Positions 1 to 64,000 of a stretch of DNA of 64,000 nt are shown here, piece by piece; position 1 is the first letter of the stretch; the number at the start of each line of letters is the position of its first letter. Where the stretch lies: contig JASAND010020050.1 of NCBI GenBank assembly GCA_030248195.1, positions 1 through 64,000 on the forward strand. The letters are read 5' to 3'. This DNA is from Trissonchulus latispiculum (Eukaryota; Nematoda; Enoplea; Enoplida; Ironidae). The notes under the pieces were generated by a model that was not told where the DNA came from, ran no database searches, and saw only the letters and a program-made list of their open reading frames with translations. A program made the translations under genes and the position numbers.

Positions 1-25
1 ACTTCAACTTTGAAGAGTAATTCCC

Positions 26-3000
26 TTAGGTCCTTTTCAAGAAAGGGTAGAGTAGAGTTGAGCAGAGTAGAGTAGAGTAGAGTTAAAATTAACTCTTTTC
101 ATGAAAGGATGGAGTTAATTTTAACTCTGCGTGTTTTAACTCTCTCTAACCCTGCAGGGTTAAAAACGGCAGTGTTAAAAAGAGTTTAAAAATGCCAGGG
201 TTAAAATTAACTCCATGCATTCATGAAAAGAGTTAATTTTAACTCTACTCTACTCTGCCCTACCTTTCTTAAAAACCTTGTTTTTGGAATCACCAACTTA
301 GAACAATTATTACTCATTCATTACTTTGAGTTGGAAAAATGTCAAAATGTAACTTACGACTTTCTTTTTATTGAATGAGAAAAACAATTTGTCTTTCTAG
401 AATTTGAAAATGAGTTATGAAAAATGTGGTAAAAATGCGGAAAAATGAAAAACACATTTTCAGGTTTTTGCAGACTAAAGCAAATTTGTTCGAAGCACAT
501 TAATTATCACAAAACTGTTGTTCATTGCAGAGAAATTATTAGCTAAAATGTATTCGCAACCTTAATTTTTACTTCCTTTCTCAAGCATTTGATAAGCGAT
601 TATGCAACAGTTGGAAAAGAGCTGTCGCGCCAACTGAAAAAGGTGCCATGAAGTACTTATAAGGGGAGGGAAGTATAAGTACAATATAAGTATAAATATA
701 AACGGCCATCAGATTTATGTTCTGCAACTTTGAAATTTGTAATTTTCATGTAATTTTGCAGAAAACTCTATGATAATTTTTTTCTCTCGAACGTAAATCA
801 AAAACTTTCGGGAATAAATAAGAAATGTTGATTCCGAAAAATTGTGAATGTTTATTCCGGTCGTTTTAGTGAAGGGCAACCATTTGCAAGTTAAAGTTAA
901 AGTTAAGTTAAAGTGCAGTTTTTGTATCAATCAAATAAAGCAATTTTTGCCTAAAGCCCAACGTAAAAATTCTCAGCAAAATTGGAAGTACAAAACACTT
1001 TCGGTTCTCTTATGGTCCGTTCGTGGAAAACTTGAAAAATTAAATATTTAGTATGCTAAAATTTGGTTATCGGTCGACTAGAAATATGTTCGAAAGCATT
1101 CATGCAAAAGTTTTATCACATTTTCTTTCAGTTTAATTTCATTTTTAAACCTTGATTCCGTTTCCGACTTCTGCTTTTTAGACTGACTCGTCAATGGGCC
1201 AGTACAAAAAGCGGAAAAGGACTGGAAACGGACTGAGCAAAAAGGTATAAAAAGCGGACTTGTTGCGGACTCTCAGAGAAGGGTATAAAATGGGGACTGT
1301 ATTGATCGGCTAATCGGGAAAAAGCTGACATACCGTATAAAAAGCGGACTCACATCTAAACAACCAATGAGGTGAACTATGTAAGACCTTTAAAAGTCAT
1401 GAAAAGTATTTTCCGGGCAGTCTATGAAACGAAAACGGAATCAGCTTACAAACAGCGAAAATAGGTCTAAATGTGATTTAGGAAGTGGAATTACGCCTAG
1501 TTTGAGGATTGGAAGATGGAATACAAAAACTTCTTCTAAAAACTTTAATATTAAATCTAATTTTCTTATTTAAATTAATTTCAATGATGTATTTTTTATA
1601 CTAGACAAATAATTATATTTATTAATTGTTTTTATAAATACTAATATTTATTTATTTCGTTGACTTTCGTTTCGTTTTCTGTGCCTGCTTCTATTATTAA
1701 TGTCCTATCCCAACTGCCCTTTCATGGGCAACCATTACCATGTAAAATCTTAAAATCACGTCACCCAACTCTGTATGCAAAATACCGTGGCTTCCCGAAG
1801 CAATTCTAACAATATAAACTTTCGTAGGGTCGGACAAAAATTAAGTCTTTCAGCATGCTAATTAGAAAGAAAATTTTAAAATTTTTTTAGTTTTATTTTT
1901 TCCACTAATTCGAATACGCTGATCATTTTTTCTTCTTGGACCAATCTCCTAAAGTGAATCCATGAGGTTGGTTGTGCGGCTAGAACAAATTCTATTAGAA
2001 ATGGTTGCCCTTAAAAGGGCAGTTGGGATAAGTGAAAGTCGGCCGCACAACCTTATGGGTTCGCTTTAGGAGGTTAGCTCAAGACGTAAGAATAATCAGC
2101 ACAGACGAATTAGTGGAAAAAATTAAAATTTAGAAGAAATTAAAATTTTTGTTATTTTTGAAATCAGCATTGTGAAAAACATACCAAAACTAAATTTCAA
2201 CTCAATCGGTAAAGTTTTGCGACCTGTGACCACTCAGGGGGTGGGGGTGTAATCTGGAAAAGACCCGACGCCTGTGCTCAAGTTATAGTTTTTCTGGGGT
2301 AGGCCTTAAGTCACTGTATTCAGCAAAAAGCAGATTCAAAAATGGCTGTCCCTAAAACATAGCAGGAGATAGATATTGAAAATATTGTTGTTTTAACGAC
2401 TGTACCCTCCGCAAAATAAGAATAATTGTCAGTGCATAAAAGCTTTCTGTGTTGAAAAACCGAAACAACCGAAAAACCGTCATCAAAATTCTGCTACGCA
2501 CTAAAAATAAGTAGGTCCGCTAAATGCTGACCCAGTCCGTTTAATAAGGTAAGTCCACTTTTTTATACCGTATTTCCGGATTTATTCCGCATTTTATACC
2601 ACAAGTCCGCTTTTTCAGTCCTCTTATTATACCCCCAGTCCGCTTCCGTTCCGCGTCCGCTTTTTGTACTGGCCCCTCGTCAATTACAAGAATATTTCAG
2701 CATGATTCAAAACAACCAATCAAAATGAAGCAAGTATGTGCAGCCAATGAGAATAACTCTGCAAGTTTCTGATTAGTTGACTGACATCATTGCATTTCTA
2801 GAGTTTATTTGCTGGCAAAATTGCTTCAAAACGCTGTTTTCATACAACGAAGATGTTTAAATTTACGGTGCATCAATTTATACTACCACATGAACCGCAA
2901 CAAACTTTTTATTGAAGCTGCAGTAGTGAAATTAATTGGAATGAATAAAAATTGCAGCCTTTGTTGATATCGAAAATAGCTAATAAAATATTGTTTAATT

Positions 3001-3406
3001 GAATAATAAAACATCTGAAACAAGAGAAATGACTAAACTTGAAAATTTTCATTGGTACTGATTAATTGAACAACCATCTAGATTTTAACTCTGCTTAACC
3101 CGCGTGTTTTGACGGGGGTTAAATTTTAATGGAAAACGCTTTGAGAGAGTTAAACAGAGTTAAATTTAACCCTTTCATGAAAAGGGTAGAGTTAAATTTA
3201 ACTCTGCAAATATTTAACCCTTGCAGCGATTCTTGAAAAGGGTAGAGTTAGAGCGAGTTAATTTTAACTCTTTTCAAGAAACAACGCAGAGTTAAAAACT
3301 TTAACTCTCTATAACTCGCAGGGTTAAAATTAACTCGTTTAACCCTTTCTTGAAAAGGATCGAGTTAATTTTAACTCTACTCTACCCTTTCTTGAAAAGG
3401 CCCTAA
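26..3406. repeat. Inverted-terminal (foldback-type) element, about 3.4 kb
   Basis: The left end (about 26-59) and the reverse complement of the right end (about 3372-3406) match over about 34 bases with one mismatch, around the core CCTTTTCAAGAAAGGGTAG. Both ends continue into clusters of short units of the type GAGTTAAAATTAACTC (about 60-270 and 3085-3385), themselves palindromic. No protein-coding frame is visible inside. A clear target duplication was not found, so the exact ends are uncertain. The interior carries a separate nested transposon at 1196-2675. Confidence 0.6.
1196..2675. mobile_element. Non-autonomous DNA transposon with 20-bp TIR and 9-bp target duplication
   Basis: Both ends carry the perfect terminal inverted repeat GGGCCAGTACAAAAAGCGGA. 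The element is flanked by the exact direct duplication CTCGTCAAT at 1187-1195 and 2676-2684. Subterminal regions are rich in repeated GCGGACT/TATAAAA units in inverted orientation (1205-1340 and 2525-2665). The middle, roughly 1715-2110, is a second foldback around TCCCAACTGCCC / GGGCAGTTGGGA. No transposase frame is present. A 9-bp duplication is typical of Mutator-like elements, but the superfamily is inferred only from that. Confidence 0.85.
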
Positions 3407-3934
3407 GATACAGATAGGATACAGACGTCTAGTATTTTTTTCAGGTAGGGGCACATGGCAAATAGCAACATTGAAGCTTAGGGTCTTGCAGCAAGCAGAA
3501 ACTTTTAATTAATTATGTTTGTAGTTGTGAAAAGAGGGGGGTCGGGCACATAAACCCGACGGCTGCGCATGGATCGAAGGCAGCTAAGATATCAGTAACC
3601 GATATTTTTTGACTACACCCATATATACTCTATAACTTCGCCAAAAAGTAGGCCAATCGGACAAATTCGGGGCACCCCCATTTTAGTCGCCCTCCTTAAT
3701 GTAGATTATTTATTATTAATTTTATTTTGTAATTTTAAACTTTTTATCAAAGACAGGAATCAGGAACGGCTACTGTTGGAGGCTTTTGTAGCATATATAT
3801 AGTATAGCATATACATAGCAAATGACTGGAAGGATGAGCGGATTTCTCAAGCTCAAATTTTGCCTAAAGCCAAAAATGGAAATGTAAAATGTAAAATGAG
3901 GGCTGTAAAATGTTGTCGACCCTACAACCTTCCA
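3407..3934. other. Intergenic AT-rich stretch
   Basis: No gene, tRNA or clear repeat boundary seen. Confidence 0.5.
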
Positions 3935-4052
3935 TGTAGGCTTAGTCTCACTTTAGCATCTTTGACTCTGCAATGACCTTTTTGAGTCTCATTTTAGCAT
4001 CAGTCTCAGTTTAGCACCTTTAGTCCCACTTTAGCGAACCCGACGAACCGGC

Positions 4053-4697
4053 CCATGTCAAGATAAAAGTAACTTTTTAATGCGTTCTGATCTTCCACTT
4101 GATTTTCTTGAAGCTTTTATTTTCATGGGGGGTTCTTGGGGTTCTGGGGGTTCTTAATTTTTTGTAGAGATTTGATCCGTGACTACATATATTTAGTTTC
4201 AAATTTTTGATGGGGGTTCTTGGGGTTGGGGGGGTTCTGAAAATTTTTTCAGGAGATTTGATCCTCTACTGCCTAGTTTTAAGTGTTTGCTGGAAGTTCT
4301 GAGGGTTCTGGAGTCCGGGTGTACCGAAAAGTGTGCGCGTTGTCTGGGCTTAAATTAAGGACCAACTTGTTGTTCTTGTCGTCAGCTTTCGATTGATACC
4401 CATATTGTGAATATTGGACGTTTCATCACAGAATTTTCAGTCTAAGTTTATGAGAAAAGCCAGGAGGACCCCCCCCCAAGTACACCCCGGTTATATGCTA
4501 CAAATTTGATGATTGTGATACATATATATACATATTATAAACATATCATGTCTGCTGAAGTACCTGCTGAAGGAAAGGATCCGCAACGTAGTCACGTACA
4601 AATCAAAGTCCTGGATGCAAACGCATGAAAAAAATTTGAGAACCTCCTTTTTTCTGATGGGGGTTCTGGGGGTTCTAACTTTTATCTTGACATGGGC
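4053..4697 (+). repeat. Dispersed repeat family X, copy 1
   Basis: Begins CGGCCCATGTCAAG and contains repeated GGGGGTTCTTGGGG motifs, then GATTTGATCC, CGTCAGC, GATTGATACCCATATTG and GAAAAGCCAGGAGGACC. It ends near TTCTAACTTTTATCTTGACATGGGCC. The same blocks occur in the same order at 56451-58290, where another element interrupts them. The two ends are roughly inverted (CGGCCCATGTCAAG against CTTGACATGGGCCG), which suggests a DNA-transposon derivative. Non-coding. Confidence 0.75.
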
Positions 4698-4853
4698 CGA
4701 CGAACCTAAAGTAAGAAAACTTTCCCCTATTAAAGTTTTGACCTTACAATGAGTGACCCCTAAAAGTAACTGAAAATTTAAAACAATATATTTATAATAC
4801 AATGAGAAACAGTAACTTTTCAGTTGTTTCGGTTTTTATGCATTTAAAACGAT

Positions 4854-4922
4854 AAATGTGTCCACCATGGTATTCGTGCTTTTACTCGAGAAATGTGTCC
4901 ACCTTGGTATGCGTGCTTTTAC
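4854..4922 (+). repeat. Short tandem duplication (two units of about 36 bp)
   Basis: The phrase AATGTGTCCACC followed by TGGTAT and CGTGCTTTTACT occurs twice in direct succession, differing by a few bases. No function is visible. Confidence 0.7.
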
Positions 4923-5024
4923 TATGTTAACAGGCTCATATGCAATGGCAGAGCAAGAAACAGTTAATGTAAGGGAAGCAGGCATAGGAAAGATTGATAA
5001 GCCTGCAATGGGAGTTCAGCTTAT

Positions 5025-5099
5025 GGCGCTGTGGTGTAGTTGGTTAGCATTTCTGCTCCGGAGTCAGAAGGGCCGTGGTTCGAAACCCGGCTGGACCAA
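5025..5099 (+). repeat. tRNA-like fragment (SINE head or tRNA pseudogene)
   Basis: An A-box-like TGGTGTAGTTGG (5032-5043) and a B-box GGTTCGAAACC (5077-5087) are correctly spaced for a polymerase III internal promoter. The middle (TTCTG, then CTCCGGAG, then CAGAA) forms a stem with an oversized loop. The acceptor arm does not pair and the T-stem is imperfect. This is therefore a degenerate tRNA-derived sequence, not a working tRNA gene. Confidence 0.65.
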
Positions 5100-5384
5100 T
5101 TCTTTACTTTCAATGGTGAGTGAAAAAGCTGAACTTCCCTCTACCCTTCTCTCTTCTAGGTCCTGGGTACGAGGGTGCCTGACGCCTCCCGTTTGGGCTT
5201 GTCCTTGGTTTCTTCTTGGTCCTCCAACCTGGTAGAAGCGCTACATTAACTTTACTGATTTCTGCGAAATGACTACTATTAAATTGAACTAATTTCTCAG
5301 AAATATTGAGTGTACCTTTAAAACTGCATAGCTAAACTTCCACCACTAAAATTGGAACTTTAAAGATTTGGCAAGACTCCTGTG

Positions 5385-5535
5385 ACCCAGACCCAAAATG
5401 GCCCACTAAAATTGGTGACCCACAGAAAGCTTGACCCAGACCCACCCTGACCCAAAAGGTTTTCCAAAATTAGTGACCCAAACCCAGTGGCCCATACTAA
5501 AATAGCGACACAAACGACCCATGACCCAGTTTCCA
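5385..5535 (+). repeat. Degenerate GACCCA-rich minisatellite-like tract
   Basis: Variants of TGACCCAGACCCAAAATGGCCCACTAAAATTGG recur several times with spacing changes (listed here only as short overlapping pieces: TGACCCAGACCC, AAAATGGCCCAC, CTAAAATTGG). Non-coding. Confidence 0.5.
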
Positions 5536-5689
5536 TCCCTGGTAACCCATGTCATGCAGGTGCTAAAGTGGGAATGACCATCTTGTGAATTTAATGACCT
5601 TTATATTTAAGGAGGTTCTAAAGTGAGACTGGTGCTAAAGTGGGACCTAATCTCCATGTAAACCTATGATCATACCTGTAACGGAAACC

Positions 5690-8600
5690 TGACTGTGGCT
5701 TCTTTATCAATACGAGCAATGGCTGAATGAAAATCGTTGTAGGCTTCGTCTAGTGAACATAGATTACCAACTGCCAGATATTGAGCAAAGGAAAATAGGC
5801 AAAACGACAGACGCATACTGAAAAATGGAACACTTTAAATACACTTCCAATGGAAAATTTCTCACGAATAGATTAAATGAATTATTTAGAGTTTCACTTT
5901 GTTTCAATTCAAAGTTTAGACAGATTAGACGACCATTTGGGCCTTTCTAGTGAACCTGCAAACCCTTGCAAATAGAGCTCTTTTTATTTTAAAGAAAGAG
6001 TATTATTTGCAGACCAAATCAGTCTGGGCCTTCGATTGAAATTTACACTGATACGGAAACCATATATTTTGGACCACGCACTGTAAATAATATTTCACAG
6101 AGTGGAAATACTCCGCAGTTATAGACGAACTATTAATTTATTGGCTATTGCAGCATTTGAAACTTAGTATCTGCAGTTAATGCTGGTTTTACATAACAAT
6201 ATATTTATCCCAAACTAAATATATGTGATGGGTGGTCTAATTCTCTGCGTTCTTTTTGTACTGTTTCTGCTCATTTTTGTACAGTTTTGATGGACTTTGG
6301 TTGATACTCCCCCTTCATGGAAAATTCCTGTTTTTGTACCAATTTGACTGACTGTTATCTGTAAATACGTTTGTTCAGATCGGATTGCAATTAAGAGGTT
6401 CATGAAAGCGAAAAATATTTGATAATAGGCTTATCTTGCAGAATTTTGGGGACAAAATGAAACCCCAAGAAGCCCTTGAGCAAACCATTTTTCATTTTAA
6501 AAGATTAGTTTCCTTTCTTATTGAAAAGAATCACGGTTACTCTGAAAGACTCTTGCGCTTGCCGAAAGGCCCATGACTGACAGGACAAAGACTTAAGACG
6601 CTGGGTGACTGACCCAGCCACATTTTTGTTGGGGGCCCAAGATTTAGTCTTGGGACAGGCTCGGCTGAATTCGGTTGTGTTTTGAAAGGTCACGTTTTAG
6701 CGCTAATCAGGTGCTCACAGTAGAGCTTGCTTTGCAGTTTATATTGTCCACTGAGAGGGAGCTGTGCTCAGTTGGAAGTTCTTGTTGGCTGAATAGTATC
6801 CTAACCCTTGCACGCCTAATCTTGAGCCCCGCCGTGACTTTTTATCTGTTTGTCCAATCCAATCCTGATCGCCAGTACATATCCTGTTAGTCTCTGGATC
6901 AATCGGTAAGAGTGAGTTTCAAGCAGAGTGCGCCAGTCGAAGTTCACTGTTTTTGCTGGGCCTTTATCTGAGAGGGTTGGAATTGCCTTAAAACCAGCAC
7001 TTTTTTCTTGTCTATCTTGCTAATATATTGTGAATCCGGGGTTTGACCCTACTGTTCTTGAATGTTTGTAGCTTTCGTGTTAGACTGCCGTAATTGCTGT
7101 ATTGTGAGGTTTTGTGACTCTCCATCTGCCTAGATACGTGAATCTGCTTATACTTGTAACTTTCCTGGTTGAGTATAGTACACCTTCAAACCTGTCATGA
7201 TTACTATTCTAATTGTTCAGTATTTTGTCTTGTAAAATTAATAGAACCAAAATTTTAAGTTTTGTCTCCCCTAGGGAATCTCTATCTAACGTTTAGAGGA
7301 TCTAGTAACTTATCAAAGTGACAATTAGGAATACGGCTTAATCATATGCTACTTGTATTGTCCGCCTGTTCTAGTAGTTCATAGCCTGACCTAAACGAGG
7401 TAGCTAAAGTTTACGGCGAAACGAACTTGACGAAGGGATACCGAAACCTGAACCGGATGTTAAGGGAAAAGTGTGACTTTGAAGTATACCAACCTGAAGG
7501 AGGGGCCGCGGTAACCGGATAAAGCTAACAGCTGCCTCACATAGACTATACTGTTGTAATAATTAGGTTATCTGTGGGTTGGAGGCATAAATCCCCTGGT
7601 AAACAGAAAAGACATTAGAAAACCAGTGTTCAAGAGTTTATAGTGAAAATTGTCTGACTAAATTAACTCTCAGCCCTAGCCTATTTTATTATGTTTACAC
7701 TTTTGCCGAAAGGTCTCGTTTTTTGCTGAATATCTACATATGCTATTCACATTGCGAGATTTGACAATCTTAGCACGCAAAGCCTGCAATTGTGACATTC
7801 AAGTTACACCGAAGTTTGAAAATTTACCACAAAATTTACCGCCGTTACAGTTAATCAGTGCATGTTCTTCACCGCTGGTTGGTTTGGTTAAGAAATGATA
7901 CCGAAAGATGATGCTAGACCTGTGAAGCTATCAAATTTCAATCAACCGACATCAACAAAATTCAAAAGAATATATCTACTTGAAATCAAACTCGTAGGTT
8001 TCCTGACATTTTACGGATAGCTAAGAAGGCATCTCAAGAGGGACTCCGCAGAAAAGGAATAATTAGCTCTGAAATAGTGGAGTTTTAACGAGATTTCAAG
8101 CTCCCACAGAAAACTGAGAGCACGTGGTTTCAATTTTCCCGGACCTCCTTCGAAATGAAATGCAGCAACATGAAACTTTTTAACTGTTCAACCAGGAAAC
8201 TAGTCTATATCACTTATAATGTCTGGTTGGGAATCTCTAAAGATTTTAGAAAAACCAAATGAATTTAGTTGTATAAGTATCAGTTTAAGGGTCTGGTACT
8301 CTGTTCTTCTGCGTTGCTAGTTGTATGCCACATAAGTTGACTGCACTGCGACGGTGGATGACTGCAGAGACGACAAAGTGAAAGAAGCGTTTGGAGGAAA
8401 CAACTCAGAAAAGTTCAGGCGGAATTTATAGGTTTGACTTGTTAGCAGAAATTCAACTACCTTCATAACTGGAATAGTACATTTTCTAACACAGAAATAG
8501 GGCATCCCCTGTATGTTTTTGCATGTTTGAGTCCACAGATTACATAAACTACGTAGTACGGCACCACCGAAATAATTCCATATGTATATTAAAGGAATTT

Positions 8601-9719
8601 TACTAATAACTGAGTATCTCTTGTCAGCTTCGCTTACTGAAGCCAACTTTAAAAATGTAAATACATATGAAACTAACATTTATGAATGCAAAACATCAAC
8701 ACGTCAAAAGTTTGGACCGATTGCCACAAACAAGCACAAGAAAATTAAAATTTCCAGCAGGACACGATTTGAAGTTCGCACTTAAGCTTACGTGACTGCT
8801 AACTAATTTGCAAAGACGTTTTTGGTTTTTGTCACAGTTAATAGAACGAAGAGACCTTATGCTAAGTTGTCGACATCCCGTCATATTTACGTATCATTGT
8901 GACAAATCATTTGTTCATGTGCCAACAACACTTCAGCATAAAAATTGGAAACTGTTGCAGGAAATATTGGTTACAGGTTAAGCTTAGCGCGTCGTGGTAA
9001 AAATTAAAGTGGCAAAAGTCAGAACTTTTATCTTTGTACCTACTTTAAACAGTGGTGCTTCCAACAATTGTATAATTCAGAATTCCAAAGACTGCATTGA
9101 TAAATTATCTTTCCAAATGAAGCTTTCCAAACACAAAATGCTCAAAAGGAAAAGGGTTCGTTCGATGGTGTTGGATACGCACAATATTTAGGGTAATATA
9201 TCAGTTCATAGGCTCGTAATTAAATCAAGATTTTCTAGCGATCAAATAAATTACAGAATAAAACTTACCAAACATTCTAAGGCAAAACATAGATGTTCTT
9301 GAAATCATACTATTCCACTTCAATGCTTTCTAGTCCCAATCAGTCGGTAGATTCGTTCTTCCTAACAATAGTTTGGAAAATTGTCAAGAACTATAACGCA
9401 GACTCCGTTTTCCCTGGCTAGATTGCTTTGTGTAATTATTTGCAAATTCAATCTTGTCCATCGGTCCTAAAAAACCAAAACTGCTGATGTGTCCAGAAAT
9501 TAAATCATCATTAAAGATCCGAAAACCCCGACGAAACCTTTTATTCATTTTAGCATTTTTCTTCCGAATAGGGAAAAGATTGGAACACCATTGACTTGTT
9601 GTATAGAAAAGAAAGACCATGTAACTTGATAGTATACTTAGAAACGTTTATAATGAGAATAAATGGTAAATCTTCCTTTTCGAAAAACATTCCTGTTCCT
9701 GTGGTTCCAGTACAGAAAC
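5690..9719. other. Large stretch with no assignable gene
   Basis: All frames are short and have no recognisable motif, initiation context or splice context. The sequence is AT-rich with ordinary composition. I saw no long inverted repeat, tandem array or tRNA. This may be intron or intergenic DNA. Confidence 0.5.
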
Positions 9720-9723
9720 CTAG

Positions 9724-10641
9724 TGTAGCGCTGAGCTACCAGTATAACTGCGAGGCCGGAAATTGAACCCATGATTCGTTTAATAATGATTAAAATACCA
9801 CAAAGTCACAATGACAGCAACCTGAATCAAATGGGTTAAAACCCAATATGGGTTTTAACCCAACAATATGTTAGCATTGAGAATGTAATGCAATCAAACA
9901 AACAACTTTAGATAGCTGAACCGTTTCTAACAATTTAAAGTTCTCATCAAAATACTTTTAAACTGCTGAGCCTTTGCTAACCATTTGGAAACTTCCAAAG
10001 AAAGGAAGTTAGATACTGGCAGAATTTTAACTGTATTTTAGGATTATTCATAAACCACAGTTACTCGAAATGGTTTCAGACTGCTACTAGAAAATGTTTA
10101 TAACCAAGGGCCTAATGACCAACAAGACCATGACAAACAAGCCTAATGACTAATATGGCCTAGTCTAGACAGAGAATTTAAGTAAGCAGATGTTACAGCC
10201 GAAAGCATTCATTGCGTTAATGCGCTAGACAAGCAGAGAAGCTGAAATAACAGGCATGCAAAGATAAAGTAGAAACTGTATTCTTCAAAGTGCGCTGATT
10301 TGTGCATAAATAAAGTTAGCTTCTTATATAAAATTAACTAATCGGACATTTTGTATTTATGATTATCCTAGCCCCCTCCTTTGATGTACACACTATGCCT
10401 TAATTCCCTTTTTGAAGCAGAATTCTAAATTAATTTCCACTATAACAGGCGTCTAGCCCTTACACTCTTAGCAGAATTCTAAATGAATATTTTCAATAAT
10501 AACCCTCTCAAATCCCCTATGAGATACATCTGGCGATATCTAACACACCTCATGTGAAATATTTTCAAACTGGTATTTTCAAACTGGTACGTATGTGGAT
10601 ATGTGAATCTGAAATATGCAGTTTAGTTCATACTGGCTACA
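9724..10641 (-). repeat. 3' LTR
   Basis: Matches 20264-21181 base for base in my line-by-line comparison (constant offset 10,540). In element orientation it starts TGTAGCC and ends GCGCTACA. It contains a perfect 14-bp-arm hairpin at 9832-9862 (TGGGTTAAAACCCA and its complement) beside the module GAATCAAATGGGTTAAAACC. That module also occurs near 24611, 32163 and 36663 outside this element. Confidence 0.95.
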
Positions 10642-10682
10642 AGTCATTACGGCGGCGAAAAAAAGGCGTCCTCGCCGACAAG

Positions 10683-11735
10683 TTAAGAGGCAGAGCTCAG
10701 GGGTAGGACGACGTGAAGGAACGGTTGTGGGGTGGCGTCAATCCCCAAATTGAAACGGAATGCATGCGTGATGCACGTAGACAGGAGATGCCGGCCATCC
10801 GAAGACAAGTGAAGGCCATCACGAGCAAACAATCTCGGATCATAAAACAAAGGGGACAAGTCTAGGACTTGTATGTTGCGGGGAGTTGCCGAATCGGACA
10901 AAGAACCTAACAGACGCGATCGAAAAAGCTCGATAGAATGGTCCACGCGTGTATGCGCGTGGGACAGACGGGGAAGCAAAGAACACAGAACAAGAGTCTG
11001 GTGTGGATTGGCGGTGGCATATGGAAGAGCCCACTTAAGCAAGTTACGGGCAATCTTTGTAGCTGGAGACAACTTGTTGTCTTTGCTCAGGAGGTCGTTG
11101 GTGCCAGCAAGGACCACCAACACCTTCACATAAGGACCAGCCGCAGTACTGGCCACAGTGGTGATGAAACAGCGCTTAGCTCCCCTAATAGAAACCACAC
11201 GAGCACCGTCTTCAGAAACAGTAACGCCGGAAAGCAGCGAGTCTCCTACAGCTAGCGCAACTGGGAAATGGAAACAAGGACTAGGCTGATCTCGCAGCGC
11301 TTTGCGGACAGCCATGAGGATGCGGCCACCCCAGTTTTGCCCAGTACCACGCTGGGTACCCCAGAACGGGTCGGCGACGTTTTCATGCAGGGGAGCGGGC
11401 CATGTATCATGAAGGATCCGACGAAGGGAAGGATTTTGGGAAAACTTCTCAAAACAAAGACGAGTCAAGCAAAGTACTGCTACGTCGCGCCACTTTAAAT
11501 GAAAGGCCGGAACATCAGTAACTAGAGTGCGCGACAACTGCTTAACCTTCATTCCAGAAGGCTGGGGTTGCTGAAGAGTCACTGTGAGAGTATGGTCCTC
11601 AGTAGCGCGTGTCTTCGCGAGTTGATAGGCTCGCTCGACAGTTTCGTAGACATCATCATTCACTACAATCCGGCAAGCATGTAGGTTAGACAGTGGATGG
11701 GATTCCCCATTATAGCGGCACGGCCGGTGTAGATC
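10683..11735 (-). CDS. NADAR-domain plus SGNH/GDSL hydrolase accessory protein (spliced exon)
   Basis: The open frame runs 350 codons from a splice acceptor (AG at 11736-11737) to the stop at 10683-10685. It has no ATG in the first 60 codons, and the codon before the acceptor is a stop, so expression probably needs splicing. Residues 8-40 (LSN at 15-17, YETVERAYQ at 30-38, then AK) and about 93-147 (KFSQNP, DPFWG, GTGQN, GGRILMAVR) match the NADAR family pattern. The second half has SGNH blocks: GDSLL with Ser166, GTND with Asn213 and DGLH with Asp306/His309. Known NADAR proteins cleave N-glycosidic bonds of ADP-ribose-type or riboflavin-pathway substrates, and some reverse guanine ADP-ribosylation in DNA. 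SGNH enzymes are esterases or acetylhydrolases. The gene sits where Env is usually encoded in Gypsy-type retroviruses. The role in the element is unknown. Confidence 0.82.
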   Translation of the reverse strand, partial: DLHRPCRYNGESHPLSNLHACRIVVNDDVYETVERAYQLAKTRATEDHTLTVTLQQPQPSGMKVKQLSRTLVTDVPAFHLKWRDVAVLCLTRLCFEKFSQNPSLRRILHDTWPAPLHENVADPFWGTQRGTGQNWGGRILMAVRKALRDQPSPCFHFPVALAVGDSLLSGVTVSEDGARVVSIRGAKRCFITTVASTAAGPYVKVLVVLAGTNDLLSKDNKLSPATKIARNLLKWALPYATANPHQTLVLCSLLPRLSHAHTRVDHSIELFRSRLLGSLSDSATPRNIQVLDLSPLFYDPRLFARDGLHLSSDGRHLLSTCITHAFRFNLGIDATPQPFLHVVLPLSSAS

Positions 11736-11760
11736 CTAAAATATCGAAAGATGAAAGTGA
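11736..11760 (-). promoter_or_regulatory. Splice acceptor for the accessory gene
   Basis: On the minus strand a pyrimidine-rich run (CACTTTCATCTTTCGATATTTTAG, given here as the pieces CACTTTCATC and TTTCGATATTTTAG) ends in AG immediately before the open frame. The in-frame TAG of the acceptor would stop translation if unspliced, which supports removal by splicing. Confidence 0.7.
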
Positions 11761-12042
11761 GTCAGCGTAAAAAACACCGACAAAAAAGAACTTGTGGAAA
11801 ATTTTTCTTGAGTTCAGATGTAGAAGCCAAAACTTGAGATGTGTGAGAAAAGCAAGAACAGTAAGCAAAAGTAAGGTGTGCACCAGTTACCATTCAACAG
11901 ACGCCACAAATACCAAGTTAAGAGCAGGCATGCGAAAATTGACTGAAAACAAGAACAAAAGCAAAGACAACAGGAAAACAACCAAATCGAAATCTCAGCT
12001 AATTTAAGCAGAAGAGAAGGAATTGGGCGACCTGCATGTGCG

Positions 12043-12565
12043 GATGCTACTGTGACTTCGCCATCAGCACAAGCAGATCGAGCATAGATAAAAGAATACA
12101 CGAAGCTGCTGAGAATTCGAACATATAGGCAGGCAAAATAAACAGATCAGGAAATGGAGACTCAACAAAAGACAGTTAATCAGATCAAGAATTTTGGCGA
12201 CTGCACTTTCTGATGCTACTATGACTTCGCCACCAGAACGGGCAGATCGTGACAACGAGATAAGCGACATAGGAAGCAGAACTTGTTGAGAAACCGATAA
12301 TGTACAGAGACCACATACTCAAGCTTTATACAGCATGCACAGCTAAAACTCAGTGCTCTGTAGTGTGAATGTAAATTTAACAGAACGACTGCACAAGCTG
12401 GTGCTACTATGACTTCGCCACCAGAACGGGCAGATCGTGTTCGACGTAGTATGTGTAAACTACAGCGTTCACAGAAACACTGAACCTTAGCATCAGGAAT
12501 TGGTGGTTAGACCACAAACTATTACTGTCCAGTACGCGGAATCGCTACTATTACTTCGCCGATCC
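12043..12565 (-). repeat. Repeated 38-bp module in the spacer between Pol and the accessory gene
   Basis: Blocks containing GCTACTATGACTTCGCC and CCAGAACGGGCAGATCG (plus-strand reading) occur at 12043-12080 (diverged), 12212-12249, 12400-12437 and, weakly, from 12539. The second and third copies are nearly identical. Spacing is about 170-190 bp, then about 140. The spacer is otherwise non-coding. Confidence 0.75.
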
Positions 12566-12663
12566 GCATTCAGAACAGAACAAACAAACAAACAAGACAA
12601 AGACATAAAAACCCATCACCAGACAAACAAAATCCAAGCAAATGCAGTCAAATGCGAAATCAA

Positions 12664-15600
12664 TCAGGCAAATTCAAAACTACTAGCATCGGATTCGTCA
12701 ACGGCAGTGCCAGGTGACGTATTTGCATCTGTAGTGTTCTGTAGCAGCGGCGGAAGATAAGGGGCAAGCACTGGAGTAACCTTATTTTTGTGAACAACAA
12801 TGGGGACTGCATCAGGGTCGGAGAGAGAACGAACTACCAAGTTGGGATTTCTGATTTCGAGAACGCGATACGGTCCAATCCATTTTGGCTTGAACTTTGA
12901 GGCTGCACGTGGAGGTCGACGAAGCAAAACCTTGGTCCCAACAGTAATCTCTTGTGGACGGGCGCGGATGTCGTAATTGCGAGAATATCTGTCCTGAGCA
13001 CGGCGGATGTTGTCCTTTGCACGTTGCCAAGCAGCTTCCAGATACCCCAGCAAGGTGGTGATGTAGTTGTCGGTATGTTGGAAGCGGGAGTCTTCCGGAT
13101 CATAATGTTGGCCTGGTAACCGTGGATCACGACCGTGAATCATGTAGAAAGGACTTTCGCCCGTAGATTCGTGCAGAGCAGAGCGGTAGGCAAAAAGGAC
13201 AGGTTTTAAATAGTGGTCCCATTCATCATCGTGTTCAATGAGTTTAGAGATCATATCACCTAACGTTCTGTTAAAACGCTCAGTTAGGCCATTGCACTGG
13301 GGATGATATGGGGTTGTGTAGATTTTGCGGACACGCATCACATCACACAGTTGCTGAATGATTTCTGACAAGAAATTGGGACCACGGTCGGATAAGAGTT
13401 CGAGAGGAGCACCGTGCCGACAAATAATTTCCTCAAAGAATATGTTAGCGATAGTTATGCTCGTTTGATCTGGAATCGCAACTGCCTCAACCCATTTGGT
13501 GAAATAGTCAGTAAATACGACAGCATAAGAGTTTCCGTTTTGGGAAATTGGCAGTGGTCCAAGTATGTCGACACCCATTTTGTGAAATGGCTCCGTAACA
13601 GGAATAGGGTGAAGCGGTTCCCGATCGTGCGGATTGGGTAAACGTCGAATTTGGCACTGTGGACACGTTTGGCAGTACTTACGAACTGCAGTATACATAC
13701 CTGGCCAGTAGTAATGCTCCTGAATGCGGCGATACGTTTCTTTAAATCGCAAGTGGCCGGCTAGAGTGCTGTCGTGATGTTCCTGGAAAGCATTTCGTCG
13801 ATACTGGAAAGGCAAGGCCAACTGTTTCCATAAATCCGCGGCACGGCGATTGTGATAATGTAGATGATAGAGAACATCATTATCCAACACGTAGTTATCC
13901 TCTTCAGTGACAAGACGCCTAGCTTGAATAGGATCGTCGGGTAGCAGGCCACTACTCTTAAATGCGTACATAGCAGCAAACTCTGGATCCTGTCGTTGGT
14001 GCAGGCGCAGCTGAGCATTGATCAGTACAGCCACGATGCCAACCGGATTGCGGGACAGCGCATCGGCATTAGCGTGTTTCTTCCCGCTACGATGTATTAT
14101 CGTAGGTTTATAGCCAGCTAGTTTGACTGCCCAACGACACAGACGATCGGAATCATGTTCCTTTTCTAACAGCCATTTGAGCGCTGCATGATCGGTAACA
14201 ATAGTAACAAGGTGACCATAAATGTAGTGATGAAATTTCTTTACTGCCCACACAACAGCAAGGGCCTCCAGTTCTGTGATAACATAATTCTTCTCCGACT
14301 TCCGAAGCAAACGGCTGAAGTAAGATATCGGTCGCTCTTTGCCATCTTCAACTTGGGACAGAACAGCTCCAATGCCCGTCCGAGATGCATCTGTATGGAT
14401 AATGAAGGGGACCTTTATGTCAGGATACCGAAGAACGGGGGCTGAACAGAGGGCTTGTTTCAACTTGTCGAACGCGTGTTGACAATCGTGGGACCAGACA
14501 AATTTAACCTTGGCACCGGTTAGGGCATGTAGAGGTGCGGCAATCTCTGCAAATCCAGCAATGAAACGACGATAATAGCCGGCAAGCCCTAAGAAACTTC
14601 GTACGTCTGTTGGCGTCTTAGGCAGAGGAAATTCAGACACTGCGCGAAGTTTGTCCGGATCGGCTTCGATGCCGTGAGCGGAGACGACGTGCCCAAGAAA
14701 TGAAACCTTCGTTTTGGCAAAAACGCATTTGCGAGGTTTCAGCTTCAGTCGTGCATTTCGAAGGCACTGGAAGACCTTTTCCAAGTGTTCCAAGTGCTTC
14801 TCGAACGTCGGAGAAAAGACTATGACATCGTCGATATAGACAAGGCAGCTTTGCCAACACAGAGGGGCCAAGACAACATCCATCAACCGTTGGAAAGTCG
14901 GAGGAGCATTCGTTAGGCCCATCGGCATCACATTATACTCAAACAATCCGACGTGGGTGGTGAAAGCAGACCTTTCTTTCGACTCTTCAGCTAGCGGAAC
15001 TTGATAGAAACCGGAGTTGAGATCCAGAGTGGTGAACCAGCCATTGCCTCCGCCAAGGGCGTCCAGGGCTTCTTCAATCCTCGGCAGTGGGTATACATCC
15101 CGCTTTGTCACTGCGTTTACACGACGGTAGTCCACACAAAAACGATCAGTGCCGTCCTTTTTCGACACGAGCACCACTGGTGAACTCCAAGGTGACCGGC
15201 TAGGACGTATCATGCCATCATGAAGCTTTTGCTGCACATAGTCTTCTATTACTTTGCGCTTGCTGAGAGGAATGCGGTAAGGACGTTGTTTGAGCGGTTT
15301 TGCTTCGCCGACATCTATTGTATGATCTAAGACAGTAGTACGCCCGAGGTCATCGTCATGCTGAGAGAAGACATCTCTGAACTGATTAAGTAGTTTCGTC
15401 AATAAAGAACGTTGGTGCACCGATGTATCTGAATTTGACAGGTCAGCAGGACAAGTCGCATTTGGCTCGGGAGTGGAATGTGTAGCACTAGTTGCAAGTA
15501 CATGACCAAATCGAGCGGGTCCGCCCAAAGGCTCCGAAATGACATCTTGCTCCGTTAACTGTTCTACTGTGCCCAAACATGTACCTGCTGGTATTACGAT

Positions 15601-18600
15601 TGGTTGAGGAGCAGTATTCAAGACACGGACTATGGTAGTGTGTGTATTCGCTGCAGTCAGCGTAGCTGCTAGTGAAACGCCCTGACCAAAATTAGCATGT
15701 GGCTGAAACATCAGTGACTTAGACTGATGACGCACACAGACCGGCAGAGAACAAGAGAAAACAGCTTCTGTGCGAGCAGGTACTGCCCAATCTTCTGATG
15801 AAATAAGCTCTGCTGATAATACATCAGTACCTGAACTGAGTGATCGGCAAAATGGAAGAATATGCTTGCCTATGGCAACAGTATTGGAGGCGAAATCAAA
15901 AGCAATCGAACTGAAGCGAGACAAGAGATCAAGACCGAGTATACAAGGTGATGGTGCAGAGTCCACTACATAGACTGGATGCTTCACAAGAACACTGCCG
16001 AAGGAGAAGCTTGGTTGTAGAACCCCTGAGAGGTGTAGCGTTTGGCCAGTCATGGAACTAATAGCGGGACTACTCTCAGGCGTTAGCGCTAAATACGGCA
16101 AAGATTTGAACGATCTACGATAGATATCCTCGCGAAGCAGGGTGATCGAGGCTCCAGTGTCTATAAGAGCAGGTACCTGAATGCCATGGATGATTGCAAT
16201 GATAGTCATAGACGGGTAGGGGTCTAGGCTCAACACCGATCCACCACTTGAGCCCTTACGCTTGCTACTGCACAACACTCCAAAAATTATCAGAGATAAC
16301 TGAATAGCCGATAACAATGCAAGAGGAGAAGGTCCTGTGTAAACCGCGGACAGGAGAAGCAGAGATGTAAGACACGGGCGCGCTAGCTTCGTTGATGATA
16401 ACGCAAAAAAGTATCTTCCAGGACGTTCTTGGGACCGTGACCGTCTACGGACCGGTGTGGGGTCCCGATCCAACCTATCCATCGGAATCAGTTCATGCGA
16501 TTCATTGTGTGGATCTTGCCTAACCGGATCAGGGGCATGAGCGCCTGACGAACGTGACCGACGCCAGCGAGTGGGGCGAAACGAAACAAAAGATGCCCTG
16601 GACTGGCGGCAGTGACGACAGCAAAAACAACAACACAAAAGAAGGAAACAAAGGACTACTAAGCTGACCAATAAATACAAGAAGCCTAGTTGAGTGCGGG
16701 GAGGCGTGCCTGTACCTAGCAAATCTAGCTCTTCCTTCATCACTTTCTTAGTGATTCCTTCTGAAGCGTGAAGATGTGCTTCTGCGGAGTCATAGTCTGT
16801 CCAACTTAACGGGGCGACGCCACTGAATGGTGTCAGCGGAATTGGATCGATCAGTCCATACTGCACATTAATCTCCTGAGTTTTCTTTAACGTGTTACTT
16901 ATTAGCTTATTCCCCACACTTACCATGGTATAGCTGTGATGCTCCAGCCAAAGCACTTGGTACGACGGCATTGATATACGGGTACCAACTGTCTGATGTG
17001 CCAACTGCGGTGTATTTGTGACAACTACATGACTCTCATTGGTGTGTATTAATAACCCACTGGTCGTAAATGCAACTGTGGTGGTATTTTGTTTGCCTCG
17101 AATCTCGTGCTCCTGGCAAGCAGCGGCTGCATCCCGTTTTCCTTGATGTAAGGCCTGCAAACATGAACCTAATGCTGCCTCAACGACCTGGAGAGCCTCG
17201 GGTGGGCAAAGCCACAATGCGGGGAATTGCTTACATAAGGAAGAGTCCTGATAACTGAATGACTGCTTTGATGAACTACCGCTACTCGACAATATCGGAG
17301 GAAGTTTTAGACGGCGGGCAATGCCATGTGCAGCATCGTACCATCCAGCATTGTGTACATGGTATAATGGATAAACATTCTCTGGTCGAATGACTGGTAC
17401 CTCAAGCAGGAAAGCGAACGTGAGTTTGTACAAGTCGACTCGAACCGGATACACAATTGCTAGTTGGTACACGAGAGAAGGTTCCTGGGCTAAAAGAGAA
17501 CTGGAAAATTCTGGGGCATACATTAGCAGCTGTCGAGCTTTAGTTACAGACATTAAGGTAGGAGATAATCGTCCAGTTGTTGCTGCTTCTACAACAGCAT
17601 CTATCAGATTGAGCAGAGCCGTCTTTACGACATGCAATGTGATAGCACCGTCTGCATCAGAAATAGATAGCTCTGTTGCACATTCTAACTGTTCAAGAGA
17701 AGAGTGAAGATCAGCAACTGAATGATGAACAAAGGTGTACAGTTTCCTATTTGAAAGCTCGATTTCTTGCAGAGCTAGGGATCTCAGATGGGCTTGATCC
17801 TTTAACTTAGCCACAGCGACATTCAGTGCTCCTACCTCGGTCGACAATTTACCAAGATAAATACTATTGGCAATCCCTAAGCCGGCTCCGCCAATCCCTA
17901 GCAGGCCAGCGGCAATCAAACCTAATTGCCGTTTAGACCGGGACTCATTCTTCTGTCCGGAGTATTCGTGATTCTGTCTGCACAAATTGTCCCTACGGGA
18001 ACACACTTCCCGCAGCAGAGTACTGTAATACGTAGTGTCTAGAAGCCCAGAGTAGGACTCCGCTACAGATTCAATAGCTTCGCGGAGATTCTGGTATAAA
18101 GGGTGCAAGTGACACCTCCGGTTTGTTCTATAATCTCCGTCAGGCCTCCGCCTGGACCCTAAAAGAGAGCTAATGTTGGTGTGCAGAATAACAGGAAAGT
18201 ATCTGGTATTTTCAGGTACTAAGGCTAAACCAGCCGGCTCCAAGACGACGCCTACGCCGCTGTGCACAACTGTACTGATTCGTCTAAGCTCACCAGCTAA
18301 GTAGTCTTGATTACTGCCAAGAGCTGTTGGTAAGCCACAGAGCGCGATGAAAAGGGTCAGCATCATCACTAATTGGCGACCAACCTGAGTAGGAGCTCTG
18401 CAGCGATCTGCAGATTTTGTTTCCCTGTGCGACTTACTGTCACAGTTTGTCGGTCTCAAAGCACAGTCCATACCTGCAACGTTGGTTTCACCACCACAAC
18501 TGTACTGAGTTTCACTAACAACTTTGGTTTCCTCACAAAAGTTGCACTGGGTACCGCTGGACCTGGTCTCAGTGATACTGCATTGCACAGCTGCGGCAGC

Positions 18601-19932
18601 TGTCAGATCAGGCCGTTGCTGCAGTCTACGTACCTGTTCACGCAGAGACTGCAGTTCATCTTGGTCCGTTATGGTTAGCTGAGGGCCTGCGAACGCAGCT
18701 GGAAGATTAGGTGAACTGTCTCCGTGTACAGAAACAGACGCATGTGATTGATTAAGCTGAACTGCTTCCGCAGGAACCCAGTCCTCTTGTGCAGCAGGTG
18801 CCCAGTTCTGCTGTGCTAATCGCATTGTGTCTAATGCGGTTGCCAACTGGTCCTGACGCGGTTGGCTAGGACCTGAATAGGCGTGAGTGCCGGACCGAGG
18901 TCCGGAGCCTCGAGACCTGCCGCCATTGTTTTGTCGAGGGTTTCCCCCAGAGAACCTGTTCCCCTGACCTTGCCGACGCGGACAAGTGTTTCTCAAATGC
19001 CCAAGAGAACCGCACTCGTAACAGCGAGGACCGCTGTCAGCTCGAGAGGAAGGCGTTCGAACCGCCCTAGAAGCAGAATGTTGCTGCCGAACTGGAGTCT
19101 GCTGCAAGGTCTGCTGAAGAGCTTGCAAGGACGATTCAAACATGGTTTTCAGCCGTGTCTCTAAATTACGCAAGTCAGCTTCACTTACCTGGTTTGATTG
19201 TGTTCCAGCTGTCGCTGCAAGAGCATGGTTGTTATGTTGCTGATACTGACGGCCGTAGTCATCATTGCGGCGATGTCTGCGTGTATCTCTGGCATATCGA
19301 TTCCTCCCACCAGAATGCCTGTCCAGCCATGGCGCTGTGTTGAACAGCAAATGATCACGGGCTTCCTGTGCTCTGGCTCGAGATACAGCCTCCTCAAAAC
19401 TAGGTGGCTCCTGTGGGGAGGTCACAAACTGGAACAACCGCGGCAGCAAACCGCGCACAAAATGCTTGCGCTTTAGTAGATCCTGCGCTGTAGGATCTAA
19501 ACCACTAAAGCTTTCATAAACCAGTCGCTGAATGTCAAACGCATAGTCGCTGACTGGTTCAGATTCACCTTGTTTTCGATTTATCAACAGATCAACAGCA
19601 AGATCTGACGTAAATCTGTTTGAGAATTGCGTGCGGAGCGCTTGGATCAAAAGCGGATAGTTTGACCTCGTGGCTTGCGCCAGACCGTTATATACTACTT
19701 CTGCCCCGTGTTTCAGATACGAGGGCAAAATATCCGCTTTTCTCTGATCATCGGTTATGCCATTTGCGGCAACGTAACGCTCGAAGGCTCTCAGCCATTT
19801 TTCAAAATTTTCTCCCGACTGCCCATGAAAGGCGCCGGGAGTCATGCCAAGACCAACGTTAACACTGACAACAGACGCATGCAAATTACCGCCACCAGTG
19901 GTGGAACTAGCAGGTACAGACGGACTAGCCAT
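12664..19932 (-). CDS. Gag-Env-Pol polyprotein of the LTR element
   Basis: One frame of 2,422 residues from the ATG at 19932 (good context, G at -3 and +4) to the stop at 12664. The frame is open further upstream, but that extension has only a weak-context ATG at 19953. Domains in order: Gag with CCHC zinc knuckle at 304-317; Env-like segment about 521-1165; aspartic protease with DTG at 1258-1260 and ILG near 1330; reverse transcriptase with YIDD at 1699-1702; RNase H with Asp1848, Glu1887/1889 and Asp1914; integrase zinc finger (His 2052/2053 and 2060, Cys 2090 and 2093); catalytic D2122, D2182, E2218 (DD35E spacing); GPY at 2353-2355. No frameshift or stop separates Gag from Pol, so mature proteins would have to come from cleavage, splicing or readthrough control not visible here. 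The overall class is certain. The contiguous Env placement is seen directly. Confidence 0.95.
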   Translation of the reverse strand: MASPSVPASSTTGGGNLHASVVSVNVGLGMTPGAFHGQSGENFEKWLRAFERYVAANGITDDQRKADILPSYLKHGAEVVYNGLAQATRSNYPLLIQALRTQFSNRFTSDLAVDLLINRKQGESEPVSDYAFDIQRLVYESFSGLDPTAQDLLKRKHFVRGLLPRLFQFVTSPQEPPSFEEAVSRARAQEARDHLLFNTAPWLDRHSGGRNRYARDTRRHRRNDDYGRQYQQHNNHALAATAGTQSNQVSEADLRNLETRLKTMFESSLQALQQTLQQTPVRQQHSASRAVRTPSSRADSGPRCYECGSLGHLRNTCPRRQGQGNRFSGGNPRQNNGGRSRGSGPRSGTHAYSGPSQPRQDQLATALDTMRLAQQNWAPAAQEDWVPAEAVQLNQSHASVSVHGDSSPNLPAAFAGPQLTITDQDELQSLREQVRRLQQRPDLTAAAAVQCSITETRSSGTQCNFCEETKVVSETQYSCGGETNVAGMDCALRPTNCDSKSHRETKSADRCRAPTQVGRQLVMMLTLFIALCGLPTALGSNQDYLAGELRRISTVVHSGVGVVLEPAGLALVPENTRYFPVILHTNISSLLGSRRRPDGDYRTNRRCHLHPLYQNLREAIESVAESYSGLLDTTYYSTLLREVCSRRDNLCRQNHEYSGQKNESRSKRQLGLIAAGLLGIGGAGLGIANSIYLGKLSTEVGALNVAVAKLKDQAHLRSLALQEIELSNRKLYTFVHHSVADLHSSLEQLECATELSISDADGAITLHVVKTALLNLIDAVVEAATTGRLSPTLMSVTKARQLLMYAPEFSSSLLAQEPSLVYQLAIVYPVRVDLYKLTFAFLLEVPVIRPENVYPLYHVHNAGWYDAAHGIARRLKLPPILSSSGSSSKQSFSYQDSSLCKQFPALWLCPPEALQVVEAALGSCLQALHQGKRDAAAACQEHEIRGKQNTTTVAFTTSGLLIHTNESHVVVTNTPQLAHQTVGTRISMPSYQVLWLEHHSYTMVSVGNKLISNTLKKTQEINVQYGLIDPIPLTPFSGVAPLSWTDYDSAEAHLHASEGITKKVMKEELDLLGTGTPPRTQLGFLYLLVSLVVLCFLLLCCCFCCRHCRQSRASFVSFRPTRWRRSRSSGAHAPDPVRQDPHNESHELIPMDRLDRDPTPVRRRSRSQERPGRYFFALSSTKLARPCLTSLLLLSAVYTGPSPLALLSAIQLSLIIFGVLCSSKRKGSSGGSVLSLDPYPSMTIIAIIHGIQVPALIDTGASITLLREDIYRRSFKSLPYLALTPESSPAISSMTGQTLHLSGVLQPSFSFGSVLVKHPVYVVDSAPSPCILGLDLLSRFSSIAFDFASNTVAIGKHILPFCRSLSSGTDVLSAELISSEDWAVPARTEAVFSCSLPVCVRHQSKSLMFQPHANFGQGVSLAATLTAANTHTTIVRVLNTAPQPIVIPAGTCLGTVEQLTEQDVISEPLGGPARFGHVLATSATHSTPEPNATCPADLSNSDTSVHQRSLLTKLLNQFRDVFSQHDDDLGRTTVLDHTIDVGEAKPLKQRPYRIPLSKRKVIEDYVQQKLHDGMIRPSRSPWSSPVVLVSKKDGTDRFCVDYRRVNAVTKRDVYPLPRIEEALDALGGGNGWFTTLDLNSGFYQVPLAEESKERSAFTTHVGLFEYNVMPMGLTNAPPTFQRLMDVVLAPLCWQSCLVYIDDVIVFSPTFEKHLEHLEKVFQCLRNARLKLKPRKCVFAKTKVSFLGHVVSAHGIEADPDKLRAVSEFPLPKTPTDVRSFLGLAGYYRRFIAGFAEIAAPLHALTGAKVKFVWSHDCQHAFDKLKQALCSAPVLRYPDIKVPFIIHTDASRTGIGAVLSQVEDGKERPISYFSRLLRKSEKNYVITELEALAVVWAVKKFHHYIYGHLVTIVTDHAALKWLLEKEHDSDRLCRWAVKLAGYKPTIIHRSGKKHANADALSRNPVGIVAVLINAQLRLHQRQDPEFAAMYAFKSSGLLPDDPIQARRLVTEEDNYVLDNDVLYHLHYHNRRAADLWKQLALPFQYRRNAFQEHHDSTLAGHLRFKETYRRIQEHYYWPGMYTAVRKYCQTCPQCQIRRLPNPHDREPLHPIPVTEPFHKMGVDILGPLPISQNGNSYAVVFTDYFTKWVEAVAIPDQTSITIANIFFEEIICRHGAPLELLSDRGPNFLSEIIQQLCDVMRVRKIYTTPYHPQCNGLTERFNRTLGDMISKLIEHDDEWDHYLKPVLFAYRSALHESTGESPFYMIHGRDPRLPGQHYDPEDSRFQHTDNYITTLLGYLEAAWQRAKDNIRRAQDRYSRNYDIRARPQEITVGTKVLLRRPPRAASKFKPKWIGPYRVLEIRNPNLVVRSLSDPDAVPIVVHKNKVTPVLAPYLPPLLQNTTDANTSPGTAVDESDASSFEFA
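16441..18372 (-). other. Env-like class I fusion glycoprotein region lying between Gag and protease
   Basis: Residues about 521-1165. It starts with a hydrophobic signal-like segment (LTLFIALCGL at 525-534). A multibasic site RSKR at 665-668 is followed at once by an Ala/Gly/Leu/Ile-rich fusion-peptide-like stretch (670-688). Next comes a heptad-like segment and a motif resembling IDAVVEAATTGRLSP (about 777-791), the type found in baculovirus F and errantivirus Env proteins. Several potential N-glycosylation sites (NIS, NES, NTT, NES) are present. A membrane anchor lies at about 1081-1105, ending in a Cys cluster and a basic tail. A further hydrophobic segment lies at about 1190-1222, before the protease. 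Family membership is inferred from architecture. Glycoprotein topology would require the signal segment to be recognised internally or exposed by splicing or proteolysis. Confidence 0.8.
18373..19932 (-). other. Gag portion of the polyprotein
   Basis: About 520 residues. A helical capsid-like region (residues about 35-200, with a QGESEPVSDY-type retrotransposon Gag signature around 121-130) is followed by a Gln-rich and Arg/Gly-rich linker and one CX2CX4HX4C nucleocapsid knuckle at 304-317. After the knuckle comes a Gly/Arg/Ser stretch, then a low-complexity region with several Cys. A strong splice-donor sequence interrupts this coding region at 19188/19189. Confidence 0.9.
19181..19192 (-). 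promoter_or_regulatory. Strong splice donor inside gag, phase 0
   Basis: The minus strand reads CCAG|GTAAGTGA, close to the ideal donor. The cut falls exactly after a gag codon (Gln248 when counted from the ATG at 19932). Joined to the acceptor at 11735 the frame would continue without a shift, because both sides are phase 0. The pairing of these two sites is inference. Confidence 0.55.
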
Positions 19933-20243
19933 AGCTGGAAACAGAAGAAGCATACACAAAATATGCAACAAGAAAAACACAATCGTGGAAATGAGCTGTA
20001 CTTGTCAAACAGATTAGATCAGCTTAGTACCTTAGTTTTCTTCACTCTGTCAGCAGCAAGCATAGTCACAGAAACTGAAGGTCCGGGCAGTAAACCAGTG
20101 GGACAGACAAAGGTAAAGAAAAGCGCTGAAAAATTCTCCAATGGCTATATCAGTAACGAAAAGTCAGATCAAAGAATGCCGTCGGAAACCGATTGAGTAA
20201 GCAGCACCGTCTGTCAGCAGAGTCACAGCGATAGGGCACCACA

Positions 20244-20261
20244 ACCCTACTCGCAGCGCCA
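20244..20261 (-). promoter_or_regulatory. Primer binding site, probably for tRNA-Ser
   Basis: Two bases inside the 5' LTR the minus strand reads TGGCGCTGCGAGTAGGGT. This is complementary to a tRNA 3' end of the form ACCCTACTCGCAGCGCCA. From memory, animal tRNA-Ser(UGA) ends very similarly (about two differences over 18 bases). The TGG start, position and length fit a standard PBS. The tRNA identity is a recollection, not a search result. Confidence 0.75.
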
Positions 20262-20263
20262 GA

Positions 20264-21181
20264 TGTAGCGCTGAGCTACCAGTATAACTGCGAGGCCGGA
20301 AATTGAACCCATGATTCGTTTAATAATGATTAAAATACCACAAAGTCACAATGACAGCAACCTGAATCAAATGGGTTAAAACCCAATATGGGTTTTAACC
20401 CAACAATATGTTAGCATTGAGAATGTAATGCAATCAAACAAACAACTTTAGATAGCTGAACCGTTTCTAACAATTTAAAGTTCTCATCAAAATACTTTTA
20501 AACTGCTGAGCCTTTGCTAACCATTTGGAAACTTCCAAAGAAAGGAAGTTAGATACTGGCAGAATTTTAACTGTATTTTAGGATTATTCATAAACCACAG
20601 TTACTCGAAATGGTTTCAGACTGCTACTAGAAAATGTTTATAACCAAGGGCCTAATGACCAACAAGACCATGACAAACAAGCCTAATGACTAATATGGCC
20701 TAGTCTAGACAGAGAATTTAAGTAAGCAGATGTTACAGCCGAAAGCATTCATTGCGTTAATGCGCTAGACAAGCAGAGAAGCTGAAATAACAGGCATGCA
20801 AAGATAAAGTAGAAACTGTATTCTTCAAAGTGCGCTGATTTGTGCATAAATAAAGTTAGCTTCTTATATAAAATTAACTAATCGGACATTTTGTATTTAT
20901 GATTATCCTAGCCCCCTCCTTTGATGTACACACTATGCCTTAATTCCCTTTTTGAAGCAGAATTCTAAATTAATTTCCACTATAACAGGCGTCTAGCCCT
21001 TACACTCTTAGCAGAATTCTAAATGAATATTTTCAATAATAACCCTCTCAAATCCCCTATGAGATACATCTGGCGATATCTAACACACCTCATGTGAAAT
21101 ATTTTCAAACTGGTATTTTCAAACTGGTACGTATGTGGATATGTGAATCTGAAATATGCAGTTTAGTTCATACTGGCTACA
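20264..21181 (-). repeat. 5' LTR
   Basis: Same 918-bp sequence as 9724-10641. It should carry the promoter and transcription start for the minus-strand element. No confident TATA box or initiator was assigned. The right flank CTAG at 21182-21185 matches the left flank at 9720-9723. Confidence 0.95.
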
Positions 21182-21279
21182 CTAGCCAGTGACTCGGCAA
21201 TGAGCAGTCCATGGCATGGATAATTAGCACTCTATCCCATCAGCAGTCAGCACAGGATAGGAGCTGGCGGTGTAGCATT

Positions 21280-22524
21280 TAAAGTCAGACCAAAAAATGT
21301 AGGGTGCGAAATTGTTTTGTTAATACTGAATTACCGGTACATTTTTGCTGCAGCAATGTATATATTTTCTGAACCGTCATGGCATGGACTTTCTTTTGGT
21401 TGAAAAAAGGTGAGCCCATGTCCCAAACATATTGAATTCAAATTCCAAATATAAGCTAATTTCGTCAAGAATTGGGGTAGTTATTCAGTTTTTAGATTTT
21501 CAAAATCCTTTGATCTTTGCTGCTTTTCCAACTTTGACTGACTATTACTCGCTCACACAATGGAAAAATATTTCATTTGGATTTCCAGGACCCCTTACGT
21601 GTCAGCTGTCATGTGATTTATGTGGTTTTTCAAAATTTGAAAATCGATTTTTTCGAAAAATACCACTTTTTGACACAAAATTTTGGCAATGCGAATCCAG
21701 CAAAAGCGAGTAAAAGTAGCATAATCATAAATTGTAATCGGAGCTAAATGCAACGATATAAAGTTATCGTGGCCGCGACTCATATTTCCTCCGCAATGAA
21801 TTTTCAAACAATTTCGCTTTTTAGCTGGTTTTTGGCTAATTTTTCCAACTTTGACTGGCTATTTATTACTCGCGACTCACTCAATGGAAAAATTAGCCAA
21901 AAACCAGCTAAAAAACGAAATTGTTTAAAAATTCATTGCGGAGGAAATATTAGTCGCAGCCGCGATAACTTTAGATCGTTGCATTTAGCTCCGATTACAA
22001 TTTATGATTATGCTACTTTTACTCGCTTTTGCTGGATTCGCATTGCCAAAATTTTGTGTCAAAAAGTGGTATTTTTCGAAAAAATCGATTTTCAAATTTT
22101 GAAAAACCACATAAATCACATGACAGCTGACACGTAAGCGGTCCTGGAAATCCAAATGAAATATTTTTCCATTGTGTGAGCGAGTAATAGTCAGTCAAAG
22201 TTGGAAAAGCGGCAGAGATCAAAGGATTTTGAAAATCGAAAAAATTGAATAACTATCGCAATCCTTGACGAAATTAGCTTATATAAGGAGTTGTTTGGGA
22301 CATGGGCTAATTGTCCACCTAACGGCTAGTTCCTGGCGTCTACTGATATTTCAAAACTTAAAAAATCGGCTTCTTTTGATGAATTTTAATTTTTTTAATT
22401 TTTTTTCAACCAAAAGAAAGTTCATGCCATGACGGTTCAGAAACTGTATAGATTGCTGCAGCAAAAATTTACCGGTAGTATAAACAAAACAATTTCGCTC
22501 CCTACATTTATTGGTCAGACTTTA
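21280..22524. mobile_element. Foldback element of about 1.25 kb
   Basis: The left arm 21280-21847 is repeated as its reverse complement at 21885-22524, with only scattered differences and a few small indels. The central spacer is about 37 bases. The ends read TAAAGTC(A/T)GACC. No coding capacity beyond chance frames that mirror each other. It lies about 100 bp from the retroelement's right end. No unambiguous target duplication was found. Confidence 0.85.
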
Positions 22525-23309
22525 GTATTTAACATCTTATTGAGACGAGCTATCCGCTCGCTTCCATATTTATTTTATACTTAATTGAACTATCCACCAA
22601 GTCGGAAGCTTAAGCTGTTTAATGATATCAAAAGTGAGGATTGATATCTATTTGTAATGAAGTTGCTAGGATCCGGAGTCAAAAATCGCTCTGCTCTCCG
22701 GTCTAGTGACAGAAGTCGCTCTGCACTTGATTACACGGAAGGTCAGCACGTCCACTTATAGAAGTAGACTTAGGCACCGGATCTCCGAAAGGTGGTGTTC
22801 CAAAATCAGAGATTCCCTGCAGCCAACCTTTGTAGGGGTCTTCCTTGTGAGTTCGTTTAGTGCACTGGATTCCAGCTGATCAGCAAGAGGGGTCAGCACT
22901 TGCTTTGACTTAATCGCTGGATTGATGATGAGTCTTCCGATTCCTGACCAGAACTTACCGTGAGTGGTCCTGATCCGATCCTTTGGCTAACGCGCCTGGC
23001 TTTCAGAGACGATCGCGCCTCTCTGTTAAACTCTGAGACTCTAGGTCTGACACACCAATTATTTATTAAACTTAGTACAGGTACGATGGGTACACTCTTG
23101 TAAGCACTATGACAATTTACAACACAACACGCGTTAATAACAGGGGTCGTTACAAACTGTGCAAAACAGATACAATTACAGATCAGTACAGTATACAATT
23201 TACTGTACCAGAGTTGCCAGATACCCTCTTTTAGTTTATTATTAATATTATCCTAATTTAGGATAATATTACCCACGTTATAGGTTTAGTTAGGGACAAG
23301 GTTCAGTGG
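22525..23309. other. Non-coding, probably retroelement-derived
   Basis: No gene seen. The stretch around 23050 (AATTATTTATTAAA) and the GGGGTCGTTACA block at about 23143 have weak counterparts at 31165 and 31337. This may be the distal end of the repeat discussed at 24.6-29.8 kb. Confidence 0.35.
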
Positions 23310-23361
23310 TACAGCTACTGTCTTATTTTAGTGCAAAGAAAGATTCTTTCTTTCTTTCTTT

Positions 23362-23417
<56 letters not shown>

Positions 23418-23774
23418 TAAAGAAAGAAAGAAAGAAAGTTTCGTCATCATAAATTTGATGGACGCATGTCCTACCAACCCAGCCTACCTAACCTTCTTTC
23501 TTACGTAAACTCAATTTTCTTGTCCACTAAAGTAGTGCTTAAGATGCGTGTGTGCTAGAAGCTAAAACGAAGATCAAATATCACAATATTGAAGGGTCCT
23601 TTGAAATTGGCCAGGTTGACAACAGCTGTCAAGTCAACAGAAGTCTACCAAGGGTCACTGAAGTTTCTTTTCTTATGCAACTTTTCTTTCTTTCTTTCTT
23701 TCTTTTTCTTTTCTTTCTTTCTTTCTTTCTTGAAATTTTCTTTTTCTTTCCACTAAAATATGACAGTAGCTGTA
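23310..23774 (+). mobile_element. TA-flanked MITE with TTTC/GAAA hairpins, copy 1
   Basis: Ends TACAGCTACTGTC and GACAGTAGCTGTA are inverted. The next inner block TATTTTAGTG matches CACTAAAATA on the other side. TA at each end fits a Tc1/mariner-type target duplication. Inside are (CTTT)n runs meeting (AAAG)n runs. A second copy in opposite orientation lies at 43557-44060 and shares the unique middle (GCATCTTAAGC, GATCAAATATCAC). Non-autonomous. Confidence 0.85.
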
Positions 23775-24610
23775 CTTCTTCTTCTTCCTTTTATCACACT
23801 CTTTCTCTATTACACTAACTATTACACTGTCTCCAATTCCTCTACTAAATAAGTACCTATATGCTTTCTCGTGCGCCTATATGCTTGTGCTGTGTGACTC
23901 TTTATCCGTCCTTACAAAACGGATTATCAAACTACAAATCAGTAAACTACAAACAAACAGTTATTAGCTTGAAATTAACCTGGGGTCGGTCTATGGGTGA
24001 GTCCCCGAATGTTGGACACTGCTTTCCCGAAGATCCGCTCCAACACCTTGACAGGGTTGCTGTACGGAACTGGCTTTTTGAGGGAATAAGAAAAGTGGGG
24101 AGTTTCCTGGTGCTGCCTTACCTATTCCTGATTAACGAAATTTAAACAACTACAACTACAAAGTTCAATAGCACTGATGGCTTCTTCTGTCTTCAGGCTA
24201 GCTGGCTCTGGCTGAATGCTAAGCTCAAGCCAGAGACGAAGGGAGCGTAGCTCCGGAACCGGTGACGATGAATAGGAACTGGCCATTTTAGACAAAAGGT
24301 TCGAGAGACAAGTTTACAATACTTTCTGAACGGTTTTGGTTTCCCAACTTGAAATCAAGTGCCTGCGAAGTCGTCTCTGTTCTTGACCCTAGCTGCGGTC
24401 TAAATCCACAATGTACCTACAGTGATAGGTTCCACGAATCGGCTACTAACAGGGTTCAGTTCTCGGGATCACTTCCGGATCCAACAATCTTAGATAAGTA
24501 ACAACGGAGACTGACTACTGATTCCACTACAGGGCTGAACGCTTCCACTGACTGCTCCAAAACTGGATTACTCACGACTTCGAATCCTGATCAGCGACTG
24601 TCCGCGCACC
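23775..24610. other. Non-coding flank of hairpin-rich repeat copy A
   Basis: No gene seen. Contains CTTCCGGATCCAA at about 24471, also present at about 31994 upstream of copy B at a comparable distance from the shared module. This suggests the repeat unit extends to this side of the module. Confidence 0.4.
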
Positions 24611-25992
24611 TGAATCAAATGGGTTAAAACCCATTAGTACAAGATTATGGTGCGGGAATCGAACCCAGCAACCATTACTCGTTTCTTTGCTTTCCAGGCC
24701 CAAAATGTGCATTTTGGTCCCCATTTGAACTTGTGACTTTAAGAATTGACTGAAAACCGTTGGTTATTGCCTTTTTGACAATATTAACCGTTCCTGGTAA
24801 CTTCTTGTCACCAATTGGGCCTTACTGGCCTCTGTTAGCTTGTACTCGCAGAATTTAGTTAAACTTGCCGTATTGTTTTGTTTTGGATGAAATGATTCGT
24901 AAGGTTTCCACCTTTGGCCCGGCTAGGCCTGACTGTACCTGTAGCTAGACGAAACAATCTTGAGAAATGTACGAAAATGCGCTCTCTGCGACCTGTATTT
25001 AGACTTCGTTTGCTTTTGTCCTTTCCTTGCACGGACCGGCCTTCTAGGGCCATTTTAACGTGAAAAGCACTGATTCTGACTACTTTTGTACAATCTTCAG
25101 AGCAAACAATAATACTGGCTAATATTAACGTTTTCGGCCTGTGTCTGGCCTGATTTTGTTGATTTGTCACGGGAGATGGGTTCATTTCCCGTGACCCAAA
25201 GATTAGATCAAATACACATACGAAACTGGACATTTTGTAGTGCATTTCTGATATTGGAAGATGGTCACTTGTCAGATACTTATATTAATTGCCTTAACTA
25301 ATGCCTACCTACCTACTTATGCTAACCAACTAAAGCCTACGTAATATTAATGTTAACTTACAATTATCTGGTGTTTTAATGTGAAGTCCCTATTAGTTAT
25401 TTATTTATAGGTTTGAGAATGAGCTAATTAACTTAAGATAGACCCAACTGGCTGACTGTGAGTGAGTTTCCGCATGTGATTAGTTTTTCAACAGTTTATG
25501 CAAAAATACAAAAACTCACTCACTCACTGTCTCAGCAGCCATTCTACGCAGTCCCTACTTACCGACCTACCGAACTACGTCTACTTCTAAATCTACCTGC
25601 CCCTTATCCTAGTGCCCTAACAGGGGACGTGCCGAACCGCTATTCGATCCGGTGCTGGCAACCCCAGCAGCCAGCCGAGTGACAGTCGCGCGTACTACCA
25701 CCCTTTCACACGAGCACATAATTGCATTCGTGCAAAACTGGCATATAAATTAGCAAAATTTCGATGAACACAGATTTGAGTAAGAGTTATATATTCTTGT
25801 AGGGCTTGAAAAACTGAACATTTTTTGTGCTTAAAGCACCAAAAAATGTTAAGTAATTAGTGAGAAAAACCTACTTAAAGTTTACCTCTACATATGCATA
25901 ATTTGCACATATAATGTATTAATTGACTGCACATGTGCTGGGTTGCTAAATTGCTTCCTTATATAGGCTAGCTTGAACTTGTTCTAATTGTA

Positions 25993-26065
25993 ACCCGTAT
26001 AGCTCAATGGATGAGCACTGGACCTACTAATCCAGAGAACCTGAGTTCGAATCTCAGTACGGGTC
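25993..26065 (+). tRNA. tRNA-type gene with an eight-base anticodon loop
   Basis: Perfect 7-bp acceptor (ACCCGTA/TACGGGT), perfect D stem (GCTC/GAGC), perfect anticodon stem (CTGGA/TCCAG) and perfect T arm (CTGAG-TTCGAAT-CTCAG). A TTTT terminator lies at 26072-26075. The anticodon loop CCTACTAA has eight bases instead of seven. Reading the last seven as a normal loop gives ACT (serine family), but there is no long variable arm as serine tRNAs have. The overall body resembles arginine-type tRNAs. The decoding identity is therefore unclear. It may be a tRNA-derived copy or an altered tRNA. Confidence 0.75.
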
Positions 26066-27109
26066 TACTTCTTTTCTCTTAGTTTGGCTCGTCTTTTGGC
26101 CTTTGACATGGGAAGTTAGATGATTACGGTAACGACCGTGAGCCCATGATAATTTCAGGCCAAGACCATTAATATCCCTATCTTAGCTAGGCCTAACTAT
26201 TTCCCAATTATTAAGAATTCCAGCTAATTAATACAACAGGACTACAAATACTTTCTTACCTAGAACTAACTAAACCACCGGTCCGCTAATCGGATGTCCA
26301 ACACATTTTGCTAAACTGTGATAAATTTCGTGTTAGTTTAAACTATTCTGCTATGGCCTTGATTCGGCTATTGCTGGATTCCATGAATGCGGCTCATCCG
26401 CCCCCTAATCGCAGGGCAACCTACACGGATGACCGGAAATCCAACAGATTTGGCAGACCTAATTCGGGGTCCCCGTGACCCTAGGCTGCAAAACCTGCTT
26501 GGTTCGCCGAAAATACCAACATTTCTTTATGCAGATTCCTACGATTTTCACTCCGAAATTGGCATTTTTGCAGCAAGTACACATCCAACCCACAAACATT
26601 ACTGGCTTTAATTTATCAATGTTTTGGGTCCAAATTGCTACTCAATTTGGCCCCATTTTCCTGCCTATTATTTAAATATTTTACCCATTCACTCTGGCAG
26701 TCCCAATACCCTTATCAAACAAAGGGAGTTTGCATGTATGCCCTCATTCACACTCGCAGTCATCCGATTTTGGTTCATAACTCACACTCTAGAAAACGGG
26801 GCTAACCTTGAAACCTCACGCTCCATGAGGGGTTTACTCAAGTAGCCACTTACGTAAATTTGGGGGGTCTCATTCACACTACAGATTACAACAATATTGA
26901 CACCTATAATTACACAGACATAATACGTCCTAACTACTCCTTAACAAGACCTATCTACCTATAGCATGCATATTTGTTGTCCTAATTCTGACGTAAGTTT
27001 GACTTGCATCTTCCCGTGTTTTGCCTTAAACTTTGGAATTTTAATAACTTTGATAAAAGAAATTTTTATTGGATTTTGAAACGTTGGTAGTTTAAATGAA
27101 AGCTGAACG

Positions 27110-27137
27110 AGTAATAATTGCTTAGGCAATTATTACT
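27110..27137. repeat. Conserved hairpin H1, copy A
   Basis: Perfect 12-bp arms AGTAATAATTGC / GCAATTATTACT around loop TTAG. The counterpart in copy B is 33611-33635. Both are followed within about 40 bases by the identical 11-mer GCTAAGGACAG (27164 and 33647). Confidence 0.85.
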
Positions 27138-27198
27138 GAAAAACAGATTACAGACACATTTCCGCTAAGGACAGCTTTAGATTACTTAAATTAACAAC

Positions 27199-27216
27199 GG
27201 GAAGTCGGCCATTCCC
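27199..27216. repeat. Conserved hairpin H2, copy A
   Basis: GGGAA / TTCCC arms with an 8-base loop GTCGGCCA. In copy B (33668-33685) the arms are GGGGA / TCCCC with loop GCCGGTAT. The A-T pair at 27202/27213 is a G-C pair at 33671/33682, a compensatory change. Confidence 0.7.
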
Positions 27217-27365
27217 CTCAGAACAACTTGATAATTAATAATTAGAAATTAATTCTGAGTTTTAATGCCTACTGATTTTTGAGTAAGCCGAACCACACAA
27301 GACATGAAAACAATGCAAAATACAGACAATCATATTACTACAGTAGCGCCTGATTTGCGATTATG

Positions 27366-27388
27366 GCCGGCAATTCCTAATTGCCGGC
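27366..27388. repeat. Conserved hairpin H3, copy A
   Basis: Perfect 10-bp arms GCCGGCAATT / AATTGCCGGC around CCT. In copy B (33839-33862) the arms are GGCCGGCAAC / GTTGCCGGCC. The T-A pair 27374/27380 corresponds to the C-G pair 33848/33853. The flank TGTGGGGAGAAA corresponds to CGTGGGGATAAA. Confidence 0.85.
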
Positions 27389-27982
27389 TGTGGGGAGAAA
27401 CAATCCTTAAATTAGCTCAGTTCTGAATATGAGGTCGTAACCAAGGGACCTCCTATCTCAACTCAGGGGTGGGTCCCTACTCAAAATCCCAATTCATCAG
27501 CAAAACCCCAACAAGATACAAAAACACAAAACCGGGCATTAAGCCCCTATTAAAAAATGAAGGGCCACTTGGGCCGTGGCTTGGTTGGCAATTACTAGTT
27601 TAAATTAAGGCCCGAAGGCCACAAAAAGTGAATTTTTTAGGCCAAAGGGGTCTCTTAAAAATCCCTAAGTTTGCGTTCCTAGTGTGTAGTTTCTGGCCGA
27701 GCATAGTGCGCTCATAAGGCCCTCACCGTGCGGTGTTCGTCGAGTGTGCTCAGTTCATCCCTTCTGACCAGTGTGGGTCAGAAGGGGCCCCTAACTCGAG
27801 TCCTAACCGGGAAAGCACGGCACAACGGGAAGACGTGCTAGCAATAGGGGGGAAGCAAGCGACCGCTCTCGGCCGAGTCTCAGACGAACACTAACTAAAA
27901 TTTGAATTTTTCAGTGAGCTGACAGGAGTCTGACAGCTCACTGTTGTTTGCCTTTCTGGCGGAGTCTCTTTGATTTTTATTG

Positions 27983-28008
27983 GAGCTTCCAGAAATTTCT
28001 GGAAGCTC
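27983..28008. repeat. Perfect 26-bp palindrome
   Basis: Two 13-bp arms beginning GAGCTTCCAGAAA meet with no spacer. It is the longest uninterrupted palindrome in copy A. Confidence 0.9.
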
Positions 28009-28417
28009 TCTATGTTAAAGCGTGTGCCCAACTCGGGCTGGCCACGCGGCTGGTCCGTTGGAGGGGAGATTAACGAGGAAAAGAAATTATGACCCTCCAA
28101 CTGACCCTAAATTTGATGGATTTCCCAAGCTGAATTTTGGGAAACTTTGCAGACTTTTTGGTTACCACGTGAAGGTAACCAAAGGGGAAGTTTCCTGAAT
28201 AAAAATTACTTTTCACGAATTAAAAAATGAATTAATACAAAATGACGGCCACTCGGGGCCCATTATGAAGAACTAAATATTAACTGCTAGTTTTGTGAAT
28301 TCATTTAATAAAATTTATGTTTATTATTTTTAGGCATTCCCTTGTCTCCTAGCCCCTTTCTTTCCTTTTGGGCGTGACCTTTCGGCCACAGACAAGGGAA
28401 GCCGCCCGTTAATCCTA

Positions 28418-28485
28418 GCAACAATTGCTCTTCCTCGCCAAGACTCTATGTCTCACTGCAAAAGGAGCGGAAGGGCAATTGTTGC
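28418..28485. repeat. 17-bp-arm inverted repeat
   Basis: GCAACAATTGCTCTTCC at 28418-28434 pairs with 28469-28485 throughout, with a single T-G wobble. The spacer is 34 bases. Confidence 0.85.
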
Positions 28486-28763
28486 GTAAAAAATATGCAT
28501 ACTAATACCTACGTAATTTTCCACAAGACAAAAACTAAATATTATTAATCTACGTATCTAGCTACCTAAGACTAACTATTTTCATTTCTTTTAAATTATT
28601 AGGGAGGGAGTTAAGCCCCCTCCGAACGTAATTTCACACCTAAGGTGTGTTAAGTCTTTCTCTGCGAGGCAAGTCTCTGCTGGGAGAGAGCCAGCAGAGG
28701 CTCAAAGGAATGAATGGAAACATGAATGGGCGTAACCACACACACTGTTACGCATTGTTGTAA

Positions 28764-28854
28764 GGTCACCTAAGGCCAATATTACAAAATTAAAATGTAA
28801 CTAATCAAAAGTTCTTTTGCGTATAACTTTCGCAATATTGGGAATTAGGTGACC
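28764..28854. repeat. Nested two-part stem
   Basis: Outer arms GGTCACCTAA (28764-28773) / TTAGGTGACC (28845-28854) and inner arms CCAATATT (28776-28783) / AATATTGG (28834-28841), with small internal bulges between them. This layout is typical of a folded RNA and not of simple repeats. Confidence 0.8.
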
Positions 28855-29218
28855 GGGTTTGGAGTTTTGGAATCAGCAGAGAATTGCCTTTCAGATAAGC
28901 TCAACTTATATTTTCACCAAAAATTCGCCAAATTAACTAATTATCACCTAACTAATGCAAATTAAGCCTAATTAACACCTATGAACACCAATCAACATGA
29001 TTCCATGCTATTAATGTACAATTTATGACCTTAGTTTGACCCATCTTCCAGTATTCGCACTTATTAACTGCGTAAAACGTTTTTAAACTAGAAGTTTCTT
29101 ATTAAATTGTTGATTATTCAACAACTTCTTGCGTTGGATTCGTTTTCCTTGATAATTTTCAGCTGTTTTAATCACTTTTAAATGACTTCTTGACAACGTG
29201 AGGCCTTATTCGTGGCCT

Positions 29219-29304
29219 GGGAAGAGTAACGACTCCTCCATTATACAGGACAACCATATTAGGGCCTATTACTGACCCGGGAAGGGTAACGACCCCTCCA
29301 TTAT
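29219..29304 (+). repeat. Direct repeat of 26 bp
   Basis: GGGAAGAGTAACGACTCC at 29219 recurs as GGGAAGGGTAACGACCCC at 29279. Both continue TCCATTAT. Each unit can itself fold (GAGTAACGACTC / GGGTAACGACCC), and the difference keeps the pairing: a third compensated position, this time between tandem units. Confidence 0.75.
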
Positions 29305-29830
29305 TGACTGATAACCTACCGAAACTTCCCTAGACTACATTCCACTGAGGTTCTATTCCATTTTCGTGTCATTTGCGTGAGAGTGACGCTACTTCTAGTC
29401 TTATTCTTCCTACCTATACTAGAACCTGTGTCCCTAATGATAAATTTCTGGGGATTTCACACTGACTGGCAACTCTGGTAATTACATGATAATTACTTCA
29501 TACAGTGCTTGGACGTTTCATAGTTTACATCAAGGTTTCACAGGCACGCCACTCATAACTAGTGCATTAGAAAATTAAATCAATTCCATTAAGAATCACA
29601 ATCTACGACAAACTGAGTTTTTCATGGTCATTTTCAGGTTTTATTTTGCCTTTTTCATTACATATTGCCAATGCCAGGATGCTACGCAACAATATGTAAC
29701 AAAAGGGGTGAAACAACTGTTGAAAAACAGGGGTCCTAATTTGAAGCTACACAGAGGCAGACGGCGAGAAGAGCAAGATCTTCTCTTAGGTCTCAGGACT
29801 AAGCTAGCCTAGTGTGGGTCTAACCTGATC

Positions 29831-32161
29831 CAGACGGTCCGCCTTAGGGTACGCGAATTCACTAATGCCTCCCAGAAGTAATTATCAAGGGGACATTTAC
29901 GATGTTTGACTGCCTCCAACGGATCAGTACCAGGGGTCACTGCACAGACGAAGAAGACCTTAAAATCGGAGCAACCGCCGTACTCGAAGATACAACACCA
30001 GGGCTTCGTATGTGAACTTCGTTCGGGCTCACTAACAGCCCACACTTCAATCTCAGCACGATCCCACAGCTGAGAACAGTTGCTGTATTAGGTTACCCCT
30101 ACGGCTCAACAAGGGAACTACCGTTGTCAACAAGGAACACTATGCTAAAACTGTATTGATTGTGACACTCCGGACACTGATGAAACGGCAGGATTAATTC
30201 GTTCTCCGGAACACTAATATTACTAAAATCGCTCCGGTTTCCCTTTTCTTCACCGTAAATAAACTGTACAGGCTCCAGACTGAACTATGTATCGAATTCG
30301 TCGAATCAGCGGTTATCCTATCCATCTAGCACCAACCACAACAACTTGAGCTCTGGTCCTAATGAACTATTTAATATGTTAAAATTACTCACAACGATAC
30401 ACACACAGATCAGTTACACTACAGATCTATTTGCAAGAGGCTGACACTATCGGAATCCGCTCACCGCTTGCCAACTAAATCTTGCGATGTACAATGCACT
30501 TGTGCGTTGAAAAGTTGTACACTTTGGGTTCGTATTCGGTCTTCCGCTCTTTCTACTGAAGCACCTGTGGCTCAGTTGGTTAGAGCGTCTGCGCGTTAAG
30601 CAGAAGACGCGGGTTCGATCCCCGCCAGGTGCCCGATTTTTTCGGGTGCCTGGTGGTGTACAACTTTCATTTCTTTAACGTCAGTGAAAAACTGCGAGCA
30701 GGGTCTTCATATCTTCAACAGGACGGCTTCAACATCCAACCCAAACTCCAAATCCAGGTATGTGTAATAGACTCTGTCAGATCTTGACTGGGTTTCTCTG
30801 ATTTGGAGGGGGGGTCGTGATCTCCAATAAACTGTTATTCTGTTCGGGGTCGTATGTAGTTGGTTAGGGGCTAGAATAGACTAGGCTAGGCTAGGCTAGA
30901 GATCTGATCAGGATCCAAGACACGAGTCAAGGTCGGCACGCAAAGATGAATCTTCGCTTAGATTGATGCACCGGCTGTAGTGGTGTGCTGACAACCAGGG
31001 CTCAATAGCTGACCTAAATGGGGTCAAACGGGGTGAGTTCGTTTTAGGCAGGGGAACGGGGACCTACAGTCTCAATGGGCGACTGTAGTTCAACTCTAAC
31101 CTGAACACGGATAGAGTTGGGGATCTCTGAAATGTACGCGAAAGCCGAAGCAGCTAAAAGGATAATTATTTATTATTACAAATGAACACACAAGGTTGCT
31201 AAATTCCAGCAGACAATGGTTCACTGCAGTTACAGATTTACAATCAACAGTACTACAAGATACTGTCTGCCAGAATTGCCTTTTGGTTTGGTTTGACTGG
31301 TACTTTCGCGATTAGGGCTGATTATCCGGTTTCGGGGTCGTTACAGTACAATCTTCAGGTTTATATACCCACTCTAGTGCTGATATGGGCTAATTACCCG
31401 GTATCATATGTGCTTTTCTCACTCAACTCTTAGGCTCTGTACTAGCCTCTACTGTGACTCTGTCCCTTACAATAGCTCTTGGGACTACACAAGCAAGTTA
31501 AACTAATCAACACCTTTTATAATCCGAATCGAGAGGGAGCGAGGTTGGCTTTGCTCTGGCGTCTCCGTCTAATTGACTGCCCAGAATAACTGAATTTCGA
31601 GAAGGGTTCCGTCTCTGAAATGGATAATTACAATTACCGGCTGGGAGAGTGTCGGTTATTGTCGGAAATGTCGGATCGGCTTTCTCAGATTGTTATCTCA
31701 AGATTAATACAAGAATACAGATTGTTAATCGGTTTATAGAGAGGCTTCGGTGGTGAGGATCAAAACGTAGGCTGTACCACTTTCACTGAACATGGCGTTT
31801 TTGGATAGAAGATTACGAACGAGACAGGTTTTAGGTTTCACGCAAAGTTCCCAAGATGAGACAGGTAGTTGCCGCTCTCTCCGCTAATCTGCGTTATTGA
31901 CGCAACCCAAAGATGGTCCAAACAAGTACCTATTAGGCAACTGAACAGGGCCGGAATACTGGAACTGAGACAACACTGGCAACAGGATCTGCTTCCGGAT
32001 CCAAAATACTACTGATACTGACACTGGCACGAATACTAGGACTGGACTGATCTCACGTTCCACCAAACTGATACACTGAGACTCGATCGCTCGCTAGGCA
32101 GATGGCCGGACTAAGCTTCAGGCAACAAGCAAAGGCGCTGAGGTAAAGATCCGGCGGGCTA
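29831..32161. other. Non-coding spacer between repeat copies A and B
   Basis: Apart from the tRNA gene at 30561-30633 no gene is seen. A run of CTAGG(C/A)TAGG-type units lies near 30883-30900. Blocks near 31165-31500 weakly resemble 23050-23930, so this is probably the distal part of the copy B repeat unit. The minus strand carries AATAAATAATT near 31170, which could serve as a polyadenylation signal for a minus-strand transcript. Confidence 0.4.
30561..30633 (+). tRNA. tRNA-Asn (GTT) candidate
   Basis: Perfect acceptor GCACCTG/CAGGTGC, D stem GCTC/GAGC, anticodon stem TCTGC/GCAGA, T arm GCGGG-TTCGATC-CCCGC, and a six-T terminator at 30637-30642. The loop GCGTTAA gives anticodon GTT. Position 33 is C instead of the near-universal U and the variable region has only four bases, so it may be a slightly diverged or inactive copy. 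Confidence 0.8.
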
Positions 32162-33531
32162 CCTGAATCAAATGGGTTAAAACCCATTAGAAACAGAGGT
32201 GGTGGGGATTAAAACCTCAGCAACTATTGTTCGGACCGATTGGCTTTCACGTGCGGGTTCGAGACCCGAATTGTGTATTGCGTAACGTGTAATGTGTTAT
32301 TTTGTACTTTTAGGTTGAAAACAAACGAAAACTGATGTTTTTGAGGATTAAACGAATGAAGAGGACCAAGCTTGGGGCCGTTCCGGCCTACTTGGTTGAA
32401 TATGCAAATGAGGCTCTGACCGAGCCTCTCATGGGCATGGAGTGTGTGTGTGTGTGTGCACTACTCAGTATTTACTACAGACCTAGAACTACCACTAACT
32501 GACCTAATCTAAGTACTACGTATTACAAAGTATATGAAGTGTAACCTACTTGCTGTGACTGACTAATAATACGTAATTAGGGCCCAAATCTGGCCACTAA
32601 ACAGGATAACGTTACCGATTATTACTGACCACTACTTATTACATTCTACCTGATACTAACCGAGGCCTATTCTTACACTCTACAGGCCTAACTAGACTTA
32701 ATAACAACAATTATAACCCTAACCTGGGTTGGTAACCTACTATTGGGTTCCTAAACCATATTACCGCAATTATGCAAATGAGGTTACCACCACTCTTAAC
32801 CTGGGCCTAAAAGTCTCACTAGATAATGGTAGATTGCCCCTTTCCTGCAGAGGGCCCACACCTTGACTCAGGTGACTAATACGCGGGCCTCTGGGGGGTC
32901 AATCTATAACCGGACGACACATACTAACGGCAACTAACAGCTACTAACAACCCTAACTAATATTATGATACTAACCGCAATTACTAATGTTGACTACAAC
33001 TATTAATACTAACTATAACTACTAAACTGACTGATATGGGACTAAACTGTTGTTTCTAACCTAACCTAACTGCTAGTAATGTATATTCTAATTATTATAC
33101 CTAACTACTGCCTAGAATTATTGCCCAAGTAGTTGTTTCCCTACGGACTACACTCAAGACCTCCGCGAGGGGTTTACATGAGCAGTCCGATTCATGCGGT
33201 TATGAACACACAGCAAACGTAATCTTATTCATACAGGCTCACCCATGCTACTTTCACACGCTCATTTAGACAGTAGACACACGCATACAGTCGACCTACG
33301 CTATTTCACGCATACTATTTCATTCATTCATTCACAGTTACTCACAAAGTTATTCAGACACATTTATGCAACATTCACACCTCACGCGTACTTGACTTTT
33401 CTCACAACCTCAACTGGAGGAGTTTACGTGAGGAGCCGCATTTATACAACACAGTGCAATTATAATCCTAACAGTACTAGAATGGGGCCAATTCCCAATA
33501 GCTACGAGTGCGTGAATGTGCGTTATATTTC

Positions 33532-33558
33532 GGGAATGGCCCAGAAATGGCCATTCCC
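33532..33558. repeat. Perfect 10-bp hairpin
   Basis: GGGAATGGCC / GGCCATTCCC around loop CAGAAAT. Confidence 0.9.
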
Positions 33559-34173
33559 ACGTGATCACCCGTGTGTGTTTTCTTTTGTATGTGTAAAAGC
33601 CAACGGGGACAATAATTGCTGTTATAGCAATTATTACAGAGAATAAGCTAAGGACAGTTTTAATTAAGGGGAGCCGGTATTCCCCAGTTAGTGTCTTAAT
33701 AATTAACAGGTTGAACAGTGTTTAAAAGATTGTGTTTTCTACTTTTAGAGTGTTTTAGGAAACCTCATATTTTATCCGGCAATTATTAAAACAAGACAAG
33801 GTTACGACAGTGGCTTGTGAAGTGCGTTGAAAAAACGTGGCCGGCAACTCTGGTTGCCGGCCGTGGGGATAAAGGGGGTCCTAACCTGAAAGACCTACTC
33901 CCGGGGAGTGGCCTAACTCCCCTTCCTCAAGGTGGGTAGGTGAGTGTCCTCCCTTAAACTAACTACCCAAGTTTGCGTCGTTTTTGGGAGTTAAAAAATT
34001 GGCTTTTATAGTGAAAATTGAGGAGGTTAAAGAGAGATAAAATAGTGGTTTTGGAGTGGGTTTTTACTAAAATTAATCCACGATAGTTTATTTGTGGATT
34101 GGGCCAAAAAGGGCCTTTTCGGAAAAGTACATAAAATGGAGAAATGGGGATTTTAAAAGCCTTTTTGAGGAGA

Positions 34174-34206
34174 GTGATTTGCGAGGTTCGACTGCTCGCA
34201 AATCAC
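34174..34206. repeat. Perfect 12-bp hairpin
   Basis: GTGATTTGCGAG / CTCGCAAATCAC around a 9-base loop GTTCGACTG. Confidence 0.9.
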
Positions 34207-34373
34207 CAGGGAAAGCGCATGAAAAGAAAACAGGAATCACAAACAATACCCCAGAGGGTGGGGCGAAAGGCCCACACCCTCACAATTACAACTATGTAAA
34301 ACAATGGGCACTGGGCCTGAAAGAATGCTACAAAAAGTGGTCCTCGGACCCCGGCAAATAGTGAGAATGGAGG

Positions 34374-34413
34374 GACCCGGGGACCGCTTTTCAGGCATAA
34401 GGGTCCCCGGGTC
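34374..34413. repeat. Perfect 12-bp hairpin
   Basis: GACCCGGGGACC / GGTCCCCGGGTC around a 16-base loop. Confidence 0.9.
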
Positions 34414-34633
34414 AGAAGCAGTGCACCCCATGAGCCGTCCGAAGACATATGGCCTCACGGGGGCAGCCAGATCGTGAGTGCCTGGTCGGCAGTTGCTGAA
34501 ATAAAAACCCTATGGGGAAAGGGGGGGGGGAAGGAGGGAGATGCTTGAGTTCAGGCCTCCGTATAATTGGCACAGAACACATCTCCCCCGGAGACATACG
34601 GACAAAGGCTAATAATTAGAAGCTAAGTTTCAA

Positions 34634-34659
34634 GGGGAGAGAGACCAACCTCTCTCCCC
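34634..34659. repeat. Perfect 10-bp hairpin
   Basis: GGGGAGAGAG / CTCTCTCCCC around ACCAAC. Confidence 0.9.
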
Positions 34660-34775
34660 GACTGCCAGCCAAGCACTGACTGCAAACTGCTAGTTGCAGT
34701 CGAGACCCCAGTAGGGGGTTGGCCTTAAGCTTCTAACAGCTGATTGGCTGTTTTGGATGATCACGCTTTTGCTAT

Positions 34776-34807
34776 TGGGCTACCGAGTCGTGACCTACGG
34801 TAGCCCA
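34776..34807. repeat. Perfect 10-bp hairpin
   Basis: TGGGCTACCG / CGGTAGCCCA around a 12-base loop. Confidence 0.9.
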
Positions 34808-35306
34808 CAGGCGCGTAGGGCGGCTGGAGGACCCCCAAATTAATGGGAACAGATGACCCCTAATTCAGACAGAAAGACAGCCAAAGGCCGGATTTTAAGT
34901 ATCAAGTTTTAGGGGTCACTGCTGGGGCCCATAAATCTGGAGTAAACAGAAGCTCCAATATTTCTAGAAACTTGGTCCTCCAGCGGCCGACTTAAAAGGT
35001 CTCCCTTTGCTTAGTAGAAAGCAAAGGGGCCTCACCTGTTTGGTTCATCACGGACCCAGAAGAAGGAAAAGACGAAAACAAATTACGTAAGCCTACTAGG
35101 TACCTAAGTTAAAATGAAGCATAAAAAACTACCTAGAACTACCTAGAATTATAAGTTACCTAAGTACCTATTACTATTGTATATAACTGTATATGTGTGT
35201 GTATTATTGTCTACCTATATTGGTATACTGAGTAGTGCAGAGGCTGAATTCAGCCTTTTATGGGTGGGAGGTCAGAGGTGACCCTTATGAGGTCACTATT
35301 ATGTGA

Positions 35307-35347
35307 CTTACGTGAATGAATGCAAGAATGGCATTCGTTCACGTAAG
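35307..35347. repeat. 17-bp hairpin
   Basis: Arms CTTACGTGAATGAATGC and its complement with a single T-G wobble, loop AAGAATG. Directly followed by a second hairpin at 35348-35375 (GTCTGG...CCAGAC). Confidence 0.9.
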
Positions 35348-36240
35348 GTCTGGGAGCTTTCCACGCTCTCCAGACAAACAGGCGGGCGGTCAAAGATAAA
35401 AGGCCGACCCGTAAAAGGGAGAAGAGAAAGGGGAGGAGGTGGAAACTCCCTTAAGAATGGAATTAAAACTAAAACGTAGGATTTGAAACGTAATAATTTA
35501 ATTTGTACTTTTTGTTGTTTTAGGAATTAAAAGAAGAACGACTGTATTATTGTGTAAATGTTCTTATGTGTTGAGTAAATGTTGTAATAAAGTGGAATAA
35601 TGTGTATTTTCTTGCCATTTAAGGGGGATTTGTGCCAAAATTGGCCGTTATGCAACGCTGACGACAGAGGGACACGAGCAGGGAGGTTAAGGGGGTCTCA
35701 AATACGACCGCCCTTGCACAAGGCTGATGTAATAGGGGTTTACGCAATCGTGGGAGGCATCAATACGGCCATCCCACACATGTAACGTAAGGGCAAAAGG
35801 TCAAGGGTTCGAATCCTTGCACTAAGAGTTGAGATAACCATGCTAATTACGTACTCTTTGAGCGATTTTAAGGCCTACTAAGCTCACTAATTAGTGTAGT
35901 TCAAGGGCCTCAATACGGCCGCATGAATACGGTTACTACGTACTGATTAAGCCCTGTTAGTTGAATAGTTGAATTGTTGAGGTTATAAGGTAATGCCGGC
36001 AGTTTTCTGGCAGACATACAGACGACTATAGGCAATAACTGGCAATTACGGATACAGATCATTTTCTACACATAATTACCTGACACGTATTACTGGACTG
36101 GCCATGAGATCTTCAGTAAAACCAATTAATAATTTGCTGAATTCTTGCTTTTAACTAGTTTTTCTTGTAAGGCCTTAATTTATCTTTAAATTAGGCCCTT
36201 TGGTACTAATTTGCTGACCTATTCCTGGTTGCTAGGTGAG

Positions 36241-38040
36241 GCTGTAAGAACGCGAAACACCTTTTTTACTGAATAAAACAACAAATACAGTGACAAAAAT
36301 AGTAATTTCATTACATATGACAGTCCTAAATTGGATTGTGTGTCCCTAGCCAAAATGGAGCTCTCAGAAAGAATCTAAACACAGATGAAAACTGACGTTT
36401 TGCCACCAAGATCCAGGTAGTCCGGACAGAGCAGCAAGGTGATCAGGAACCAAAGGAGGAGAGAGAGTCCAGTGGTGATCTAAACGGCTTCACTAACACT
36501 GGCAGATCAAAAGAGCCAAAAATCGGGGAGGCAGGGGCTGATGTCTGGCAACACAGCAGAGAAAGAGATCCAACGGGATCTGAAGGCAACCCAAGGGGCA
36601 CGAGCACAAAGATCCAGAGAGCAGCGCAGCGAGAGGCAGGTTCAAAGGAAACCCGTGCAGAACTGAATCAAATGGGTTAAAACCTTTGTCTGTTTTAGCC
36701 CGGATTCAGCTGTATTAACTGGATTTCAGGGAATTAGGAAATGAAAAAATTGTTCCAATTTTGAGATTAGCAAATGAGGAACGTCGGTTATGTTAGGCTA
36801 GAACTTTTCTGACAAAACTGATTCGAGTTTACAAGTTCTGAAGATTACTGAAGAAATAGCTCGAAGCAATTGCTTTCGAAGCAGACAACCGTTTTAGAAA
36901 CCTTGACGGAACTGAACCATCCAATCCAACAGTTAAATTTTGACATTTTCTTAGAGAGGAAAACTCGCAGAGGGATCTCTATCAGAAATCCCCCACCTTC
37001 ACAGGAAATCCAGGGAAATCCAGCTAATATCCACTGATATTTGCATACAAATATGAAAATGACCGTATAATGGGATAACAACATAGGCCAGAGCGGCGAG
37101 GGCCCGATTTCAACATGACTTGTTTTCGAGAGTGGGACTCGAGGTCCAATTAGGTGTTTTTGAGCTTGCACTTGTTACAGAAAGTCGTAAAGGGGAGGGA
37201 CGACTCAACCTAGGGGATATCCAAAAATAGGCTTCCCAGATTTTTGAAGCAATCCATCTTTCCAGGAGTCACCATAATACCAACCTAAGGATACAAGGTG
37301 GGAGAAAAATTTTGGAGGGAGGTACCCTAGATGGGGAGAGGCAGAGCCTCTTCCAACACAACGACTCAGGGGGTGTCTGTGATTGGTTAGTTCGAAAGGG
37401 AGGACCCCGCCTCTTATGGAGTTTCGTTTGTTTTTCTTTGTAACCGCACCTGGGTAATAAATCACTTGGGGGTATAAATGTTTCCAGTAGCCCAAAGTAC
37501 CCGTAACAGCCGCGGCCCTAAACTTTATTGCGTTTTTGTCTTTGAGTGGCTTTGTTCTGGCTTCATTTTTATGTATCTTAGTGTCGTTTGTAAACAGAAG
37601 CGCAGGTGAAAGAGAAGCCGATGAAAACAAGGAAGTAAGGAAGAGAAACCGTAAAACGGACAGGGGGCCTAGAAGCCCAAGACGAACTAAACAGTACGTG
37701 GAAAGAAAACTTAGTTTCGACGTAGTTTGATTGTTAGTTAGGATTCTTAGGTTATTTTTTCAGTATTAATACTAAATGATTCTTTTTCTTTCTTTTCAGT
37801 AGTGACTTGTGCACTAAATTGTAATGGGGTTCCCCTCCGACTAGCCTATGCGTGTAACTTCTCAGTGAAGGGAACTAACGTCACTCTCGTGACGTAGAAA
37901 AAGCAGAGAACCTCACACCTACACATGCATAGACATTCAGGCTGGCCATTCACTCACTCACATAAACTCAAAGGAGGGGGACCTGTGGATAAACTCCATA
38001 CAGTTGATGATGCAAAATCAAAGGGGTTAAAATTAACTAA
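36241..38040. repeat. Partial third copy (C) of the same repeat family
   Basis: The module TGAATCAAATGGGTTAAAAC recurs at 36663, preceded by a region rich in GATCC and CACTG words like those upstream of the module in copies A and B. Near its far end, 37878-37895 is a perfect hairpin (ACGTCAC / GTGACGT around TCTC). Frames of 108-141 codons on the minus strand here show no motif and are not called as genes. Confidence 0.4.
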
Positions 38041-39639
38041 AATCAACCTCAACACAACGGTGAATGGATTTCAATTTTCAGAATACGATTAAAGTACAAT
38101 TGCAATAGTAAAACTATTATTAACAAACCTATACAGTAGTCAAAATATTGGCTGAATTTCTGTGCATCTTTGTAGCGGATCGAAGTCCTGTTTTCTGACT
38201 TTTTGATTTCAATGGAAAGAGGAGCAAAACTGTACAATTCAGAAATAGAGTTACAAATCCCTTTCTTTGTACATACTACAACTAAAATCAAACCAAAATC
38301 CGTACGCAAACAAATAAACTTGAAACAGAGATGATAATCAAATTTGTAATTAATAATGAATACAAGCTTAGCTATTTACAAGTGATGAAAATGTCTTTCT
38401 GTGCTTTCTGTTTCAGGATATAATTTAGGTTTGAAATACTCAGAGGGCAGTTAATGGCTAGGACCTACTGGTTAAAATGTTCGGAAGAAAAGACGACCGT
38501 CCACTTTAGTTGAGGCGGACCCAGCCAGCAAAAACTAGCGCTGATTTAGCCCAATACGTTTATCAGATGCAGTCTCTAGACCTTGCACTCAGCATTATGC
38601 ATAGGGTATCTCATGGTTTTATTATTTAATACTTCCAAGTTGCTACATATTGTGTCATGGCGTCGGTTAATATATAGGGTAGGGAATTATAAGTGTTTAC
38701 AATTTTTGCAGAATTTGTTTCGTTGATTTTTGTTATATTGGCCAAAATAGCTTGGCTACTGCCAATAACCCAGTAGGGATTTTGTTTCAAAAATGTATTA
38801 GGGTTTTTATAAAATTTTTGTATTAAATATGTAGGTGGGAGCTGTGTGTGATTGTCTAGTTGAATGTTCTGTGTTTGATAATATTTAGAAATGATGTTGT
38901 ATGTATCTAAGTAATTTAAATTTGAATTTGCCTAGGTATTTGAGCCACTACCCAGTATACCCAACTCCTCAGGATTCTGTAGATATAGAATTCCTTACAT
39001 ATGATAGCAATGTTTTGGTTGGTTTTATCTACAGGAGTAAGAACATACCGAGAGTGTGCATACATTAATAAAACTTTTAAATTTATTATATTGCTTTTGG
39101 TAATGCTTTCTTTATAGTTATGCACTGGGGACGCTATTGGAGGATTGTATTTATAAAAATATCCTGGGGTGGTGTAGTTATTTGACAATAGTACTGTTTG
39201 CAAATAAGTGAGAACTATCTTGCATAGTTTTATTAAGATTTATCTTATCTATAACTGTATGCCTAAATGTGAAAATTATATGTTTTTACTGCATTTTTTA
39301 GTCTTTGTGTTACTATCTTTTATTTGGTTTAACTTACCTTAATTCTCTGTCTAAATACGGCCAAATTCTCTGTCTAAATCATACTTAAGGTTGTTTTTTA
39401 ACTTTCATTAATGATGAATGCAAGCTTTAATTGTTTTTTACAGAGTTTGTTAACAGTTCATTTATGTGTAGTATTATTGTGATGAAAGGTGTTTATATCC
39501 GTTTCTGTTAAGATCTTTGTTTTATATATATTCTGTTTGTTTTAGTACAAGTGTTATCATGGTTAGGCATATTCAGGTATAGATTTTCCAGTACCGTTTT
39601 GTTGTAATTTCCCCAATTAGTAGCTCATTGAACCCGAGG
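38041..39639. other. AT-rich stretch, nothing assigned
   Basis: No gene, tRNA or repeat boundary seen. Confidence 0.5.
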
Positions 39640-40455
39640 CCATAAGGTGTTTTGGTTTTTAGCCGCATTATCCAGTTATCGATTGATACCCAATTTATTT
39701 ATATTTGGAAAAATTTAAAAATTGGCATTTTTCACTTATAAAGATTAAAGGTTCCGCCACGGCAATCATGTTCAATATTGACGCATTTGTTTTGGCTATA
39801 TTATGTGACAGACATTGATATTTTAATCTGCCAAGTTTGGTAATTTTTTACCACATAATTAGTGAGAAATTATCAAAAGAAAGTGGAAATTAAAAAGGCC
39901 ACTTTTAGCAAAATTTACTGTTTTTTGGTAAGTTTTTTGAGCTTGCTGTAGGTGTTAGAAGCATGCATATACTTTCATAAGACGTGGATTTATGCGCAGA
40001 GTGCAGCCATCTATCGGCTGTTTGTGTAGCTTTTGCCAATTGTTCAGTATAAGTAAAAAAGTACCGAAGGTCCTGTTTTTCTTGGTCGAAAAATGGCCGA
40101 TTTTCCAAAATTTTGACTTTAAAAATTCGCCAAAAATCGGTCACTCAACAGAATTACATTAAACTAGATAGCTGCGCTCTGCAATATGTCCTTGACATAT
40201 TTGCACAATTTCAGCGCTGTATCTTTCATACAGCGAAAAATTTTCTACCACCATCTTTTTAACCTAACTTTTTCATTTTCCTACGTTTAACACATGTCAA
40301 GGTCACATTTGAAAAGGGCTCGACAGAACGTTAGAAGCAGTATTACGCAAAACGCACTTGTCTTATTTTGAGGGCCCATGGGTATTACAAAATATGTGAA
40401 GATGAGCAAAATCGGAGTTGGTCGTAAAATCGGCAAAAAAGTTACCCCCCCCCCC
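39640..40455 (-). repeat. Dispersed element family Y, copy in reverse orientation
   Basis: Read on the minus strand, it matches 56630-57420 in order: GCCGATTTT, CTCCGATTTTGCTCAT, AACACATGTCAAGG-type, TTTTTCGCTGTAT, TTTTGGCGAATTTTT, GGCCATTTTTCG, ATGTGACAGAC and a CGATTGATACCC-like end. The C10 run at about 40445-40454 corresponds to the G-run end of the other copies. Non-coding. Confidence 0.75.
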
Positions 40456-40653
40456 TAAAGAAACTTAGTCGTCGTTTTATATTTAGTACGACGGATATAA
40501 TTAAATTCCATATTATGAAGAACGAGGTTAGCAATAGATGGAGCAGCATTACTACCCATATGTATACCAATAGTTTATCTTTAGTTTATGTGCTGAAAAT
40601 ATTATCTCATTATCTTTTCCCAGTCGGCTATAGCGGCCCATACTTGACTTAAG

Positions 40654-41018
40654 CCCGATTCATACCTCTGTCCGTTTGTCCGTTTCTGTTTGTCCGTTTG
40701 TCCGTTTGTCCGCGCACATACTGGTTCATACTTTTCCGTTTTTCCGTTGGTCCGTTTGTCCGTTTGTCCGTAAGGGATGTCCGTTTAGACTTCAACACTG
40801 CTCTACTTTTCCGGTTGTCCGTAACCAACAAGGATGAATCAGTTTAGAAAAGCAAACCAGACAAACTGACAAACGGACAAACGGAAACGGACAAACAGAC
40901 AAACGGAAAGCTAGGTATGAACTGATCTGTGAGTTCAGCAAAACGGAGAAACGGAGAAACGGAAATTCGGACAAACAGACAAACGGACAAACGGAAAGTA
41001 GGTTGGAACCGGGCTTTA
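40654..41018. mobile_element. Foldback MITE built from TCCGTTTG units
   Basis: The left half is made of TCCGTTTGTCCG-type units and the right half of the complementary CGGACAAACGGA units. The outermost parts are AAGCCCG...CATACCT on the left against AGGTTGGAACCGGGCTT on the right. TTAA precedes the left end and follows the right end, possibly the target site. No coding capacity. Confidence 0.7.
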
Positions 41019-41747
41019 ATCGCTGTTTTGGCCCAAATGGCCGATTTTTCGAACTTTGAAGAACCATATCTCAAAACTGGGTCTGGGATTTGGCTCATTC
41101 TTGACCAGCAGGTTTATTATAATCCTAAAAATGATATATTAAAAAATTGCGTCCCGTCTCCCAGTAATAAGTTCTCTAGCTGGAATAAAGTTATTTCGCA
41201 CTACCCTCGACTGGTGGGGTAAGTGACCTTATAACTGCGGTTTTTGGAAACAGCATGACAGCCGAAGGAGAACGCCTTTTGCATAGACATAGGAGAGCTC
41301 TATGAACAATCTGAGGACCAAAAGTAGCACAGTACCACGCATACATGTGCTTGGGGGGGGGTTGCGGGGGTGTTTCATCCACCCCCCAGACCTGGACCTC
41401 ACCCGCCTCCCAGAAATCCGGACTTCCGGATTTTTGGGAAAAACCGAAAAAAATCCGGTTTAGCGGCGCTCTGCGGCCCCGGTTCACCCCCAAAACTTCC
41501 TCTCCTGCACATGTCTGATACTACGTATGTCTTTCAATACAGTGTTAAAAATCCAGAAATAAAATTGGCCATTTAGCTGCCATGGTAAAATCACAAAAAT
41601 GGACCTTACCCATTAACCGCTCATCAAAACAAGCTGGTATTTGCAGGTTTCACTATGCTTACTAATATTAATCAACTGGCATAGTAAGAAGATAATCGAT
41701 TTGTTTCTGCTTGTCCGACCTATCTGCGAGCATCCCAGAGATCGACT

Positions 41748-41886
<139 letters not shown>

Positions 41887-42201
41887 CTGTTTTGTATATA
41901 ACTGTGTGAAATCGTAGGTTATATACGTTTAAGTTTCGTTTTTTCCTGATACTTGTTTTATCCTGTATATTATGGGTTGATTGTTGGCTGTCTATTATCT
42001 AATATGGTGAACATCGGCCGTTAAACTTAGCTATGTATGACTTAACAATATTTTTAGTCTTTTAAGTAAAACCTTAAAACTTGGTCTTTTCTAATGGACA
42101 TTTGATTAGTAACTGCCTTAGCACTTGCTATATCTAAATTTTGCTGACTTTTTGTGGAGTTTACGAATAAGTTCCATATAATACGTAGAAAACCCGAAAT
42201 C

Positions 42202-42372
42202 GTACAAAACCAGTTTTGTATGGATCATTTTGTACAAAACTAGTTTTGCATGGGTTATTTTGTACAAAACTAGTTTTGTATGGGTAGTTTTGTACAAAAC
42301 TAGTTTTGTATGGGTAGTTTTGTACAAAACTAGTTTTGTATGGGTAGTTTTGTACAAAACTAGTTTTGTATG
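42202..42372. repeat. 30-bp palindromic tandem repeat, just under 6 units
   Basis: The unit contains TGTACAAAACTAGTTTTGTA, itself a 20-base near-perfect inverted repeat, plus a TGGGTAGTTT spacer. Units start about every 30 bp from 42202, and inner units are identical. The 30-bp period gives a repeating decapeptide in translation, which I regard as incidental. Confidence 0.9.
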
Positions 42373-42959
42373 ACTGGGACCCGTTGCATAAAACTTTTAA
42401 TAGGTCAATAGGTTCAATAGGCTATAGGTAAATAGGCTGAGAGCGTTGCATAAAACTAATTTTCAATAACAATAGGCAATAGGCGATTTTTCCAATTTAA
42501 TAGGCGATTTCGATAGGCGAGCGTTGCATAAAACTCGAGCAATTTTAATAGCTATTAAATTTCACCTAATTATCAAAGAGGATAATTTGTTTCCAATTAT
42601 ATGTGCTATTCAGCACATTTTCTGCATTTTCTTCGGTAAAAGAGATAAAAAATAGACAAATAGCGTGCCGTCAATGTCTAAAAAGCAAAACTATAGAGGC
42701 AAACTTTGACAGAGACTTCACGCGAAATCTAAATTGATTGATTAAATTGAACTGAAATTAAATTGATAAATTCATTGATTTTAAAAATTTGAAATTAAAA
42801 CATGCAATAAAATGCATGCAAACGTTAAGTATAAATAATAATAAACAAACTAAGCTCTTGTGAAAGCACCCTATTGTTTGATATTTCATATTACTTTATT
42901 GTTTCCTATTATTTTATTATTTTTGTTCTGTTATTATTGTTTACTATTGTTATGGTGAT

Positions 42960-43315
42960 TTCATAGTCTCAGTCGCCTCTAGACGCGCGTAGATGCACGT
43001 CGACGTGCGTAGACGCGCTACACTGCAATGTTACATTTGGAGGCGTCGACGCGCGTTGACGCACGTCGATGCGCGTAGACGCGCGTCGACGTCTCCAAAC
43101 GTGACCTCACGTCCTGGTGCTATGCTGGCACTGGAAGCGTCGACGCGCGTCGACGTGCGTCGACGACCGTCAACGCGCCCATTTGTAGCATGCAAGTTTG
43201 CGCGCATCGACGCACGTCGACGCGCGTTGATGCGCGCAAAATGATATTGACGTTTGTAGACGCGCGTAGACGCGCGTCGACGCGCGTACACCTGCATTCG
43301 CGACTATGAAGGCAC
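42960..43315. repeat. CpG-rich degenerate tandem repeat (CGACGCGCGT units)
   Basis: Irregular arrays of about 10-base units such as GACGCGCGTC and GACGCACGTC, on both strands. The outer edges TTCATAGTC / GACTATGAA are inverted, so this may itself be a small transposon nested in the AT-rich host element. Confidence 0.75.
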
Positions 43316-43556
43316 CTTAATATTGTTTACTCGACGTTTAGCTTCATTCAACAGTTATCGTTTCATTAAGACATATCGTATAATAGTACAATTACTATGT
43401 ATTAGTACTATTACTACTTATTATGTATTAAGTACTATTACTATTTACTAATAAAATCAGCTAATTTTAATAAGCACCTATTGATTTCATTGTCAATAGG
43501 TATGAAAAATGAGCCTATGACAAATAGTGTTTTATGCAACGCATTTTAATAGGGCC

Positions 43557-43929
43557 TACAGCTACTGTCATATTTTAGTGGAAAGAAAAAGAAAATTTCG
43601 AGAAAGAAAGAAAGAAAGAAAAGAAAAGAAAAAGAAAGAAAGAAAGAAAGAAAGAAAAGTTGCATAAGAAAAGAAATTTCAGTGACCCTAGGTAGAAGCC
43701 ACTTAACTTGACAGCTGCTGTCAACTATAAGCCAATTTCAAAAGAACCTCCAATGTTGTGATATTTGATCTTCGTCTTTACTTCTAACACACACGCATCT
43801 TAAGCACCACTTTAGTGGACTAGGAAATTGAGTTTAAGTTAAGTCAGAAGGTCTGTCAGGCTGGGCTGGCCGCACAACATGTGTCCATCAAATTTCTTAT
43901 GGCCAAAATTTGTTTCTTTCTTTCTTTTA

Positions 43930-43993
<64 letters not shown>

Positions 43994-44060
43994 AAAGAAA
44001 AAGAAAGAAAAGAAAGAAAGAAAGAATCTTTCTTTCCACTAAAATATGACAGTAGCTGTA
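43557..44060 (-). mobile_element. TA-flanked MITE, copy 2
   Basis: Ends TACAGCTACTGTCATATTTT and its inverted counterpart at 44041-44060. (GAAA)n tracts on both sides meet TTTC tracts. The middle matches copy 1 (23310-23774) in reverse orientation. Non-coding. Confidence 0.88.
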
Positions 44061-44848
44061 TTGCCTATTTCTCCACATTGCCTATTGTTATTTACTTATG
44101 AAAATTGTCTTTATGCAACACGGCCCTGAGACCGTACAATTCTAGTTTTGGACTTACAAAACTGGTTCAATAATATTTGGGAGGCTTGAACGGGCCAAAT
44201 TTGCGTCGACCTTACCCGTGAAAACTTCTTTTTTGTTGGTCTAAAGATGAATTAGGGTAAATAGATATAACATAAGGTAATTTACGATCGTTGCATTGTA
44301 TGAATCACTTGTATTTTCCCACGATTCCCCCAGCATCCAATCAAAAGAAGTTTGACATAAACTCAAGTTGTAAGAAGAGCCCACAACTCTTACTTTCTTA
44401 AAAGTCTTATGGGTGCATCAACAGAGAGGATAGGAGATACCTTTTCGTAAAGATGGTGTATGTCTGCAAAATTTAATAACTTTTCCTTGAGTTGTCAAAT
44501 ATGTAACTTTTATTGAGTTAGGTTGGTCCTAAAATTCTCGTTAGGGAAAAGATCCACATTCAAAGGTCTCTGGTGGTAACAGAAATGTTTCCTTTAGATA
44601 TAAGCTAATTTTAAGCTTTTTGCAAAACATGTATAAGTTGAGTTTCTTTCCAGAAACATATCTTTATTTTTAAGGCTCAGTTTCCAGTTGTTAGTTCTTT
44701 GTCCTTTCCCTGCAAATGGTGTTAGATTACCACTGCGGCTGGAAATGTTGATGTTGCAGTGAGCACATTGAGTAGAGGAAGCGTGGAAGCTGGAAATCGT
44801 GTAAGGCAGTCCTTTAAGATTGGTAACTAAGCGAGGTTCATGTACAGG

Positions 44849-45663
44849 CAGAGTTGGACATGGACACATTTTTCTTGACCGCGACCGCCCCGCGACCGCA
44901 ACTGTCGTGACCGCGACCGCCCGCGTCCGCGACCGCAGCCCGCACGCTAATTTTGTGACCGCAAAATTTTGAGTTATTAACCGTCAATTCTTTGGGAAAA
45001 TCCACTTATTGCATATTTTAAGGCATTTCCAATGCTTTTACAGCCACCTCACTCCAGTTTTATGCTGGTGCAGCTCAGATATACATTTTTGACAGCGACA
45101 TTAAAAATTACGAACAATTTTATTTCGTTGCTGCATTTGGCTTGTGCAAAAGTAGAATTCTGTGTGCAGGTCACGGTGTATTTTCTTTCATGTTTTCCGG
45201 CTCGGTTACCAAGCAACCAACCAACCAGCATGCTATTAACGCTGCTTAAAGCGTTGGTTTCCTTCAAGTATTTTTAGCCATTAATAACCATCTAATCATA
45301 TTTAGAATTTCCATCTAATAAATCAAATAATTTGCAAAATTGAAATTAGACAAATAGAGGATAAACAAATTGAAACCCCGAAACTACAGGAAGGACTAAC
45401 AGTTTCTGCTGCCTGTTCAACCATCCAAAAGTTTTAGCAAAATAGCAAAATTTGGCAAAATTTTTTCAAAATGTGAAGCTGATTATTTGTCCAACGAAGA
45501 AAAAATTTGAAAAAATTTGGAATTTTTTACAACAAATTGGCCAAAATTAGCACGATTTGATAGAAATTTGCGGTCATTGCGGTCAAGAAAATTTGTCCAC
45601 GACCGCGACCGCCCGCGGGTACCCGCGGGTACCCGCGGGTACCCGCGACCGCGTCCAACTCTG
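44849..45663. mobile_element. hAT-like non-autonomous element with 8-bp target duplication
   Basis: TIR CAGAGTTGGAC at both ends, flanked by exact TGTACAGG duplications at 44841-44848 and 45664-45671. Subterminal regions consist of GACCGCGACCGC units, and near the right end four CCCGCGGGTA-type units stand in tandem (45610-45648). The rest is AT-rich with no transposase. The TIR start CAG and the 8-bp duplication fit hAT. Confidence 0.88.
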
Positions 45664-46547
45664 TGTACAGGAATAGACATAGAGGTCTGAAACGAAAAAC
45701 AAATAATAACAAACGAAACTAAATTTGCTACAATAACGTGATTTAACCTGGAAACTTTTCAGCACAGCCACGGCGCGAAAATTTTAGCTTTATTGCAAGA
45801 ATTAGCTTTATCCGCCAGAGCTTTTACTATAGTCACCCCATATTGACGAGCTATAGCCATTCGAATGCTCTCACAAACACCTACAACTCTGCTCATCAGA
45901 CTATTCGTCAATACCTTACGGTTTTAAAGATGACAGCGAAAATAAATTTTCGAAGCCGAAATTGACCATTTGGCTATTTTTTGAAAACTAAATATTACCA
46001 GATTTCGACAACTTCAACAGAATAGTTCGGACGGTGAAATACTGTTATCACCTCTACTCTATAGCAATAAGTCCATAATTTCCCCCTTATATTATCTAAG
46101 AAGAGTAAGCCACTAGATGACTCCTCCTGTTGGCATTGCGTAACGGTGCTTCGACCACAATATGCGAATGTTCCCCGGTTGGGTGGGGGCCGACCAGTTC
46201 GACAAAGCATACACCCTACATTTAGTGGGAGGAAGGTAGCCGAAAGTGGTCCCCGTTTGTGGGGGAGGGGTCGCACAACTTGGTTAAGTTTAGCTGCTTC
46301 TGATTTCCTGTTGGCGACCTCCCTCCTAAACAGGGACCACTTTTAGTGATCCAGTCAAACGGGGCTCCTTTTTGGAAATAAGCTGAAACTGCCGTAATCA
46401 TTTGGCTAGACCCCCCCCCAAACAGAGGGGGTTTCGGGGTTTCTACAGTCTGATTGGCTTCGCCCCCTCTAACGGGAACCTCTTTTTGCGACCGCTTTTG
46501 TGTTATCGCATGTCCAAATAGAACATTTGAATTAAGACTTTCGTAAC
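45664..46547. other. Non-coding stretch
   Basis: No gene recognised. Local GC-rich patch at about 46170-46280 without clear structure. Confidence 0.4.
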
Positions 46548-46830
46548 TGTAATTGGCTTGTAGGAATCTGGTGGGGGCCCCAAAATTGGAAGAGAAAATT
46601 AATCCTTTAATTGCTCTAAATATTAAATTACTGTTTTAAAAAGTTTCAATACAGTATACTTTTGCACTAATTTTGCAGTTAGGGAATCTGATGGGGCCCC
46701 CAAACTACTGACCTTTACATTTGACTTTCCAATTATCTTTAATTCAGACCAACGTCTCAGCAGGAGAGCAATTAATTTCTCTTCCAATTTTGGGGGCCCC
46801 ACCAAATTCCTACAAGCCGTAATCACTTGT
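46548..46830. mobile_element. Short foldback element
   Basis: GGCTTGTAGGAATCTGGTGG followed by GGGCCCCAAAATTGGAAGAG on the left is repeated inverted at 46780-46820. A third partial copy of the GAATCTGATGGGGCCCCCAA block lies internally at about 46683. Confidence 0.7.
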
Positions 46831-47220
46831 TACATTACTTGTTGTATTCAGCAAATTCTAACCTTTAAAATGAAACAAAAATTATCGTTGAACTAAAAAA
46901 ATTGTGAAATGACAGTCCTTTGAAATTTGTTGAATATTAGAGCCTGCCCCTTAAAAAAACTGGAACAATCAATTGTAAAATCAACAACACGAAGAGGAAA
47001 GCTCTAAATTTTAGTGATTCACGGTTCACCCTGGTTAAGTTCACAATACGATAACAGAGATAATTATATAAATTTGCTACAAAGATCGAATTGTGTCAAA
47101 CCGAATCGTCAGAATTCTGTTATAAATATGCTATGTACAAACAAAATAATTTATAACAATTTATAATAATGATAACAACTTCTAAAGTTCATGTTGTTGT
47201 TTATGGTTACGGTTGTGCTC

Positions 47221-47365
47221 AATAAGAACAGGGGACCGGAGCCGACACCCGGCGGGCCGTGGCCGGGCTGTTTCATATGGGGCCCGGCCCCACCACTGGC
47301 CCCGGTGCCGTGTTCAACACCGGCCTTCGGGACCGAGTTCACCACCGGCCCCCATGCCAGGCACT
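47221..47365. repeat. Isolated GC-rich block
   Basis: A sharp rise in GC in AT-rich surroundings, with many GGCCGG/CCGGCC words and short palindromes. Both strands give a short open frame here, but there is no motif or start context, so no gene is called. Confidence 0.5.
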
Positions 47366-47722
47366 TTTTCATTATGAATATAATGATGAGAGTAATTTTT
47401 TGCATAATTTTATACATTTACGTTGTAAGTTGGCTCTATTTTCTTGTCTTGTGAAGAAAATAAAGTGACTCCAATAATCAATGCCTTATTTCAACACAAC
47501 TTACCCATTTTAACTCATATTGCCAGTGGTTCATCAAACAGATTCGAATAAAAAGAAATTGTAGGAGTTAGAATAGACAGAAGAATGGAGTGCACTCCCT
47601 GCCGAAACATTTGGGAGAGGGCATCGTCCCTCCCATGGACCAAGTCCGGTTTGGGCTGCCCAAAACTTGTAAGCAAAGCTACAGATTTAGCCAAGATTTA
47701 CTACAACTAACTCTTGTAATTT

Positions 47723-47783
47723 TTATCCCGCCTAAAGGCGGGATAGCTGTTATTATCCCGCCTAAAGGCGGGATAGCTGTTAT
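47723..47783. repeat. Two tandem copies of a perfect hairpin
   Basis: ATCCCGCC-TAAA-GGCGGGAT (8-bp perfect stem) occurs at 47725-47744 and again at 47755-47774, with the same AGCTGTTATT linker. Confidence 0.92.
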
Positions 47784-49709
47784 CGAAACTATCACCGAAT
47801 GAACTGCTTCGGCACTACACTGAACCTAAAGCTTTATGCTCAGCACACAAGTCAGCTCTAGCTTACGTTTTTGTGCAGAGGGTGCGGTGGGTGAAATTGT
47901 TTTATCAAGAGTTTCTACATACACTGTGCTGGTTCACACAAGATATCCTTTTAATGAAAAATGCGACAAATTAAATATTTTGAGAACACTTTAATTGATG
48001 GGCCCCCCTGTAATCTATTATTCCCTGCAAATTTCTTCTTTGAGATCGTGCCCCCTTCGGTTGGAAATTTATTTTGGCTTCATTTTCAAAATATGCACAA
48101 TATGCAAATTAGCTTGCAAAATATATGTCACTTTACGAGCTGAAATTGAAGAAGTGAAGAAGCTTTTTTGTTGCTGTATTATACACCATACTCAGTTATT
48201 TTAACTGACCTGACAGCAGCTGAAACAACAACTGAAAATATATTTGAAAGTGTGCTGAAATTATATAAAGCTGATAAGGTTTTGGCAAGCCGACTGAAAG
48301 TGTAGCTGTATGAGAAAAAGACTGAAACTAAAATTGTAACTGTCCTGATTCTACATAGAAATAATATATAAATTTCGGATTGACAATCGCAAAGGAACTT
48401 CAAATTCACAAAAGTATTCTACACTCCAAAAATTCCAAGTTATTCTGCAAGACCGATGATAACACTTTGCAGTCACCCTTGAGTCCCCCCTCCATAGAAG
48501 AATTAATAAATTACAATTTCTGCTTTAAAATGTTGTTACCAAACAGTCAGTTGTGTATTGGGAAGCAAGATTTGAGCTAAACTTTAAAAATGACCATGTT
48601 TTCGCAAACTTTAGCTAACATTTTGGCCCCCCCCGAAAGTGCTTGCGGGTTCAGTCATAGGTGTAACGGGAATTTTACTTTTTTTATATTTTAATGGGGT
48701 GTAAGTTTACACAAAATTTCATCTTTCGGGATCGCACCAGTATTAAATTTTTCGACTCGGCAGCCAAAAATTTCCAAATTTTCAGCGATTCTCAAGTTTA
48801 GGTGAACATGTCTCTCCAAACGTTAGGTTAGAGCAGCGGTAATGCATGAATATGTTATCGAATATGCCTTCTCATGTTGCGCCAAAGCAGATGTTTTCGT
48901 TGAACCAAACAGCAAGGAGAAATTTCTAAGTGTGTATATTGGATGCCACAAAAAGTGGAGGGTCAGACCTTCTGTGTTGTTTTGTGACCTTGTTCTTGTG
49001 TGCCTGGCGAGTTCAGAGCCAACTAAGAGCCAACGACTAAGTATTTTCACCACACACGTGGCATATGTATATTCATGCAAAAAATGAGGCCGATCCAAGA
49101 AATTTGGGGCACCCCATTATAGTCGTCCCCATCTTAAGGGCTATTGGAAAACAGCTATAATAAACAATTATGGCTGTTGAATCCTTAAATAATGTGTAGT
49201 AATTTTTTCTACTTTCTACGACGGGATGATGCTCCTTTTAGGGGTCTACTTGTTACTATTTGAATGTCTGACAGAAAGCAATACAATATTTTATAAAATT
49301 AAAAAACACTCCACCGGAAAATGATGGCACTTGAAATCGAAACGGGGGACGGGCGGATATTTTAAAGTTGTCGGACAGAGCTTCAACACACATTTTGTTA
49401 ATTAATCATGCATTTTATGTACCATAAATACATGTGTACAATGGTTTAACATAGCCATTGTTTGATTTCTATATGGGTTTTTCTTTCGACAAACTTCTAC
49501 TGCTCATCCATACAATTACGTATATGTGTAATTTGTGTGTGGAATCATTCGAACCGGAAACTTTCAACTTTTCTTAATAATGACTAATAAAATCTTTTAA
49601 CTGACACCAACAGTTCTGCGCTTCTTGTAATAGTTTCCTCACGCAGAGAATGTTGTCTCCTCTTATTGTCTTCTCAACAACAAAATTAAGATTAAATCAT
49701 GGAATGAAT
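47784..49709. other. Non-coding stretch
   Basis: No gene, tRNA or clear mobile element seen. Confidence 0.45.
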
Positions 49710-49717
49710 GTTAATTT

Positions 49718-50354
49718 GGGTCTTTCCCATTACCCCCCCCCATAGCTTCGTAGAAGTACTGAAGATGCACACTTTGACGGATTGAGTTGAAATTTGGTAG
49801 GGGTACGTTTTAGGTCCTGCTGATTTCAAAAATGCAAAAATTTTAAACTTTTAAAAAATTTTTAAAAATTTTAAAATTTTAGTTTGGTAAGGCGGGACCA
49901 AGAGGAACCGAAAAATTTTTTGTCTTCGATTTTGCTGAAAAGATGTATATAGGGGTTTTCGGGGACGTAGAACACGAATCTGAAATCCGTTTTTCGATCT
50001 GGCTTTTTGTTAGCTCAATATAAGCTAAAGTTCTAAGCTTAAGATGTAAGCTTAGCCTGAGCTAACGAAAAGCTGGATCGAAAAACGGATTTCAGATTCG
50101 TGTTCTATGACCCCGAAAACCCTTATATACATCTTTTCAGCAAAATCGAAGACAAAAAATTTTTCGGTTCCTCTTGGTCCCCCCTTACCAAACAAAAATT
50201 TTAAAATTTAAAAAATTTTTTAAAAGCTTAAAATTTTTGCATTTTTGAAATCAGCAGGTCCGAAAACGTACCCCTACCAAATTTCAACTCAATCCGTCAA
50301 AGTGTGCATCTTCAGTACTTCTACGAAGCTATGGGGGGATAATGGGAAAGACCC
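49718..50354. mobile_element. Near-perfect foldback MITE with 8-bp target duplication
   Basis: Arms of about 300 bp face each other around about 50015-50045. The ends are GGGTCTTTCCCATTA / TAATGGGAAAGACCC, flanked by GTTAATTT at 49710-49717 and 50355-50362. The subterminal AAAATTTTTAAA-rich portion is also mirrored. The 8-bp duplication suggests hAT mobilisation. A related end motif appears near 2260. Confidence 0.88.
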
Positions 50355-50362
50355 GTTAATTT

Positions 50363-53300
50363 TTCTGTCACCAGCAGACAAAACTAATTGCACAATGTTT
50401 TACAGAAAATTTTACTGTATCTCAGCAGTTGCCATCGTACTTAGGAAACAAGCAAGAGCTTTGTGCAAAATGAGCCAGCGGTGGCCATATTTACCGTAAA
50501 TATAGTCCTGCTGCGAGCACAAAATCACAATTTTGGCATGTGTATCTACGCATGCGGCTGTTCCTCGATTTTGAATACTACCTGTTTGAAGACTTAAGGC
50601 AATTTATGTGTTAACAATGCCTACTTGATTTTTTATGCAAAGTTGGACTTTAAGCGACAATCGTACGATTATTCAGGTCTTAATCAGAGAAAATTCATTG
50701 CTGAATTTCAGTTAAACTCCTCCACCACAACTCAACTACGTATATTACTTCACTGCTAAAATTCAGTCAGAGAACCAACTATTCCACTATGTACACAAGA
50801 ACTGCTCTAGAAACTATTATTAACAGTAATAAGAGTTTAATTATCTTTGAATTGAATTGAATCTGTATTGAATTGAATTCTAATTACAGTTCATGTATTC
50901 AACGTTTTGGTTAGATTTATAAATTCTTCAAGGAGTGATCATTTTCATTACCCTTGTTAAAACCGAACGTTTTCAATCAGGCTATTAAAGGACATGAACA
51001 GATTACAAGTCACAAATTTTAAATGCGACTGAAGCTGTCAAGTTTTGTTCTACCATGCAACGGCAGTACATTTAATTTCTTTATTGGAAATCTCTGTTGT
51101 TAGCAACATTGACAGCAAAGGCAAAGATTAAGTTAAAGCGAAATAAACGCAAAACTGGTTTAGCGAACGTTTATTCTAAGTTCAAAATCTGAGTGCTTAC
51201 TTATTCAGTAGAAGCATTATTAATACACAGTTTTATACTCTGCTATATCATTAACTGCGTAAGTGTGTGCAAAACATACTCTTAAAACCGATTATAGTAG
51301 ACCTGCTGCGTCGTGACGCAGCAGGAAAAATATTGGTTGCGCAGCAGGTTTATAATTTCATGAAATATTTATCCGGCGGAAACTAAATCTTTTGCACACA
51401 CTATTGCTTGTTTACAGCTGTTTCTAATGGCACAAAATCACAGTATTGATTTGCTATGATAATACGCATTACGCAAGTCGAAATAATCTACACAATTTAT
51501 AAGGGAAAAGAGTCTTTAACGCCTGCAATTCTTCTAATTTGACTGGCTGAAGTTTCCCTTCCAGTCTCAGATTTGGGCGTGAGTTTTCAACCGTAAATTT
51601 AGTTCTGACTTTCTTTTTGGAAGAATTTCTTCATTTTTGAGGGTCTAATTTTGGCTCTAAGATCAGCATAAACCCAAGCCAAAGTCTTTTGGAGCGGGTA
51701 ATTTTGTAATTAACTCTTTTCTGCCCTGTTTAAGACAGTTGAAAAATGAGAGGTTTCCTAATCCTTAGAATGATTCACTGTGACCATTCTTCGGCTTAAG
51801 ATTTTGAAAAACACGTCGTCCTGCCATGCCGGAAGTATAATTTTGCCTGGATGAATATGTTTTTCTGATAACAATTTAATTATTTTGGAAGGAAAACTGG
51901 CGGGTTTTCCACAATTTTATGGCTCAGCATGCAAGGCTTAATCGTTTGAGGTTAAATTAGAATGTTTTATTACTTTTCAACAACAGTCTGCACGAAAAGT
52001 GGGAAATACCGGCAAGAAAAAATGGCTTTGTTTGTGTCTGTCATTTCAAAGAGGTCTCTGACAACCTTCCTGTCTTGATAAAAATATTTCTAATATAACC
52101 TGATTTCAACCGAAAAATTTTAAGCCCAACTTTTCTAAAAGAATTCAGTTATGACTAGCCCTAGTCCAGTTATGACAATAATTTCTGCCTAGCAAGCTAG
52201 ACTATTCGCCATTTAATTATTGGTATAGTGTGCTCGGTATTCATTTTTTGTTTTTGGAATCAATCAAATTCTTATATGGTTGGAATCATGTGCATTTGCC
52301 TGCGCCAATTGCCAGCTACTTTAAATATGGCAATTGCAAAACATCTGCTTTGTTATTTTGCAGGAATTCTAACACAAAAATGGCTTGGATACGCATTCAG
52401 TTGTTTCAATTTTCTGCAAAAGTAGCTTTAAGTTTATGTAATGGGAGTTTTCAGACTAAACTACCGATTAGCTTCAGTTCTCCTCAAATCACGTGGGGGT
52501 GAGTTTGAATAAGAACCTGGACTTTTTTGCGGCTTTATAACACACGCTTGGTTTTGTTCCAACTTTTTAAAGGACTACATTTTGGATTCTGTTTTAATCC
52601 GAAACCGGTGAATAGTATTAGTATATGTAATATATAACCACAGGTGGGCAAGCGGGGAAGCGGAGGAGGAATTTCCCCTCCTCGTAATGTAGTCCACAAT
52701 GGGTCCCGCAATTGTTCCAACACACAAGGGTTAAGAAAATTACACAAAAGTGGTTTCATGACTAAAACTCTGTTCGAAAAGCTAATACTTTAAACCGCTG
52801 ATTTAGCCGCGTTTTTCAGTTTCATACATTATGCTGTGACTGAAGTTGAATATAGATTGCAATACAAGGTTCAGAAACTTAAAATTTCGTTTCCTCAGCA
52901 TTGCGTGTTGGAAAGCTTTAAGGTACAATCCAAGACATCGCACGAAAACCTATAGTATGAGATTGTCGAAAATTTGGTTCATGTGTCCACAGGGCTTTCG
53001 AGCCCCTTTCCTGGTAAGTGAGCATATGTGCCTGATTATCTATTTTCTTCACCAAATTTAACTGCGTTTCAGATCTCAAATGGATAACTCCGCGTCAAAC
53101 AGGGCAAAACAGGTGTTTTGTTCTCAATTTATGAGAGGAGCAATTTTCATTAAATTGCTGTCAGAGTGGGAGGGATGAAGGCATTTGAAGAATGCCAAGA
53201 ATTCATTTTATTGGTTGTCCAAAGGAACTATCAGAGAATTGAAGAATGCAAGAAATTTTATCATTTGCTTGTTTTTAGGACACTCTCAGAGACAATTGAC

Positions 53301-54918
53301 AGATGAAAGTTGAAAACTTCCTTCCAGTTCCTAAGTTTTTTCAAGTATCTCTGACTGACTGAGATAAATTTTCCCCAGCTGGACTAAGACTGAGTCTAAC
53401 TCACGGTTCAATCTATTTTGAACTTTGTTTATTCCATTTGTATCTTTCTTAAAAAATGGTGCTGCAGTTGTGTTCCTAGGTTTTGTTTTCGTAAGGTTAA
53501 ATACGCTGTAGTAATCTGGCAGGACAATGCAGAAATGAAATTTTTGAAATCAGTTGAAACCTATAAGTAAACTATTTTTGGATTAGCCTTAGCTTGACTC
53601 AGACAATTACTAAGTGTCTTCGGTGTCCAGTACTAACTAGAAATCTCATTGTTCCAAAATTCCACTGAACGAACCTGGAAAGAATAGCCGCCAGTTCTCA
53701 GTGAATGGATTGCTTGGCTTCTACATAGTTGTTATAGATAAAAAACAAAGAGTACATATTTAGGCTGCTCGAGTGTCCAAGTCTGTCTATAACTATATAC
53801 TGCTCTTTGTTCTTGAGACGTCAGGAATTGAAATCCCTTGCGCAATTGCCCGTGCCATGCTATAGAATAACCCAAATGTGTATACAACTATGGCCAAATA
53901 CAAAAGAGTGTGTGTACAATGCAACAGTATAAAAAATTTTAAAGAGTCAGGTATTTCGCATTTTTGGAAAGACTGAAATACAACCATTTCGCGAAAATGC
54001 ATTGACTTTCTGGAATTTCAAGATTTCAAATCATCCAGATTCAAAGTTCCAAGCAAATATGCAATACCAAACGTTTATAAAAAATATGAAGAGTAGGACA
54101 GCTTCTAATGTAATAAACTATAAGCCTGCAATATGCTGGAAACATTAAGACCAAAGTCCGGGGAGAGGAGAGAATCCTCACTGCGTAAACAAGTTAATTA
54201 TTAAAACTTAGGACAGTCCTACAGTTATAAATTTTATATTATTTTATAATATATGTGAATCTTTAGAGTGCATATGGTAATACCGATTCACAAATTTGGT
54301 ATATGAATAACGGGAATTGGATGATTTTCAGAAGTTGATTCCATTACAAAAGTCAGGTACTAAGCTCGTCTAACCCTTTCGGTTCATACCGATATTGTTT
54401 TTGTGGGTCTGTGTGTTTGCTTGTAGGGAAGTAAAGTACCCTATTTCATCAAAAGCAATACTCACGCCACCAGAGCCCGGTTTAGGGGCAAAGCTTTGGT
54501 AAAACCCTAGGCGTTCGCCTCTGCAGGCGTCTTTTGATTTATGATATTTAAAAGCTGAAAATTTTGGAAGCATGCCCATGGTACTCCGAAATAGAGTGCA
54601 TTTTATCGAAAAGATTGTAAGAGTACAAAATAAGGACCAGCTCTAGTCGATCGTAAAGACATAATTTTGACCGTGCATAAAGCATTTCAGATTTTAGCGA
54701 ATAGAACCTGGAAATCAAGATTTTTCCTAATTTCGAGATCTCTCCGAACAATTCTAAAAATATATGTACATTCTTCGGGTTCACTTCAATATATATGTTG
54801 GCCATGAACGGAGACGGACAATATTTGTACACACATTTAATGGCATGCTTCCTTCTGGTAGTTGGAGTTAAGTCTAAGTGATGTATTGGATAGAAAGAGG
54901 GAGAAGATGAATAATAAG
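50363..54918. other. Long stretch with no assignable gene
   Basis: Frames are short and without motifs. One perfect 11-bp hairpin (51302-51325, CCTGCTGCGTC / GACGCAGCAGG) is present, with an outer partner GCGCAGCAGG at about 51341. This may be intronic sequence upstream of the exon at 58740, but that is only a possibility. Confidence 0.45.
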
Positions 54919-54935
54919 ATTATAAACGAAAGAAA

Positions 54936-55181
54936 GAAGGATGTCACTACAGCGCCTCCGACCCGAAAAATTTGGGCCTGAGGTTGGGGGTCGAACCCAC
55001 AACCTTTGGCTGTCTAGGCCAATGCTCTACCGATTGAGCCACCCAGGCACAATCGAACCAAGCTTAAGTTTGAATTCGTTCCCAAACTGTAGTGACCTTT
55101 TTTTGAATAGGCATATAGCCCTGCCAAAGACAGCGAGACAAGCTCAGGCTGGCGGGTGGTGCACGATGGCCGTAGAATAAT
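54936..55181 (-). mobile_element. tRNA-containing SINE with 17-bp target duplication
   Basis: Flanked by ATTATAAACGAAAGAAA at 54919-54935 and 55182-55198. The minus strand contains a tRNA-like module (54976-55048) with intact A and B boxes, about 130 bp of other sequence before it and about 40 bp after it. The module is bracketed by GTCACTACAG (54943) and CTGTAGTGAC (55087), an inverted pair. The duplication length fits target-primed retroposition. Confidence 0.75.
54976..55048 (-). tRNA. tRNA-like module inside the SINE
   Basis: Folds as a tRNA on the minus strand: acceptor GCCTGGG with one wobble, D stem GCTC/GAGC, anticodon stem TTGGC/GCCAA with loop CTAGACA (anticodon AGA), and a T arm around TTCGACC with one mismatch. 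AGA would be serine, but the long variable arm is absent. It serves most likely as the SINE promoter, not as a translating tRNA. Confidence 0.6.
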
Positions 55182-55198
55182 ATTATAAACGAAAGAAA

Positions 55199-56450
55199 AA
55201 CAGTAAAATGAAATGAAACACTGTAAAGCTGTCACTTAGCTGTAACTATGTAACTACATATATTTTATATTTAAAACCTTTAATCTGAACAATATAATTT
55301 CTATAGTCACTTTCCCTAATTGCAGCTAATTTTTCAAATTAGTTTTCCTAACTTTGTGTCACTAGCACAGGCTAACTTTTTCAAATTTGTTTAACTCATT
55401 TACGCTGGCAGCTGTTTCAAAACAGCACCAAATGCTAGGTTTCCGCAAATCTTCTACTTTTTTAGCCTATTTTGCAAAAAATTCCACAACCAAGACAACC
55501 TGATACCGCATCTACTTTGTTTACATTAGTGAAAGGCTTAAAAGTTTTTATTTAGAAATATTCTAGAAATTTTTCTTAAGGTTATGTTTTAACTTTCGTC
55601 ATATCCTGCGTTTATTGGTAGCGGTTGGTGATATTTTCAGATAGTGCTGTGCGGCTGGACCTAGTTTAAACAAGGAAAAGTTGCAAGATCAGAAGAAATT
55701 AGGTTGTATATACATTTAGTCACTTTCGGAATGTTAACAATTTTGCTACCGCTAATGCTTAACAAACAATAAATTCAAACTTTTCAAAAATCTAATTACA
55801 ATTTATTTCCCTACATGTCTAATTTTTCAAATTGCAGGTTCTTTCTGACAGTAAATCAAAAGTTGTTCATAAAATTGTATTTTTCTGTCGTTTCTAACGT
55901 TTTAGAGACTGGAAAGCAGACATTACACAGATGAGAAGATCAGATGGCAATGATAAAACTGTATTATCTCTGTCAAGGACGGATTATCTCTTTATATATA
56001 ATCCTATTTGTACTTTGAACATATTAGAGACTTTTATCTTTAAAGCTTCTACTAACGTCATTCGGAAGTAGGATTAATGAAATTCCTTAGAAAATCCTTT
56101 ACTTGAATGCCGAATGTAGTTAATTTGAACAAACTACCATTGTGATCAGCTAGCCCATTGCAATCAGCTAGCTATCGTAGTTAGGTCTAGATATGTTCTG
56201 TTACATCTATTTATAGTATTCTTTGAATTTTTTATTTTTAATCCTTTTGATTGTATTATCAAGCACTACATTACATTACACTGCATTACATAGTTACACA
56301 GAGTCGATTACCCAAGCTGATAAATGCTTTTTAGTAAACAGCAGTTACTACATAAAGTCTTTCATATATAAATCACTGCACCAACATCAAATTAAGCGTT
56401 GGATATAATGTGAAAAATTTGGTACAGTGAAATTGGCTGTATTCACTGCC
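55199..56450. other. AT-rich non-coding stretch
   Basis: Nothing assignable seen. Confidence 0.45.
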
Positions 56451-58290
56451 CGGCCCATGTCAAGGTAAAAGCCACTCTTTGATGTGTTCTGATCTAATAA
56501 TTTTTCATGTAGCATTAATTTTCATGGGGGTTCTTGGAATTCTGGGGGTTCTTAACTTTTCGAAGAGATTTGATCCGTAACAAGATATTCAGATTTTTCA
56601 TGGGGGTTCTTAGGGTTTTTGGAGGTTTAAGGGGGGGTCCCTTTTTTGCCGATTTTTCGACCATCTCCGATTTTGCTCATTTTCACATCTTTTGTAGTCG
56701 CCATGGGTCCGCAAAACAAGACAAGAGCGTTTTGCGAAATATTGCTTCTATCGTTCTGTACAGGCCCTCAAAGGTGACCTCGACATGTGTTAAACATAGG
56801 TAAATGAAAAAGTTAGGTTAAAAAGTTTGTGGCAGAAAAATTTTTCGCTGTATAAGAGTCAGAACGCTGAAACCTTTTCAAAACCATTAAGAACATATTG
56901 TAGAGTGCAGCTATCTCCTCTGAAGCGATTCTGTTCAGTATTGGATTTTTGGCGGATTTTTAAAGTCAGAATTTTGGAAAATCGGCCATTTTTGGACCAT
57001 GAAAAACAGGACCTACGGTACTCTTGTGCTTGTCCTGAACGATTGGCAAAAGCTACAGAATTGACCAATAGATAGCTACACTCTACGCATAAAACCACGT
57101 CTTATGAAAGTACTCGCATGTTTCTATTGTCTACAGTAAGCTCAAAAAACTTGCCACAAAAACAGCAAATTTTGCTAAAAATGGCTGTTTTCATAATTTT
57201 CACATTTTTTTGATAATTTCTCACTCATTATGTGGTAAAAAATCACCAAACTTTGCAGATTAATTAATATATCTATGTCTGTCACATAATGTGGCCAAAA
57301 CAAATGCGTCAATATTGAACATACTACTGTGGCGGCACCTTTAATCTATATAGGTGAAAAATGTCAATTTTAAAATTGTTCCAAATATAGACAAACTGGG
57401 TATCAATCGATAGCTAATGGAACGAGGAGCAACTTTTCTCATACAACCATGGGTCTAAAATGTTGTATGTGCAAGATAAAACGAGTTAAACTTATACTGG
57501 GCAGTCCTGCAAGGTTAGGTCAGTGCAGCACTCAAGCATGCATTATGAACGCCTGGATAGCTGGCCTTGAGTCACGTCTGCACTTAAATATTACCTTTAG
57601 TAAAGGCTTTAATTTGGTATATCGGTTAACCCTGTTTTCGGTCGCGTTTGGTCTCCACTTGACCTTGCAGGGCTCATCACCGGAATTTTCAAGTTTTCCG
57701 GCTTTGAACCTGAATAACTCTGCCACAGTTTGATTGCGAACGCTAATATTCTAAGTTATTTTTGAGAACATAATTATGGGGGCATATTATGTGTGAAAAT
57801 GAGCGAAATCCGTGACTATCGATTTTTGACCAAAGTGACCCCCCCCTTAAATGCTTTTCTGAAGATTTGATCCACTACTATCTAGTTTTATGTGTTTGTT
57901 GGAGGTTTTGATGTCTGGGGATTCCGAAAAGTATGTCTGGACTTAGATCTATTACGAACTTGTCCATCCTGTCGTCAGCTTTGGATTGATACCCATATTG
58001 TGGATATTCAATGTAGTATACACAAAAGTTTCAGTCTAATTCAGAGAAAAGCCAGGAGGACCCCACCCAGTACACCCCGCTTATGTGCTATAAATTTGAT
58101 GACTGGGATACAGATATACTCGCTATAAACTTATAATGACACTTACAGTGTCTGATAGAAATGATCCGCAACGTATGTAGTTACGTATCCGTGGTTACAG
58201 TGCTGGATACAAACGCATGAAAAGAAGTTTGTATCTCGTTCTGTTCAGATGGGGTTCTTGGGGTTCTAACTTTTATCTTCCTATGGGCCC
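56451..58290 (+). repeat. Dispersed repeat family X, copy 2, interrupted by family Y
   Basis: 56451-56625 and 57852-58290 match, in order, the left and right parts of 4053-4697. Between them, 56628-57851 is an inserted family Y element whose ends are TTAAGGGGGGGTC and GACCCCCCCTTAA, inverted. It thus dates the Y insertion after that of X here. Confidence 0.75.
56628..57851 (+). mobile_element. Family Y element with G-run termini
   Basis: Terminal TAAGGGGGGGTCCC and GACCCCCCCTTA are inverted repeats. The inner sequence matches 39640-40455 in reverse. A more diverged relative with similar ends occupies 61920-63152. No coding capacity. Confidence 0.72.
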
Positions 58291-58739
58291 ACTGCCCTAG
58301 TGCTCAAAATTTGCAACACATTTTCTATTTCTAAAATTTGATCAATTTGATAAAATCAAAGGACGCAGAAACTTTGTACAATGCTATCAGAAATACCTGA
58401 AAATTTGGGAATCCGTTCACTCGTAAACTTCAATTAAAAGCTCTTATGTACTATGACTCAAAAATGTGCTAGTATATCAAAGTTGAAGCAATTATCAGTT
58501 TGATATTATAATAATATTATTATATTATTATTATTATTATAGTATTGAATTTACGCGGCTAACATTTATTTATTAATAATTGGCATGTTTTATTACAAAA
58601 TTTTAGCATATGATGTAATTATGCTTTGTTTAGACTTAACGGAGTTTGGTGGTAAAATTACGTGACGCCTGTAACATTGTGAATGATATATATGTCCTCA
58701 ATTTGCTTATTTCCTTCTACTAATCATTTGGCTTAATAG

Positions 58740-59285
58740 GCAGCCATGTTGGCACTTGGAATGCACCACAAAAAAGAACGAGAGAAGAGGGAAAGAGAGC
58801 GAGCGGCAATGCGCCGGCAGCTTATCATGGCAATGGCGCCAATGGCTCCAGAAATAGCCAAATGGGAGGAGCAGGAGCGACTGAAACGAACAATTTCTGC
58901 CAGTCCCGCTCACGCAGCGGCTCATCAAACGCAGTCCCCAAAGAGGTCCACAGGGGAAAAAAGTCTGGGACCGGTTCCCCATCCAGGCAGCAAGAAACGA
59001 CGACCGTCACAGGTACAGATTGAAGCCATGCGAAAAGTTTCACTTCCCAAAGCCATATCGAATACATCAGCAGCCAGTCAGCCAGTCAAAGCGCAGCCAC
59101 GTCTGAACAAGAAAATGCAGAAACTGAAACTGAGAGAGGAGAGCGCTGAAAGCGTTTCAGCAGGCACTGAGACCTCTGTCCAATCCGAATGCACTGTTGA
59201 TCAGTATGTGAAAACAAATCACCAGCGAGAAAAGAAGGAGAAGGCCAGGAAATGGTGGCAACTCTTTAAACAACGTGGTTGCTAA
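58740..59285 (+). CDS. Probable host exon encoding a basic, charged protein segment (unrecognised)
   Basis: Open from the acceptor-like TAATAG|GCAGCC (AG at 58738-58739, pyrimidine-rich TTATTTCCTTCTACTAATCATT just upstream, written here as TTATTTCCTT and CTACTAATC) to TAA at 59283-59285. From the ATG at 58746 (G at -3) it encodes 179 residues. It has a dense KEREKRERER run (residues 10-19), a Met/Pro-rich patch with MAPMAPEI, Ser/Ala-rich middle parts with NLS-like KKRR (about 83-86), and a Lys/Arg-rich C-terminus with KWWQLFKQ. Composition is strongly coding-like compared with neighbouring frames, and it lacks transposon motifs. The frame is open to the acceptor, so this is probably a terminal exon of a longer gene. 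ATTAAA at about 59312 is a possible weak polyadenylation signal. I do not recognise the family. Confidence 0.6.
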   Translation, partial: AAMLALGMHHKKEREKRERERAAMRRQLIMAMAPMAPEIAKWEEQERLKRTISASPAHAAAHQTQSPKRSTGEKSLGPVPHPGSKKRRPSQVQIEAMRKVSLPKAISNTSAASQPVKAQPRLNKKMQKLKLREESAESVSAGTETSVQSECTVDQYVKTNHQREKKEKARKWWQLFKQRGC

Positions 59286-59985
59286 TTAGTTCGCATATTG
59301 TGACTGTGGATTAAAGATGTCCATTTGAAGCCAGAGGACTGAAGTTTTCTAACTTGCACTTTTCTCAACTCCATTTCTCTGCCCTTTCCAGTTCTGTGAC
59401 TTTTACTTGTATTGTAATCTAGATAGAACCGACTACTTAAAGACTGTGTTATATTCATTTGAAATTTTGTATTGAACGTATAATTTACACATACATTGGT
59501 GTTCAGCGAACAATGTGTGTGTGTGTCGTGAAACCGGGTCCCTGGGTCGCTGGGTGCGTTCGGGTTTACTTTGCGGACCGGGTCACCAGTTCAGGAGCTC
59601 GTCTTGGCCCGGTATTTTTCTCGTGGAAATTTATTAACTGTTAAAGCATGTTGTAATGTTTAGCAATTTTTACCAGCTAAAAACTTCAATTATCGTTCAA
59701 AAACTATACATTGATACTTTATTAGTCCGGCTTTCTAAAACGCTTGCTGCAGAAGTTTCTTCACAATATTTGCCGTATCCTGTCAGATTTGTATTTATAA
59801 TTTTCACACATGGGCAATGCCTATACTGGGCCTATACATGTATAGGCCAGAATCCGAAACCCCTGCGCAGTGCGCAGCAAACTTTTTGACCCCCGCGCAG
59901 CGTATCCCGCTGCGCAGAAAATCTCTGCACATGATTTAGCACATTTGGAACCCACGCGCAGAGCAACGCTTCCCTGCGCGGGGTC
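59286..59985. other. Non-coding, possible 3' UTR then intergenic
   Basis: No gene seen. A locally GC-rich patch sits at 59525-59620. TGGGCCTATACATGTATAGGCC at 59827 forms a short palindrome. Confidence 0.4.
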
Positions 59986-60315
59986 AACACTGTTGGAACC
60001 CTCGCGCAGAGCATTACGCGTCTCTGTGCGGGGATCAACAGTTGGAACCCTCGTGCAGAGCAACGCGTCCCTGCGCGGGGTCAGCACTGTTGGAACCCTC
60101 GCGCAGAGCATTACGCGTCTCTGTGCGGGGATCAACAGTTGGAACCCTCGTGCAGAGCAACGCGTCCCTGCGCGGGGTCAGCACTGTTTGAACCCTCGCG
60201 CAGAGCATTACGCGTCTCTGTGCGGGGATCAACAGTTGGAACCCTCGTGCAGAGCAACGCGTCCCTGCGCGTGGTCAGCACTGTTGGAACCCTCGCGCAG
60301 AGCAACGCACCCTCG
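59986..60315. repeat. GC-rich tandem repeat, alternating 48/49-bp half-units
   Basis: TTGGAACCCTCGCGCAGAGC-type and TTGGAACCCTCGTGCAGAGC-type half-units alternate, giving a higher-order period of about 97 bp over three and a half rounds. Each half-unit contains the inverted pair CGCGCAGAG...CTCTGTGCG or CAGAGCAACGCG...CTGCGCG and could fold. Both strands show matching open frames only because the period keeps phase poorly interrupted. I do not call a gene. Confidence 0.9.
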
Positions 60316-61919
60316 GCGCAGTCCCGAATCGAAAGAGGCGTTTCCGTTCGGGGTGGATTTAGCAGATTTCTAATTACTGGCTAGCAGCTGCATAGTTATA
60401 CGCATACTCATTCGGAAGATATCTTTGCGCTCTACAATTTTGCTTTTGAAGCTATATTGTAGCTTTTCTCTATCGTGAGATGTAGCCAACTTTCATATTT
60501 TCGCGGCAAGACGTGTCGTTTTCGCAGAAATAATCATTCAATAATTAATCATTAATAATAATTCAAATAATCCATCACTTCTCGAGCTACACACGTCGTA
60601 AAATTAAACTAAAGGTGTCGATTTGAAGGACACACAGAGGCCAGCTATTCGAGGCGTGATTATTGCCCAACAGGTATGTATTTCAGTGTCTGTAATGATT
60701 GAAAATATGGATTTTGCAAAAATGCGACCGAGTATTCCGGTGATTGTGGAGCATTTAACCCTTTAATGCCTGGATTTCCTCTGGACTAACAGATGTAAAT
60801 GACCGATTTCACATTTATTTCTGCCGTTTTTTACTGGGAGCGCGTAGAGAGATGGGACCAAAAGCAATCGATAGCGAATTAATTCCTCTACAATTCGCAT
60901 GTAAGCATTGAAGGGGTCCCTATGCACCCAGAAAAAGTTAGAAGCCGTCAAAGTGGAAAAAGTGCGACTTTTTGATAAACTTCCCTTGCTGAAAATCAAC
61001 TCTAGGAGCAAAAGTTGATTCTGATACAGAATAAACTATACGTTATTTTAATGCGCAGAATTTCCCCTATCATCTGATGAAATGGCTTTTCCGCCGACGA
61101 ACTACCGTCGGCTATGGATTCGTTAGAATGCAGGGCTCGAATGGGCTTGAAATCATCAAAACTTTCATTGCCGGCAGACTCAATTTTTAAGAAGGTGTGG
61201 AAATATTTTCTCAAAATAAGGTGGACGCGATGGAGAAAAAAGGAGCAATTTTCCAGACTGCCAATCGGCAACTGAACCCTGTCCCAGAAAATAAGATGAC
61301 GAAATTCTCCACTTGGACAATATGGCCCATCCGGCCTTAAAAGGTCAATATGCACTCTGGGGGATTGCTCTTTAACAGATGTGTTTTGCCCAAGAAACAC
61401 CCCGCGGGCTTGTTTAGTTGTCCCGATTGCTGCTTTCTAGCTAAAGTAATCGCTTGACAAAGTTGAGAAAAGTTTAAGTATGCACAATTACAATAAACAA
61501 GTCTAATTGGAAATTTTTTGACCCCCGCGCAAAATTTTCGTTAGCTGTACAGGCCACGGTCGCATCCATTGCCCATGTATGATAATTTTGATGCTACTAT
61601 TACTTGAATCTTAATTAAAAAATGAAAGTCAAAACGTGTCTCCAGGTTCTGACAATTTGCAAAACCGAAGTTTTTCTATTTGAGGTCCACCGTGGGTCTA
61701 TTCATCAAATATTTTTCATCGCTATACTAGTTATCGGCGAATATCAGTCCGTGTAGATTTCAAATATGGGTGAGCAATAAAAATCTTTTAAATAAAATCA
61801 TCATATGGAGTTTATGGTTTCTTAGTTTTGATTTTCATTTCTTCTAAGTGTATCGACAATATTTATCCTGCTTGGGTTTTATTCGCCCTATCACCTGAAT
61901 CCTAGCCCTAGGCAAAATA
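60316..61919. other. Non-coding stretch
   Basis: No gene recognised. TTTTTTGACCCCCGCGC at about 61517 repeats the wording just left of the tandem array (about 59881), hinting that the two mark edges of one repeat. Confidence 0.4.
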
Positions 61920-63152
61920 GCCTAAGGGGGGTCCATTTTTAGCCGATTGTTTACCATCTCCGATTTTGCTCATTTTCACATATTTTGTTCTCCGCTTGGT
62001 ACATTTTAATGAGTTTTGAAATTAAAGTAGAATCTTTTACGGTTAACGAGTAATTTCACTTCAAAGATGAGATATCATATGTTAAACATAGAATACCGGA
62101 AAAGTATCAATTTTTTTGACTAGTGCCAAAAAATCTCGAAACTGATCAAAGGTTATCAGTATAATTGGGTGTCATTAGAAACGTCTATTCATACACTGTG
62201 ATTTGTTGGAATTAGATTTTTGAGTTAGGCCTTTGAATTTTTAAAAATAATTTTTGAAGCTTGTTGGCTGTGAAATCTGACGTTTTTCGTTACTGAAAAC
62301 GGGAGTGTTTCAATTTTGATCAAGTATTCATTATTCAAAGGCCTAACTCAAAAATCTGATTCGAATAAATCACAGTATATAAATTGACGTTTCTAACGAT
62401 ACCAAATGATGCTGATAATCTTTGCCCAGTTTCGAGATTTTTTGTTACTAGAAATTTGGTTTTTTACCAAAATTTTCAATTTTTTCGAGTTTTTGCCTGT
62501 AACATGAGGCCATTGCAATCAGCAGCTGAAAATTCCACAATATCTCGTTGGAGCTTATTTCTGGTGCTTGTAGAACAGTGTTGACTACAATTATTTCAGT
62601 TAAGTAGCCCAACGTGGTCGCCGCACCCGAATCTGTCGGCCTGGCACCCATATAGCAAAAATGTAGTTTATTTCAAATTTCTCAAAACATGAAGAATTTG
62701 ACACCAACCGAAAGCTTCTAATGCGGGGAACATTTTTTGCTTCTTGGGCTATAGTCCGCAAATGCACCAAGTTTAAGTTAATGGCTGTTAAATGGTTTTG
62801 TGATCCAGCTTGAACATTAGTCTTGCTGCTCCCTAAAAGTCGTTAAAAAAGCACGAAATCACGCTTAGCCTGCCAACACCGGGACAAACTTAATTCTTTA
62901 GATCAATTTTCAAATGTGCACCCCATTGAAGCTCCATAATCGAAGGCTGTATAAAGCAAATTGCCTTAGTCTCAAGCGGTACCCTCGTTTCGCCCATTAT
63001 TAACATTGCAAGCAGTTAATAGCTCGTAACTTGCAGAGACATGGATGAAACAACTAAATATTTAAACTTGATATGTACAACATGTGTGGCTACATTATGT
63101 GTCAAAATAACCGAAATCCGTGACAATAAATTTTTTCATGTTGGACCCCCCT
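61920..63152. mobile_element. Family Y-related element with internal foldback
   Basis: Ends CCTAAGGGGGGTCCA and TGGACCCCCCTA are inverted. The start continues with CATCTCCGATTTTGCTCATT as in the copy at 56640, and the end with GAAATCCGTGAC as at 57808. Inside, 62118-62245 and 62330-62455 are inverted copies of each other (TTTTGAGTTAGGCCTTTGAA and its complement). Non-coding. Confidence 0.7.
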
Positions 63153-64000
63153 AAACTGTGACTAAGTAAAAACGTTCAGCCAAAACTAAATAGATTTTGT
63201 CATGACACTAGTAATGAAATCATGACACTTATTTTAAGCACTAATCAGGTTCAGGTGAAGCATATAATAGATTTGGAAAAATACTTTTAAAAGAATTTCA
63301 GTTCATTTTCGCTTTCATTTCAGCTAGAAATTGTGTAATGAGGCGGCGTGACGTCAGTCCTCTTAAAATATTATGTATGTGTGTTTAAATTTATTTTAGG
63401 TTGAAGTTACTTTGAGAATAATTTGTAATGTTAGAAATTTGTATTGAAAATTGTGTTTTGAAAGTTGTTTGAAATTTATGTGTGAAATTCTTATGCTTGA
63501 GTTTTGTGCGCCTATGTAGAAAATATGCATATATGTGTCAGTCAGCCTAGCTACTAGCTGGCGCTGTGTGTATGCCTGTGTTTGCTAGAAATCTCTATCA
63601 TTTTCGCTCTCTAAAAGTTGGTCCTAATTTTAACCAATCAAATTCTTCCACGCTGTCCAAAAACTAGTTCTCTTTCAGACTTCTCAAATCCTATTCAGTC
63701 TGGGTCGTGACGTTGACGTGAGTAGTCGGTTGTTTTATTTGTGCTCCTGTGTTTTTTTCTATCTACGATATACCACGTTTCTCTTTATATTTGTGGTGTT
63801 GTGTCCGACCCTTATTTGCTGTGCTTATTCTCTGGTACAATAAATGTCTAAAGGGCTTACCCCTCTAGACTTCTAGTCGCTCCAGGTTAACCCTGTTGAG
63901 CTAGACTTTTCATCATTATATTGTCTTCATTTGTTCTTAAATTTGTTGTCTCTAATTTTGCATTTTCTTGATAGATTTAGGGTTCTCTTATTAGGGTAAA
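63153..64000. other. Window edge, unassigned
   Basis: No gene seen. ACAATAAATG at about 63837 after a TG-rich stretch could belong to a truncated retroelement end, but no partner is in the window. Confidence 0.35.

What the first reader, a model, noticed from the sequence alone, without database searches (positions are those of the whole stretch)
10683..11735. Retroelement accessory gene combining a NADAR-type domain with an SGNH hydrolase
Seen: an intact 350-codon frame between pol and the 3' LTR with NADAR-like signatures (LSN, VERAYQ, KFSQNP, DPFWG, GTGQN, GRILMAVR) and then all SGNH blocks (GDSLL, GTND, DGLH). Known: NADAR enzymes cleave N-glycosidic bonds on ADP-ribose-like or riboflavin-pathway substrates and some remove ADP-ribose from guanine in DNA. 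SGNH enzymes are esterases, and esterase domains occur in some non-LTR ORF1 proteins. Inference: the element may carry an enzyme that removes host ADP-ribose or acyl marks from its nucleic acid or proteins. I know of no described LTR element with this pair.
Basis: partly seen in the sequence, partly recalled or inferred. Interest (0 to 1): 0.92.

Follow-up and report, generated by a model that had tools for sequence, protein, structure and literature searches.

The report
Retroelement gene fusing NADAR and esterase

The parts
20264..21181 (-). 5' LTR of the element (918 bp, TG..CA)
   Evidence: 0 differences from the 3' LTR over 918 bp
9724..10641 (-). 3' LTR
9720..9723 (.). target-site duplication ctag (other copy 21182-21185)
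   Evidence: flanks printed
20245..20261 (-). primer-binding site TGGCGCTGCGAGTAGGG just inside the 5' LTR (tRNA-Ser-like, recalled)
   Evidence: same 17 bases in L040 and L042, one mismatch in L027
20031..20063 (-). putative 11-codon start exon of the accessory protein (MLAADRVKKTK), ending at donor AAG|GT, phase 0
   Evidence: same length, phase and KKTK| end in the diverged sister copy L040
12664..20004 (-). single gag-env-pol frame, no stop
   Evidence: pieces searched apart
18385..19932 (-). Gag part with one CCHC knuckle (0.0037, below cut-off) and strong donor CAG|GTAAGT at 19189
16555..18384 (-). Env-like part (by eye): hydrophobic start, RSKR site, G/A-rich fusion-peptide-like stretch, C-terminal transmembrane stretch
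   Evidence: sequence; homologous part in 8 of 20 fetched loci; no Pfam match at 0.1, no PDB match at 1
12667..16554 (-). Protease, RT, RNase H, integrase
   Evidence: gag-asp_proteas 6.9e-7, RVT_1 1.1e-34, RT_RNaseH 1.6e-38, Integrase_H2C2 2.4e-20, rve 1.3e-12
12013..12437 (-). three spaced 68-nt repeats between pol and the accessory gene
   Evidence: the repeat cores are visible in the alignment with sister copy L021
11736..11790 (-). T-rich tract and TAG| 3' splice-acceptor-like site immediately before the frame
   Evidence: (rank 18 of 660); kept in L021
10683..11735 (-). accessory frame (ORF3), 350 codons, NADAR-SGNH
11292..11705 (-). NADAR domain (residues 11-148); E34, K41, E118 stand where catalytic E43, K50, E125 stand in P. 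nicotianae NADAR
10746..11273 (-). SGNH hydrolase domain (about residues 155-330); S166, G185, N213, H309

Best explanation
The frame is the accessory gene (ORF3) of a young, envelope-bearing Ty3/gypsy-like element. It is most likely expressed from a spliced RNA: a short leader exon supplies the start codon and is joined to the acceptor directly before the NADAR domain. The product is a two-domain enzyme. The NADAR half binds ADP-ribose and most likely cleaves the N-glycosidic bond of ADP-ribose on guanine in the element's RNA or cDNA. The SGNH half is an acyl-esterase that most likely either brings the enzyme to membranes or particles or removes acyl/ester-linked groups from the same modified targets. 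The pair would keep host ADP-ribosylation from blocking reverse transcription or integration, that is, counter-defence. Shown: the domains, kept catalytic residues, purifying selection, place in the element, cassette exchange. Supported but not shown by transcripts: splicing. Inferred: ADP-ribose binding, substrates and counter-defence.
For: Profiles and folds. Catalytic residues: E34 and E118 in 17 of 17 rows, K41 as K or R; SGNH D/S/G/N/H in 17 of 17; K-to-R keeps in vitro hydrolysis in the E. coli C7 NADAR (PMC11543638 section 12). dN/dS 0.12 for window vs L021 and for L027 vs L031; NADAR alone 0.07 in both. An acceptor-like site at or within 33 bases of the frame start, in phase 0, in 16 of 20 fetched loci. 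A leader exon of identical length, phase and KKTK end in two leaders that otherwise hardly align. Near-identical cores with different intact cassettes, as for genes in an arms race. NADARs remove ADP-ribose from guanine and this is conserved in eukaryotic NADARs (PMC11543638). Clams contain activity that ADP-ribosylates guanine N2 in DNA (PMC8883491 and PMC11209040, passages). NADAR-like folds also occur in yellow head and gill-associated viruses, giant viruses and phages.
Against: No activity, substrate, transcript or host counterpart was shown. The own-genome search for DarT found nothing; the search for ART (PF01129) was uninformative, its control being silent. The host is not identified, so the clam enzymes are only an analogy. 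The SGNH homologue of known function, ZfL2-1, binds lipids and not oligo-A RNA (PMC3905857 abstract), which fits a targeting role at least as well as an eraser role. In related rows some conserved NADAR positions vary: D122 is S in 4 and C in 2, G126 is A or T in 4, Q38 is T in 2, W125 is Y in 2. 4 of 20 loci lack a clear acceptor.
Confidence: 0.42

Rival explanations
1. Assembly or targeting factor: the SGNH half binds membranes or lipids and the NADAR half binds the nucleic acid or a nucleotide; catalysis is secondary.
For: [quoted passage not shown] SGNH-NADAR protein P0002 ends in two CCHC-like knuckles by eye, like an ORF1 packaging protein.
Against: Both sets of catalytic residues are kept across rows only 24-28% identical to the window, which pure binding would not require.
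Confidence: 0.25
2. RNA-fate regulator like CERV of Cer1: the protein, possibly fused to N-terminal Gag sequence by splicing, governs export or stability of unspliced RNA.
For: Same genomic place as CERV, whose C-terminal half lies 3' of pol and is joined by splicing to exons of which three share the gag frame (PMC10309623 passages). The best donor of the element, CAG|GTAAGT at 19189, lies in gag in phase 0 and is kept in L040 in phase 0. Repeats lie upstream of the acceptor.
Against: [quoted passage not shown] In L027 the strong gag donor is out of phase with the local gag frame.
Confidence: 0.12
3. Metabolite repair as proposed for YbiA: hydrolysis of damaged or riboflavin-pathway N-glycosides, giving the host cell or element a nutritional benefit.
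For: YbiA-type glutamate E118 is present; YbiA is one of the two PDB chains at E 0.001 or better.
Against: Hard to see why a retroelement would keep and exchange it; animals do not make riboflavin (recalled), and whether the host is an animal is not shown.
Confidence: 0.08
4. Neutral passenger gene picked up from a host.
For: Captured genes occur in retroelements (established knowledge).
Against: dN/dS 0.12, kept catalytic residues, pol matches upstream in 18 of 20 fetched loci.
Confidence: 0.03
5. Superinfection or compatibility factor: the cassette decides which elements coexist, hence its exchange between cores.
For: Three cassettes on one core type.
Against: No link between NADAR or SGNH chemistry and interference is known to me.
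Confidence: 0.06

Closest known systems
[quoted passage not shown]
   Same: NADAR in a Ty3/gypsy-type element
   Different: There inside Pol; here a separate 3' frame fused to SGNH, in an element with an Env-like part
Crassostrea gigas Tx1 LINE ORF1 with NADAR (PMC12477816, passages)
   Same: YbiA-type NADAR in a retroelement protein
   Different: Non-LTR element, ORF1; no SGNH mentioned in the passages seen
Bdelloid Vesta LTR elements with GDSL/SGNH ORF3 (PMC5408684, passages)
   Same: SGNH ORF3 in LTR elements; ORF3s expressed from spliced messages; the same ORF types shared between element classes; two enzyme domains (DEDDy and GDSL) can share one ORF3
   Different: No NADAR mentioned in the passages seen
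ZfL2-1 ORF1p esterase (PDB 4c1b; PMC3905857, abstract)
   Same: Best solved match of the SGNH family profile (2.4e-8)
   Different: Non-LTR ORF1 with coiled coil; no NADAR in the chain matched
Cer1 CERV (PMC10309623, passages)
   Same: Accessory protein 3' of pol, made from spliced RNA of a Gypsy element
   Different: Described as without known relatives; needed for RNA export
DarT1-NADAR toxin-antitoxin and eukaryotic NADARs (PMC11543638, passages and section 12)
   Same: Fold and catalytic E and K, plus the YbiA-type E
   Different: DarT1-linked NADARs use D in place of the E118 position; most NADARs are free-standing domains
Metagenome proteins P0001 and P0002
   Same: Both carry SGNH-like and NADAR domains
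   Different: Reverse order, SGNH first; P0002 adds C-terminal CCHC-like knuckles

Membership tests
NADAR superfamily | Pfam PF08719 above its curated cut-off | tested here: met
   60.2 bits against 35.1; 13 of 13 family rows match at E 0.01
NADAR superfamily | NADAR fold | tested here: met
YbiA subfamily of NADAR | Glutamate at the E125 position (aspartate in the BC4488 subfamily) | tested here: met
   E118 invariant in 17 of 17 rows; correspondence inferred from the E..D..W spacing against PMC11543638 section 12, one residue shorter in the window
NADAR ADP-ribosyl-guanine hydrolase | Hydrolysis of ADP-ribosyl-guanine | not testable with these tools
   needs an assay
SGNH/GDSL hydrolase | Profile match above cut-off | tested here: inconclusive
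   Window protein 26.4 bits, below 32.9; 8 of 13 family rows match at E 0.01; family profile finds SGNH structures at 2.4e-8 and 1.1e-7
SGNH/GDSL hydrolase | Invariant Ser, Gly, Asn, His | tested here: met
   17 of 17 rows; the Asp of DxxH is three before His in the window, two before it in most others
SGNH/GDSL hydrolase | SGNH fold | tested here: inconclusive
Ty3/gypsy (Metaviridae) LTR element | LTRs with TG..CA, 4-6 bp TSD, PR-RT-RH-IN order | tested here: met
   no tree with reference elements was built
Ty3/gypsy (Metaviridae) LTR element | Polypurine tract directly upstream of the 3' LTR | tested here: not met
   Read: the bases before the 3' LTR are GCCGCCGTAATGACT, no purine run on the element strand. 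Not treated as decisive, since pol, PBS, LTRs and TSD are present
Errantivirus-type env-bearing element | env 3' of pol | tested here: not met
   The Env-like part lies between Gag and protease in the window and upstream of protease or pol in 8 of 20 fetched loci
Bdelloid Vesta-type GDSL ORF3 | Sequence clade membership of the GDSL domain | not tested
   Vesta sequences were not sought here

The most novel reading that the evidence does not exclude
Retroelements have at least twice put an ADP-ribose glycohydrolase and an SGNH esterase on one polypeptide, in opposite orders (LTR ORF3 NADAR-SGNH; ORF1-like SGNH-NADAR). They exchange it as a recombining cassette on an unusual gag-env-pol backbone. 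It would be a two-step eraser of host nucleic-acid ADP-ribosylation, implying an antiretroelement ADP-ribosylation defence in their hosts (presumably invertebrates) that has not been described.
Probability: 0.27. Interest if true: 0.92.

Novelty: new variant of a known kind. Interest (0 to 1): 0.74.

Why it matters
If the enzyme erases ADP-ribose from nucleic acid, it points to a host defence that marks retroelement RNA or cDNA with ADP-ribose, a eukaryotic counterpart of the bacterial DarT1-NADAR pair, and gives a ready tool with which to look for it. Whatever the substrate, the gene is a clear case of a retroelement accessory module kept under purifying selection and exchanged between backbones. 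The backbone itself, with an Env-like part between Gag and protease, departs from the usual gag-pol-env order.

Tried and rejected
Whole-protein search of 5.8 billion proteins with the window protein: no hit at E 1e-3; with the NADAR piece alone: no hit at 0.01 among only 8 candidates; the 13-row profile found 22 proteins, with only the 7,996 candidates sharing most words scored. Viral contigs with the window protein: 10 stretches matched a pattern, 0 confirmed. SGNH piece against phages and plasmids: no match at E 1. Single-sequence AF2 model: useless, mean pLDDT 39. Troyka, another odd LTR lineage, was considered (PMC12440569, passages): its CG..CG ends, 3-bp TSD and lack of env do not fit.

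Start-codon model with an ATG directly before the donor at 11891 (small intron 11890-11736): rejected, because the ATG is absent from the sister copy L021 while the splice-like sites remain. Gag fusion through donor 19189: not rejected, but the strong gag donor of L027 is out of phase. Leader-exon test in four more families: inconclusive; the stretches fetched did not clearly cover the leaders. One ATG-donor pair of 11 codons turned up in each of L073 and L074, but among several unrelated pairs.

Host counterpart: DarT (PF14487) not found in the own genome at E 1e-3, its control ringing in 1 of 14; ART (PF01129) no match, but the control was silent, so it says nothing. Searches with PF08719, PF00644, PF00115 and the env piece did not complete. 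A family model for the clam enzymes was not searched. VIA-align gave no clear leader for the SGNH half.

Passenger gene, assembly artefact and chance reading were considered and held unlikely: copies on separate contigs, dN/dS, and two different breakpoints.

Rows dropped: L017-L020 (near-identical to the window) were left out of the 17-row catalytic count; of its 17 rows L028/L029 and L031/L032 are close pairs. L017, L018, L022, L025 and L027 were left out of both trees for lack of a long RT match. In the local tblastn at 1e-4 the window's NADAR piece matched in 19 of 20 loci (not L030) and its SGNH piece in 13 of 20 (not L026, L027, L030, L031, L032, L033, L036); in those seven SGNH rests on the alignment and the kept motifs. 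No pol match was found in L017 and L018.

Full report
What is there. The finding's coordinates are right, but the gene runs on the minus strand. The frame from 11735 to 10683 has 350 codons without a stop; the plus-strand translation has many stops. Pfam gives NADAR at 3.8e-16, well above its cut-off, and Lipase_GDSL_2 at 1.2e-5, below its cut-off. The SGNH assignment is nevertheless firm. With 14 related SGNH pieces as a profile, the best solved structure is the esterase of the ZfL2-1 retrotransposon ORF1 protein at 2.4e-8, followed by a putative platelet-activating-factor protein at 1.1e-7. The catalytic Ser, Gly, Asn and His are invariant in 17 of 17 aligned rows.

The element. LTRs 9724-10641 and 20264-21181 are identical over 918 bp, begin and end TG..CA and are flanked by ctag, so the insertion is young. 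A primer-binding site lies just inside the 5' LTR. One uninterrupted frame, 12664-20004, carries Gag, an Env-like part, protease, RT, RNase H and integrase. The frame in question lies between integrase and the 3' LTR.

Copies and families. The window's genome (733.8 Mb, 21,732 contigs, not named) has 117 matches to the protein at E 1e-3; the tool calls such counts lower bounds. By my own count of that listing, 30 of the 117, the window included, span at least 250 of the 350 residues without a stop in the matched stretch. Six of these belong to the window's own family (92-100% identical). I fetched 20 loci besides the window. Pol matches lie upstream of the frame in 18 of 20 (integrase alone in L022, L025 and L027); L017 and L018 have none within the stretch held. 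At E 1e-4 the window's NADAR piece matches in 19 of 20 and its SGNH piece in 13 of 20. Thirteen of 13 diverse rows match Pfam NADAR and 8 of 13 match Lipase_GDSL_2 at E 0.01.

Selection. Pairwise dN/dS (Nei-Gojobori) is 0.12 between the window and L021 (dS 0.37) and 0.12 between L027 and L031 (dS 0.54); for NADAR alone it is 0.07 in both pairs. Close copies of the window's own family give 0.26-0.44 on few changes (L017-L020); the close pairs L031/L032 and L028/L029 give 0.13 and 0.15.

Expression. No ATG stands near the start of the frame; the first is codon 62. The frame begins directly after a T-rich tract ending in TAG, an acceptor-like site ranked 18 of 660 in the element. In 16 of 20 fetched loci an acceptor-like site stands at, or within 33 bases of, the start of the frame in phase 0; in L022, L026, L027, L031 and L032 it is followed at once by ATG. 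L023, L028, L029 and L035 lack a clear one; in L024 it is weak (3.8), and in L030 and L033 my script ranked another site higher. Three starts were weighed for the window. First, a leader ATG at 20063 opens 11 codons ending at a modest donor at 20031 (rank 41 of 741), in phase 0; unspliced, it is a 14-codon upstream frame that stops before gag. In the sister copy L040 the leader hardly aligns, yet it has an ATG, 11 codons ending in the same KKTK, and a donor in phase 0. Alone the window's pair is unremarkable: 23% of shuffled leaders have one as good. With thresholds set near the observed donor scores, equal exon length in both leaders arose in 0.1% of 2,000 draws of shuffled pairs, before counting the shared residues. 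Second, an ATG at 11891 is lost in L021. Third, the strongest donor of the element, in gag at 19189, is in phase 0 and kept in L040; such a Gag fusion has a precedent in CERV of Cer1 (PMC10309623, passages), but the strong gag donor of L027 is out of phase. I prefer the first. No transcript was seen, and the site scores rest on recalled frequency tables.

Cassette exchange. L028, L034 and L035 share env, protease, RT and most of integrase at 93-100% nucleotide identity in 300-base windows, with RT dS 0.04-0.05. Near position 4800, inside the integrase match, L034 drops to 73-87% against the other two; near 5280, at the end of that match, L028 and L035 drop from 90-98% to about 60%. Over the accessory frames the three pairs stand at roughly 50-70% in 300-base windows, with synonymous change saturated for the whole frame in the two pairs computed, L028/L034 and L028/L035. 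Each carries a different NADAR-SGNH frame, 379, 395 and 384 codons from stop to stop, with the S, G, N, H and E, E positions intact. Gradual change cannot do this, and two different breakpoints mean at least two events. On a deeper scale, RT joins the window with L026, L031 and L032, while the accessory protein joins it with L023. Each data set rejects the other's grouping (AU p 3.1e-5 and 1.2e-6); the groups were named after seeing the trees, and long branches (L023 above all) are involved, so this deeper claim is weaker than the breakpoints.

Recurrence of the pair. Of 22 proteins found with the family profile I read nine and scanned eight with Pfam. P0001 and P0002 carry SGNH first and NADAR second, the reverse order (Lipase_GDSL_2 0.0014 and 3.8e-6, both below the curated cut-off). 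P0002 ends in two CCHC-like knuckles by eye. P0005 and P0008 have weak coiled-coil-type matches before NADAR, and P0011 looks alike by eye, like LINE ORF1 proteins (my reading). So the two domains seem to have met more than once, which suggests that they serve one task. These are contigs without names, so the element class of P0001 and P0002 is not proven.

How it most likely works. NADARs hydrolyse ADP-ribosyl-guanine, including eukaryotic members (PMC11543638). Clams have activity that puts ADP-ribose on guanine N2 of DNA (PMC8883491, PMC11209040, passages). NADAR-like folds recur in yellow head and gill-associated viruses, giant viruses and phages. An element that is reverse transcribed from RNA to single-stranded DNA exposes guanine to such marks. 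The most likely task is therefore erasure of ADP-ribose from the element's nucleic acid, with the SGNH half acting on ester-linked or acyl groups or anchoring the enzyme to membranes, as its ZfL2-1 relative may do (PMC3905857, abstract). Steps from sequence to catalytic competence are supported; substrate and counter-defence are inference. No DarT was found in the host.

What is known. [quoted passage not shown] PMC5408684 (passages) reports GDSL ORF3s in bdelloid LTR elements, ORF3s expressed from spliced messages, an ORF3 with both DEDDy and GDSL, and sharing of ORF types between element classes. Searches for NADAR with retrotransposon (20 of 104 papers listed, many being author names), with transposable element, and with SGNH, for SGNH with LTR retrotransposon, and for GDSL with Gypsy listed no paper that I recognised as describing the fusion; they cover open papers only, and I saw listings, not texts. 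Searches for an env gene between gag and pol listed none that I recognised either. Hence: new variant of a known kind.

Noticed in passing
window 16555-18384 (minus) and L026, L027, L028, L029, L031, L032, L034, L035: An Env-like part (RSKR, fusion-peptide-like and transmembrane stretches, by eye) lies between Gag and protease in one frame with pol in the window, with homologues upstream of protease or pol in 8 of 20 fetched loci. The other 12 show no match, several not reaching that far; L023, L024, L030, L033 and L036 do hold DNA upstream of RT and show none. How Gag, Env and Pol are made separately is unexplained.
   Followed up: partly
L037 1-2665, L038 1-2770, L039 1-2361 (own-genome contigs C8957, C14196): A second dispersed NADAR family: a DEDDy-type exonuclease (PF01612, 6e-5, just below cut-off) upstream of NADAR in one long frame (C8957), with protein-kinase domain frames nearby (Pkinase 2e-21 or better) on both contigs. 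No pol frame was noticed in the stretches held, of which only five frames were scanned; nature unknown.
   Followed up: partly
window 12013-12437: Three spaced 68-nt repeats (TTCTGGTGGCGAAGTCATAGTAGCA-like core on the minus strand) between pol and the accessory gene, cores still visible in the sister copy L021; possibly an RNA export or splicing element.
   Followed up: partly
window 10642-10685: No polypurine tract directly before the 3' LTR on the element strand; plus-strand priming unexplained.
   Followed up: no
window 19189: Near-perfect splice donor CAG|GTAAGT inside gag, best of 741 in the element, kept in L040.
   Followed up: partly
window 19935: Second-best acceptor-like site of the element (TTCTGTTTCCAG) two bases before the gag ATG at 19932: gag may also be read from a spliced RNA.
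   Followed up: no
window 21489-22243: Inverted repeat with 359-nt arms, 97% complementary, in the flank just outside the 5' LTR.
   Followed up: no
P0002: The SGNH part of this SGNH-NADAR protein also matches the OSK domain of Oskar (2.2e-4, below cut-off), an SGNH-like fold that binds RNA (recalled).
   Followed up: no
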